The notes under the pieces were generated by a model. The model searched no databases. It was not told where the DNA came from and saw nothing but the letters and a program-made list of their open reading frames with translations. Below are positions 1 through 64,000 of a stretch of DNA of 64,000 bases, piece by piece. Positions within the stretch are counted from its first letter, which is position 1. Every line of letters starts with the position of its first letter. The stretch is from Macrocystis pyrifera (taxonomy: Eukaryota; Sar; Phaeophyceae; Laminariales; Laminariaceae): contig JASSKH010000023.1 in the NCBI GenBank assembly GCA_031763025.1, positions 7,839,501-7,903,500 on the forward strand, read 5' to 3'. The position numbers and the translations under genes are program-made.

Positions 1-1270
1 CTGATGAAGCTGGGTGATAATAGAGAGTACGATTAAATGTGAAGACAGCACACACACCCCTAGACTTTTTCAGCCCCTTCGCATCCATTTTTTCACCCTT
101 TGTCGAATCTCAGACCCGGTCTGGCCTCAAAACAGCTCCCCTCCCACCCACGCCCCCCCCCCTCCCGAAACAGTATCATCTTAGCAGAGGTTGGTGCTTC
201 ATATTACCATGGGATAAGAAAATGTTTTTGGTTCTGTAGAGACGCTGGGTTGTCATCTCAGGTGTATACTTTGCAGTCGAGCCGACGCGAAAAACGCTGA
301 GAGACTCGCGCGGGGCACCCAGACAGTCATGACCATCCTGGCGCTGAACGTAACGTGAGAGAAAACTATAGAAAGCTATACGTATATTGATAAAACTGTG
401 CTGTTGGTGTTGCCAGAGAGAGAATTGCATGCTTACGAGTCTCGAAAGGTGTGGTCGTAGCCCCCTGCCGTCGAGACAGTGCCCGTATTCGAGCAGCAGT
501 TTATTATTGTGTACCAGGTAGACACCTACCATATCGACAGAAAAAAAAAACCGACTCTTAGGAAGCAGCCAGGGGTCCCCTCCCCCCCCCCCCCCCCGGC
601 CTTGGCCATCTCATAGAGCAGCTACTAGCGTGTAGACAAAAACGAGCACACGTCGTCGTCAAAGAACAAGAAGAGAGATGGCAGGCCGCACTGTTTGATA
701 GGGCGTACGCCACTACTGTGCCGCAAGCCCTCGTTCAGGCTAGAAGCTAGCACTAAACTGTTGTCGCCAACAAACAAAAAAAAAACCGGCAACAGCAACA
801 GCAACAACGACAACATTATCATTTATCCAGTGAGCACCAACCACCACATCTCCCACCAAAAAGACTTCCGGGCCATCCAAGAGCAACCAAGCACCGACCA
901 CACAGGTGGCCGGGACCCCCCACCCCCCCCCCCCCCCCCCCCCCCCCCCTTGCACAATGTGAGCGTTAAAAAAATATTTAGTGTGGAGACATTGAACAAC
1001 ATAGCACGTCGTCCGGCGTACCGTATTGTAATGTTGTTGGCGCCTTGCGGGGTTTGGGTTTGCTACATGGTTCTATGTCTCCACAAACGATTTTTTTTTG
1101 GACACCCATATCGGGCAAGAGGACGGGGTCCCGGTCACCTGTGCGCACCGACAAGCATTGCAAACACATCCATCCATGCCTCCTCACGCGCGGGGCAGAA
1201 AAAAAAACAAAACTAATCCTAAAAAAAAAAACGATCGTCTACAACGCAGCTGAACTACTGCTGTACGACT
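1..1270. other. Gene-free stretch, low complexity
   Basis: I see no gene here. The stretch has short homopolymers (poly-C near 580-597 and 918-950, poly-A near 540 and 775) and CAG/CAA-rich sequence around 790-900. ORFs on either strand here are made of proline or glycine runs, with no domain and no splice structure. Confidence 0.5.
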
Positions 1271-1274
1271 ACTA

Positions 1275-1380
1275 TTACGGGGGACCAAAGTAAATAGGGC
1301 CAAATATTGTCAGCAAAAATAGGGAAACATAAGAGATTTTTGTGTGTACCGTAGGTCCTATTTACTATGGTCCCCCGTAA
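1275..1380. mobile_element. TA-MITE copy 1
   Basis: A ~106-bp near-palindrome that begins TTACGGGGGACC and ends with its complement, GGTCCCCCGTAA. It is flanked by TA on both sides. The AT-rich centre carries the family core AAATATTGT and a TATAGGTTTTTGTG-like block. See the nested copies at 18641 and 26942 for direct proof of the TA target duplication. Confidence 0.85.
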
Positions 1381-1689
1381 TAGTAAATATCTTCTTACAC
1401 CTACAATCAATCAACGCAACTGCACGGAGAGTAGTCCCATTTTTTGTCTCTAATAATAAACCACACGATGGAATTCTTCTCCTGCACTGCTTCAACAGCG
1501 ACAACTTCAGAGCATAGTGGGATGCGAGTTTCAACCCCCCCGCCGCCCCCGCCTCCCTGTTGTCATGCGAAACACAATAAAAAAAAAGAATAAAGAAAGG
1601 GGGAGAGGCTTTACGATCAGACCCGGCCACAACGATACATACAATTTCTGGAACCACAACCCTGACTAGTAGACGGATAGATCACCGGT

Positions 1690-2335
1690 CTGACCTACTA
1701 CAGTTCAGGACAGATGGACTTCCCATCTGTATGATCTAGCTCATGCTACCATGATCTGTATAATCTAGCTCATGTTACTCTGATCTGTATGATTCAGCCC
1801 ATGCTACTCTGGTCTGAATGATCTAGTTCATGTCACCCTGATCTGCATGATCTAGCTCATGTTACCCTAATCTGCATGATCTAGCTCATGCTACCCTGAT
1901 CTGAATGATCTAGCTCATGCTACCCTGATCTGCATGATCTAGCTCATGCTACCCTGATCTGCATGATCTAGCTCATGCTACTCTGACCTGCATGATCTAG
2001 CTCATGTTACCCTGATCTGCATGATCTAGCTCATGCTACCCTGATCTGAATGATCTAGCTCATGCTACCCTGATCTGAATGATCTAGCTCATGCTACCCT
2101 GATCTGAATGATCTAGCTCATGCTACCCTGATCTGAATGATCTAGCTCATGCTACCCTGATCTGCATGATCTAGCTCATGTTACCTTGATCTGCATGATC
2201 TAGCTCATGCTACTCTGACCTGCATGATCTAGCTCATGCTACCCTGACCTGCATGATCTAGCTCATGCTACCCTGATCTGAATGATCTAGCTCATGCTAC
2301 CCTGATCTGTATGATCTAGCTCATGTTATCGGGTG
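1690..2335. repeat. 29-bp tandem satellite, about 20 units
   Basis: A tandem array with a 29-bp period. The unit is built around CTGATCTGCATGATCTAGCT followed by CATGCTACC. Units differ at a few positions (TGCATG, TGAATG or TGTATG; GCTACC or GTTACC), and the first units are the most diverged. The same GATC-rich motif recurs as dispersed pieces near 2395, 6100-6235, 21000-21250 and 21490-21780. No coding potential. Confidence 0.95.
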
Positions 2336-2559
2336 GGAGCTGTATGATCTGCATGGTTCAGAAAAGGTTTCCTGGGTTGGATACGTGCTACATACACAGA
2401 TAGATCATGCACAACCTCTCACGACGGCAATGAGGGTCTATAGGGGTATACTGTCGATGCTATGGCTCGTAATCTGTCTGACCTTAAAGATCCCCTTGAG
2501 CCGGAAACCTCACCCACAGGCTTAGCGTTTCTTACGGATGGGAGGGAGTTCTCATACGG

Positions 2560-2665
2560 AGGGGGAGGGGGAGGGGGGGGGGGGTGCTCATTATCATGCA
2601 TGGCGGTAGTTTTATGACCATAGATCCTCGTACCCCTACAATGCCGGGACGGGGGAACGGGGGGG
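2560..2665 (+). mobile_element. Poly-G family, A-type, truncated copy
   Basis: A poly-G tract is followed by TGCTCATTATCATGCATGG and the family module TATGACCATAGATCC, then CCGGGACGGGGG. It matches the first ~90 bp of the full-length copies at 28083 and 45471 and then stops. Confidence 0.75.
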
Positions 2666-3311
2666 GGGCGACAAACGAAAACATGAAACAAAAAAAAAGG
2701 TTTAAACGTGACAAAAGAAGAAACAAGACACTAAAAAAAGCATCGAGAAACGCGAAAAGAAAAGAAATGGAATATCGAAAGACAACAAGAACGAATAAAA
2801 ATAAATATAAAACAATAAAAACAATAGACGAGATATTTTTAGTGTGAAACAAAAAAAACGTGGGTTCGCTCGCGGGTCCGGCGGTCCATAAACTACTAAA
2901 ATTATGTACAGTAAGGGTCCCTCTAAAATGCCGATGCGCCCGATATAATGCCGCTCTCCACAGATGGGACTAACCAGTGAGGCAGCGTGCGGAATAGTGC
3001 CGGTGCTCGCGGTAATGCTGGTGCATTGCCCTAACACATATAATACGGCAAGGTAGAGGGACCACTACCGCTGTTTGGAACTAAAATCGTACGTTTTGAA
3101 AGAGGCGTAGCACCAGCCGCCGACCCTTTTGTTTTCACTCACTGCTGCGGAAAAAATCCCCCCGGTCTGATAATGCCAAGCAATCCCTCTCCGAAAACGT
3201 GGGTTTCCAAAGGAATTGAAGCCCTTCATAAATATTCAGGCCCGTCGAACGGCTTATCACACAACTTTGGTAAAATTCAGAAAAAAAAAATGGGGTATAG
3301 ACGAGACGTAC

Positions 3312-3378
3312 TACGCAGCTTGCAAAGTTGAGTACCAGGTATCAACTATTTGATCAGTCGAACTCACAGCTGACGTAT
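3312..3378. repeat. Short hairpin repeat (ACGCAGCTTGC family), copy 1
   Basis: A ~62-bp unit running from ACGCAGCTTGCAAAGTTGAG to GAACTCACAGCTGACGT. The ends are imperfect inverted repeats (ACGCAGCT against AGCTGACGT). The same unit recurs at 13073 and 13170, with a diverged copy at 21785. It is probably a tiny non-autonomous element. Confidence 0.6.
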
Positions 3379-3424
3379 TTCATAATTATATAAAATATTC
3401 AGGGCTGCTCACGGGCCAGGTCAA

Positions 3425-3690
3425 AAACCTCGCGGGTCAGGTCAGGTGAGGGTCTGGTCGGGTCGGGTAGCGGTGGCCGGGCCCGACTCGTGATAGTTTA
3501 AAAATCCCCTGACCGGACCCGACCCTACACAACCTAACCCGACCCGCCCGTGAGATTTCGAAAACTTCCTGGTCCGACCCGACCCGACCCACTTCGACAC
3601 GTGACGGTTCGAAAACTTCCTGACCCGACCCGACCCGTGAGATTTCACAAACTTCCTGACCCGACCCGATGGGGTTGGGTGGTCACGGCC
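3425..3690. repeat. CCCGAC-rich minisatellite
   Basis: Degenerate repetition of GACCCGACCCG blocks separated by ~25-bp spacers of the type GTGAGATTTCGAAAACTTCC, giving a ~45-bp higher-order period. Peptides read through it are repetitive (GPTRPDP/DPTRPV types) and are not taken as a gene. Confidence 0.75.
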
Positions 3691-4139
3691 CGTGAAGATC
3701 TCAGTTTTGTTTACTACCGCAGAATGTATTCAACCCTCTGATTCCAAGCAGTTTGTCACCGAATTTCGAGCGCAGGTTCTACAGGGAGCTAGGATCCGAT
3801 TTTTCTCCGCTCGCCCGACATGAAAAGTACAGCACCCTGGCACGAGATCGTACCGAGTACGACAATACGGCAAGCAACTGATTCCCCAGGAAGTCATAGA
3901 TGCAGAGGCAACCAGCGGGTCTCCGTGCAAGGAAAATATGTTCCGAAATTATTTTATCCTGGGTGCTGAGACCACACCCCTTCTCGTGGTGGGGATAAAG
4001 GGCAGTATATAGTTATTTGGTCTTGCTCGGCACACGCTCTGCCTGCGCTACCACCTAAGGGTGTCGGGTACGGGGACCGGTTTATCTAATAGGAGAAGAA
4101 GCAGAAGCCGCATCAGCAATAATACTATCTGCAGCACCA

Positions 4140-4280
4140 CCACGACCACCAGCAGCAGCAGCAGCAGCAGTAGCGGGACCAACACCAGCAGGAGCGACAC
4201 CAGCAGGAGCGATACCACCCACCACAACCACTACCGCCGCCACTACCACCACCACCACCACCACCACCACCACCCCCCCC
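4140..4280. repeat. CAG/CAC trinucleotide-rich low complexity
   Basis: Interrupted CAG, CAC and AGC trinucleotide runs. Open frames on both strands give S/T/H or V/A/G runs. Nothing beyond composition supports coding. Confidence 0.6.
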
Positions 4281-4714
4281 TCACCATGCACAACATCAGC
4301 AACAACAATAACAACAACAAAATTCCCGTTACAAAATGCTTCTACGCGGCCGACCACACTAAAAAAAAAGCCTCATCACGCCCTATCTTTGCACCAGCGT
4401 GGCCGTCGCGAACCCAGCAGCGGCAAAGGCCAATAACCCCACCCCCACCGCCGCCACAAGGTACCACCCGTCCCTCCTCTGTTTCTTCGGCTCATCCCCC
4501 CCCGTCCAAATCCCCGGCTCCCCTCTCGCCCGCGCTGCCGCGGACTCCACGTGCTGTCTTCCCGGGGCTGGGCTCGCCGCATCCCCTTTTTTGAATACGC
4601 CTCCCCAGAGCCGTCGACGGGCGGCGGCCAGCTCCTTCTGCTTTATCTTGAGGCTTGTCATCGCTAGCCGGACCGATTTGTCCGCGGGGGCTAGCCTTGC
4701 CGCCTGCAAGGTTT

Positions 4715-4790
4715 TCATAAAGAGGGGGGGGGGGTTAATTGCTGCTTGCCTTAGTAACTTGACCATTGACCACGCATCTCTTTCGGGGCA

Positions 4791-4847
<57 letters not shown>

Positions 4848-5165
4848 CGGGGGGGGGGGGGCGTACTCGTTTGTTTCTTGAATTCGTCTTTCGATCATTG
4901 ACCACGCATCCCTCGCGAAAAGGGGGGGGGGTGTACTCATTATCATGCATGGCCGTAGTCGTATGACCATATACCCTGGCCTCCCTACAATGCCGGGACG
5001 GGGCGCGTCGGGTTTTCGCCGACCAGGCAGGGGGGCGTACTCGTTTACTAACTGCCTTAAGTAATTTGACCATTGACCACGCATCCCTTTCGAGACGGAG
5101 CACTGTCCCTACCCCTAACACGAGATACCTCCAACATTCGGGCACTAATTCTGTTTCGTTTTTTT
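4715..5165 (+). mobile_element. Cluster of poly-G family copies (B, B, A, B types)
   Basis: Four modules lie head to tail, each bordered by poly-G. B-type at 4733-4795 and 4860-4920 carries GACCATTGACCACGCATC. A-type at 4926-5030 carries TCATTATCATGCATGGCCG. B-type at 5037-5165 has a longer tail that includes GAGACGGAGCACTGTCCC. The G tract between the first two is about 70 nt. Both types share TGACCAT-GACC-GCATCCCT, so they are subfamilies of one element. Confidence 0.75.
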
Positions 5166-5708
5166 TTCCCCATATATTACACAAACACCTTTTCGCTTTT
5201 CTTTTCCCCTTCCTGATTAAAAGGGGGGGCGGGAGAGGAGGGCGGGGGGGGGGGGGGTTTGCAGTGGCGTGATGTGTGAGTTAAAGAATGTGGCATCGTG
5301 GGATAGTCGTTCAAGGATTTTGTTCGTGTGCGGTGGGAGCTTTGCTTTCAGGGTTTCGTGATGCTGCTTCTTTTGCCAAAGGGTTGTTTAGCGCCGTGAA
5401 ATTCCTCGGAAGGCTCTCGTGATGGCAAATCTATGATACGCGATCTTCGTTTTTTTTTGTTGTTGACCATTTTGTGACGCTTGCTATTCGTGAGGACACA
5501 TTGTGATGGTCGGCAAGGATAGGGGTCTTGTTGCCTTTTATTTACGGATTTTGTGATATGATCCTCGATACGTACTCCTCCGTACTTGTAGATATGTCGC
5601 TACCATGGTATGTGGTTTTCGTTACGCTTTTAGTAACATCCTACCCGTCACAACTACTTCGTGATATTATTAATAGTTTGCTGTGAACGCTGCTGTGGTG
5701 CTTCGGCT

Positions 5709-5821
5709 GCCACGGGGGCCCACAGTAAACAGGACCAAATATTGTCAGCAAAAGTAGATAAATATATACCAGGTAGGTTTTTATGTATACCATAGGTCCT
5801 ATTAACTATGGACCCCCGTAA
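5709..5821. mobile_element. TA-MITE copy 2
   Basis: Family copy with a diverged left end (CCACGGGGGCCC) and an intact right end (GACCCCCGTAA). The internal blocks AAATATTGTCAGC and CATAGGTCCTATTAACTATG are kept. Confidence 0.8.
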
Positions 5822-6139
5822 TAGCGATCGAGGAGGATTCAATTGCTGTGCCGTCGGTCAACTCAACAAGCGCGTGTGTTCGTTCACGGCATGTCTCTCC
5901 CCAACCGCGGCACACACACACAAAAAAAAAGGCTCGGAAAAAAAAAAAAAGCACGCACAACAACAACGGCAAACACGATGTTTTTCACCGACATTTTTAC
6001 TAAATTGGTGCGGAGCTGGCGACGACTCAGGTTCGGTGATTCCGCAGGATGCTCACCCCTCGAGGGCTGTACGACAAAACCTTGGCCCAGCTTCGACAAT
6101 CATGATCTAGATAGTCTCGAACAGATCGGACAGATCATG

Positions 6140-6140
<1 letters not shown>

Positions 6141-6183
<43 letters not shown>
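6141..6183. repeat. (ATCT)n microsatellite
   Basis: About 11 perfect ATCT units inside a GATC-rich block related to the 29-bp satellite. The block is followed by a sequence shared, inverted, with 2400-2430 (TTGTGAGAGGTTGTGCAT). Confidence 0.9.
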
Positions 6184-6184
<1 letters not shown>

Positions 6185-6247
6185 CCTACAGACAGATCAT
6201 CTAGTTCATCACCTGCGGTTGTGAGAGGTTGTGCATAATCCGCCTTT

Positions 6248-6374
6248 TTACGGGGGGGGCCATAGTAAACAGGACCTACGGTACACACAAAAAAAAACCA
6301 ACAATCCTCTAACCAACATATTTCCCTATTTTTACCAACAATATTTGGTCCTATTTACTACGCCCCCCCCGTAA
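6248..6374. mobile_element. TA-MITE copy 3
   Basis: The terminal inverted repeats are TTACGGGGGGGGCCATAG and its counterpart ending CCCCCCCCGTAA. The copy is slightly long because of G-run expansion and a short internal insertion. Confidence 0.8.
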
Positions 6375-6598
6375 TAGTACACTGATCCAACCCAGGAAAC
6401 ATGTGCTACATCATACCAGGTACAGATCATGCAGATTGTACACCCCCCCCCCCCCTCCAAGTAACTCGTACTGCAGATCATACGAGATCGGTAGAAGATT
6501 ATCCTCCTTTGAGCGATCTAGGTCTTCCAAGTGAGAACCGATCATCCCTCTGTCAGGTGTGTTTCAATTTTCTGACTCGTATTTAGCGGTAGTATTTA

Positions 6599-6702
6599 CT
6601 ACGGGGGACCATAGTAAACAGTACCCGCAGTACGGTACACACAAAAAACCTATATGTTTCCCTATTTTTACCAACAATATATGGTCCTATGGTCCCCCGT
6701 AA
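6599..6702. mobile_element. TA-MITE copy 4
   Basis: Terminal ACGGGGGACCATAGTAAA and complementary GGTCCCCCGTAA, with the AT-rich centre of the family. Confidence 0.8.
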
Positions 6703-7013
6703 TAGTAAAAAAGCAGAACCCACGATCGACTCCGAAAAACATATCATCCCCGTATGTTTACGCCTCCACATTTTGGCTGTGGTTACTGCTGTGTGTTCCC
6801 CCCCTTCCCCCCGTTATACTGTACCACTCTGTCCCAAAATGTAATGACCAGTTACGCTGAGCATTTATATGCCAACGAGGCTTACATCTCGCGACAGAGT
6901 GACCCCAAACCCCGACCCTAACCGGGGACAAGGTGCTTGATATTTTGAGTGGCATGTCCCCAAAGCGAGACTACTGGTCAAATAGTGTGAAACAACCATT
7001 GTAATAAACACTA

Positions 7014-7118
7014 TTACGGGGGATCATAGTAAATAGGACCTACGGTACAGACAAAAACCTATATATTTCCCTATTTTTACCAACAATATTTGGTCCCGTT
7101 AACTATGGACCCCCGTAA
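7014..7118. mobile_element. TA-MITE copy 5
   Basis: Complete ~105-bp copy bounded by TA (CTA on the left, TAATA on the right), with both inverted ends intact. Confidence 0.85.
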
Positions 7119-7388
7119 TAATACGTACTGACACCCAACAGCTCGTCTGCGGCCCCATGTAAAGAGGCGTTCCAAAACCCGGTTTCACGTACGTACCGTA
7201 CAAGTGCAGCCAAGTATCCCCGCTCCCGAGACGGGGGGGGGGGGGGGGGGGGAAACAAAACAAAACAAAAAAACGCCATATATTCACCTCGGCTAGATCG
7301 GAGGCGCTTCCGTCCAGGTCCCCCTCGTCCATCTTCGCCTTCCCTCTCCAGAACCACGCCTTTGTGCACTGCGGTTGTTTTGGACGTA

Positions 7389-7389
<1 letters not shown>

Positions 7390-7419
<30 letters not shown>

Positions 7420-7420
7420 T
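7390..7420. repeat. (AT)n microsatellite
   Basis: About 15 AT dinucleotides in a row. No other feature nearby. Confidence 0.9.
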
Positions 7421-7671
7421 CGTTAAAAAACAATCAAGACAAGGATCAATGGAGGATCAATGGAAAACACACACAAAAAAAAAAAAAAACAGTTTCGTCA
7501 CGTGAGGGTAGATGGAAAACTCCGCAGGCGTTGCTCGTGCGTGGGCAGGGGAGGCGGTGTCTTACCGGGGCAAAACGCGTGCTCCGTACGGTAGACCTGC
7601 GGGATCCAGTGAACGGCGGTGTGGGATGAAGCTGCCGCAGAGAAACAGCAGCAAATCACACCCCTCTACTA

Positions 7672-7778
7672 TTACGGGGGACCATAGAAAACAGGACCAA
7701 ATATTGTCAGTAAAATTAGCCAAATATATAGGTTTTTGTGTGTACCGTAGGTCCTATTTACTATGGCCCCCCCCCCCT
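7672..7778. mobile_element. TA-MITE copy 6, right end lost in a C/G run
   Basis: The left end is intact (TATTACGGGGGACCATAG). The right end reaches CTATGGCCCCCC and then merges into a C tract followed by a long G tract, so the final GTAA is missing. Confidence 0.8.
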
Positions 7779-8299
7779 GGGGGGGGGGGGGGGGGGGGGG
7801 GGTGGGGGGGTGGGTTGTGTGTAACAGCGGCAGCGTGCGTGGTACTGGATTGAGTCGACACACCGTACAGGCTGGCTGTGCGCACAAGAAAACACGCGGC
7901 CGACGAAACAGACCCAGGGCAGCGGTCACAACTCACAACACATCGAGCAAAGGCAGTGCCGACACACTTGAGCTCCGCGCCCGTACAAGAGCCCGAGCGT
8001 CAACAACCCCCGAGCACAGCGCTAACACATGGAGCAACATCGCCTATACACACACCGAGCACACAGCGACATAGCGCACCGAGATGAACTCGAAACTGCA
8101 TGCATCACAAGAGCGTCAGCAGCATCCCGCACAGCGAGATTTCACGCCGCACGCACATGCACAGCACACACAACGCACAAACTCCCTCTGCCCCCCCCCC
8201 CGCCTCCCCCCAGACGGTGGCCACAGGAGGCGAAAGAGGAAAGGGGGCTAAGATTAGCAAAAACGTTTTTATGCGTCACACATGAAAAAAAACGACGTA

Positions 8300-8415
8300 G
8301 TGAGCGCCCAACTGCTGTTGGAGGTGTCTCTACAAGAATTAGAGACGGTGCTCCGTTTTCGAAAGGGATACGTGGTCAATGGTCGAGTGACTTAAGGCAA
8401 GCACCAAATGCGTAC

Positions 8416-8446
<31 letters not shown>
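8300..8446 (-). mobile_element. Poly-G family, B-type, minus strand
   Basis: Read on the minus strand: a G tract, GTACGCATTTGGTGCTTGCC, the module TGACCATTGACCACG, then TCGAAAACGGAGCACCG and a short tail. It matches the B-type copies at 5037 and 28636. Confidence 0.7.
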
Positions 8447-8479
8447 TACTCCTACCCCACCCACCACCTTCACCCCGAC

Positions 8480-9012
8480 CCTCACCCCTACCCCCGCCCC
8501 CCACACAGCAGGGGGCGGTAGCGTCAGTCTGAACCCTCAACCTCACCTCAGCGTCAAGCTCGATCGCTTGCCCAGCGAACTCCACCGCCCGCCTGGCATT
8601 CTCGCCTCGCCCCCCCCGCCTCCCGACCGGGCGAGGCACTGGCACAGGTTGATCAAGATGGGGAGCTTGGCCTTCGCGAGGCTCAGCCGGTGCTCGTCGT
8701 TAAAGTCGAAGTTGACCTGCAGCTCGTCGAAGTCCACGTGGTATAACGCGCTGCGAGGCGATCGTATAGAGTTTTCGACGGGTGTTGGAGGGCGGGGGGA
8801 GCGGGGGGCGGGGGTGATGAGGGGTGAGGGGGGGTTGGGGTTTTGCTGGAACTCGTCGAGGTCTACGTGGTATAACGCGTTCCGCAAGGAGTTCGTATAG
8901 AGTTTTTAGACATATGTTGGACGGCGGGAGCCCGCGGATCGGGGTTGACCTGCAGCTCGTCGAAGTCCACGTGGTTTACGTACAACGCTGCAAAATGGAA
9001 CATGGAAACGTT
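8480..9012 (-). pseudogene. Fragmented TPR-like gene with repeated exon piece
   Basis: On the minus strand three pieces repeat the peptide ALYHVDFDELQVN or a close variant. They lie at about 9010-8940, 8905-8830 and 8780-8700. The last piece continues into NDEHRLSLAKAKLPILINLC (about 8700-8640). After a G-run frameshift it reaches ENARRAVEFAGQAIELDAE (about 8600-8545). The spacing, with a helix ending INLCQCLARSG and then RRAVEFAGQAIELDAE, resembles a tetratricopeptide repeat as found in FKBP/AIP-type co-chaperones. The TPR assignment is an inference from this pattern. The tandem partial copies, G-rich junctions and lack of splice sites suggest decayed duplicated exons, not a working gene. 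Confidence 0.42.
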
Positions 9013-9217
9013 TTCACGAAGCCAAGTTTCTACTGAGTTTGGTGGGCGAGCGGGGGGGGGGGGGGGCGGGGGGGGGGGGGGGTGAAAATTTGGTTGTCGT
9101 AGGATGGAATTTTCACAACAGGGAAGATGGAGCACTCTTATAATATTACCCGCATTCTTGCCATAGAATACAAAAGCTGAATAATGAACAATAAATTGGT
9201 GCCTATATATCAAGATG

Positions 9218-9289
9218 GAGGGGGGGCGTGCTCATTGGTTGCTCGCCTTAGTCATTTGACCATCGACCACGCATCCCCTCCGAAACACA

Positions 9290-9350
<61 letters not shown>

Positions 9351-9400
9351 ACTCATTTGTTGCTTGCCTTAGTCATTTGACCATTGACCAAACACAGGGG
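9218..9400 (+). mobile_element. Two B-type poly-G family copies around a ~60-nt G tract
   Basis: Each copy carries TTGCTTGCCTTAGTCATTTG and GACCATTGACCA (the first as GACCATCGACCACGCATCCC). They flank a ~60-nt uninterrupted G run (about 9291-9349). The second copy is truncated. Confidence 0.7.
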
Positions 9401-9934
9401 GGGGGGGATTTTATTCATGTTCCGAATTCGGGGAGACGAAGCAGCCTCACAGTCTGTGACCACAGAATTCGTGTCTCTCTTAGGATAAAAATATTCAAGA
9501 CGGACAGGGTGTACTGATGTAGTTATGTAGAAATAACGGTTTCATGTGAGGACAACAACAGCAACAATCAACTACCGGAGAAACAATGCCTTTGGGCTTA
9601 CACTAAACGAAGTCCCGGGGGGGGGGGTAGGGGGGGAAGCCTTCGTGCCGCAGGGCCTCTATTGTGTTTTCGTTTTTTAGGTCGAAACCTCAGTAAGCTA
9701 CAGCACTAGGGCTCTCCAAACCCGGACCAAAACAAAAACAACAAAACCAAAACAAAAAATCCTTCTCGTCACCGCTCGTAAGCCTCCGCCGCGTCTTCCA
9801 TGCGTCCCTTTCCAAAGCGTTCGTTCCCCAGCTGACGCAAGCTACCGGCAGTCTCCAGCCGCTCCTCGAACATGTACGACTTTTCCTTCGCTCGATGTAA
9901 ATATTCATGTATGATTAATTTCGTTGGGGATGGG

Positions 9935-10066
9935 AAGGGGGGGGGGGGGGGAGGGGGGCGTACTCATTATCATGCATGGCCGTAGTCGTATGACCATAGA
10001 CCCTGGCATCCCTACAATGCCGGGACGGAGCGCGTCGGGTTTTCACCGACCAGGGGGGGGGAAGAA
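9935..10066 (+). mobile_element. Poly-G family, A-type, 5' part
   Basis: A G tract, then CGTACTCATTATCATGCATG, CGTATGACCATAGACCC, CCGGGACGGAGCGCGTCGGG and TTTTCACCGACCAGG, ending in another G run. It corresponds to the first ~120 bp of the full A-type element. Confidence 0.75.
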
Positions 10067-10117
10067 GCGCACGAACGGCCATACACATGATGTTCGTCCA
10101 CTCAGAATCGATATATA

Positions 10118-10208
10118 CTGCGACTCTGTCCCTGAACATAAACAACTTTTTTTATTACTATTTAATCCAAAGTGGCATTATATTGAGGGACAGAGTGTAT
10201 ACCACTCT
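10118..10208. mobile_element. Stowaway-like hairpin element
   Basis: Inverted ends TATACTGCGACTCTGTCCCT and AGGGACAGAGTGTATA bound ~90 bp of AT-rich sequence. ACTCTGTCCC followed by ATATAA recalls Stowaway/Tc1-mariner MITE ends. Single related ends occur at 6826 (CACTCTGTCCCAAAAT) and 60520 (CACTCTGTCACGAAATATAA). The family assignment is by similarity of the end motif only. Confidence 0.5.
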
Positions 10209-10558
10209 ATGCCCAACATAGAAGGAACGTTTACAATGTCAATATTCCATGCATCAGGAATATCACGATCGAGATTGCTCGACGGTAGTAGTGCTACATA
10301 AACACCATCCGGTTCATAGGCCAAGACTATTATAACAATAGAGATAAGACCAGGTACATCGGCTTTTTTCCACGAGAAGAGAAAAACAACAAACAAACAG
10401 ACTATTAATATTCGAAATTGGAACCAAAACGTAACGGGATCGTTTTTTTCAGCATGCAGTACCAATAAAAGATACGACCGTTACGTATTATAGATGTAAG
10501 ATGGCGTTTTTTTGGGCCTGTTACGGAGTGGTCTCGACCCTCTTAGGGAAAACTACTG

Positions 10559-10663
10559 TTACGGGGGTCCATAGTTAACAGGACCTATGGTGTACATAAA
10601 AACCTGTATATTTGCATATTTTTACTAACAAAATTTGGTCCCGTTAACTATGGACCCCCGTAA
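10559..10663. mobile_element. TA-MITE copy 7
   Basis: Complete copy with ends TTACGGGGGTCCATAG and CTATGGACCCCCGTAA. Confidence 0.85.
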
Positions 10664-10679
10664 ATATTAATATAATAAA

Positions 10680-10752
10680 ACTGCAGTCCCATTTTGGGGA
10701 CGAACCAGTCAAACTCTAAGTAGTTTGTCCCCCAAACGGGACTGCAGTACTA
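10680..10752. mobile_element. piggyBac-like hairpin MITE, copy 1 (core only)
   Basis: CTGCAGTCCCATTTTGGGGAC pairs with GTCCCCCAAACGGGACTGCAG, a ~20-bp inverted repeat around a ~27-bp loop. The outer CCCTTT/TTAA ends seen in the copies at 19199 and 25840 are missing here. Confidence 0.6.
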
Positions 10753-11169
10753 ACAGTCCGGACAGGGATAAAATGGGCATACCCACACTGCCGCATCCCA
10801 CGTTCGCAGGTACAGCAGACTACCTAGTCGGTCTGTGTGCTACGTGTTTGGAGCGAGAAGAACCCATAGGTACACACCAACATCCGGCGAATACGCGCGC
10901 AAGAGCTGTCGCGTAACAGATCCCACCCGGTAGACGTGATGTATCTGTGCCGTGCAGATCATGTACCAGGTACGAAGAATACTGATATCAAGGGTCTGTG
11001 TTTGCTCTGCTAAAAGACATGCAGGTCAGTGACGGGGAATCTGTCTGATCTGTCCGAAAAAAAAATGTTTTCATAACATACCAGCTACATACACATGTGT
11101 ACCAAGGTCAGGTGTTGGATATCGTACGATAATCAAATTCGGTACGATATCGAATCAAAAACATGAAAA

Positions 11170-11395
11170 TAAAAGGAAAAAAAAACGATACGTACGATTT
11201 CGATATTCGATACCTGGTACATGTATACATATATACCAGGTACATATATATACCTGGTACATCGAAGCTTCCGTTCAGCAGTGTCGGCATGAGAAATCAC
11301 GGGGGATGGCAGGGGATGGAGCGTCAAACACGTTCGATAATACGATATACCAGTAATCGAAAGTGAAATTTGATGTACCGTCACTTCTGATCACG
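11170..11395. repeat. CGATATCG-rich dispersed repeat, copy 1
   Basis: A ~200-bp block with CGATATTCGATACCTGG, GAAGCTTCCGTTCAG, GGGGGATGGCAGGGGATGG and ACACGTTCGATAATACGATA. The same order of blocks recurs at 18300-18430, 18790-18955 and 19470-19690. It is non-coding and of unknown class. Confidence 0.6.
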
Positions 11396-11399
11396 ATAT

Positions 11400-13070
11400 T
11401 CACCAACACCAACCCGATGGTAATCATACGGTACCATAGGACATGAATACGAAATTAATATTGTAGTCGGATTATGCCGTGTTCACGTTATACAGCCGGT
11501 TATTTGACGCGCAAAATGGCCTCAACATCTACACCTAGGAGACCTACTGAATGCCGTCAACACCACCGCCACTTCCATGCAGCAGTGCGCATTCGACGTC
11601 GAGTCGCAAAGCGATAGGGCTACTGCAGGTAGTGACTGGTAGCTCTAACCAGGGGAATGGTTCCTGGCTGTCGTCGGTAGCCAGAAGCCTGGATCCGACC
11701 AGGATTTTGGTCGCGGCTTGACCATCGCCCCTCCCCCCAGCTGATGAGGGGGGCCCGCCGGAGGCGCCCTGCCGGAGCCACGTTTTCACCCAATTTGCTT
11801 CGCTAGAGCTCCCTTGAGTTTTGTTCTTCGATTTAGCGTTCGGGTAGTTCTATAGTAGCTTGTTTGTGTCGAACTTGTTGTCTGATTCGCAGCGCCCACG
11901 CGTAATCGGCTACAGCATTGCAAGTTAGAGGTGTGGGAGTGGGTTGTGAAGTGCCGCATTTTCGATCCGTTCTCCGAATTCTCCGGCTCGGTTTGGTTTG
12001 TGCCTGAGTTTTCTATGAATCTGCATATACGGCCCTTCAGGGTGGGCTAGTGATATGGTATCCCCTCTCCCCTGTTGTGGCATAATGGTTTGTAGCAATC
12101 GTCCCCTCATCATACCTGGCAGGCGTTATCGCCTGCCTTTCTGATGAGCGCCTCGCCCCTTCCGTCAGCAGATATCTGGCGAGGCAAGCAGCAAATACAA
12201 GAGCCTAAAAGTTCTAACATCGGCAAGCACGTTGCTTGTGTGAGTGACAGAGCTGAGCCGAAGGCCATCACCTGCTAGCAGCAGTCGGTCCCTAGGTCCA
12301 TACTACCTTACAGTCAACAATACCGTAAAAAGTGCCAGGTACGTCGATTTCGGGCCGTATCTCAAAAGCAATGCTAACGTTTGGGTCAGGGGTGGTATGG
12401 TATCGAGTAAGCAAAAAAAAGTCGAAAATGTGACCAAAAAGTATGGTGATGCAGGCGTGTACGGCATGCTGTTGTACTGGTTGTCCTCTCTCTCTTCTCA
12501 CATGCGCACGTTTCGATGGGTTTCCGTTGTATTATGATGCGTTTTAGTCGGACGTACGTATAATGTGAATGTTATCGAGGATAGCTAATTTGCCACTCAC
12601 TGGTACACAGCGCAGGTAGTAACAGGTGGTCCATTGCCTATCGATTTCGCTGTCGGTGACATAAACTAGTCACATGTCACCTGGTGTACGTGGCTCGTAG
12701 CGCGCAGCGTATGACTCGCTGTTATGTCCTACTGTACTTCAAGTAGTATACGAGTAGTAGTGTAGGATTACAGCGGTAGCTCGTTGTTGAAGATACATAC
12801 CCTATAATAGTAAATACCTACCCGACCGAGTACTTTGGTATCGTAGATCGTAGCGAGAGGCGCAAAAGCGACACCAGTGCACAGGCTTTAGACTATGCTG
12901 TGAACGTACCATATGGTATGATACCAGGTGTGCATAAACGTACCAGGTACTGTATGTATCACGTACAGGGTCATGCCAATTTGGTAGATCCGATAGCGTA
13001 GATGTGCGGCGCAATGACTTGATTGGTCCGTATAGAGTTCAAAATACTATTAGTAGAAAACGCGCGCGGT
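11400..13070. other. Gene-free stretch, unclassified
   Basis: I see no supported gene. Contents include a GC-richer block at 11500-11800 whose short ATG frame (from 11512) ends quickly, and a small hairpin at about 12118-12140 (GGCAGGCG and CGCCTGCC). The stretch also has scattered TACCAGGTA and GTACCTGG words. Confidence 0.4.
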
Positions 13071-13072
13071 TC

Positions 13073-13226
13073 ACGCAGCTTGCAAAGTTGAGTATCGATC
13101 GATCTGCCGATCGGTTGAACTCACAGCTGACGTGCTTTCCTAGTTTTTTATTAAAAAAAAAAAGTATTACGCAGCTTGCAAAGTTAAGTATCAACTATTT
13201 AATCAGTCGAACTCACAGCTGACGTA
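13073..13226. repeat. ACGCAGCTTGC hairpin repeat, copies 2 and 3
   Basis: Two units lie in tandem (13073-13134 and 13170-13226), separated by T/A runs. Each runs from ACGCAGCTTGCAAAGTT to GAACTCACAGCTGACGT. Confidence 0.65.
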
Positions 13227-13325
13227 AATCAAAATTTATAAAAAAAAGTTTACGGTACCTACAGCTGGTACAATTAGCATCTCCCACAACCAGCAGAGTT
13301 ACCCATGCATATATATACCGTTGTC

Positions 13326-13390
13326 AGGACCAGTGTACTGCCAGGACCAGTGTACTGCCAGGACCAGTGTACTGCCAGGACCAGTGTGCT
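13326..13390. repeat. CCAGGACCAGTGTACTG tandem repeat
   Basis: Four near-perfect 17-bp units (CAGGACCAGTGTACTGC) in a row. Confidence 0.9.
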
Positions 13391-14274
13391 ATTACATACC
13401 AGTACATGCTGGCTCAGTACCGACCCCTCCACAACGAGGAACTGCTGATAAAAATAGATGATGAGCTGTTTCGAATACACGAATACATGACGGTATCATG
13501 TCCTCTCTCAGGAAGTTTTTTTTCGCAAGACATTGTGGCAGCACGCTGCGCTGCACCCGCTCTCTCCCTTGCCGGTGCAAGCCATACAGCAGTACTATTA
13601 ATAATACATTTATCGCTGCGGCAAAATAAGAAAAATTGAAAAATAAGAAAATGAAAAAAAAAAAAAAAGAAACTGAAAATAATTGCATGCGGTGAAAAGG
13701 AAGCAGCACATTCTCCGCCGGGGGGTTGCTACGAATTGGCCAGTGCCGTGGGCTCAATCGCGTAGCTCTCCTGCTCTCTTGCTGTAGCGTATGACCTGGA
13801 CGGTTTGAAGAAATTGTCGCACGCATATATTCGTCTGTAGGTAGCGAGTACAGAGGTACCTGGTAGGAGTACAAGTACACTGGTGCTGCAAATGGGTTTG
13901 GCATGCTGAAAAAAGAACAGCGAAACTTGAATCTTGAACCACGAAAAAAAACAGTCCATTTCTGCTCCCTATTTATCTCGCACTGCCCCTCGCGCTATCA
14001 CCTTACCTTGGTGAGAAGGTCATCTGTAGTAGCGTCTTGCACTCCGCCTGAGATGGTACCATCCATGTTTCCTAAGTCGAAGCTGGACAGGATGCTTCCT
14101 AAGAGCACACAGCAGGAGTGCACCGAGAGCACCAAGGAGGCGATGTGTGGGCGAATCGGGGTTTGCAAGAGACCATCATCGGATGTTCACAACGGGGTTG
14201 TGGGCATCCCGGCATTCGCGCCTTGCAGCCTTGCAGCCCACCGCACCACTCCACTTTTACTGCCTGCGTTAACG

Positions 14275-17200
14275 ATGAGCTCTGCCCTTGAGTCTCCGTT
14301 CCGAGTGGATTGCCTGAGAGGGAAAGTTGCGCTTGTGACAGGCGGGGGCTCTGGAATCTGCTTTCAGATCTCCAGGCAAATAGGTGAAGTATAGTCGCGA
14401 CGTCCAAATATCTGACTCTGTATTCCGAAGGAAATCTTATGTCTTGAGTACAGAGGGTAGATTGCGCCGCGTGCATGATCTTTCACACACAAGGCATACA
14501 TCGCACATCACAGCCTGAGCGATGTAGGCACAGGCATACATCACAGGTTGAGCAGCGCGGGCACAGACATACGCAGCAAACCCGGCTTTGTTCTGGATGC
14601 CCGAGGTATGCATTAAGGAATTCGTCTTACGAATGCAATGGTTCTTGCGGGGCACTGCAGCAGCGCAGGCCAGGAACAAATACGAGCGAGTACTGCGAGG
14701 CTTTCTGTGTCCAGATGCGAAACAGCGCTGCTGTGTCAGGTTCAAAGCAGTATTCGCGTCGATGGGCGTAGGACTGTGCTGTGTCAGGTTTGAAGCAGTA
14801 TTCGCGTCGCTGGGCGTAGGACTGTTTCTTCTCCGAACGGAACGAAGACGCACATCAACCCATACCGGGTACATACTAGGACCAAGGACTGCTGATTATA
14901 TATATATACTTGAACGTATTAACCAAATTGACATTTTTTCCGGGATGTTTTTACTTTTCTCCTCCGGTCGCGGATCTTGTTCTCGCCGGCTCGGCTGAGG
15001 GGCATGCAGCCGGCTCGCGTGTATACCAACCACGGCGCGAGTGTGGGTCCCGGCCGGGCTCCGTGACGCGTGCTCTAGGCGTGCAAAGTCGCGAAATCTT
15101 GCAAGTAAAGGAGGGGGGGGGGCTTTCGTCCAGCTAGAGCCGGGCAGGTCCATGGAAACCTCGAGCTGTTATTTCTCCATTTTTTCACCACACTGCTGCT
15201 GCTTTGCTGCTTACTGCTTGCTGCTTTTTCTCAAGCACGGTTAGGCAACGTAGGCAGCCACGGTACAGCAGCAGCGCTTCTTCAAGTTTTTTTTTTTTTG
15301 CTTTTGTGTCAACCTTGAATGGTGCTGCTACCTGCGCGTGTGAGAGAGCGGGCGTGTGCGCGCGTGTGTGTCCTACAGCAGTAGGAACCGAGAGGTCAGG
15401 TGCAATTCCATCTTGATTCTGTCGCTGCCATGCCATCTGCTTCTGCTGTGCGGCACCTGTGCAGGCATCACACCGCTGCTGCTCGTAAGATTTTAGTTTT
15501 TTGGACGATGTATCATCCACATGGTACAGGTAACAGTAGCCGTACTTCAAAGTCTTGTTTGTTCTCGTGACACTACTACGAACGGTGCTACTCGTACTGC
15601 TGTGCCTGAGCGTGTGTGTGCTTTTGTGGGAGTGCTATCCTGAACACGAAACACGCTGGACGATTCCAACCCGCACTTCCTCCGGGTTTCAAAAGCCCCC
15701 GCGCGGTACAGCACAGGGGTACGTACAGTATCAGCGCAGCGTCGAGCGGTACAGCACCAGCGAACCTCACATGAGGCTCATATACATAGGAATGCCTGTG
15801 CTCCTCCTTCTCAACTTGCTACATATACCCCAGGCAAGCAACAAATGAGTACGCCCCGCCCCCCCCCCCGGAAATTTCAAGTCAACCATATCCCGAAGGG
15901 AAACCTTGTATTTCTTGCCCTTTGCACGACGAAGATCTACATGTGATACCATTAGAACTACAACTGTACCTGGTGGAAGCACTCTTGTGGCAAGATACTC
16001 GTCACCGATGCCGTTTCGAATCGTACGGTCGGTTGGTTGCACCGCGAGCAACGGCCGCAGGCCAACCAATACTGGCTCGAGATATCTTCTCCTGCGAATG
16101 TGTGTATGCATACGATGTGGAACGCTGCTGTCTGCTGTCAGCTCTGCTGTCTACATCTACTCACGCACGTATATAGAGCAGTGCTGTGTTTACCCTGGCG
16201 TTATGAGCGGTGTGGCGGGTTGCGATGCTCTCTGTGAGGAGCTGTGATGTTCTAGGTTGTGACTTGTGAGGCGCTGTCAACTCTCAACCTCTCAACTCTC
16301 AACCTAGGGCAACAAACAGAAAATTACCCTGTTGACGGATCAGGGTTGGGTTGACGTTCTTGTAAGTCAAAAAGGAAAAAAGGACGAGAAAGAAGAGAAA
16401 AGAGAGAACACATGAAACACGGAAAAACGGGAAACGGGGGAAACACTAAACGACCTCAAATCAGAAACCAAACGCACAAAAATTCGAGACATTCAGTCAG
16501 GTTCCCCATACGCCCTTGTGCTATTGCTATTATAACCAGGTTGCACTGCTGAAGAAAATGCACCATTCTGATTCCAAGTGCGACCCCGCAAAAACGCGGG
16601 TGCGCTTTCCAAAAAGGGATTGCAGCTAAAGGAACATTTATGTTTTTGACGCTGTACGAGTTTTCTTCGCGTTTTTGCGGCGTGTCTTGTTGTTTGGACC
16701 CAACGGGGACGCCCGACCCGCGGTCATGTTGCCCCCTGCTTGTTGGTTGGACCTGACGGGAACCCCTTGCGTCTTCTTGTTTGGACGTAACGGGGACCCC
16801 CGACCCGCGGTCATCCTGCTTCCTGATTGAGTGCTGCACATCGAACGAGAATTGAGTGCGGATGTTTAATATCAGCCGAGGCCGCGACTCAGGTTACCTG
16901 CGGGAGGAGCGGGCAAACCCATGAAGCAGGCAAGTGCTGGACAGCCAGTGTCGGATCAAGGCTCCCGCAGCCATACCGACCCCTCGCTCATATTGTCGCA
17001 AAACAGCATGCGAGTGCCCGGGCGCAAAGCCAAGTTCACCTGTTGTGGTCGAGTAGTTTCCAAGCTTTCTTCACGGCCCGGGGGTTTGGTTCATGCGCTT
17101 GAGCCCGCGGGCGACCCCATTCAGATAGCAGGAGGTGTTGGGGGGATGGCGGAGCGCGACCGGTCGATCTATCATCATGAGCAGGAAAACGTATATAAGT

Positions 17201-20200
17201 GCGGGAAAGCATGGGAATTCCTGATGGACTCCATGCAAGGACAGCCTGTCGAGGAACGCATGCATGCCGCTGGGTCAGTGGAGGGAGCGTGGAAGGCTGT
17301 CATGGACTGGTACCATTCAAGAGATGATCCCTCTCTCGGCATCACCTCTCGGCTGGTACCAATCCGTGACGGGCTTCCACGCTCCCTTCACAGACCCAGC
17401 GGCATGCATGCATTCCTCCGCAGGCTGTCCGAGCATAGCTTTCCTCCGTCATTCCCATGCTCTTCTCGCACTTCTCTTCTTTCCCCTGCAAATGACAATA
17501 GACCGACCGGTCGCGCTCTGCCGTCCCCCCCAGAACCTTCTGCTATCCGAATCGGGTCGCTCGTGGGCTCAAGCGCGTGTGTCTAGCCCCGGACCGTGAA
17601 GAAAGCTTGGAACCTACTATACCACTAGTGAACTTGGCTGCGCCTATCAAACTTGGGCACTCGCATGCTGATTTGCGACATGGTGAGCGGGGGGGGGGGG
17701 GGTATGGCTGCGGAATCCTTGCTCCTGCACTGGTTGTCTAGCACTTGCCTGCTGCATGGGCTTGCCCGCTCCTCCCACAGGTAAAACTTTCTGAGTCGCT
17801 GCGTCGGTTGATACCCTCAGCGTTCTCTCGGTTGCCGAAGGCGCTGCTGTAAGCGCGTCTCGCTCAGCGGCCATCTTATCAACCTGCCGCCTTCAGCAAG
17901 CTCCGGACCCGGACACTCGACATCATGTCTGTGTACGCTGCTGTCCTTTGTAGCCAGGCGATGTGACGCTATGCTGTAGGTGAGGAGAGCACAATCTATT
18001 GTACCCGGAGCCGCACCTGGTTGTCGCAGGCTCTCGTACGTACACAAAGCATAGAACCTTGTCGTCACGCTCCACCCACACACTTATACGTACGGACAGG
18101 ATCTTTGTATTCAAGCCCGGGCCGTACATTATTTTCATCAGCGATTGGCACCCCGAAGGGTCCGTCGTACACATACGAACGAAGCATCCAAGCATCATCT
18201 CATAGATCGGAATGCCTCGCGACACAATACAAACGCCCAGATACCCGCGTACACCAACATCGAGCACTCGCGCACCACAAACAACCGATAAACACAAATA
18301 AAAAGAAAACGAATCGATACTTACAAATACGATATTTTTTATACGCACACCGAAGCTTTCGTTCAGTATCTGCCTAAAAAATACGGTGATGCCGGAAGAT
18401 GGAGTGCGAAACACGTTCGATACGACTTATCGATGGTTACGTTTCTATTTTTTCGTCATCACTATTGCTTTCCAGCTTAACTCGTACCTGGTAGGAGGTT
18501 TTACCCTCAGCGACCTTCTGGACAAGTCCTGGTCGCAGGTGTCGTCCCTTACCCCCCCCCCCGTTACGTGCCCTTCATTTTTTTATCGCGCATAGGCTTC
18601 AGCATCCCACTTCCTCGTCGATGTTCATCGAGTATTGCTATTACGGGGGTCCATAGTAAATAGGACCAAATATTGTTAGTAAAAGTAGGTGAATATATAG
18701 GTTTTTGTGTGTACCGTAGGTCCTATTAACTATGGTCCCCCCGTAATAACTCACGCTCTCGCGTTTTCCGCTGATCATTTTCTATGGACGATACGCAGCA
18801 ACTGTTCCTGATGTTCGTTGCGATATCGCCAGGGATGCAAACACGGGGATGACAGGAGATGGGAGGCCAAACGCCTTCGACACGATATATCGTATCTTCA
18901 ATATAAAATGTATCGAAACTGTCGGCACGATATCCAACAACTACTCCTGATGTTTGCTTTGCGTCATCGCCAGGGCTGCATGGAGCGAGCGTGGTCATCA
19001 TGGGCAGGCGCGAGAAATTCCTGTCGAAGGCTGTCGACCAACTCCGCGCCGACGGGGTCTCCGCTTCCTTCTTTGCCGGCGACGTCAGGTGCGTGTCATG
19101 GTATTTATGGTACTCATGTTATAGGAGGCGTGTTTTCTGATGAAACGCGCCAAGCAAATAATGTATATGACCCTCCTGCTCTCAGAACCCTCTGAGATTA
19201 ACCCTTTAAGAACCCCAGTCCCGTTTTGGGGACAAACCACTCTAATTTCAAGAAGTGTGTCCGCAACACGGGACTATAGTACTAAAAAGGATAAATAACG
19301 TGCTAATCATTGAATATGAGACATGATACACTGTGAGTGACTGAACACGTTTAGCTATATCTGCATTACAGTAGTTGGGCCAGCCCCATACTGCCCCTTT
19401 GGTTATATCCAGTAACCAGCCTATACCCGGGCATGCTGTCATATGCGCCCGCCCTGCGCTCGGTATCGGGGTAAGTGTTCGATATTGAACGAGAGTCGAG
19501 GTCGATACGACGATACCCATCAGCAAAAACGAAAAACGATACAATATCGATATTTGATTAATCGAAGCTTTCGTTCAGTACCAGCACAAACAAACACGGG
19601 GATAGGAGGGGATGGAGGGCATCGTAGTGCGTGCGATACAATTTTTTTCAATATATCGAAACTTTTGATGCGATATTCATCACTAATCGGAATGCCCGGT
19701 ACGGTACCTGGTACAAGCAGTACGTAGCCGGCGCGAGCTTTGCCGCGAGCTCGCATCCCTTTTTTACTGCCGCGAAAGGTGTCTTATTAGTAAGTCTGGT
19801 TTCAAACACCAGTATATATAGGTTATCTTCGAAAGGTGGGTTGTAACGTTAGTATTACGGGGGACCATAGTAAATAGGACCAAATATTGTTAGTAAAAAA
19901 AGGTAAATATATAGGTTTTTATGTATACCATAGGTCCTGTTAACTATGGACTTCCCGTAACAGCAGGTTTTTTCGTTTGTAAATTGATTAAAAATCCAAG
20001 ATGAATGATTATCATACAACGAGGGAGTTCCAGAAGAAAATGGCGTTTTGAGGTGCCTACGATCAATGATGGGCTCGCATTCTTCTGTCGCTCGAGGACC
20101 GGTATGATGACGCGAACAATGTAATTATGCAAAATATAGATGGCGACCCCTTGATACCTCACCCTTCGCCCGAACCGGCATGTGTCTCGCCGCTTCCGGT

Positions 20201-21895
20201 CTCGCCGCTCTTGTGAAGGTTGCGCAATGTCCCCCCGAGACCCTGACATCTGACAGAATATCACGATTTCGCCGCGCCAACCCCAATTTTCCAACGAAAC
20301 TAACAATAAAAAAGATCGAGAGAGAGCGCGGAGGGTGCGGTAGCGTTCACGATCAAGACCTACGGCCGGATGGACGCCCTGGTCAACGGAGCGGCCGGAA
20401 ATTTCCTCGCGAACGCGCACGAGCTCAAGCTCAAGGTCCGTCGGTCGATGACACGCTGTCCGTCGGTCGGTGACGAAGGACTTGTGGATTTTTCGTTTAA
20501 ATTTATTTGGTTGGTTGGTTGGTTTGTTGCTTAGTTGCTCACCAGGTATTACGGGGGACCATAGTAAATAGGACCAAATATTATTAATAAAAATAGGTGC
20601 ATATATAGGTTTTTGTGTATACCATAGGTCCTATTAACTATGGACCCCCGTAATAGTTGGTTGGCTGGCTGGTTGGTTGGTTGGTTGGTGCTTCTTTTTG
20701 CAGTTTTTTGTTTGTCTCTCGGACCGGCGCTTTATTTTCGCCGGTGAAGGCCGCGCTCCCCGTCAGCCTGGTACATGTCACTAAATACGTAATTTACACC
20801 CCACCCCCTCTCGTAAGCTGCTAGCTGTCAGCTATGGTGATGTTTCATAACGGTGCAGATCGGGCGGTTTTGGTTATCTTCGTCGCCGCGGTTGCCGTCA
20901 ATATCTTGCGCACGGAGCACACCAGAGAGAGAATCTAGATCACTTAGATCATTTAAGTCATAACATTCATCTAGTACTGTAGATAATAACAATAATCTAT
21001 TAATACGTCGTAACTATCATCCAGATCCTCTACTGCAGTTCCTCACCCGCCTTCGTGAGAGGTTAAGCAGGACCTGTATGTGTAGCACAGATCCAAAACG
21101 GGAAGGATGTGTTGGATCATGCAGGCTGTACGGATCCCATCCAGCCACATGAGCTAGATCGAACAGGTCAGGGATCTATCTATCTGCCGCTGCCATATCT
21201 AGATCATGAAGTGGGAATGATCTGTCGACGATCTGTTGGAGGCGTGAAAGCTTCCGCCTGATCCGTGGTGGTGCTCCTAACCCGTTCACACGAAGTGATC
21301 CGATCCAAATTCCATACGTACCAGTATAGTTTATCCACCAAGCGTGGATGCCGGTTTAATTATCGCCTTGGGATTTGCAACAGGTGTCTATGGGACATGC
21401 TAGTTGAAATTAGTAGGGGGCACCTTCACCAGGAATGTAGAACACGCGCTGTTAGCCGAGGATCCACGCAGCGATCAAACCTTGCGCACCTCGGATAGAT
21501 ACATAATCTACAGATAGATAATCTACAGATCATTCCCACAGTTCATGATCTAGATCATTCAGGGCAGATACATTTATGATCGGTATGATCTACAGCAGTA
21601 GTAACTCATGTTGCCGGGTGAGACCCGTGTAATCTGCATATCTGTTTGATGAAGCACGTGCTTCCTGGGCTGGGTCTGTACTGTATGCGGGTCCTGAAAA
21701 ACCCCACAACGGCAGGTGATGAACTAGATCACCTATCTGTAGATAAATAGATAGATAGATAGATCATGATCTGTGCGAGGTGTGAAAGCTTGCAAAGCTG
21801 AGTATCAAAAATCACCAGGTCCTGGTGTCAATAATCAATCGGTTGACACACGCTGCCGTCTAATACTTTAGTTTTAACTTTGTAAAGCCGTCCTG

Positions 21896-21934
<39 letters not shown>

Positions 21935-22689
21935 TACCTACCCACCCACCCACCCACCTCGCAGGGCTTTAGGACGGTGATGGAGATTGACACGGTGGGG
22001 GTGTTCAACATGAGCACGGCGGCGTTTCCCGCCCTCAGGAAATCGGGATCCGCCGGCATCATCAACATCAGCATGACGTTGCACTACGGCGCGACGTGGT
22101 TTCAGGCCCACTCGTCGGCTGCGAAGGCTGCCATCGACTCCTTGACGAAGTGAGAGGCATCCGATATGTGCCCTGGCTCACGATGAAAGAGTAGGAGGAC
22201 CGCCCGGATGCTCGCAGACCCGCTGGCCATCATGCTGTGCCGTGTCGTGTCCAACAGGTCCTTGCGTGCAGCTTGAGCTGCAGGAGTGTTTTGTGTTACT
22301 GCTGCTGATTTGCTTTTCAAGGTGATTGCTCCCGGGTCACAGCTGTTGCTGCTGTTGCTGCTGTTGCTTCTGCTAATTGCAGTTGTCTACGCAGGCAGGC
22401 GCCTCCTGTGGTTTTTGTAACTATCGATTCCATCAGCCACCCCTCGTCCGTCCGACTTCAAGCACCCGTAACGCTCTTTGGCCGTCTCATCGTTCGGAAC
22501 GGGCGTGGGAACCCAGCCCCAACCTCGCTGTGCGCAATCGTTTCAGCTTCCATCTGAAGCGTCACGCACTAGCAGCCCCATCGAACCCACCCACCCAATC
22601 GTGTACCGTGGTTTTTACACCTAAGACTCCCCGAGAATTTGCACACAATATGCAACAAAAATTACAAAATTACAGCAGGAATATGTGCC

Positions 22690-22741
<52 letters not shown>

Positions 22742-25182
22742 ACCAAAAAAACAGCAAAGTTCCTAAACTCTCCACTCTCGTGTACGCACCGTTCGACCCC
22801 CCCCGTCTCCGTCTCCGTCCCCTCTCCCTCCCCTCCCACCCCGTCCTACCTCCTCCCCCCCCCCCCCCCCCCGGCTTCTCTTCCTGACATAAGTGCACCC
22901 CCCCTCCCCTCTTCCTCCCTCCTCCCCCCCCCCCCGCCCCTCGCACCTCTCGTTATCGAAAACTACAAACGCGGCCAACTTTTACGATGCAGGACATTGG
23001 CCTTGGAGTGGGGTTCTCACGGGATACGGGTGAACGGCATCGCTCCAGGGCCGATCGCCGACACTCCCGGGATGGCGAAGCTGAGCCCGGGACTAGGGGG
23101 CGACGCCGCTGTGATGGTCAGTCAGGCAAACGTTGATGGACCCTTGTCTACTTGATTGCGTTGCTTTGCTTGCCCGATTGCCTGCTCGCCTGGTTTCTTG
23201 CTGACACCCTGATTCGGCTGCCTACTTGCCAGCTTGCTCTGCTAGCTTTGCCTGAGAGCCTGCTTGCCTACCTGATTTTGTTTGGCTCCCCTTTCCCTCT
23301 CCCGTCTCTTATCTGGACGACTACGGCCATGCATGACACCCCACCCCACCGCTCTTCCTCCTTCCCCACCTCGTCCCTCCCCTGTGAAATTATATCTCCC
23401 ACTCTCTCACAGGATCGTGCTCGTGCCTTTTCCTTCTCCCGTTTCCCCACGGTATCCTCCCGAATAACGTGTCACGAATGCCCCTACTCCCCTATTCCTC
23501 TGATATCCGTTCCTGCTCTTTTTTATTCGCACCCCCGCCCCACCCCGCCGCCCCCCCCCGCTCTTCCGCCCTCTCCTCGTAACAATTTCCTGTTTTTTTT
23601 TGGAAACCCCCAGGTACACCCCTCGACGCGTCCTATAATACTCAATTTTACTAATACTGTGTGACAAAGATGCCCCAACCCTCTTGTTCTGTTGTCATGT
23701 CTGCTTCCATAATTTGTATCCCCCCCCCCCCCCCCCCCCCCCCCTATTATATATATATTATATATGGGCTGGGTTGGCGTCGGTTGGCAACGACACTGTA
23801 AAACATGCCGCTCACTAGGTGAGCTAGACATCCAGGGTACCGTTTTTTTTTTTTTGCTTTTTTTTTTTTTTGGCGGTCGCCCACAGCTGGTCGTCTAGTT
23901 AAATCATTTGTGCGAAGTAAAGAACCTTTACTCTGCACAAGGGAATTGATCGTATCACGTAGTGTTCAAGGTAAGGCACCCAAGAGGCAGTTACATAGTA
24001 CTCCCATTGCTGTCTCTGAAAGTGGCCACACCGGAAGTTAAACCAACTCATTGAAGCTGTCACCCGTATGCAAGTCCGCCTCACAAGCGGTTCTTAGTAG
24101 GATGCAGCTCACCCTTCATGCGACTCGCCGGACACCTCACGGCGCTTCGCGCTTGGTGCAAGCAATGTCTGCCTGGTCGGTGAAAACCCGACATGCTCCG
24201 TCCCGGCATTGTAGGGATGCGAGGGTCTATGGTCATACGATTGCGGCCATGCACGAGATCGAGTACATCTCTCCTATCGAGTACACCCCCCCCCCCCTCA
24301 TCGTAATTTACCATTTACCTTGTTTCTGGAACTGGAACTCCCCAGATACCCCTGGGGCGCATGGGGACCACGTTCGACATAGGGATGGGCGCGGTCTTTC
24401 TCCTGAGCTCGGCGGCGGCGTATGTTTCCGGGGACACTCTGGTAGGATCCCCGCAAATTTTTTTTCTCATGTGTATGGTACGTGGCTGGTCGCTTGTTTT
24501 GATAGTCGGAGGCGGATGCATACACAAGTCACCCCTGAACGTCCATGAAAGCCGAAACTTAATTTGGTTATCTCGCCCTACAGAACCGTGGGGGTGAGAG
24601 ATTGCTTCCCGGGGTGCCTTGCTCTATCGCGCTGCATGAACGTACATCGGGCTGTCGCACGCTCGCCTGTACACCCGACACGGATACATCACGCCTCATT
24701 GCTATTTCGGGGGGCCATAGTAAATGGGACCAAATATTGTTGGTAAAAATAGGTAAATATATAGGTTTTTGTGTGTACCGTAGGTCCTGTTTAACTATGC
24801 CCCCCCGTAATAGTCAGTAGAGTAGCTCGCCTTTGTTGTGTCGCCTTTTGTTTGTCGTATATACGTGCGGTGTTTGCATACTTGTTCAACTCCCCGGGAT
24901 TTTTAATCCGGATTCGGCAGGGGAGATTGTGTGCTCATATATACCAGGCATGTCTTAACTACCGCATGCAGTCAGTTTATCCTGTGTGATGAAGCTGTAT
25001 TTTTTGCTTTTTTGCTTTTTTTTTTTTGGGGTGTTTTTTGTCCTTGTGTCTCTTTTGGGCAGGTGGTGGACGGGGCTGAGTGGCTGTACAAGAAGCCCCT
25101 GCTGGCGCCCGAGGCCGTCACCCGCATGTCCAGAGCCGTCGAGGAGCGAAGTCGGGCGATGGGGCCGAGCAGCAAGCTTTGA
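14275..25182 (+). CDS. DECR2: Peroxisomal 2,4-dienoyl-CoA reductase (DECR2-like SDR), 7 exons
   Basis: NADPH-dependent short-chain dehydrogenase that reduces 2,4-dienoyl-CoA to 3-enoyl-CoA, an auxiliary step of peroxisomal beta-oxidation of polyunsaturated acyl-CoAs. The exons I read are 14275-14383, 18974-19088, 20315-20435, 21965-22149, 22993-23116, 24346-24441 and 25063-25182. All junctions are GT-AG and phases match throughout. They total 870 nt (289 aa plus stop), close to animal DECR2. Visible features are the dinucleotide-binding TGGGSGI (22-28) and GRR (47-49). NGAAGN is at 99-104, followed by GVFN (127-130). The active-site stretch has Y156 and K169 with the DECR2-type spacing of 13, then APGPI (194-198). 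The C-terminus is SKL, a PTS1 signal. I chose the ATG at 14275 because homologs start just before the Rossmann strand; the frame is open upstream to 13903, so an N-terminal extension cannot be excluded. Intron 1 is 4.6 kb and full of repeats. Confidence 0.93.
15823..15870 (-). mobile_element. Poly-G family, B-type end fragment
   Basis: On the minus strand a G tract is followed by GCGTACTCATTTGTTGCTTGCC, the first ~35 bp of the B-type unit. It lies against the end of the ORF fragment at 15868-16110. Confidence 0.5.
15868..16110 (-). pseudogene. Open fragment of an unknown, probably transposon-derived, protein
   Basis: The minus frame reads as ordinary protein: [16 protein letters not shown] near the start, then [37 protein letters not shown] and [13 protein letters not shown]. 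It then breaks into a G run and a poly-G family end. It lies antisense inside DECR2 intron 1. I do not recognise the family. Balanced composition, unlike neighbouring shadow frames, is the only evidence for coding. Confidence 0.33.
16660..16815. repeat. Short GC-rich tandem repeats
   Basis: Repeats of CTTGTTGTTTGGACCCAACG-like units with CGACCCGCGGTCAT between them, about 2.5 irregular copies, just upstream of the palindrome at 16860. Confidence 0.55.
16860..17815. repeat. ~950-bp imperfect palindrome carrying gag-like coding in both arms
   Basis: The sequence from 16866 reads back in reverse complement to 17815, with its centre near 17337 (GGCTGGTACC and GACTGGTACC arms). Matching pairs include 16895-16925 with 17755-17785, 17105-17165 with 17513-17580, and 17265-17300 with 17375-17410. 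On + the left arm encodes KQASAGQPV, later [20 protein letters not shown] and [14 protein letters not shown]. On - the right arm encodes a variant ([12 protein letters not shown]..., [12 protein letters not shown]). The [10 protein letters not shown] stretch resembles the gag region of Ty1/copia-type elements; this is an inference. It lies in DECR2 intron 1. Confidence 0.7.
18300..18430. repeat. CGATATCG-rich dispersed repeat, copy 2
   Basis: Contains CGAAGCTTTCGTTCAG, GATGCCGGAAGATGGAG and ACACGTTCGATACGAC in the same order as the copy at 11170. Confidence 0.5.
18445..18790 (-). mobile_element. tRNA-derived SINE, 5'-truncated, with nested TA-MITE
   Basis: The minus strand matches the body of the SINE copies at 49265 and 52534: GAGCGTGAGTTA, then the GCGCGATAAAAAA block, GGTAAAACCTCCTACCAGG and a short A-rich end (seen as T on +). 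The tRNA-like head is missing. The body is interrupted by MITE copy 8. Comparison with the uninterrupted copies shows the MITE entered at a TA that is now present on both sides. Confidence 0.75.
18641..18746. mobile_element. TA-MITE copy 8, nested in a SINE
   Basis: A 106-bp copy inside the SINE at 18445-18790. The other SINEs have GCTAACTCACGC uninterrupted. Here it is GC-TA-[element]-TA-ACTCACGC, so the element is exactly TTACGGGGG...CCCCGTAA and the target duplication is TA. Confidence 0.9.
18790..18955. repeat. CGATATCG-rich dispersed repeat, copy 3
   Basis: Contains CACGGGGATGACAGGAGATGG, CTTCGACACGATATATCG and CGGCACGATATCCAAC in family order. It ends 18 bp before DECR2 exon 2. Confidence 0.55.
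19199..19300. mobile_element. piggyBac-like hairpin MITE, copy 2
   Basis: TTAA then CCCTTTAAGAACCCCAGTCC on the left. The inner hairpin is CCCGTTTTGGGGAC against GTCCGCAACACGGGAC, and the right end is a degenerate CTAAAAAGGATAAA. A TTAA target and CCCTTT ends are typical of piggyBac elements; assignment is by end motif only. Confidence 0.55.
19470..19690. repeat. CGATATCG-rich dispersed repeat, copy 4
   Basis: Contains ATATCGATATTTGATTAATCG, GAAGCTTTCGTTCAGTACC and CACGGGGATAGGAGGGGATGG, then GTGCGATACAATTTT. Lies in DECR2 intron 2. Confidence 0.55.
19855..19960. mobile_element. TA-MITE copy 9
   Basis: Complete copy in DECR2 intron 2. The right end is slightly diverged (GGACTTCCCGTAA). Confidence 0.85.
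20505..20700. repeat. (GGTT)n microsatellite split by a TA-MITE
   Basis: GGTT/GGCT tetranucleotide runs at 20505-20545 and 20655-20690 flank MITE copy 10, which inserted into the array. Confidence 0.8.
20549..20653. mobile_element. TA-MITE copy 10
   Basis: Complete 105-bp copy with TA flanks, in DECR2 intron 3 inside a GGTT array. Confidence 0.88.
21000..21790. repeat. GATC-rich dispersed repeat zone
   Basis: Many AGATCATGATCTG, ATCTAGATCA and (ATAG)n words related to the 29-bp satellite at 1690. Blocks are shared with 2400 and 6210 (AACGGCAGGTGATGAAC and its complement). Intronic. Confidence 0.6.
21898..21955. repeat. (GCC)n and (CCAC)n microsatellites
   Basis: About 11 GCC units are followed by CCACCCACC units, ending 10 bp before the acceptor of DECR2 exon 4. 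Confidence 0.9.
22691..22737. repeat. 47-nt poly-C tract
   Basis: Uninterrupted C run in DECR2 intron 4, with more C-rich DNA at 22855-22935. Overlapping P or G ORFs are artefacts of it. Confidence 0.9.
23716..24297 (-). mobile_element. Poly-G family, A-type, full length, minus strand
   Basis: On the minus strand the element runs from a G tract (24286-24297) through TCGATCTCGTGCATGGCCG, the TATGACCATAGACCCTCGC module, CCGGGACGGAGCATGTCGGG and ATCCTACTAAGAACCGCTTG to a TATATAATATA end and a second G tract (23721-23744). It is about 580 bp, in DECR2 intron 5. It matches the copies at 28083, 45471 and 62577 (minus). No ORF. Confidence 0.85.
24705..24810. mobile_element. TA-MITE copy 11
   Basis: Copy in DECR2 intron 6. 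The left end is diverged (TTTCGGGGGGCC), the right end is CCCCCCGTAA, and TA flanks both sides. Confidence 0.85.
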
Positions 25183-25510
25183 CGCAAGATTTAGGTTTTG
25201 CCGAAGATAAAGCTTCGACGCAAGCTTTGTTGGCGTAATATTTTGACGCAAGCTTCAATGTAGGCTTTGACCCTACGCTCGTTCGACGAAATATGTTTTT
25301 GGTGCAAGATTTGGTGAAGGATTTGGCGCAAGATTTCACTCGCTGCAGTAGGTTTGGTGCGAAGATTTGTTGACGGAAACGTTTTTTTTTTTTTTTGACC
25401 ACAACATTTGACGCGGAATATTTCACGTGCGATGCTTGACGCAAGTCTTAACAACGGCGAAATATTGTGACGCAAAAGCTTTGAGTCAAGCTTTGACGCA
25501 ATCTACGATG
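25165..25510. repeat. Degenerate GACGCAAGCTTTG repeat overlapping the DECR2 stop
   Basis: GACGCAAGATTT, GACGCAAGCTTTG, GGCGCAAGATTT and similar words recur every ~12-40 bp through the 3' region. The last codons of DECR2 (AGC AAG CTT TGA CGC) are themselves a unit of this repeat, so the SKL-stop lies inside it. Confidence 0.65.
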
Positions 25511-25837
25511 CCCTCTTGTGACCTAAAATATATATGTGACGCACTCTTTGGAATGCGAAGATCACATCCATCCAACCGTGGGGCTAATGTTTTTTATTGT
25601 GCATATAAAAATATATCATATTAATAGTAGATGCAATCAACGGTACGAAACGTAAATATAGACGTACTTGATATATACACAAGGTTCCCCTTCGGGACTG
25701 TTGTTGATTTTCGATTCCCGGGGGTGTCGCAACGTGAAAAGGGAGTTCACAGCTAGCAGGCATTCGCTCCTCGTACATACCAGCTACTCGTACCTTGCCA
25801 CCGGGAAAAAAAAACGAACATGAAGAAAGCTCCCAAC

Positions 25838-25930
25838 TCTTTTAGACCTGCAGTCCCATTTTGGGAACAATCCAGTCAAATTTCAAGTAGTTTGTCCCCC
25901 AAACGACACTGCGGTTCTGAAAGGGTTAAA
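25838..25930. mobile_element. piggyBac-like hairpin MITE, copy 3
   Basis: CTGCAGTCCCATTTTGGGAAC and GTTTGTCCCCCAAACGACACTGC pair. The right end GGTTCTGAAAGGGTTAA mirrors the TTAACCCTTT...GAACC left end of copy 2. Confidence 0.6.
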
Positions 25931-26048
25931 AAGCTGAAGAAAAAGAAGTACAGCCACCGGGCGAGCAAACCGGGCAACTGGGCAAAGTACTAACACCGAT
26001 TATAGCCCAAACGAGATTCTAGATACTTACTACGTATACATTTCTCAG

Positions 26049-26560
26049 TTGTCGAATACACGTAGAAATGAGAGCCGTCCACCAACACGGCCCACACTCT
26101 TTCGCGCAACCAAACCCCCAGCTTTGTCAACAGCAGCAGCAGTAGCAGCAGGCAGGACGTACCATGCTCCCAGAAAACTCAACATCAGGAGGTGGGTGCC
26201 ACCAGCAAATAGAAAAAGGCGAGAAAAGGGGTACCGGTAGCAAAATCAACAGCAAGACGAGGTGCCGCCACCTACAAGCTCTCCGAAGCCCCCAAAACAA
26301 ACAAAACCCCTGTAGGGAGACAGCGATCGGCCCTCTCGCCCCGCCCCCGCCCCCCGCCGGGTCCTCGAGACCTCCTCAGCCTTCCCGGGCCCCTGTTCTG
26401 CCAAAGTCTCTACCACCCCCTCCCCCCCGTGCCGCCGCCGCCGCCGTCGCCCCTTCCGCCGAAACCCAGCATCGAGGCAGCTCCCGCTACCGTCACGTCC
26501 AACGCCGACTTGACGAGTGCTTGCGCCGCTGCCATGGCCACCCTTCTCAAGCTTTTTTTT
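26049..26560 (+). pseudogene. Possible proline/alanine-rich protein fragment, frameshifted
   Basis: One frame reads MSNTRRNESRPPTRPTLF... up to RRWVPPANRKRREKG. A one-base shift in a G/A run near 26226 continues into VPVAKSTARRGAATYKLSE and a PP-rich stretch ending EAAPATVTSNADLTSACAAA. The first half is basic. I do not recognise it, and the P-rich half could be chance composition. Confidence 0.25.
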
Positions 26561-26913
26561 TTTTGGTTATTGTTCACGTCACACAAATTTCATATTTTTT
26601 TCAAACACCGAAAGCGTTTGGGAGAAACGCGGGGGGTGGGAGGTGGGGGCAGAGGAGGGAGGAAGGGTTGGGTTGGGGGTTGGCGTTGAGGGGGGGGCGT
26701 ACATAAAACAAAACCGGTGCGCTTCCCAGTTGGTGGTCGTAGGTGATCGGGTTCTGGTAGTGTATTGTACGGCGGTGTTATTCTACAGATCACTCTGTCG
26801 GGACATGTAAGGACCGTCATATGGATAGATTTTCTCGGGCGCCAAATTACCTCTCCTCCCTCCACCCCATTGGCATCCATGAATTCGACGCTGATCTCCA
26901 TAAATAATATAAA

Positions 26914-27452
26914 AAGTCCGCCTCGCAGGCGCTTCTTAGTATTACGGGGGTCCATAGTTAACAGGACCTATGGTATACATAAAAAACTATATATTTACGT
27001 ATTTTTACTAACAAAATTTGGTCCCGTTAACTATGGACCCCCGTAATAGGATGCAGCTCACCCTTGATGCGACTCGCCGAACACCTCACGGCGCTTTGCG
27101 CCTGGTGCAAGCAATGTCGGCCTGGTCAGTGAAAACCCGACGTGATACGTCCCGGCCTCCCCATGGATGCGAGGATCTATGGACATAAGACTACGGCTAT
27201 GGGTGACAATGAGTAGGACAATGAGTACCCCCCCCCCCCCCCCCCCCCCCCACCCCCCCCCCCCCCAGCTCACCCTTCATGCGACTCGCCTAACACCTCA
27301 CGGCGCTTCGCGCTTGGTGCAAGCAATGTCTGCCTGGTCGGTGAACACCCGACGTGCTCCGTCCCGGCATTGTAGGGATGCGAGGGTCTATGGTCATATG
27401 ACTACGGCCATGCATGATAATGAGTACACCTCCCCCCCCCCCCCCCCCCCCA
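26914..27452 (-). mobile_element. Two truncated A-type poly-G family copies, one split by a TA-MITE
   Basis: Copy one (26914-27265, minus) contains GTCCGCCTCGCAGGCGCTTC and then GGATGCAGCTCACCC, separated by MITE copy 12. Copy two (27266-27452) restarts at CAGCTCACCCTTCATGCG after a poly-C tract and ends in another one. Full copies read TTCTTAGTAGGATGCAG without interruption. Confidence 0.8.
26942..27046. mobile_element. TA-MITE copy 12, nested in a poly-G family element
   Basis: The empty site is CTTAG-TA-GGATGC in the copies at 24090 and 62950. Here it is CTTAG-TA-[105 bp]-TA-GGATGC. This defines the element ends and the TA duplication exactly. Confidence 0.92.
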
Positions 27453-28082
27453 ACCTCCCCCTCCCTGCCGCAGCATGGCTCAAACCTACGAGGTGTCTGG
27501 TTGGCTTACAAGGATCCGGGTGGCAGACCGCTGCCGTCGCATCCGTTTTGGGCACCGGTGGCCGACGGGTCGGATCGGCCCTGAAGCTGCCGAAGAAACT
27601 CTTCCTTGTCCTCCGAAGGAGCCCCCGGCACCTGCCGCCCCTGGTGGTGGTGACGTGCGTGGCACATGGGACACCGGTGGCATGGCACAACAAATGTGCC
27701 AATGTGTAGGGGGGGGGGTCGAAGGCGGTTTTGGGCGGCTGCAGCAACGATCTTATATCCTTGAATGTTGCGTCTGAAAAAATATACTACAAATAAAAAA
27801 AGCTGTCAAATCGAAAAATCCCTCATCCCTCATAACTCATATTTGCAAGCTTGGTGTGATACTTCGACCTTCATGTTATATGTCGATGTGTGGGGCGGGC
27901 GTGGCTCGATCGCGCGGACGTGGGGGGTCGGGTGGCGGCCGGGAGAGCCGGTGCCTCGCGAGGACGCACTATTAATAGCAGCATTAATTTTATGGATACC
28001 GGGTAACTTCCCAGGTATCATCCATGGTACCATGGTAGAGTATACTAGGGGTGGGCAAGGGAGTAGAAGGGGAGGGGGAGAT

Positions 28083-28637
28083 GAGGGGGGTGAACTCATT
28101 ATCATGCATGGCCGTAGTCGTATGACCATAGACCCTCGCATCCCTACAAAGCCGGGACGGAGCACGTCAGGTTTTCACCGACAAGGTAGGTAATGCTTGC
28201 ACCAAGCGCGAAACGCCTTGAAGTATTGGGCGAGTCGCACGAAGGAAAAGCTTGCATCCTACTAAGAACCGCTTTTGAGGCGGATTTTTTTGCATACGGA
28301 TGACAGCGTCAATGAATCGATTTATTTTCGGGTGTGGCCACTTCCAGAGACAGCAATGCGTTAACTATGTAACTGCCTCGTGGGTGCCTTACCATATACC
28401 TGGTACACACTACGTGATATGATTATCGCCCTTGTGCGGAGTTATGGTTCTCCCCGCACAAAAACGATCTAACTCTACCGCCAGCAGTGGTGACCGCCAA
28501 AAAAAAAAATTACCCTGGTTGTCTAGCGCAGGCAGTGAGAAGCGTGTTTTACAGCGTCGTCGCCAACCGACGCCAACCCAACCTCTGTATAAACCAGGTA
28601 TATAATATAGGGCTAGGGGAGAGGGGGGGGGGGGGGG
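28083..28637 (+). mobile_element. Poly-G family, A-type, full length
   Basis: Starts GGGGGGTGAACTCATTATC, has the TATGACCATAGACCCTCGC module, and ends TATAATATAGGG followed by a G tract. About 555 bp, with no ORF. Confidence 0.85.
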
Positions 28638-28790
28638 GTACTCACATGTTTCTTGCCATAGTCATTTTACCATTGATCACACATCCCTTTCGAGACGGAG
28701 AACCGTTCCTACTCCTAATAGAGACACCTCTAACAATTGGGCGCTCAGTACGTTGTTTCGATATATTACATAGAAACTTTTAGCTAATCT
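28636..28790 (+). mobile_element. Poly-G family, B-type
   Basis: G tract, then GTACTCACATGTTTCTTGCC, ACCATTGATCACACATCCC and TTTCGAGACGGAGAACCG, then a ~70-bp tail. Directly follows the A-type copy. Confidence 0.75.
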
Positions 28791-28836
28791 TATCCCCCCT
28801 CCCTGATTCGCCGCCTGTGGCTACCATCTATCAGCT

Positions 28837-29290
28837 TCATAGAATAGCGATCGTTTTCTCACTGCTATCTAGTGTACCAAAATCCTCCATGTCACATTCG
28901 TCTATTTCCCTCATCTCCTCTTCCCGTGGCTCCTTGTACATTTCACATTCTCCTACTCTGTGAATTCCACCCTCTAGTGCTTTGCCACACGGGCACATCT
29001 GTGCGTCTACTTCCTCCTCCTCCCGGCTACTGGTATACCTCTTTCTCCTTCCTGGCAGGTCCAGGTCCCCTACACAAAATCGGAGTTTGAGCGTTTTCGC
29101 CAAGTCCATTGGTCCGTGCAAAAACGCTTTCATTTCCTATATCCCTTCGCTCGACGCCCCGTATCTCTCAAGCGTTTCTCCGAGTTCACCTTATTTTCAG
29201 AGCTACGAAGCCTTTCCCTTTGTTCTACCCTTTCTTCTACTTCTGTCTTGTACCTGCCAAACTTCTCTACAGACATTATATCTTCTTGAG
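28837..29290 (-). pseudogene. LINE-type reverse transcriptase C-terminal relic
   Basis: The minus frame 29133-28837 reads LKLRFCVGDLDLPGRRKRYT, then a Cys/His cluster CPCGKALEGGIHRVGEC, then EIDECDMEDFGTLDSSEKT. CxC-x(8)-H-x(3)-EC after a basic stretch is the zinc-knuckle tail that follows the RT domain in many non-LTR retrotransposons. Upstream in a different frame (29280-29150) lies more of the same protein (TEVEERVEQRERLRSSENKV), so it is frameshifted. The RT core is absent. Confidence 0.6.
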
Positions 29291-29508
29291 TTCCTCCTAC
29301 ATCCTTCCATATTTTCTCGACTACGCTATCCCGCCCTTGTTCCAGCTCTCGCCTTTGGTTACTTCTCCATAGCTCTTATCAACCATGGCTGGCAACCTCT
29401 TTCATGGCGTGTTCCTTACTTTACAATGCCATTTCAACTTTCTCACGTGTCTTGAGTGGATACATGCCCAGTTCTGCTTTTCATACTGGAATATTCGTCG
29501 TACTTGAG

Positions 29509-29510
29509 GG

Positions 29511-29546
<36 letters not shown>
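29509..29546. repeat. ~36-nt poly-G tract
   Basis: Long G run followed by G-rich DNA to 29580. Confidence 0.85.
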
Positions 29547-29547
<1 letters not shown>

Positions 29548-29754
29548 AGAGGCGGGCGGGGCTTGGGGGGGGGTTCCGGCGGCTAGAGCAGTGACCTTAC
29601 CAAAGAGGACAGACACAGCATGACACCATGTACAAGCAGATGGTCGAATGCTTCGACCCACTAAAGGTCCATCACTCGAAAACAGCTGCAGGAAGGAGAC
29701 AATAGCCGGGAGTGGTTACTATTTTAGCAGCATGTACGGTTTAGTTTGTTATTC

Positions 29755-30054
29755 CTACTGGTGTGATGTGTAACAAGGTTGGGTATTTGGTTCTGACAAA
29801 ACATCAAAGACTGCTAGTAATGCCGCTGTCAACAGGCCAACAACTGCGAAGAGCACTATAAACAGTCGCAGCAGCAGCGCAACAACATACCTGGGACGTG
29901 TTGTATTAACAGTCAGTGTTCTCGATCTCACTGAGAGCGGTCTAAACGGCTTGTCCTGCCTATACTCAAAGCTGTTCGTACAGAGCGCGTGTTTCCGGTT
30001 GTCACGAAATGCTCTCAAATGGGGGCACCCACTGCTGTGTACACGTATATTCAT
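29755..30054 (-). CDS. Hypothetical 99-aa protein with one membrane helix
   Basis: Minus ORF with balanced composition. A Cys/His/Arg-containing N-terminal half (residues 1-52) is followed by a strong hydrophobic helix (about 54-78, RYVVALLLRLFIVLFAVVG...) and a short tail, EPNTQPCYTSHQ. It sits between the LINE relic and the giant element. No homolog is recognised, and it could be an exon of a larger gene or chance. Confidence 0.33.
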   Translation of the reverse strand: MNIRVHSSGCPHLRAFRDNRKHALCTNSFEYRQDKPFRPLSVRSRTLTVNTTRPRYVVALLLRLFIVLFAVVGLLTAALLAVFDVLSEPNTQPCYTSHQ

Positions 30055-30466
30055 TACTCGGGGTGGTGAAGTAGAAGGGTTGGAGTGGGTGAAAATAAGA
30101 CATGAAATATTTTATCTACAGCAGTAGTGTGAATACCAGTATATAGAGCTCACCTCATGTTCGAGATTTGGTCTGATTGGCTCGGGGGTCACGGTTAGGG
30201 TTGTTCTCATTGGCCTAGGGCTCTTGCATTACGACCGGTCTGGGCTATTCGCAATCTGGGGCGCGGCCATATTCGGAAGCATAGTTCGGCACTAATCCAA
30301 ACAAGTTCCGAATTGTCTCGAAAATCAGGTTGGCAAAGCACTGCCGCCCACTCAGCACCTGCTAGCGCGCCCTCGACAGCGTGCGACGGCGCGCCATGCA
30401 TTCCAAAGTGTAGTGCGGACCCACCCCGAGGTACTGGCCCAAAAATGAATTCAATCGGCCACGAGC

Positions 30467-31375
30467 AGCGCTCGCACGAAACATCTAATAAAATGTAATT
30501 TTTCTGGCCTCCAAAAAGTGTCGCAAACGGTAATAATTCTGCAAGATGAACGAACGTCGTTTCGACGGGTTCGAACGCAGCTACAATTCCTCGGGAGGCG
30601 CTGCGGAGAAGAACTGCCGAGCGAAGTAGGGAGAGCGCGCGCGAAAGCGCCGCACGCACACCAAAGTTTAGCCTGTGTACACGATGTGCCGCTGGCGCAA
30701 AGACGGGCTTGATCGGCCTTGAGCAGCGCTCACACGAAGCATCTAAAAAAGGGTAATTTTTTTCTGGGCACCAAAAATTGTCGCAAACGGTAATAAGATT
30801 ACGGGGGTCCATGGTTAATAGGACCTACTGTACAGACAAAAACCTTTATATTTACCTTTTTTTACCAACAAATATTTGGTCCTATTTACTATGCCCCCCC
30901 GTAACAGTAATTCTGCAAGATGAACGTCGTTTCGACGGGTTCCTCGAGCTCAACTCCACCTCCTCGGACACGCCGCGGATAATAACTGCTGCACGAAGTA
31001 GAGAGAGCACGTGACAGCGCCACGCGCAGACCAAAGTGTAGCCTGTGTACACGATGTGCCGCTGGCGCAAAGACGGGCGTGATCGGCCGAGAGCAGCGCT
31101 CACACGAAGCATCTAAAAAAGGGTATATTTTTTTTTGGTGTCCACGAAAAAGTGTCGCAAACGGTAATAAATCTGCAAGATGAACGTCGTTTCGACGGCT
31201 TTTTGAGCTCAACTCTGACTCCTCGGGGACGCCACGGAGAAGAGCTGCTGCACGAAGCAGGGAGAGCGCGCGACAGCGCCGCACGCAGACCGAAGTGTAG
31301 CCTGTGTACACACCGTGCCGCTGGAGCAAAGACGGGCTTCATCGCGGCCTTGAGCAGCACTCACACGAAGCATCT
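30467..31375. repeat. Subterminal ~255-bp tandem units, left arm
   Basis: Unit boundaries at GAGCAGCGCTCACACGAAGC fall at about 30467, 30721, 31090 and 31349; the second interval is lengthened by MITE copy 13. Each unit contains GTCGCAAACGGTAATAA, then GATGAACGTCGTTTCGACG (a near-palindromic CGTCGTTTCGACG), and ends with GGCGCAAAGACGGGC. Confidence 0.85.
30799..30904. mobile_element. TA-MITE copy 13, nested in a subterminal unit
   Basis: Sits inside one ~255-bp unit (GGTAATAA and TAATTCTGCAAG are contiguous in the others). It therefore inserted after the array formed. Confidence 0.88.
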
Positions 31376-31529
31376 AAAAAAATATACCACAGCAGTAAAC
31401 TAGAGGCTAACCGAGGAGCATGGTGATCACGTCTTCGAGCGGCTTCGCATTGTTTGATTATTAACAATAGTACTATTCATGCTGCTGTAGTGGTTTCAGA
31501 CTTGGCATAGATGCATAGTCGAAGACCTT

Positions 31530-31890
31530 AGGGAGTTCCGAGCCACCGAAGGGTCAACGGAACTTGCTCCCTTGGTGTTTGGAATTGAGACCGCGCTGTG
31601 GCCCACTGCTGCAAAAAAGGCGGGGAAGTGGTACCGGGGGATCCTAGAAGCAGCCGAACGGTTCACGGTGAGGTGGTACGAGGCTGAGGCTGAGCTGAGT
31701 AGGCAGCGCCGCGCATCCGCCGTGGGTGGTGTCCAAGGGAATGGGGGGAGGAGGGGCAACAATAGGAGTAGCAGAAAACTCCACCAAGGGAATGCGGAGA
31801 GGGGGGGGAACAGGAGTAGAAGGGAAACTGCAGTGGACGAAAGTAGGAAGGAGATGGCGGACAGGGTAGCAAGGTACCGGGCAGACTAGG
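31530..31890 (+). CDS. Conserved TIR-encoded protein, left copy
   Basis: The frame reads ATEGSTELAPLVFGIE, then AAKKAGKWYRGILEAAERF and VRWYEAEAEL, followed by a G/N/R-rich tail and EMADRVARYRAD before the stop at 31889. The right arm encodes the same protein on the opposite strand (50593-50990) with mostly conservative changes, e.g. KKSGKWYRGVVEAADCF. Conserved peptide despite diverged DNA suggests past selection for coding. No known domain. The upstream start is not defined and is probably an exon. Confidence 0.45.
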
Positions 31891-31899
31891 AAGTAGAAC

Positions 31900-32640
31900 A
31901 TGCCTACGAGTATACTACTCGTGCCACCAACTGGTGCAGCTGGTTCGAACGATTTTCCTTTTGTCTTCCTTTTGTTTTTGTTTATTTTAGTGTCATTTTA
32001 TTTTCTTCTTTTTGCGCTGACCCTATGTGATTTTCACTTTATGTTCTTTCTCTTCCTTTCTCCGATTGACATGCCTTATTGAAGGAGTCGTGTGGCGTGG
32101 GTGGATGACGAGCCTGCTTTGCTTGTTTCGTATTGTCTGACGCCGAGGGGCCCGGCATAGTTGACGAGCGCTGGACGATGGTGGCAGACAGGGTAGCAAG
32201 GTACCAGGCGGACCAGCAGGGAGACCCTGGCTGTGCTACTCGTACCATAAACTGCTTCCGCTACCTGGAGGATGCTTTGTGCTTTGTTTGGTTTGCCTAT
32301 TATTCTCCCTTGGTTCTTAGTCTTAGTCTGCTGACGACGACTATTAATAGTGGTGTTTTTCTTCTTTTTACTTTTTTTCTCCAGCTCGTTTTTTTCAAGT
32401 GGAAGTGTCTGCCAGATCCCTGCGGGGGGGGGCACGACGGTTTGTTTCTTGTACATTTATTTCTTGTTTATTCATCTTTCGAATGTCTTCCTTGTTTTTG
32501 TATTTGTATTTGTTTTGTTTTGTTTTTCTCTTTGTTTCGTTTCGATTCTCTAGGCCATGGAATGTGTGTGTAGTGCCTGTCGTATGCAGTATGATGACAT
32601 GGCATTGCATTGCATACCTGGCAACGTAGTATCTCTGTGG
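31900..32640. other. T-rich block shared with 48640-49260 in direct orientation
   Basis: Contains TTCTTTCTCTTCCTTT, GAAGGAGTCGTGTGGCGTGG, GACGCCGAGGGGCCCGGC and AGGTACCAGGCGGACC. All recur at 48700-48870 on the same strand, although this block lies in the inverted-repeat arm. ORFs here are F/L-rich and not convincing genes. Confidence 0.6.
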
Positions 32641-33299
32641 CGTAGCTTTGTGACCACGGAACTTGTATCTCTCTATTAATAGGATTGAAGAATCGGCACG
32701 GACACTGGTTGTGCTGGATGTCGACGGGTAGAAAGAACGGTTTAACGTGAAGAAAACAACAACAACAACAACAATTAGAAAATACGTGGTATATATCCGT
32801 GACCAAACGAGAGCGTATATTACAGCGTATTGGTTTCTTCATCAGGAGTATATTATATTATATATTATATTATAGCGTACTTGTTTCTTCATCAGGATTA
32901 AGAACTGTACAATTAGCCAGATAGATACAATACGTGTTCTGCTGTTTGTTTGAGTAGGAGAACTAGTAATACCTTGTTTTTAGTGGTGAGCTTGGGATGT
33001 GGCACATGACACCAAAGAAAGCGTGCCGCCTCGACTACGCTGGTGAAAGGGCGCAGTAGGCCCGCGACCCACCGCGACCGTGGCATGCATGCACATACAC
33101 ACAGCCCTTCTCGGGTGGGGTCCATCAGCGCGAGCAGCGCCTGCTCGGTGCATCGGTGCATCTTGTTGCGGTCTGTCCTTCGTTTTCTGGCCAACCAACG
33201 TAGGCCACGTACGTACAGCCAACATGGTGATAATTATTAACAACATATATCTGTACGAGGACCCAGGCGGCATCTTTCCCCCGCGAGCTAAAAGACCGA

Positions 33300-33780
33300 G
33301 ACGGGCCATATACAGTATATGGCGCTGCCCGCGTCCTGTTGCCGGCCAGTTTCTCCGGAAAGCTGCGCTGTTCTCCACACCTTGCCATACATTTACAACC
33401 AAGAGAGAGACCTGCCTTCCACAGTAGATACAACACCCTCGGGAGTGCAGACGCTTGCCTTTTCTGTGGTGGGGGGATATGTACTCTGGTACCTTGTGTT
33501 TTTCACTCGATTTGTACCTTGTATCAACACAATATACTCGTGTGTACCAGTTTCCCTATCTACCACTCTATTTTATATATATATATTCTCGAGCCCAATA
33601 TAATGATTGAAGATCGTCCACCCACCAGCGAGCAGCCCCCAACAAAATCAAAACATCCGCTTCGTCAATCCCGGCCGTGCACGCAGCCGCCTCCGCTGAT
33701 CATGGCCACGACCGTCGACCTTGCTGCGTGTGAACTGCAAGCAGGGGCGTTGCCACACCGCCTTGCCAAAAACACGTGAA
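33300..33780 (+). pseudogene. Coding-like block conserved in both TIR arms (inner end)
   Basis: The frame reads PASFSGKLRC, QPRERPAFHSRYNTLGSADA and CLFCGGGI. The right arm has the same peptide on the minus strand (about 47720-47570), including the CLFCGG pair. It resembles the Cys-rich tail that follows RT or RNase H in some retroelements, but that link is weak. Several stops and indels follow. Confidence 0.3.
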
Positions 33781-34325
33781 CACGCCCTCACGTACTGCTT
33801 GTCCAAAAATGAGCTTGGTTCATCTTTGGCTAATAATACAGCTTGATTTCGTTGCACGTATTATCTGCATCATTCCTCTCTTATATAGTTGAGACTATAC
33901 TATTGATGAGACCTTACACAGTCAGTACAACGACGCAGAAAGTATCGTGAATTCATTTTAATTTTTGAACGTTTAAAATATACGCCAGTTTGAATTTCAA
34001 AATTGCTTTAATTGTCCGCCGTACGCCGGGGAAATCCTCCACCAAAACCCGTGCAACGAGCGACGGCCCACACAGGCAACGTATCATCTCATGCATAGGC
34101 ATCCTCCATCTCCCGAAGCCGAGACTTCCCGCCAATTTTTTGGTGCAGCGCCCTGCAGCTTACACCACCAACACCAGCAGACACACTTTTGTTGTATCCA
34201 GTCTTCGGTTTTTCAGTCTTCTACACAGGGATCGGCACGATAGCCTCCGACCGCCAAAATCAAAGTAGGCGACGAAATATTGTAGTCCCTATCCAGGCCG
34301 TCTTGTCTTCACCCATCAATACCTG

Positions 34326-34682
34326 GTGGGGGGCCAGCACAGGTTATTTCGGTGCAAGAGACCAGCACACAACCTCTGCTACCAACAGCAGCACCAAGCA
34401 ACGGACAAGCCCTTGCAGTATAAGTGCGGCATCACGGTAGACAGCTGCGTTAGTTTTTGTACTCCGCACGAGGCCGCCGGTCATACAGACGATACCCGAG
34501 AACCGTTCGGCGCCGGCGAAGGAGTTGACCAAGACAACGAGTTGTGCCTCAGGGGAAGCCTGCAGTGGCGGTTGGTCAAAAGGCTCGAACACCACACGAC
34601 GTGCTGCGGGGGTCGAAGTGCCATCTGGTGTGCATGTCTCTGTGCGGCCTCGGATGCGGAGCGGAGGCTTCAGGGTTATCGG
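34326..34682 (+). CDS. Possible Cys/His-rich upstream exon of the cargo gene
   Basis: Open frame with PLQYKCGITVDSCVSFCTPH and later RLEHHTTCCGGRSAIWCAC. It ends at a GT donor (CGG|GTGAGC at 34682) in phase 0, which matches the phase-0 acceptor at 34729. The C-x(6)-C-x(3)-C...H spacing vaguely recalls the C-terminal zinc motif of piggyBac transposases. Other frames are also open here, so the assignment is tentative. Confidence 0.35.
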
Positions 34683-34728
34683 GTGAGCTACTAAGTATTC
34701 GCTAACCCTTCTTCGCACATGGAAACAG

Positions 34729-41016
<6,288 letters not shown>

Positions 41017-41190
41017 GGCTTTGGTTCTAGCATCTCTGTCGTAGAGCACAGGCACCTTGCGAATAACCGTGTCATTGGTAGTGCCCTAGGACCAGCTGTC
41101 ATCGAGGATGGTCTGTAGTGCCCTAGAACCAGCTGTCATCGAGGATGGGTCAATAGTATGCAGAGCTCTACCGACCGGTTCGTCCAGATA

Positions 41191-41252
41191 TTACGGGGGA
41201 CCATAGTAAATAGGACCAAATTTTAAAGTTAGTAAAAATAGGACCCCCGTAA
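41191..41252. mobile_element. TA-MITE copy 16, internally deleted
   Basis: A 62-bp version in which both ends are intact (TTACGGGGGACC and GGACCCCCGTAA) but the middle of the family is missing. Confidence 0.87.
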
Positions 41253-41377
41253 TAGTTCCTCGATTAAACAGTAGTTAACAACACCCGCTGTATACACATT
41301 ACCAAGAGTTCACAACACCAACATGTCGCGGAGAGAGCCGTCTTGTGACAAGCCATTCGTGTGCCTTTTGCATGGTG

Positions 41378-41487
41378 TTACGGGGGACCATAGTAAAAAC
41401 AGGACCAAATATTGTTAGTAAAAATAGGTAAATATATAGTTTTTTTATGTAAACCATAGGGGTCCTATTAACTACGGACCCCCATAA
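41378..41487. mobile_element. TA-MITE copy 17
   Basis: Complete copy, ends TTACGGGGGACC and GGACCCCCATAA, only ~125 bp from copy 16. Confidence 0.87.
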
Positions 41488-41923
41488 TAGTTGCCTTTGG
41501 CATAGATGTTGGGTGTACAGATGGGACGGCGGCGAAAGGGTGTGATAATTTTTGCGGACGATGGCATTGTGTAACACCTGTATGTTGTGTGTTCTTGGCC
41601 TCCCCCAGATCTCGTCATCACGTCCATCGCAGGGGGTGAAGCGTGGCGAGATTTAAAAGCTGTCGTAAGTAGTTCACATACGAACTCCGTGTTCCACAGG
41701 TCATGTGTGGATTATGTGAACTTGTTGGTCGAAATAAATATATATCTACCAGGTATAAACTTGTACGCGCAATGCCAATACCTGTGGTGTGTTTTCTGTC
41801 CGCAGAGCCGGCGCCAAATGGCTGCGCGTGTGTTTGCGATGACCTATGTGCTGTTTGCGCGTTCCCTCACTTGTTGTGCCGGTGAAGCTGCCCGTATATA
41901 GTTATCCGTACGCCGCAAGTGTG

Positions 41924-43940
41924 ATGTCACCTCATCGGCAATCGCAGGGGGTCACCACCCCGGACGTAGTATATATAACTCCTCGGCGCCCATGGAAAAT
42001 CATCCGTGGCTCTTCGTTCGCCCCTCGTTCCACCCAACACTCACAACCAGTACTCCATGGTGAGCTGGGCCGTCCATCTCGCACACAACAATCACACTTT
42101 TCTTCGTGACGAGAATAGTACTAGGAATTGGCAGTGGGGAAGAGGAAGAAGAAGGCGCGAACGGGGACGGTCATGGTAAGTAGCAACGCTGTCGCATATT
42201 TTGTCCGGATGATGACGCGTGTGCGTCGAAGCGCACGCGGCGATGGCCTGTGCGGCTGGTACATACGAACACGTCCGCAATAATCTTGCATCGTGCAAAA
42301 CAAAAGAATAGACCAAGTAACCCTGGTACGTCTATTAATAGTATTTCTCAGGGGGGCGAGGGCGTGGGCAACCAATGGCACACGCGATCGAAGCATCTGC
42401 GACGAAAACATTATCCACAGCTGAGAAGGAGAAACGCACAAGTCATTACGACTGGCTTCGCGGAAGAGACGCAGGCAAGGTCGGTTTTCGTATCACCAAG
42501 CTTTTTTTTACCAACAGCAGTTTCGACTATTTCTTAAGCAGTCGTATTCTCACCAGATTATTCACTTACAATTTCAGAATCAATAGATAGTTGAAACTGT
42601 TTCTCAATGAAGAATTACTACAGTCGAGCCGGACGCCCCGGGGGGTCTAGTGGTAACCCTCGAATCCTACTATTACAATGGGACCATAGTAAATAGGACC
42701 TACGGTACACACAAAAGCCTATATATTTACGTATTTTTACTAACAATATATGGTCGTATTTACTACAGCCCCCCGTAATACATGGTAGCTCCCGAGTTCG
42801 AATCCCACCATGACTTCGAACGAATTTTCAAAAAAAATGGGGAAAAAAAACAGGAAGCAACCGCTGAGAGCGCGTAGCGTGGAAGGAAAGGCAAAAGTCT
42901 CTCGCGATAAAAATCATATCACGAGCCGTAGAGTCTGGTATATGACCCTGTATCCGAGTTACTACTGCGGTAGGAAGGAGGGAGAAGAAAAAGGGCGAAG
43001 ATAATAAATACCACCAAAAAACAAAATTGCGCCGCAGCATTTTTTGTTTTTTGCCAATGCCAAAGACCAAGACCGTCACGCACGGGCCACCAGGTACTTG
43101 CTCACTCGAGAGAAGAGCGACGACTTCTACGGGGGTGAAAGGACTGCTGAAGTTTCTTTCTCCAGCAAGACGCATCGCAGTACGTGGACCTCCGAAAACG
43201 GCGACGGAGGTCGCACGGTCGTCGACGGTGGCTTCCTTCTGCACAAGTCGGTTCGAAACGGAGACGCAGCTCTAAAGCCGGTGATGCACGACGACGTCGT
43301 ACCGATTGCCCTGGCGATGAAAAGGTATGTCGGTTTATTGACAGACGAAAGGTGGGATGTGCACCATCTTCTTTGACGGCAAGTCGCCGCCAGCGAAGGG
43401 GGCGCACGTCGGACCGGCGGCATGAAAGACGCGAGCCAGCTCTCAAGCATTGTCACGGAGATAATGGGAAGGGTGACGTAGATGCCACCAGTAGATGTGC
43501 TTATAAGCAAGCGGCGTCATTTTTCACCTCGTGTGATTGCCAGGGGTCTCCGCCATCCTCCGAGGTACTGGAAGATGCGTGTATCGGATTTTACCGACGC
43601 ACTTCGGGATGCGCGCGACCCCAGAGCCCAGAAAATGGACGTCCCGAACGAGGGGGGCAAAGAAGAGGTCGCGTCCGCTAGAGGAGTTGCTTCCTGTGAC
43701 CGCGAGAAAGACTTCAACCCCCTCACCCCCTCGGTGGAAAGCGGGCTGTCGCGCGCAAACATTTCGACGAGGGTGCTAATAGTCTTAGCGAAAAGGAAAA
43801 CCCATCGGCCAGTGTGTTCTACGACTCCCTGTCGAAGGCCACATTCGAGACTAGGGGTTACCCGAACAGCGAGAAGTTGGCCACGAGACTGCTACCGGCA
43901 CGCGTGAGACGCCAAGAAAACGAAGACGAGGAGGCCAACT
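41924..43940 (+). CDS. Second spliced gene or fragment in the giant element
   Basis: The candidate start MSPHRQSQGVTTPDVVYITP (41924) leads to a donor at ~42059 (CAT G|GTGAGC). A coding-like exon 42352-42480 (ASATKTLSTAEKEKRTSHYD) ends at GGC AAG|GTCGGT in phase 0. Exon 43038-43324 (phase 0 acceptor GCCGCAG) reads AKDQDRHARATRYLLTREKS and DDFYGGERTAEVSFSSK, ending at a GTATGT donor in phase 2. The C-terminal part reads YWKMRVSDFTDALRDARDPR and, after a frameshift near 43755, SLSEKENPSASVFYDSLSKA to EDEEAN-stop at ~43940. Exon joins between 43325 and 43480 and the first intron are uncertain. No domain recognised. Confidence 0.38.
42636..42815 (+). mobile_element. tRNA-like sequence (A box and B box) split by a TA-MITE
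   Basis: GGGGTCTAGTGGTAACC (A-box-like, ~42643) and CCGAGTTCGAATCCCACC (B-box-like, ~42792) would be ~45 bp apart without the insert. The T-arm does not fold well, so it looks like a tRNA-derived relic or SINE head, not a working tRNA gene. Its sequence differs from the SINE family at 37513/49265. Confidence 0.45.
42673..42778. mobile_element. TA-MITE copy 18, nested in the tRNA-like sequence
   Basis: Left end TTACAATGGGACC is diverged, right end GCCCCCCGTAA, with TA on both sides (42671-42672 and 42779-42780). Confidence 0.87.
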
Positions 43941-44317
43941 GATCCCTGGAGGGGGTGGGGCGTAGACGTGTAACGTCTTGAAAGACACGAGGAGCAGGCA
44001 TGCTGATCCGCTAAAACCAACGTGTAGCGGGCGTAGAACTTGGGAACATCGTCGACTTTGACGCATGTAGTATCTATTTTTTTCTCCCTCTCATTAAAAT
44101 TGATCCCGATCCGAAAACCAAGCCGGGTGTGCCGCGACGCTTGGGGGAACGCTCTGATTGACTTCGTGGTGGGTGTAGGTTGTCCAGTGTATCCCTTACA
44201 AAGCATCGAGACTTCGTTTTCCCGAAAGGGTGCGACTGGTTGCGATGAAAGTTCACCGCGTCTATGGAAAAAAGTGTCCTTGACTATGTCCCGCCAGTTT
44301 GCCGGGGAATGATTCGA

Positions 44318-46899
44318 TTAGTTTTTTTTTTTCCCCAGACGATATAACCCAGCGTTAGGGTTCTTTTCTGTATTCGGTACAGACATGACTAACACCACCC
44401 TCCCAAGTTGCCCGGGCCCCATCAACACATGAACCCCGTTCGTTTCACTGCTGTGGATTCGAAACACGCCCACCCACTTACACCCAACACTCGCAAATGC
44501 CTGGCGCGCCATGTGAACGAGGAAGGCGCAAACCTGGAAACAGGGGTCAATCAAATCCATCTGCTTCGAGGTGAACTTGGTGTGGAGAAACGTCCCACTC
44601 CTTCAAGGCGCCGATAGCCCGTTCGATGTGAACGCGGATATTAGCCGTCCGCTTAGTTTGCTCTGCATCTATGGCGGTAGACTGAGCTTCACCCCTCTGC
44701 GTGCGCTTGCCGGGCGGTACCACAAGATTTAGGCCGACACAAGCCGAATCGACGCCGAGAGGGTTGAATCCCCTGTCTGCCATCACGGAGAAAACATTGC
44801 CACCCCCAAACCTCCGCCACAACAAGCTGGCCTGGACTCTCTCACAAGCTCGGAGTCCGTCATTCTCCCCCCCCCTCCCCCCGTAGGCATCGGAAACATG
44901 GAAAATTGCACCTGCAGGAGTCACACCAACCATAATCTTTTAGCCGTGGGCCTCTGTTTGTACTCGGACCACAGCACGTGCGCCAATATCAGTCTGCCAC
45001 ATGCGCCTAGTCTCCGCTTCCGTCGCATCGAGAACGAAAACAACGCCGCTCATGTCCCTCCTGCGAAAGTCAGGTGGGGCCGTCCGTCCCACCTCGTCCA
45101 CGCGAGGTAAACGCACGAAAGGCCGCAAGGCTCCAGCTAAGAGCTTCAAGCCAGGTCACGAACCCGCGTCCACCAGTGGTCTCGTCAAACGCCGAGTAAA
45201 GACGAAGGAAACAACTATGGGAACCCCGGTTCGCAAAATAAACGCGAAGAAAAGGCCGTTGACGCCCCGAAAGACCTTCTTCCGCCTCTGCGTCCGTTTG
45301 TCTCCATCCACGTCCCCTCCCCCGCTATAAAAAAACATGTTCTCCGCGGCGCCAGAATAATTGACCGTGTCGTACAAAGCCTGCATGTTCGAGCATGCGC
45401 GCCGGTATTTGTCACTTTAAAAAAGTTGAACCGGACAAAAAGAGGGGGGGCACACTTACAAGTTCATTCAATAACGGGTGGGGGGGGGTGGGGGGGGGTG
45501 TACTCATTATCGTGCATGGCCGTAGTCGTATGACCATAGACCCTCGCATCCCGATAATGCCGGAACGGAGCACGTCGGGTTTTCACCGACCAGGCCGACA
45601 TTACTTGCACCAAGCGCGAAGCGCCGTGAGGTGTTGGGCTAGTCGCATGAAGGGTGGGCTGTATCCTACTAAGAACCGATTTCGAGGCGGATTTTCTTGC
45701 ATATGGGTGACAGCATCAATGAATTGAATTAACTTCTGGTGTGGCCACTTCCAGATACAGCAATGGGTGTACTATGTAACTGCCTCGTGGGTGCCTCACC
45801 ATGTACACACTACGTGATACGATCACCGCCCTTGTGCGGAGTTAAGGTTCTCCCCGCACAAAAATGCTCTAACTCGACCGCCAGCCGTGGTAACCGCCAA
45901 ACAAAACAAAAAAAAACGGTACCCCGGCTGTCTAGCTCACGCAGTGAGAGGCGTGTTTACAGCGTCGTCGCCAATCGACGCCAACCCAACCTATATATAC
46001 CACGTATATAATATAGCGGGGGGGGGGGGGGGGGGGGGGGGGGGTGTATTAAATTGGAACTTGAGCCAGTACAAACACGGCCGTCTAAATCGATGGCTGA
46101 ACGACCTCTGGCACACTACCGCCCCTCTCATACCAGCGAGTCACACCCTTTTCAAGGGACAGACTTCGCGGAACTACTGCAGTGTAGGGTAGAACAAGTG
46201 CGCAACGTAGCCTTATACTTGCGAGCGCCGTAACAAAATACTGCTGTGTGTTCTGCAGTGGCACCAAGGTGACGCTCCTACATCTCACCAGTAAGGGTTC
46301 CGGGCAAGGTAAACCACAGAGGCTTCGTGAACGTACCGGATCCAGGACCGGCCAGGATGGTGCAGTCAATGGCCGATCCTCGGCCTCGATCCCCAGATCC
46401 CCCCCTTTCCTGCTTGTCAGTGTGCGCTTCCCCGGTTTCCTTCAGGCGCTGGTGACCGGCCGCCAGCTCGTCCTTCATGCGGCGGTTTTCCGTCTCCAAG
46501 GCGGATATCCGGATGGTATTCGCCAATGTTTTCGGCCTTCAGACACCGAGCAGTTGCCTCCCACCTCTTCGAGAGGCCTATGGCCCCTTGCATTGCCTGT
46601 TGAATCTCCTCCGCAGTCTGTCTCGGCTCGGCACCCTCCTTCAGCGTTACGTTTGGTTGTAGATCAAGAACAGTACTGCTTGTGGGCCGTTTTTTTGCAC
46701 GACACAGGCTGCCGGGCGGGAAGCGCACGAGGGAAACCTTTCCATCCAACTTGTCGTACTCGTCGACGTCTACTACCCCCAGGTAGTCAAGCCAAGCATT
46801 TTTGGCCTCCGTGCCTTGCGGCAATCTGATCGTAGCTCCATCTCCTGCGCCGAAACACACTTGTTTGCGGCAAATACAACGCTGTTTCCTCGCGGCCAT
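44318..46899 (-). pseudogene. THAP-like/DDE_Tnp_4-type transposase (ISL2EU/PIF-Harbinger-like), frameshifted
   Basis: N-terminus (46899-46550): MAARKQRCICRKQVCFG, IRLPQG, AWLDYLGVVDVDEYDKL, PPGSLCR and LQPNVTL follow the order of a THAP zinc finger, but the final C-x2-H pair is not clear. A coiled-coil follows after a frameshift (LETENRRMKDELAAG). A donor near 46286 starts an intron that holds a poly-G family element (45471-46044). The catalytic half shows all three DDE motifs: VVFVLDATE, VMADRGFN and VHIERAIG. WSEYKQRPTAK, VGVTPAGAIFHVSDAYGG and DLIDPCFQVCAFLVH are further landmarks. At least four one-base shifts are needed (near 45200, 45080, 44940 and 44590). It would supply strand transfer for the giant element if it were intact. 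Frameshifts may be decay or sequencing error. Confidence 0.62.
45471..46044 (+). mobile_element. Poly-G family, A-type, full length, in the transposase intron
   Basis: G-rich left border, TGTACTCATTATCGTGCATG, TATGACCATAGACCCTCGC, GGAACGGAGCACGTCGGG and the long body to TATATAATATAGCG, followed by a 25-nt G tract. About 570 bp. Confidence 0.87.
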
Positions 46900-47789
46900 G
46901 TTTAAATGCACTATCGGTGCCAGGCAAGCCCTCTTGAGCAGTACACTCGCCTCGGCTTTGGGAGGTGGAGGATGTCTATTATGAGATTATACGAGCCTGT
47001 CGCTCGTTGCACCGGGTTTTGATGGAGGATTTCCCCGGCGTACGGCGGACAAATGAAGCATTTGAAATTCAAACTGGCGCGTATTTTGAATGTTTTCAAA
47101 AAAATTAAATGACTTCACGATACTTCCTGCGTCGTTGTAAGCTCTTAGTCTCAACTAAAGAGAGGAATGATGCAGATAATACATGCAACAAAATCAAAAT
47201 GTACTATTAGTCAAAGATGAACGAAGCTCTTTGGACATTTTCGTGTGGGCGTGTTCACATGTTTTTGGCAAGGCGGTGCGACCAGCACCCTGCTGCAGTT
47301 CACACGCAGCAAGGTCGATGGTCGTGGCCATGATCAGCGGAGGCGGCTGCGTGAACGGCCGGGATTGACGAAGCGGATATTTTGGGGGGGGCTGCTCGCT
47401 GGTGGGTGGGTGTGACGGTCTTTAAATCATTATATTGGGCTCGAAAATAAATATAAAAAATAGAGTGGTAGATAGGGGAACTGGCACGCACGAGTATATT
47501 GTATTGATACGAGGTACAAATCGAGTAAAAACACAAGGTACCAGTGTATATTCCCCCACCACAGAAAAGGCAGGCGTCTGCACTCCCGAGGGTGTTGTAT
47601 CTACTGTGGAAGGCAGGTCTCTCTCTTGGTTGTAAACATATGGCGTGGTGTGAAGAACAGCGCAGCTTTCCGGAGAAACTGGCCGGAAGCAGGACGCGGG
47701 CAGCATCATATATGGCCCGTCTCGGTCTTCTAGCTAGCGGGGGAAAGATGCCGCCTGGGTCCTCGTACAAATATACGGTGTTACACCTA

Positions 47790-49750
47790 TGCCAATGGGA
47801 ACGCGATGTTCAAAAGTTTTCTTTCAAAAATATTGCTTTAAAAAAAAACAGCCGAAAATATCCTCGTACCGCCGCTGTGGGAAAAAAGCGAAAAAAAAAA
47901 ATGCTCGATTTTTCCTTTTTTTTTTTCTACCGGCTGCAGGCGGCACAATTTGTGTTCTCTCGATGCAAATTGTCAACAAGCTGATAAAAATCAGCTCGTG
48001 CGACGATAGACGCTCGATCTCGATATAGACTCAGCCCACGGCCAACCCGCTTGGTGTCGGGCAAGGCCAACGAGAGTATAGATGACGGCATCGAAGACAG
48101 AAAGTGGAAAAATGCTCTATTAATAGGGGGCGAGAGGTTGCCGGCGGCGTCCTGCGGTGTCCTCCCAAACCTGAAAAAAAGCCTGTTTTTTGCCATTCGA
48201 GGCGGATCGAGAAGTTTTGTCTTCTGTTTGGTACACACCGGCGGCTAATTGTTTTTTTTTATCGTACGCCTGGCCAGCGCCCGCCACACGTCACTGGCCA
48301 ATGTGTGAAGACGGTGACCCAAGGGTGGGTCGGAGCCCCTAACGAGCGCACTCCGTTCAGAATTCATGACGCAATCGTTGGTTTTGTCGATCGATGTCCG
48401 TCGAGGACTCGGAATCTCGCCGCTTCGAACCAAAGATCGGCCTGAGTTTTTCTCAAGCCGATCTTGGCCCAACATCGGTCCCAGATTGCTTTTTTCGGGC
48501 TTTTCCAAAAGTTGGGAACTTTTTTTTTTTCTCAACGTGCCCATAGGAAGCCTGATCTAATTTTTTTGGCGGGGATCTTTGGAATTCAACTTTTTATTGA
48601 TACTTCGCGTTCCCATTGGCATAGGTCTGGATGATCACTTTTTTTTTCTCTTCTTTTTTTTCTTGCGCTGATCCTCTGGGATTTTCATTTTACTTCTTTC
48701 TCTTCCTTTCTTCGATTGATAAGCCTTATTGAAGGAGTCGTGTGGCATGGGTGGATGACGAGCCTGCTTTGCTTGTTTCGTATTGTCTGACGCCGAGGGG
48801 CCGGGCATAGTTGACGAACGCTGGACGGAGGCGGCAGACAGGATAGCAAGGTACCAGGCGGACTAGCAGGGAGAACCTGGCTGTGCTACTCGTACCATAA
48901 ACTGCTGCCGCTACCTGGAGGATGCTTGTGCTTTGGTTTGCTTGTTATTCTCCCTTGGTTCTTGGTCTTACTCTGTTTACGACGAGTAGGGGTGTTTTTC
49001 TTCTTTTTCCTTTTTTTTCCAGCTCTTTATTTTCAAGTGTCTGCCACATCCCCTGCTTGGGGGGCACGACGGTTTGTTTCTATTTTTTTTTTCTTGTTTC
49101 TTTTTCTCTTTCGATTCGTCTTTGTTTTTGTTTTCTTTTCTTTGTTTCATTTCGTTTCTCTATTTCATGGAATACGTATGTCGGTCATGCCTGTCGTATC
49201 CAGCATGATGACATGGCATTGCATTGCCCACTGCTGTGCTCACTGCATACGTGGCAACGTAGTCGCGTCCCCGGTGGCTTGGTAGGTGGTCCGCGAGCCT
49301 ATCAAGATCAATTTCGTGAGTTCGAGTCTCACCGAGTGCATGCTCATAGGGACTTTTTCTTGCATAAAATTGATTAGCGGAAAGCGCGAGAGCGTGAGTT
49401 AGCTGTACATTTGATGAAAATCGACGAGCAGTGGGAATGCTGAACCCTATGCGCGATAAAAACTAAAGGCACGTACCGGGGGCGAGAAGGGACGACACCT
49501 GTGACCACGGCTTGTCCAGAAGATCGTCGAGGGTAAAACCTCCTACGAGTGGGCTGGAAAGTAAAAGTGATGATGAAAAAAAAAAAAAAAAAAAAAAAGT
49601 ATCTCTGCCGTGGCGTACAGCTTTGTGACCACAGAACTTGTATCTCTCTAGATTGAAGATGAAGAATCGGCACGGACACTGGTTGTCCTGGATGTCGACG
49701 GGTAGAAAGAACGGTGTAATGTGAAGAAAACAACAACAACAACAACAACA
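47790..49750. repeat. Right-arm insertion carrying a direct copy of left-arm DNA
   Basis: 48640-49260 and 49600-49750 match left-arm 31960-32640 and 32640-32770 on the same strand, whereas the arms otherwise pair inverted. A SINE (49265-49598) interrupts the copy. 47850-48600 is not matched elsewhere in the window and has no convincing gene. Confidence 0.7.
49265..49598 (+). mobile_element. tRNA-derived SINE with paralogous empty site
   Basis: Full-length copy from CCCCGGTGGCTTGGTAGG to a ~24-nt poly-A tail. The left-arm copy of the same DNA (32625-32640) reads GGCAACGTAGTATCTCTG without the SINE. The insertion is therefore younger than the duplication, with a very short target repeat (GTA). 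Confidence 0.9.
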
Positions 49751-50592
49751 ACAACCATGTTGGCTGTACGTACGTGGCCTACGTTGGTTGGCCCGAAAAC
49801 GAAGGACAGACCACAACAAGATGCACCGATGCACCGAGCAGGCGCTGCTCGCGCTGATGCACCCCACCCGCTATTTGTGCTAGGGAAAAGGGCTTCGTAT
49901 GTGCAAGCATGCCACGTTCGCGATGGGTCGCGGGCCTACTGCGCCCTCTCAGCAGCGTAGTCGAGGCCGCGCGCTTTCTTTGGTGTTTGTGCCGCATCCC
50001 AAGCTTACTACTAATATTAAAAGCAAGGTAGTAATAGTTCTCCTACGGAAACAAACAGCAGAACACGTGTTATATCTAGCAAATTATATCGTTCTTACTC
50101 CTGATGAAGAAACAATACGCTATAATACGCTCTCGTTTTGTCACGGATATATACCACGTATTTTCTAATGCAGCGATTCTTAGTTGTTGTTGTTGTTGTT
50201 GTTGTTGCTGTTGTTGTCTTCACATTAAATCGTCCTTTCTACCCAGCTTCATCAGTACACCCAATGTCCGTCCTGATTCCTTATCCTAGAGAGATCTGAT
50301 TCCGTGGTCACAGACGGTGAGACAGAGGAAGACCAAAAATAAAAAAAAGAACCGCGAATTCAAGTGTCAAGCAAGTGAAATGTCAGCGTACCGAGAACAC
50401 AACACAAGCAATACCAAAAAAAACCCTAAAACCAAAAACAAAAAATTGAAATGAAACAGAATACAAACGACGCAAGGACTTCAGAAAGGCTGCCAGACGG
50501 ACAGCACACATACGTACTCAGGAAGGACAGATATCTGCGGCGCGGACGAATAACACGAAAGAGAGGGAGCTACAGGCAAACGTCTATAAGAG

Positions 50593-50990
50593 CTAGTCGA
50601 ACCGATACCTAGCCACCCGATCTATCATTTCGTTTCTGCATTCGTCGACAGCTGTATCAGTACGGCTGCCCCCCCCCCCCTCCCCCCCTCCCGTTGTCGC
50701 CGTTCTTGGCGTCCTCGGCTGCTTGGCGTCGCCGGCTCCTCCGTGCCTCGTCCCTGTGCCACCTCGCCATGAAACAGTCCGCCGCTTCGACAACCCCCCG
50801 GTACCACTTCCCGCTCTTCTTAGCCGCCCTCGGCAATAATACCATTTCTACTCTGAACAGAAGAGGGGAGCTTTCCGTGGACCCCTCGGTGGCTTGGCAA
50901 ACCCCGAGGTCGCCTGCTAGACTTTGGACCCAGTTCTTCTCGGGTCGGCCTGGTCCTGGGTTAGATACAGTATTAATAGTACTATTAATA
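50593..50990 (-). CDS. Conserved TIR-encoded protein, right copy
   Basis: Minus frame: CQATEGSTESSPLLFRVE, LLPRAAKKSGKWYRGVVEAA, DCFMARWHRDEARRSRRR, a G-rich tail and a close ENAR/EMIDRVARYRFD ending. Counterpart of 31530-31890. Some changes keep chemical type (A to S, I to V, E to D). Confidence 0.45.
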
Positions 50991-51069
50991 ATTAAACAAT
51001 GCAAAGCCGCTCGAAGACGCCATCACCATGCTCCTCGGCGAGCCTCTAGTTTACTGCTTGCTGTGGAAT

Positions 51070-52130
51070 ATTTTCGTAGATGCTAGTGTGAGCTCTGCTC
51101 GCGGCCGATCAAGCCCGTCTTTGCGCCAGCGGCACATCGTGTGCACAGGCTACATTTTCGTAGGCTGCGTGTGGCGCTGTCGCGCGCGCGCTCTTTATAC
51201 TTGGTACAGCAGTTCTTCTCGGTGGCGTCCCCGAGGAGTCAGAGTTGAGCTCAGAAACACGTCGAAACGTCGTTCATCTTGCAGATTTATTACCGTTTGC
51301 GACACACGTTTGGTGGACACAAAAAAAATATACCTTCTTTTAGATGCTTCGTGTGAGCGCTGCTCTCGGTCGACCACGCCCGTCTTTGCGCCAGCGGCAT
51401 ATCGTGTACATAGGCTACACTTTAGGCTGCGTGCGGCGCTTTCGCGCGCGCTCTCTACTTCGTACAGCAGCTCTTGTCCGTGGCGTCCCCGAGGAGTCAG
51501 AGTTGAGCTCAGAAACACGTCGAAACGGCGTTGATCATGCAGAATTATTGCCGTTCGCGACAATTTTTGGTGGACACCAAAAAAAACATGCCTTTTTTTA
51601 GATGCTTCGTGTGAGCGCTGCTCAAGGCCAATGAAGCCCGTCTTTGCTCCAGCGACATATCGTGTACATAGGCTACATTCTGGTCTGCGTGCGGCGTTGT
51701 CGCGCGCTCTCCCTATACTTCGTGCAGCAGTTCTTCTCCGCGGCGTGTCCGAGGACTTGGAGTTGAGCTCAAAAACCCGTCGAAACGACGTTCATCTTAC
51801 AGAATTATTACCGTTTGCGACAATTTTTGGTACCCAGAAAAAAATTACACTTTTGTAGATGCTTCGTGTGAGCGCTGATTGCGGCCGATCAAGCCCGTCT
51901 TTGCGCCAGAGGCACATCGTGTACACAGGCTACACTTTGGTGTGCGTGCGGCGTTTTCGTGCGCTCTCCCTACTTCGCTCGGCAGCTTCTCCGAGGCGTC
52001 TCCGAGGCATTATGGCTGCGCTCAAACCCGTCGAAACGACGTTCATCTTGCAGCATTATTACCGTTTGCGACACTTTTTGGAGGCCAGAAAAAATGACAT
52101 TTATTAGATGCTTCGTGCGAGCGCTGCTCG
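51070..52130. repeat. Subterminal ~255-bp tandem units, right arm
   Basis: GCTTCGTGTGAGCGCTGCTC recurs at about 51083 (diverged), 51346, 51603, 51860 and 52111, a spacing of 251-262 bp. Each unit has GTCGAAACGACGTTCATC and ATTACCGTTTGCGACA. The right arm has one more unit than the left. Confidence 0.88.
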
Positions 52131-52360
52131 TGGCCGATTGAGTTCATTTTTGGGCCAGTAACTCGGGGTGGGTCCACACTACACTTTGGAATGCATGGGG
52201 CGCCGTCGCACGCTGTCTAGGGCGCGCTAGCAGGTACTGAGTGGGCGGCAGTGCTTTGCCAACCTGATTTTCGAGACAATTCGGAACTTATTTGTATTAA
52301 TTCCGAATAAGGCCGCGCCCCAAATGGCGAATAGCCCAGACCGGTCGTAATGCAGGAGCC

Positions 52361-53281
52361 GTTAGTTAGTTCTATTCGTCTCGTACACAGTGTGTGTGTC
52401 AACCATCTTTTCGAATTAGTGGTACGCTATATATACGCTACCCTCGTGCATACATTAATTGGTGTGTTTTAGGAGACGGCACAGCAGCAGCACACAATAC
52501 ACAGCAGTAGTACACGGCACACGTTACCCTGTATACCCGGTGGCTTGGTAGGTGGTCCGCGAGCCTATCAAGATCAATTTCGTGAGTTCGAGTCTCACCG
52601 AGTGCATGCTCATAGGGACTTTTTCTTGCATAAAAAATTGATAAGCGGAAAGCGCGAGAGCGTGAGTTAGCTGTACATTCGATGAAAATCGACGAGCAGT
52701 GGGAATGCTGAACCCTATGCGCGATAAAAAATAAAGGCACGTACCGGGGGGGAGAAGGGACGACACCTGTGACCACGGCTTGTCCAGAAGATCGTCGAGG
52801 GTAAAACCTCCTACGAGTGGGCTGGAAAGTAAAAGTGATGATAAAAAAAAAAAAAAAAAAAAAAAAAAACACAGACAGTACAGCGGAGGAAAAGCAAAAA
52901 AAAAGAAGGTTTTTGCCAAAATCAGGTATACCTGGCCACTTTCGTGCCAAAAAAAGTTACATACTGAAATCAAGTACAAACACACACACCAGGAGCCCTG
53001 CTATTGGCCAAGCTGACATTGTAACTGATTTTGGCACGAAAAGGCCAAGGTACACCTGATTTTTTCTACTCTGTCTAGCTTTCAACTGATTTTGGCCAAC
53101 TTTGAACCAATCACAGAGGACATACGTACACTGCTGTGTTTTCTCTCCGTATGCGTCTGCCCTCCCTCGGTTGAAATTCTTCTGTATTGACGTATAAACT
53201 CTGTACTCGTACGTCGTATATACGTAAAAGTACGTATATACATGCATACATGCGTACGCTGGTTACTTTTTCTCCTTTGGG
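52361..53281. other. Stretch without a supported gene
   Basis: Contains the SINE at 52534. At 52920-53110 the word TGATTTTGGC / GCCAAAATCA is repeated several times (also at 53745-53790), followed by AT-rich DNA with (TACG)-like words. I see no gene. Confidence 0.5.
52534..52869 (+). mobile_element. tRNA-derived SINE, full length
   Basis: Head TACCCGGTGGCTTGGTAGG, T-arm hairpin GTGAG-TTCGAGT-CTCAC, body identical in order to 49265, and a ~26-nt poly-A end. It lies ~170 bp outside the right end of the giant element. Confidence 0.9.
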
Positions 53282-53602
53282 GTGTGCGATGTGCTTCAGT
53301 TATTAATAGTTGTTGTGTGCACTCTGTTGTTTTCTATGTTCACAGCAGTCCTTACAGCATCATGGACACTCGGCGTTTCGTCTGCACTACCCCGCGTCGA
53401 GGTGGTCTCAGGTTTGGTACGGCAAGACAATTTCGTGCCGAGCAGGCGGTTCCGCGAGGACGGTCTGGAAGCTTTAAAGCTGTCAACGGGGGGGGGTGCC
53501 AGAGTAAATACTCTTGGCGCTCCCGCCGTGGCGAAACAAACGAAGCATATTAATAGTGACTCTGTGCAGGTCGAAGTGGAGCCCGTCATACCTACACCCT
53601 GA
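53282..53602 (+). CDS. Possible small secreted protein
   Basis: A 106-aa frame begins with a hydrophobic leader (MCDVLQLLIVVVCTLLFS...) and continues into a balanced, polar region (VEVVSGLVRQDNFVPSRRF, LGAPAVAKQTKHINSDSVQV), ending PVIPTP-stop. An opposing frame is also open, and there is a possible donor (CAG|GTCGAA) near 53569, so start and end are uncertain. Confidence 0.3.
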   Translation: MCDVLQLLIVVVCTLLFSMFTAVLTASWTLGVSSALPRVEVVSGLVRQDNFVPSRRFREDGLEALKLSTGGGARVNTLGAPAVAKQTKHINSDSVQVEVEPVIPTP

Positions 53603-53920
53603 AGAAAACAAAACAATTCAGATTTTGGAGGCCATGTGGCACGCTTAATGCTTTAGGTGCATTTTTTTTTTTTTCGGATTGTCATGGACATGACACCGCT
53701 CGTGGCGCGCGTTTTTTTTACTTGGTTTTAGGATGTACCTGATTTTGGCTCAAACGGATCAGGTATGCCTGATTTTGGCATTTGCCCCAAAAAAAACCTT
53801 GTCCAGCAGGCCTCTTGGGGTGGCTCTTAACGCTCAACACTCCCGTCAGTTGAGATCGGAAAGGGAAAGGGATGGCCAAACACGAATCACACAACATTCG
53901 TGCAGCAGCCGCAGTACTGC

Positions 53921-54102
<182 letters not shown>

Positions 54103-54173
54103 TCACGGCGACGCGTCGGGTCTCCCCACCGGTGTTCGCAATAACAAAACCTGCTGCTGTACGCGCTGCCTTG

Positions 54174-56946
54174 TCACCCGCGGCCAGCAGCCGGAAGCCT
54201 CGCCCATCCACTGACCTTCTCTCGCTGGAGCGAGCGCATCTTGTCCCGAAGCTGCGCGTAGGTGAGACCACCCATCACCCCGGCCGCTACGAACGGTAAA
54301 ACCTGTCCGTTGGGTCGAGGATGGATACACATACAACATATGAACACAAAACGAACCGACGAAACGAAAGGAAATTATAGTAAAATAAAACGAAAACAAT
54401 TTCGAAACGAAACGATAACGAAACCGAAACGAAACCGGAACGAACCGAAAACGAAAACGGCTACGTACCAAACCAGGGGCTCAACCATATCCGAAACGAA
54501 AATGGTTACGTACCAAACACAGGGGCTCAACCATATCCGCCACCCTATGTACCAGAAAGCCCCGATGCCACCCAACTAGAGATTGTAAAGTATCCGATAC
54601 ACTTTCCGGCCAGGTGCTCGACAGCAGTATTCGCCGCCAACCAATCAGAGGCTCAAAAACTTCGCCCACGCCACCCAATCAGGGAGCTCCAACACCACCC
54701 ATCAAAACAATTTTTTGGCAGCGAGGACGAAACAAGCAAGCATGCAAGAACGGTAATCAAAGCGGAGAGAACGAGTAAAAAACAAGCAGAAAAGCAAAGG
54801 TAGCAAGGGTGGCTCCCCCTAAGATTGTATACAGATGTCGCTACCTCGTAAGTAGTCGCTGGAGAACTCGCGACCATAAGGATATATGTAACTGTCGTCA
54901 ACCTGCGTGCGTTGGTGGATCCCGGTCGGTCCGTCGGCCGATCGGTCGGTCGCTTGAGCCATCTCAAATAGGGATTCCTATTGGTTTGTGTTTTTTTTTT
55001 TTTTTTTTTCCGGCGACGTGTTGAGTTATATCGTAAGAACTAAACTCACGATCATGAAGCCGAGCACCGGGGAAAAGAGGCAGCCAACCAAGAGCCCGGC
55101 GGACCAGCCGAGGACCACCCCTACCGCCCATCCCTGAGTGACCGTTCGGACCTGAGCCCTTGCGGTCATGGCGCTCCCGCTCTCCTCCCGTTGAAGCTGC
55201 TCCAGCTCGATCTCGGCCTGTGTTTAGCGAGCGAGCGAGCGAGTCGCACGCGTTCAAGCAAAGCCAAGCCAAGCCAAGCCAGGCCGGCGTCCCCAGTGGC
55301 TTGGTAGGTGGTTCGCGTGTCTGTCAAGATCAATTTCGTAGGTTCGAATCTCACCGAGTGCATACTCGTAGGGGCTCTATACTTGCATAAAAAATGACTA
55401 GCGGAAAGCGCGAGAGCATAAGTTAGCGACATTCGATGAAAAACCGACGAGCAGGGGAATGCTGAACCCTATGCGCGATAAAAAAAATGAAGGCACGTAC
55501 CGGGGGGGGAGACGGGATGACACCTGTGACCACGGCTTGTCCAGACCGCTGAGGGTAAAACCTTCCACGAGTTAAGCTGGAAAGTATAAGTGATGATAAA
55601 AAAAAAAGAAGCTAAACCAAGCCAAGCCAAGCCAAGCCAAGCCAAGCCAAGCGAAACCAAGCTAAGCTGAGCCAAGCCAAGTCAAGCAAACCAAGCCAAG
55701 CCAAGCCAAGTCAGGCGTAGCCAAGCCGAGCCAAGCCGAGCCGAGCCGAGCCGAGCCGAGCCGAGCCGAGCCGAGCCGAGCCGAGCCGAGCCGAACCAAG
55801 CCGAGCCGAGCAGGAGCCGAGCCAAGCCAAGCCAAGCCAAGCCAAGCCAAGCCAAGCGGCGAGGCGGGGGGGCGGGGTCGATCCATCCACTACACTACTG
55901 CTGTATTAATAGTACCAATATGACGCACTTGGTTCGATCATGTATGCTCGGAGATCTGCGGTACCTACAGCAGTACGCAACGTACGCGCCTCGTTGACTT
56001 GACCATGTGTACTCGGAAACCTACGTGCCTGTATGGTATCTGCGTTCATGCTTCACACTCGTGCTCTCATCTACAGCAGTACTCCTGTAAATCATACCGG
56101 TACAGCAGTAGTACACACGTACCTGTATTCGTCCCATCTCCGCCGCTTCCGTTCGCGCCTCGTACTCTGCGGCTTGCGTTCGGATCTGCCGACATCGTAT
56201 GTAGATACGTAACACATAGCGGGCACATGGCCAGACGTTCATATGCACACGCCGGTTGACGTGCAGACGCATCACGCTGGAGACTCGAGGGAGGGGAGGG
56301 GTGGGTGGGCTTATCGAAGTCGAAGCCCGAAAGCACAAGACTGCTGTACTGTCTGCTGACGAGGGGGTTACGATTTTTATTGCACCAGCTCCGAGTTAAA
56401 CCGATTGAGTAGTAGAGCATGGATAGCCAGCTTTGCGAGCTATCACACGTCATGCGTGGGTTGTACGTGGGTTGTGCGTGTTTTACAGGTCCCAGGAAGA
56501 TGCATTCCTCTCGAAGGGAGGTGGGTGTGTGACGTGTGACGTGTGACCCGCGTGGATGCTACCAAAGGGGTCCCCAGGACGAGGCGATATTCCTTATTTG
56601 AACGTCGCTATACATGCAACGCACAAGAAAAGCTCAACGCGGCAATTCAAAACGAAGCATTGCCTGCGGATCGAGTGACTTTTTACTCTACGGCCTAGGA
56701 GGGAGGTGGAGAGGGAGCAAGTCGCGGCGGCAGCGAGGCCTTTTCGGGTTCTACACACCAGGCACAGCAGTTGATGGAGACAGCAACGCAAAGAGATCTG
56801 ATCATCAGCGGCACACAAAATGCGGTGAGATTATACTTTGAATTTCAGGCGAAAGTCAAACATACCCTCTGCTGAAGACCTTTGAATAGAGATACCGCCG
56901 CATCGCGCTGGGCGGTGATCTCTTCCTCCTCGATGGACTGGTTCAT
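54174..56946 (-). CDS. Small membrane protein of unknown function, 4 exons
   Basis: Exons (minus) are 56946-56866, 56185-56123, 55217-55050 and 54302-54216, with GT-AG borders and every intron in phase 0. Without further splicing the frame stops at TGA 54174-54176, giving ~146 aa; a donor (AAG|GTCAGT) at 54216 could instead lead to another exon. Residues 1-75 are helical and charged (MNQSIEEEEITAQRDAAVSL, RTQAAEYEARTEAAEMGRIQ, AEIELEQLQREESGS). A hydrophobic region at ~77-116 (GWAVGVVLGWSAGLLVG, then VLPFVAAGVMGG) makes one or two membrane helices. A basic tail follows (YAQLRDKMRSLQREK). Intron 2 holds a SINE and a pentanucleotide array. No homolog recognised. The phase-consistent exons of ordinary composition make it real. 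Confidence 0.7.
55289..55609 (+). mobile_element. tRNA-derived SINE, full length, diverged
   Basis: Head CCCAGTGGCTTGGTAGGTGG, B box GTTCGAATCTCACC, body as in 52534 with several substitutions and a small deletion near 55546, and a short A tail. It inserted into AAGCC-type repeats, present on both sides, in intron 2 of the minus-strand membrane-protein gene. Confidence 0.85.
55615..55858. repeat. (AAGCC)n/(GAGCC)n pentanucleotide array
   Basis: About 48 pentamers that switch from CAAGC to CGAGC and back to CAAGC. Intronic. Confidence 0.93.
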
Positions 56947-57265
56947 GGCAGGTGCGTTGCGCGGTAGCACGCGCACAGAAAGCCTTCCCACGGTGCTCGT
57001 GAGGCCGCCTGAAAGTCTTGTGATCTGCAAGCTCTTTCGAGGCTCAGTTGAGTGATTTTTGGGGTTTCCGTTGTTCGGAAGCGTTTTTGTTGTTCCGGTT
57101 GAATTTGAAACGGCAAGTTCCGTTTGATTCCGAAACGGAAGCGGTGGGCGGCGGGCAGCAGCCAGAACGACAGAACTCCTGTTAACAGTCCAAGCAGCGC
57201 CAGAATTCGATAACAAGAACAAAAAAAAAGGGCGTGGGCAGGCGTCTCCTGATTCCGATGGCAGA
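56947..57265. promoter_or_regulatory. Putative bidirectional promoter gap
   Basis: The 319 bp between the divergent start codons of the membrane-protein gene (56946, minus) and the GH16 gene (57266, plus). No clear TATA box. Inference from gene layout only. Confidence 0.35.
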
Positions 57266-60200
57266 ATGAGAGCTGTTGCGAAGCTAGGGCTGCGGCTGTT
57301 GCTCCTGTGCTCGTGGTATACATGGCTACCGTGGAGGGCGTCGCCGGGGCCGGTGATGGCGGCCTCGGCGTCGAGCTCGGCATCTTGGAAGCCTGTCTGG
57401 TCAGAAGAGTTCGATCACACGGTGAGCTCATTTTCTCCTCATGATTATTGCTGCGATGGTACCAGTGTATTCGACTATTAATAGCGTTGGGGCTGCAATT
57501 ACCGCATCGTCCTGCTCACATGCTATCGGGAGAATGAATTTGCACAGGAGCACCAAACAGGGTTGGACGGTGACTTACTGCTTTACTACACTGCTGTAGT
57601 ATCAGCTACAAGTTATGCATGCACTTGCTACTGCACGATGGCCAGGGGTTGCGCGTGGTTACCAGTTTTCCTGCGCGAGTCCTCAGCGGTCATGCTACGA
57701 CGAGTATTTGAGGCGATGCATGGTGCAATGCATGAACCCCAATCAACTACTGCTGTACTAGCTACGCTGTGTTGCTATCGCATGAATCCTGCATGCATGG
57801 AAGAAAAGGAGAAGGGATGGAGGAAAGGAGATACCAGTGTGAATGATATGCGGGCTTGGGCTGGGTGCGTCGAAGGAATAAGCCAGTATGCGCATCGTCG
57901 CTTGAGTGCATAGCTTCTCGCCGAAACTGGTGTGCGCCGCCTTCTTGGCCAGTAGAGAGATAGCTAACGCCGCGTGCTATTACACGAAGCGCATGACGAG
58001 GCTGCGGTTGTGCTATTTGTTGAGAACAACAACTTCGTGGTGTTACGAAGGGATAAACTGTAAATACGACCTTAAGAGATCATGCACGCCTTCATTAATT
58101 CGACTGTTATATATTGACGTTAATATCCTGAGATCGGGGCTAGAGCGCCCCAAGCCGAAGGGCGCCCGTCCACGCCAGGCCATACATCGGTTGTTTTAAG
58201 TCCCTACGAGTACACAGCACTACCATATCGCCCGCACGTTCTTCAGCAAAACACTTCGTGTTTTTTTTTTGGGGGGGGTTCTGGTTTTGCTGACATTCTT
58301 CCCCGTCTATGGTTTGTATTAATAGCTGTGTTTATGAAATAAGCAATTCAACGCGATCGACAAGAGAAAGAAAGCGCTGAACCCTTCTCGACATAACATT
58401 GAAGGCACGTACTGTGGTGGGGAGGGCGGAGGAGAGCCTGGCGTGTGCCCCCGGATCTGAGTTTCACGACCAGGAAGGAGAGAGGAAAGATTGGCGAAGG
58501 CAATAAATGGAATGAACAAAACTGAAATAAAATCAACTACCATCAGCGGTCGACGTTAAGTCAGCTGTGTAATAATGATAACTTTTTTCCGGATCGCCCG
58601 CTCTCGCTCGCGTGACATATTTTTCATTTTATGTGGGGGCAATAAAAACAACAACCAAAACAAGGAGCTTGACCGAGAAAGGTGGACAGTGCTCAAGGAG
58701 AACGGGTGCGACCTAGGCTCCAGCTGCGGCTTCGAGTCCGGACAGCTCGAGTGTGTCCCTCAACCCAAGAATCAACCCTTACGTTGACGAGGACGGACGC
58801 CTCGTCATAACCGCTGGGAACGCGATGCCCAACAGCGGGAGTGCCTCAAACGGCCACTCGCCGTCCCAGGGTGATGATGGCGATGAGATCGCGTCTACCA
58901 GGCTCAGCACGTACGGCTCGGCGGACTTCTTGCACGGTCGCGTGGAAGTGAGGGCTAAGGTTACCCCCGGGGGGTGGGGAGGGTCGTCGGGAATCTGGCT
59001 CATGCCGTCGGAGGAGCGAAGGCCGGACCATCCATCCTGTGCTCGTGTGAACATCGTGGAGGTAATATATATACAATTATTTATATATGCTGACACTACT
59101 AGAATGCCAACATAGGGTGAAGATAATAGATAAAAAAACGACTAAGACTACAACTGTAGTAGTAAGCACGGTTCTTCTCCTATATTCCAGTACGTATAAC
59201 CAGGGTGGGTACATGGCTACTTTTGAAAGCGGCACGTGATACTCGTATTCTGCAGCAATAATATTCTTGAAAGTACGTGTTGTGAGTGCTCTTTTTAGAT
59301 AACATAGCCATTGCAGGGAGAAGACAAGAGACACCCGTGATGGCCGTGGCGTGCGCAGAAGGACGTTAGAACCCCTTTAGGACAGCACTGCTCCCGTTTT
59401 GGGGACAAATATACTTGAAAAAAATAGAATGATTTGTTTCTGTAAAGTGCAGTAGCAAAAGGGGTCAAGGGTAAAAGCGCTGGGAAGTAAAAGTGACCGC
59501 TCATAACAAATACCAGCACATACCTGGTACAACTCTGGGCGCAAATATAAGCACCATTTGGTCTTCATATTTATATATATTAATAGACGTTCCTTCCTTG
59601 TATATCCGCCCAGATTGGTTCTGTAGAACCAATCAGTCGTGCAATGCACAACTTGAGCATTAGTTCCGTAATTAGCCGAATCCAGGATTATGGTCGTGCG
59701 GGGGGGGGACAATGCGTATTGTACGTTCTAACGCCGGCGAGTTCTCGTCTCGGTTTAGGCAAGGGACTAAGTTGGCAAATGTATCGAGGAACGCCGACGG
59801 TGTCTCTGCAAACCCTTAACAACAACCGCATGAACCTCGTATGATAGGTTTTGATGCAGCCATGTTAAGTAGCGACTCGTCTTTTTATGCGATATATCGT
59901 TTAGAACCCCGTGCGACGCTCGATCCGCAAAAAAACATATCACACTGTCCCTCAGTGTCAGAAATCTTTGAATTAAACATTAATATAGAAAAGTCCCTGG
60001 ACTTTTGAAACTGGGAGTGGTAACATATATCGCCTTTATTGTATATACAGCAGACAGCAGGTGTACGTACTACTAACTCATCCTAAAATAACCACTAATG
60101 ACTCGCGCTCAATAGCATGGCACAAGCATGTGCAAAACTCGTTTTGAAAAAAATGCCGTTTTCCTGCGTTACGGTGTCGACGATGGTTTGCAGATTGCCA

Positions 60201-63200
60201 CAGATGTCGCGAACTCCGCTACCGCCTCACTCAACTTCGGAGACGAAGATGTGGGGTGCCAGAGCTCCGACGTATGGCCCCACCAGGGCGGCGGCTGCAT
60301 CCTGTCCCCGGCGCAGGACGCCGCGCTGAGCGACGACTTCCACGTGTACTCTTTGGAATGGGAGGAGGGCGAGTTTCGATGGTGGGGCCGGTTTGAATGG
60401 GATGGGGATACTATTCGTTGCTGGGGGGTGGTACATGAATAGATGTGAAACAAAACGTCGTTCGCTAAATACATCACATCACATCACATACATACATTCG
60501 TTTTACTCGTAGCAGCGCGTACCACTCTGTCACGAAATATAAGGACTCTTTGCTTATATATTAATGGGGGAAAAAATCATTCTATTTCGAGCCACTATTA
60601 GTAGCGTACAATTGTAATAATGTAATAAGCGCGGTTTTGAAGACGAGTATCGCCATTGTGGTTTATCTCTTTCGTGGCGGCCCAGCTTTTTTTCGAAGGC
60701 TCCTCGGTTGGGTGTTGTTCTGGATAGTTTCACGAAAGTACCACATAGTATCATGTACTGTAGAAACAGCCTTTTCTCCTGACAAACAATGCCAGCGGCA
60801 ACAAAGAGGGCCCTTAACCTCTTTTTCCAAGCGCACCTCCGTTTTGTGAGGCGCAAACTCCTTGAAACGTGGGCTGGACATATTCACATTTCTACGAGGA
60901 CTTTTTTTTTTTTTCGCGGTGGCTCGCCCGATCCCTTCGCTCTACGTAGGCGAGTTGGAAGTTGCTCTTCCTTCGCTCTTGTTGCCCCCACCGTTGACGA
61001 TCGATAAGGCTAGAAAGCCTGTGGTGTAGCAAAACCGTCACAAGATGCTACACCAGCAAAAAATATGTGCAAACTAAGATTTGCGTCTCCGTACTCGCAC
61101 AAGCACGAAAGACGTTTTGACTGGCGCACCGGGGGCTTCTTTCCTCGCTTTAGTACATACGAACTTGAAGCGACTAAACTGGCGTCATGCCGTTTGACCT
61201 TGGGACGTTTCCGGCAGTTGGGTCTCCGTCTGAATATTGAGGGCAGCGTTTTGTGTTGTTTTTTCGTTATGGGTGCGGTCCAAAACCTCTCTACGCGCGG
61301 TGACCATCACGATTCGACGGAACCTGTGTGCAGAGAGAACGCCGGATCCGACGCACGATAACATCTCGGGCAGGAGTCCGAGCATGCGCGGGGGGCGGAG
61401 TCCCTTGCTTTTGCCGCCTCCGAGCTTCAAGTGATGTTGTCCCCTTGGGTTCGCGGGCTAATGTAACGATCCAGCGCTTCTCGAGGAGTTGATTCTTCCA
61501 TCGCAAGTGGAATTTATCTGGGCACCTCGATCCTCCAGAGCAAGCAAGTCTTTTGCTGTTGGACGGATTTTCTCTTTCGCAACGAGAGCGGACTCTGGGG
61601 TGGCAATGCCTACTTGAAATTTCGCCGAGAGAGAAGCGCTGGACCTCCGTCGGGTAATGACAACGAACCAGGGATTTTCCACCAACCATAAATCTCCTAT
61701 CGAAAATATTGACCAGTAAAAAACTGCGCTCGAAATGTCTTTCTCGCCGCCCTGGATGGCGTCACCAGTCGACCAGGGGTTTCCCACCGATCATCAATTT
61801 CCTGCCGAAAAATATTGACCAATCAGAAAACTGCGCGCACGAAATGTCCCGTTTTTCTTTCTACTCAGCTAAAAGCACAAAAATTTGGCGACACACGTAC
61901 TCACCGACCACTGACTGTCACGCCAGCCGTCCTTTCAATTTCCGGCGTTGCTGCTGAAACGCTCTGTCGACGCAGGTACTTGGACGGTTGGCACTACTGC
62001 ACGAAGAACATGTGGTTCTCCAAGTCGGCCGACGATTACCCGGCGCCTTTCAACAAGTCGTTCCATCTCGAGATGGGCGTGAAGCTGGGCGGAGGGGGGC
62101 CAGGAGGCTCGCCACCCAGGGACGTGGATCTATCCGCCCTCCCTCAGAAAATGCTCGTGGACTACGTTAGAATCACCCAGGTACGGTCGCATTGCGCTCG
62201 GGGCGATGTACGAGGTATAAACCGGGTAAGACGGGGGAGCTAGCCTGGTCAATGAAGCACCCAAAACCCCGCTTGCCATCGGGACGCACGATGTCGAACT
62301 CGAAAATTAGCTCAGCCTGAACCCGAAACCCGTCGGTCTCTGGTGACGACTCGGAAATGCAGTCAGAGTCAGCCTAACCCGCTGTCACATCACGGCAAAC
62401 CCAAAGCCTAGGAATGTTTGCGGGCGTACACATGTGGGTCAGAAAATGCGCCGTCAACGCCTGCACAATGTTCTGTCATCCTCGCTTTCTCTCCCCCCCC
62501 TACGAACGGTGCTCCGTCTCGAAAGGGGTGCGTGGTCAATGGTCCAAGTACTACTCAGGCAGTAAAGAAATGAGTACGCCCCCCCCCCCCCCCCCCCCCC
62601 CCGGCTATGCATGCTATCGAGTACCCCCCCCGCGCCCCTGATAGGTTGGGTTGGCGACGGTTGACAACGACACTATGAAACATGCCGCTCACTACGTGAG
62701 CTAGACAACCAGGGTACCGTTTTCCTTTTTGGCGGTCGGTCACAGCTGGCGGTCGAGTTAGATTATTTGAACGGGGTGAAGAACCTTTACTCCGCACAAG
62801 GGGAATGATTGCATCACGTAGTGTTTATGGTAAGGCACCCACGAGGCAGTTACGTGGTAGCCCCATTGCTATCTCTGGAAGCGGCCACATCATTTCTTTT
62901 TCAAGTCATTGACGCTGTCATCGATATGCAAGTCCGCCTCACAAGCGGTTCTTAGTAAGATGCAAGCTCACCCTTGATGCGACTCGCCGAGCACCTTGCG
63001 GCGCTTCGCGCTTGGTGCAAGCAATGTCTGCCTGGTCGGTGAAAACCCGACGTGCTCCGTCCCGGCATTGTAGGGATGCGAGGGTCTATGGTCATACGAC
63101 TACGGCTATGCATGACATCGAGTACACCCCCCCCCCGCGCTCGCTCTCTAATGCATTATGTTTTGGTATTGTCACGATTTTTGCTCGCCCAGGGTCCGAC

Positions 63201-64000
63201 GGGATCGTGGTGGAACCCTCCTGCTGCGGTGTCCTCCTCCCTAACCTCGGCAGACGAGGCGATTAACTCATCGCCGTTCTACGCGACCTTGTTGAACGCG
63301 CTCGCTATAGCGGCGTGCTTGCTCGGACCCTACATGGCGTTGACAGGATTGAGGTAAGACGCGGCGAAATAACTCGCGCGACCGAATTTACGCTCTTGCT
63401 TTCAGAATGGGACCTTGTTGCCTAAGCTGCATAAAACGATTGATCCCTCAGAATCTACCACGCTTATACGTGCAGCAGTTGTTGTTGTTGTGTTTCCCCC
63501 CGCCTATTTTTTTTCTGTGTTATCTGTGTTTTTAGCCTTCGCTTCACTTTTTCGTCGAGCGCGAGCTAAGGTATATGCTATACCACTTGCTGTCACGAGG
63601 CAGGGGCTTTCCTCGCTCGCTCGGTCTGTGAAAAATTATTGGTTTGTGCGCAAACATGAACTCTGCAAGCCCGGAGGGATTTTAATCACTACCCAGCTGA
63701 TGGTCAGGGGCCAACATTGATAGCACTGTTTCGCTACGTGCAAGCGCTCCAGTTTCACTGCCCAAGACTGCCTGAATATCGTCCACTGTCAATGCATTAT
63801 GGCCGCTGGTGGCACCGGGTTCACAACGTGTTCATCACATACGGCAGTACGGTTTTGGCCAGCGCGTTAATCTCACTCCCCTGTTGCTTTCTTACAATTT
63901 TGTTTCTTGTCTCAGCCGCCCGCGGGCCAACACAGTACTGCTGGGAGTGGAAGTCGGTGCGTTTAAGGCCGCCAACGCTTTCTACTTGATGTCCGGCAGT
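57266..64000 (+). CDS. GH16 beta-glucanase/transglycosylase-like protein, partial, frameshifted
   Basis: Family GH16 acts on beta-1,3/1,6-glucans; in algae, members serve laminarin or chrysolaminarin metabolism. Exons are 57266-57421, 58665-59061, 60194-60381, 61976-62180, 63193-63353 and possibly 63916-64000 (window end), with matching phases 0, 0, 2, 0, 2. The N-terminus is a signal peptide (RLLLLCSWYTWLPW...), then WSEEFDHT. Exon 2 has ENGCDLGSSCGFESGQLE, then a one-base shift (58751-58787), then YVDEDGRLVITAG, HGRVEVRAKV and SGIWLMPSE. The active-site region reads CARVNIVE where GH16 normally has CGEIDIME. Later landmarks are ASLNFGDE, FHVYSLEWEEGEFRWYLDG, FHLEMGVKLGG and MLVDYVRITQ. Exon 5 adds a membrane helix (LLNALAIAACLLGPYMA). 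The ATG at 57266 immediately precedes the signal peptide. Confidence 0.82.
59365..59475. mobile_element. piggyBac-like hairpin MITE, copy 4, diverged
   Basis: GTTAGAACCCCTTTAGGAC then CTCCCGTTTTGGGGAC; the right side GTGCAGTAGCAAAAGGGGTCAA keeps a weak mirror of the left end. In GH16 intron 2. Confidence 0.4.
62500..62602 (-). mobile_element. Poly-G family, B-type, minus strand
   Basis: Minus strand: G tract, GCGTACTCATTTCTTTACTG, GGACCATTGACCACGCACCC and TTTCGAGACGGAGCACCG. Abuts the A-type copy at 62577 through a shared C/G tract, in GH16 intron 4. Confidence 0.75.
62577..63136 (-). mobile_element. Poly-G family, A-type, full length, minus strand
   Basis: Minus strand from G tract 63127-63136 through TGTACTCGATGTCATGCATA, TATGACCATAGACCCTCGC, CCGGGACGGAGCACGTCGGG and AAGAACCGCTTGTGAGGCGG to the second G tract (62579-62602). 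About 560 bp, with no ORF. Confidence 0.85.

Follow-up and report, generated by a model that had tools for sequence, protein, structure and literature searches.

At positions 30219-52360 of the 64,000-nucleotide stretch of Macrocystis pyrifera DNA analysed here (the window), a segment of about 22 kb has the same exact terminus (GGYTCYTGCATTACGACCGG) at both ends, which raises the question of whether it is a mobile element and, if so, of which kind. The sequence-only reading had taken it for a giant DNA transposon of a type that could not be named. The analyses indicate that it is very probably an old, degenerate member of a giant cut-and-paste DNA transposon family in the PHIS superfamily (PIF/Harbinger-ISL2EU-Spy), which seems to insert in a Spy-like manner, free of target-site duplication (TSD).

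The left terminus (GGCTCTTGCATTACGACCGG; 30219-30238, plus strand) has the same boundary in other copies of the family, and the right terminus (GGCTCCTGCATTACGACCGG; 52341-52360, minus strand) was placed by terminus comparison across the genome; an exact stretch of 21 terminus bases is found at both ends of the segment and at a single further place in the genome. Self-BLASTN revealed that the arms indeed read back as inverted repeats from the outermost bases, in four blocks: 30219-30796 against 52360-51805 reversed (90%), 30905-31484 against 51550-50968 (84%), 32649-33228 against 50312-49754 (74%), and 33238-34123 against 47783-46951 (84%). The kilobase scale proposed for the arms holds, with about 3.9 kb on the left (30219-34123, plus strand) and about 5.4 kb on the right (46951-52360, minus strand; nested repeats add length), but their continuity does not, the four blocks amounting to about 2.7 kb of aligned columns with nested repeats between them. 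The left arm is interrupted by a LINE-like 3' fragment with a terminal (CAA)n (31495-32774, plus strand), which matches another copy, C205:599345-600606, at 89% over 1305 columns. The right arm contains a LINE-like 3' fragment with (AAC)n at its end (50190-50962, minus strand; extent by eye, partial LINE-like matches), a second LINE-like fragment in opposite orientation (48639-49755, plus strand), split by a SINE-like repeat (49265-49598), and a repeat of about 0.85 kb with inverted ends CCTATGCCAATGGGAACGCGA (47785-48654, minus strand; ends by eye), which has a 77% copy at C205:643511-644365. Subterminal arrays of units of about 255 bp carry four copies of a marker motif on the left (30462-31397, plus strand) and five on the right (51077-52150, minus strand; TRF period 258, 4.1 copies).

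A pattern search of the 537-Mb M. pyrifera assembly showed that these ends are not unique, with 28 family ends at no more than three mismatches and none for the control; DNA matches to family ends numbered at least 140, from 40 scored among 80 candidates. Eight inverted end pairs were found, with spans of 5.1-33.7 kb, where 0.03 were expected, and the start of the terminus is constant to the base across 24 distinct flanks. Related copies include C195a, a relative of 28.5 kb whose collinear blocks sum to about 14 of the 22 kb of the window copy, transposase included; the region 43563-47782 aligns to it at 80.8% over 4319 columns. The marker motif was present in 12 of 12 arms examined, at 2 to 16 motifs per arm across the family. 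Inverted arms measure about 0.9-1.1 kb in C174 and are longer in C204, C220, C195a, and C195b, the last of which has a core that is a 98% palindrome, while C222 and C27 have one detected end only, altered in C27. The recurrent terminus, inverted pairs, and related copies agree with a giant DNA transposon, as had been proposed.

The assignment to PHIS was made because of the type of transposase. A degenerate gene (44321-46986, minus strand) is divided into an N-terminal part (46281-46986) and a catalytic part (44321-45416), with a repeat (45476-46063) between them. The transposase relic reported earlier from the core proved to contain at 44550-44939 a DDE_Tnp_4 domain (PF13359; E 5e-12), which we take to be the mark of the PHIS superfamily. 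The domain is full-length in the relative L050 (1.9e-28), and inspection of the alignment by eye placed the catalytic residues at the D of LDATE, the D of ADRGF, and the E of HVER. HTH_Tnp_4 (PF13613) was found at L048:1903-2364 (30.6 bits, above the cut-off of 27; 2.5e-7), scored 18.1 bits in L050, under the cut-off, and was not detected by the Pfam scan in the broken window copy. The DDE protein search of the genome, with all 32 candidates scored, returned 21 matches. The best five (61-100%), the window copy among them, are located either within an element or 15-16 kb away from a terminus of the family; the match after these is at 37%. Since all five matches of at least 61% are so placed, the transposase with HTH_Tnp_4 and DDE_Tnp_4 is, judging from its genomic distribution, that of the giant-element family. 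The dN/dS values, 0.56-0.74 when the younger transposases are compared with one another and 0.23-1.05 in segments of the window copy, suggest that protein constraint is weak or mixed, and the window copy is best read as a dead relic. No relative of the transposase was found in scans of viral and prokaryote contigs, a phage near search gave no match, PDB sequences gave a best E of only 0.28 and 0.43, and an AlphaFold2 model of five aligned pieces reached a mean pLDDT of 31.7, with no usable fold.

The least improbable alternative is that the element is not TSD-less and Spy-like but of the usual PIF/Harbinger, ISL2EU, or Nuwa type, with a short TSD lost to decay. The TIR starts with GG, as described for ISL2EU and NuwaII (PMC4482050), the Ectocarpus Harbinger with two tail-to-tail genes is reported to make ANT or TNA duplications (PMC12477816), and C204, with CTA ahead of GGGCTC and TTA following GAGCCG, would fit C|TTA|G if one mismatch is allowed. 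We nevertheless consider this alternative unlikely, as the 24 distinct ends have mostly NAA in the outer flank, not TNA, ANT, or AAT, and several pairs are A-rich outward at both ends, which is unlike a direct duplication. A NuwaII target, C|TTA|G, had first been read from the window copy alone and was dropped when the 24 distinct ends were compared.

Duplications were sought in six of the eight pairs, C202 and C220 being left out with one end damaged. A direct repeat of at least 4 bp within two bases of the boundary occurred in none of the six, nor did the 8-11-bp duplication of the Mutator-like type; the AT duplication of ISL2EU was not encountered in the flanks of the 24 ends or the six pairs, which also showed no consistent 3-bp duplication of the PIF/Harbinger TWA type. 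The ends of the window copy have no clear target duplication. The family thus seems, from these flanks, to insert without target-site duplication, with some room left for a short one, because a shifted 3-mer is common to both flanks in three of the six pairs and one end has altered first bases in three of the six (C199, C195a, C174). The flanks were counted from 32 end rows after omission of those with altered first bases (C199L, C215, C174L, C195aL, C194x) and of duplicate flanks (C222b, C198b, C199y); C27 and C205y, whose boundary is not clean, were not counted, and several further DNA end matches are not in the end list. Among the 24 ends that are distinct and intact, position -2 was A in 18 (P 2e-6 at an assumed frequency of 0.28), position -1 in 13, and position -3 in nine, with AA in 12 and AAA in six. 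An A at -2 is what a TSD-less insertion at AA|TT, as published for Spy, would leave; position -10, also A in 14 of 24, is not predicted by that model, and some intact ends are without an AA flank (e.g. CCG, CGT, CAT, GTT). For Spy, the published insertion site is AAATTT; in human cells, most cgSpy insertions were at AAWTT (PMC11304231, PMC4482050).

Gene A (34269-35915, plus strand) comprises a CxxC...HxxC-type segment (34269-34691) and exon candidates at 35063-35289 and 35397-35915. The latter exon is conserved in C195a. All 15 candidates for it in the genome were scored and gave six matches, every one of them in a family element or next to one, and gene A and the DDE gene lie tail-to-tail on opposite strands in five of five cases. 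The description of the element as cargo-carrying is therefore not supported for gene A, whose exon was matched in family elements only. Each of five other copies has one in-frame stop in gene A. Gene B (39491-40250, plus strand), with exons at 39491-39924 and 40106-40250 and a GT-AG intron read by eye, has matches in C195a and C220 to both of its exons; its 29 genome matches represent 18 loci, nine in elements with a known end and nine not, and by this count it is tied less closely to the family than gene A. Pairwise dN/dS was 0.40-0.91 for gene A and 0.48-1.14 for gene B. For the spliced genes claimed for the core, the one example that can be pointed to is the putative exon pair of gene B. 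A further conserved open frame (40465-41013, plus strand) has tblastn matches in C174, C220, and C195a. The Pfam scan took in 20 frames of the element, a minor share of those present (198 after filtering, at 60 aa or longer), and among the 20 the transposase alone passed its cut-off; these 20 yielded no match to YqaJ, THAP, or Myb/SANT, and no PolB, retroviral-type integrase, capsid, or MULE gene. Frames in the flanks and one inside the element had no useful Pfam match, the Rfam search found nothing, and the viral scan for the terminus gave 0.

It is improbable that the DDE_Tnp_4 gene was only carried along, nested in a giant element that another enzyme, such as a Mutator-like transposase, moves. 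Long TIRs that form part of the mobile unit are described as typical of Mutator-like elements, Pack-type ones included (PMC3310237), a Mutator-like transposase with an OTU-like segment lies inside C195b, and tblastn did not find the DDE segment in C220, C195b (less 341 bp), C174, or C202. The Mutator-like unit of C195b is, however, itself nested, having short inverted ends and a 9-bp duplication (GATTTAATT), and its site is uninterrupted, with one mismatch, in the other half of the palindrome. Moreover, the 8-9-bp duplication is absent from the six pairs, and the DDE clade is tied to the family termini in five of five matches, each tail-to-tail with gene A. No MULE gene was found in the 20 frames scanned from the window copy.

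The palindromic arms, and the ends without clear target duplication, might suggest an assembly hairpin or a simple inverted segmental duplication that happens to enclose a small, unrelated Harbinger relic, but this is very improbable. A hairpin artefact should have near-identical arms, yet these are 10-26% apart, and copies share the terminus base in 24 different flanks and in eight inverted pairs, so that neither a hairpin nor a one-off inverted duplication fits; C195a, moreover, has collinear blocks elsewhere. The 22-kb length, the long inverted terminal repeats, the several genes, and the endogenous giant viruses reported in Ectocarpus (PMC13236599) might recall a Polinton-like element or an endogenous virus, but this too is very improbable, given the Pfam result for the 20 frames and a TIR-plus-DDE architecture that suffices.

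For the PHIS transposon family, the following mechanism may be proposed. The outer, array-bearing parts of the TIRs would be the probable binding sites of the transposase, and the inner parts extend to where two gene sets that converge on each other begin, genes A and B, whose roles are putative, reading inward from one arm and the HTH_Tnp_4 and DDE_Tnp_4 transposase from the other. The transposase would bind the arrays, presumably cut at the GG terminus, and insert the element between AA and TT, making no target-site duplication. The four copies without a detected transposase (C220, C195b, C174, C202) could have been moved in trans. More tentatively, and with slightly less than even confidence, the family may represent a separate brown-algal lineage of PHIS giants that is TSD-less, has its ends recognised through kilobase-scale arrays of about 255-bp units, and needs the private gene A protein with its CxxC/HxxC segment; its arms would lengthen and shorten as the arrays change and as whole half-elements are duplicated in inverted orientation, as in C195b.

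The family resembles Spy in its PHIS-kind DDE transposase, apparent lack of TSD, and comparatively long TIRs (PMC11304231, PMC4482050), and may resemble it in an AA|TT-type insertion site, with a weaker A/T consensus in kelp. Published Spy elements are described with TIRs of 5-691 bp and one or two open frames, in invertebrates only, whereas the kelp family has arms that range from about 0.9 kb to several kb, elements that are 15-34 kb long when complete, subterminal arrays, extra genes, and a brown algal host. ISL2EU shares the HTH and DDE transposase and the TIR starting with GG, but is described with an AT duplication, TIRs of 6-259 bp, a length of about 4.8 kb, a YqaJ nuclease gene, and a THAP domain, and occurs in animals only within the survey of PMC4482050; the kelp family is without the AT duplication, and YqaJ and THAP were not found in the 20 frames scanned. 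PIF/Harbinger has a related DDE transposase and, in Ectocarpus families, two tail-to-tail genes (PMC12477816), but differs in its 3-bp TWA, TNA, or ANT duplication, average length of about 4.1 kb, and TIRs that are mostly below 60 bp and do not exceed 1042 bp (PMC4482050, PMC12477816). The Ectocarpus giants (KDZ, EnSpm, Sola-1) are likewise 10 to more than 30 kb long, with nested TEs common to copies, extra genes, decayed transposases, and a brown algal host; they belong to other transposase superfamilies, and the part of PMC12477816 that describes them does not name PHIS among them.

Autonomous PHIS elements average about 3.5-4.8 kb, with TIRs rarely above a few hundred bases, in the account of PMC4482050, and the TSD-less Spy branch is described as confined to invertebrates (PMC11304231). 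If the present reading is true, a kelp PHIS family of 15-34 kb with array-bearing TIRs would widen both the size and the host range of the superfamily, and would add one more superfamily to the giant DNA transposons known from Ectocarpus. It would also raise the question of how a single transposase brings ends that are 30 kb apart into synapsis, and the natural series of array lengths (2-16 motifs per arm) and deletion derivatives may be useful for testing what these ends require.

The genome of Macrocystis pyrifera (537,376,219 bases in 223 contigs) was searched with the terminal sequence of the element at 30219-52360, which the sequence-only reading had taken for a giant DNA transposon. The window itself maps to C204:7839501-7903500. 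The ends were not unique, with at least 140 matches to the terminal 428 bases. According to its published description (PMC10498591), the assembly comprises 537 Mb in 35 scaffolds and 188 contigs (223 in the table), with 50.37% GC, and was built by PacBio sequencing of a haploid female gametophyte. Since 40 of the 80 candidates were scored, all end counts derived from this search are lower bounds. Ordering the matches along the contigs revealed at least eight pairs of a plus end followed by a minus end, 5.1-33.7 kb apart, in copies named by contig: C202 (5.1 kb), C174 (5.7 kb), C194 (15.1 kb), the window copy on C204 (22.1 kb), C220 and C195b (23.2 kb each), C195a (28.5 kb) and C199 (33.7 kb); one pair on C215 has its ends in reversed order. 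With 40 ends placed at random, 0.03 such pairs would be expected within 40 kb. A 33-base degenerate pattern of the terminus recovered 28 ends at three or fewer mismatches, and its reversed control none. Of the 32 end rows, 27 began with an unaltered GG(C/T)T and gave 24 distinct flanks, across which the element boundary lies at the identical base; in other rows the first bases were changed or missing.

Both the inverted arms running inward from 30219 and 52360 and the transposase relic in the core were borne out, the former by self-comparison of the window and the latter by a Pfam match to DDE_Tnp_4 within a broken gene. From the outermost bases inward, the left (30219-34123) and right (46951-52360) arms align in four blocks, of 90% identity over 579 columns, 84% over 592, 74% over 628 and 84% over 896, and nested repeats fill most of the spacing between them. 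These include a LINE-like 3' fragment in the left arm (31495-32774; 89% match over 1305 columns to another copy) and, in the right arm, two more LINE-like pieces, a short-TIR repeat and a SINE-like repeat that recurs at 37511-37851 and 52533-52871; the LINE and SINE labels are ours, the former based on a (CAA)n tail and the latter on a tRNA-like B box. LINE-like 3' fragments at 31484-32774 and 50190-50968 occupy nearly matching sites of the two arms, just inward of the subterminal array, a placement that could point to target preference or to inter-arm exchange. The marker motif of these arrays was present in 2-16 copies per arm in all 12 arms examined (six elements), mostly spaced by 250-280 bases, and the subterminal repeats are plausible transposase-binding sites. 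A MITE-like repeat of about 110 bp (GGGGGACCATAGTAAATAGGACC...) with palindromic ends also has several copies in the window, some inside the element (7009, 10554, 26937, 36177, 39036, 41378, 42669 and others). Elsewhere, the window holds a tandem array of a 29-bp unit (1609-2449) and a hairpin with two 124-nt arms, 81% complementary and 6 nt apart (17208-17461).

The DDE transposase belongs to the giant-element family. In the window copy (44321-46986, minus strand), DDE_Tnp_4 at 44550-44939 (46.2 bits; cut-off 24.8) was the sole Pfam pass among the 20 element frames scanned (198 filtered frames of at least 60 aa start within 30000-53000), and a repeat at 45476-46063 separates the N-terminal from the catalytic part. 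A genome-wide search with the DDE piece, with 32 of 32 candidates scored, gave 21 matches: the query itself, C199 (74%), C222 (71%), C195a (69%) and C27 (61%), followed by one at 37% and then others. The C199 and C195a matches sit within paired elements, and those of C222 and C27 have a family terminus 15-16 kb away, altered in C27. Within the 9 kb examined of either copy (L069 for C222, L070 for C27), no second end was found; arm similarity starts at one shared inner position, equivalent to window 33610, and neither outer array nor terminus was found on that side. Matches to DDE_Tnp_4 had E values of 2e-28 or lower in C199, C222 and C195a, and C199 also gave an HTH_Tnp_4 match above its cut-off. 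A second multi-copy DDE_Tnp_4-like family, sampled on C201, C192, C216, C200 and C126 (L052-L056), shows 36-37% identity to the window transposase; its members are 92-99.7% alike over the stretches compared, with an open frame of 298 aa, and the family is apparently young.

The window copy is decayed. Its transposase carries stop codons and frame shifts, and the copy in its present form has no open transposase frame. The dN/dS of its DDE piece was 1.05, 0.62 and 0.74 against C195a, C199 and C222, respectively, and 0.23-0.61 for three other pieces. Among themselves, the C195a, C199 and C222 transposases showed dN/dS of 0.56-0.74 and dS of 0.03-0.09, compared with dS of 0.19-0.28 for the window DDE piece, and are therefore mutually closer and younger.

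Comparison with C195a revealed collinear blocks totalling about 14 of the 22 kb. On the left these comprise the array, the inner arm (32921-33536) and the gene A region (33528-35882); next come 36512-36979, gene B (39254-40443), 40657-41098 and 41480-43562, and on the right the transposase together with the inner arm (43563-47782; 80.8%), then 49754-50177 and the outer arm. The left-arm LINE fragment was not at the corresponding place in C195a. In C195b, the core is an inverted duplication of the window's left half (9467578-9470626 against 9473866-9470826; 98.1% over 3052 columns), so that at C195:9467578-9473866 a 3-kb inverted duplication flanks about 200 bp, and the outer arms align at 80-87%. 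This palindromic core may reflect recent duplication of a half-element, gene conversion or an assembly effect. C195b also holds a nested 7.4-kb Mutator-like element (C195:9460168-9467578; seen in L040, C195:9458434-9467433) with short inverted ends GGGACCTGGTATAAGTACCCC and a 9-bp duplication (GATTTAATT); it encodes a MULE domain, and an OTU-like match in it stayed below threshold. C220 retains accessory genes A and B, and no DDE segment was seen when looked for there; C174 and C202 are short derivatives. The TIRs span about 0.9-1.1 kb in C174 and reach into the core in C195b, and thus their extent varies among copies. Relatives of gene B also occur with no family terminus detected nearby (C220:412559, 9939353, 15826465, 15855155 and 16086798; C202:91518; C196:10664703; C189:23407915; C27:116681); these may be remnants of decayed elements, or gene B may also exist outside the family.

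Among the open-access papers listed in literature searches, no report was found of giant PIF/Harbinger-ISL2EU-Spy (PHIS) elements in kelps. In Ectocarpus, Harbinger elements have gene pairs arranged tail-to-tail, and giant elements were assigned to KDZ, EnSpm and Sola-1 (PMC12477816). Spy, a PHIS group of invertebrates and sister to ISL2EU, is described as inserting at AAATTT without duplication (PMC11304231, PMC4482050). The kelp family resembles Spy in that no target duplication of at least 4 bp was seen in the pairs tested; its weaker A-rich consensus, algal host, element size and TIR length set it apart, and it was not assigned to Spy. Of the 24 flanks, 18 had A at base -2 (P 2e-6 for an assumed A frequency of 0.28; farther out the frequency was 0.30), 13 at base -1 and 9 at base -3; base -10 was A in 14 too, without explanation. 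None of the six pairs tested (of eight) had a direct repeat of at least 4 bp within two bases of the boundary, and a shifted 3-mer was common to both ends in three. Insertion at AA|TT would leave such a pattern, in which both flanks read A-rich outward and no bases are duplicated.
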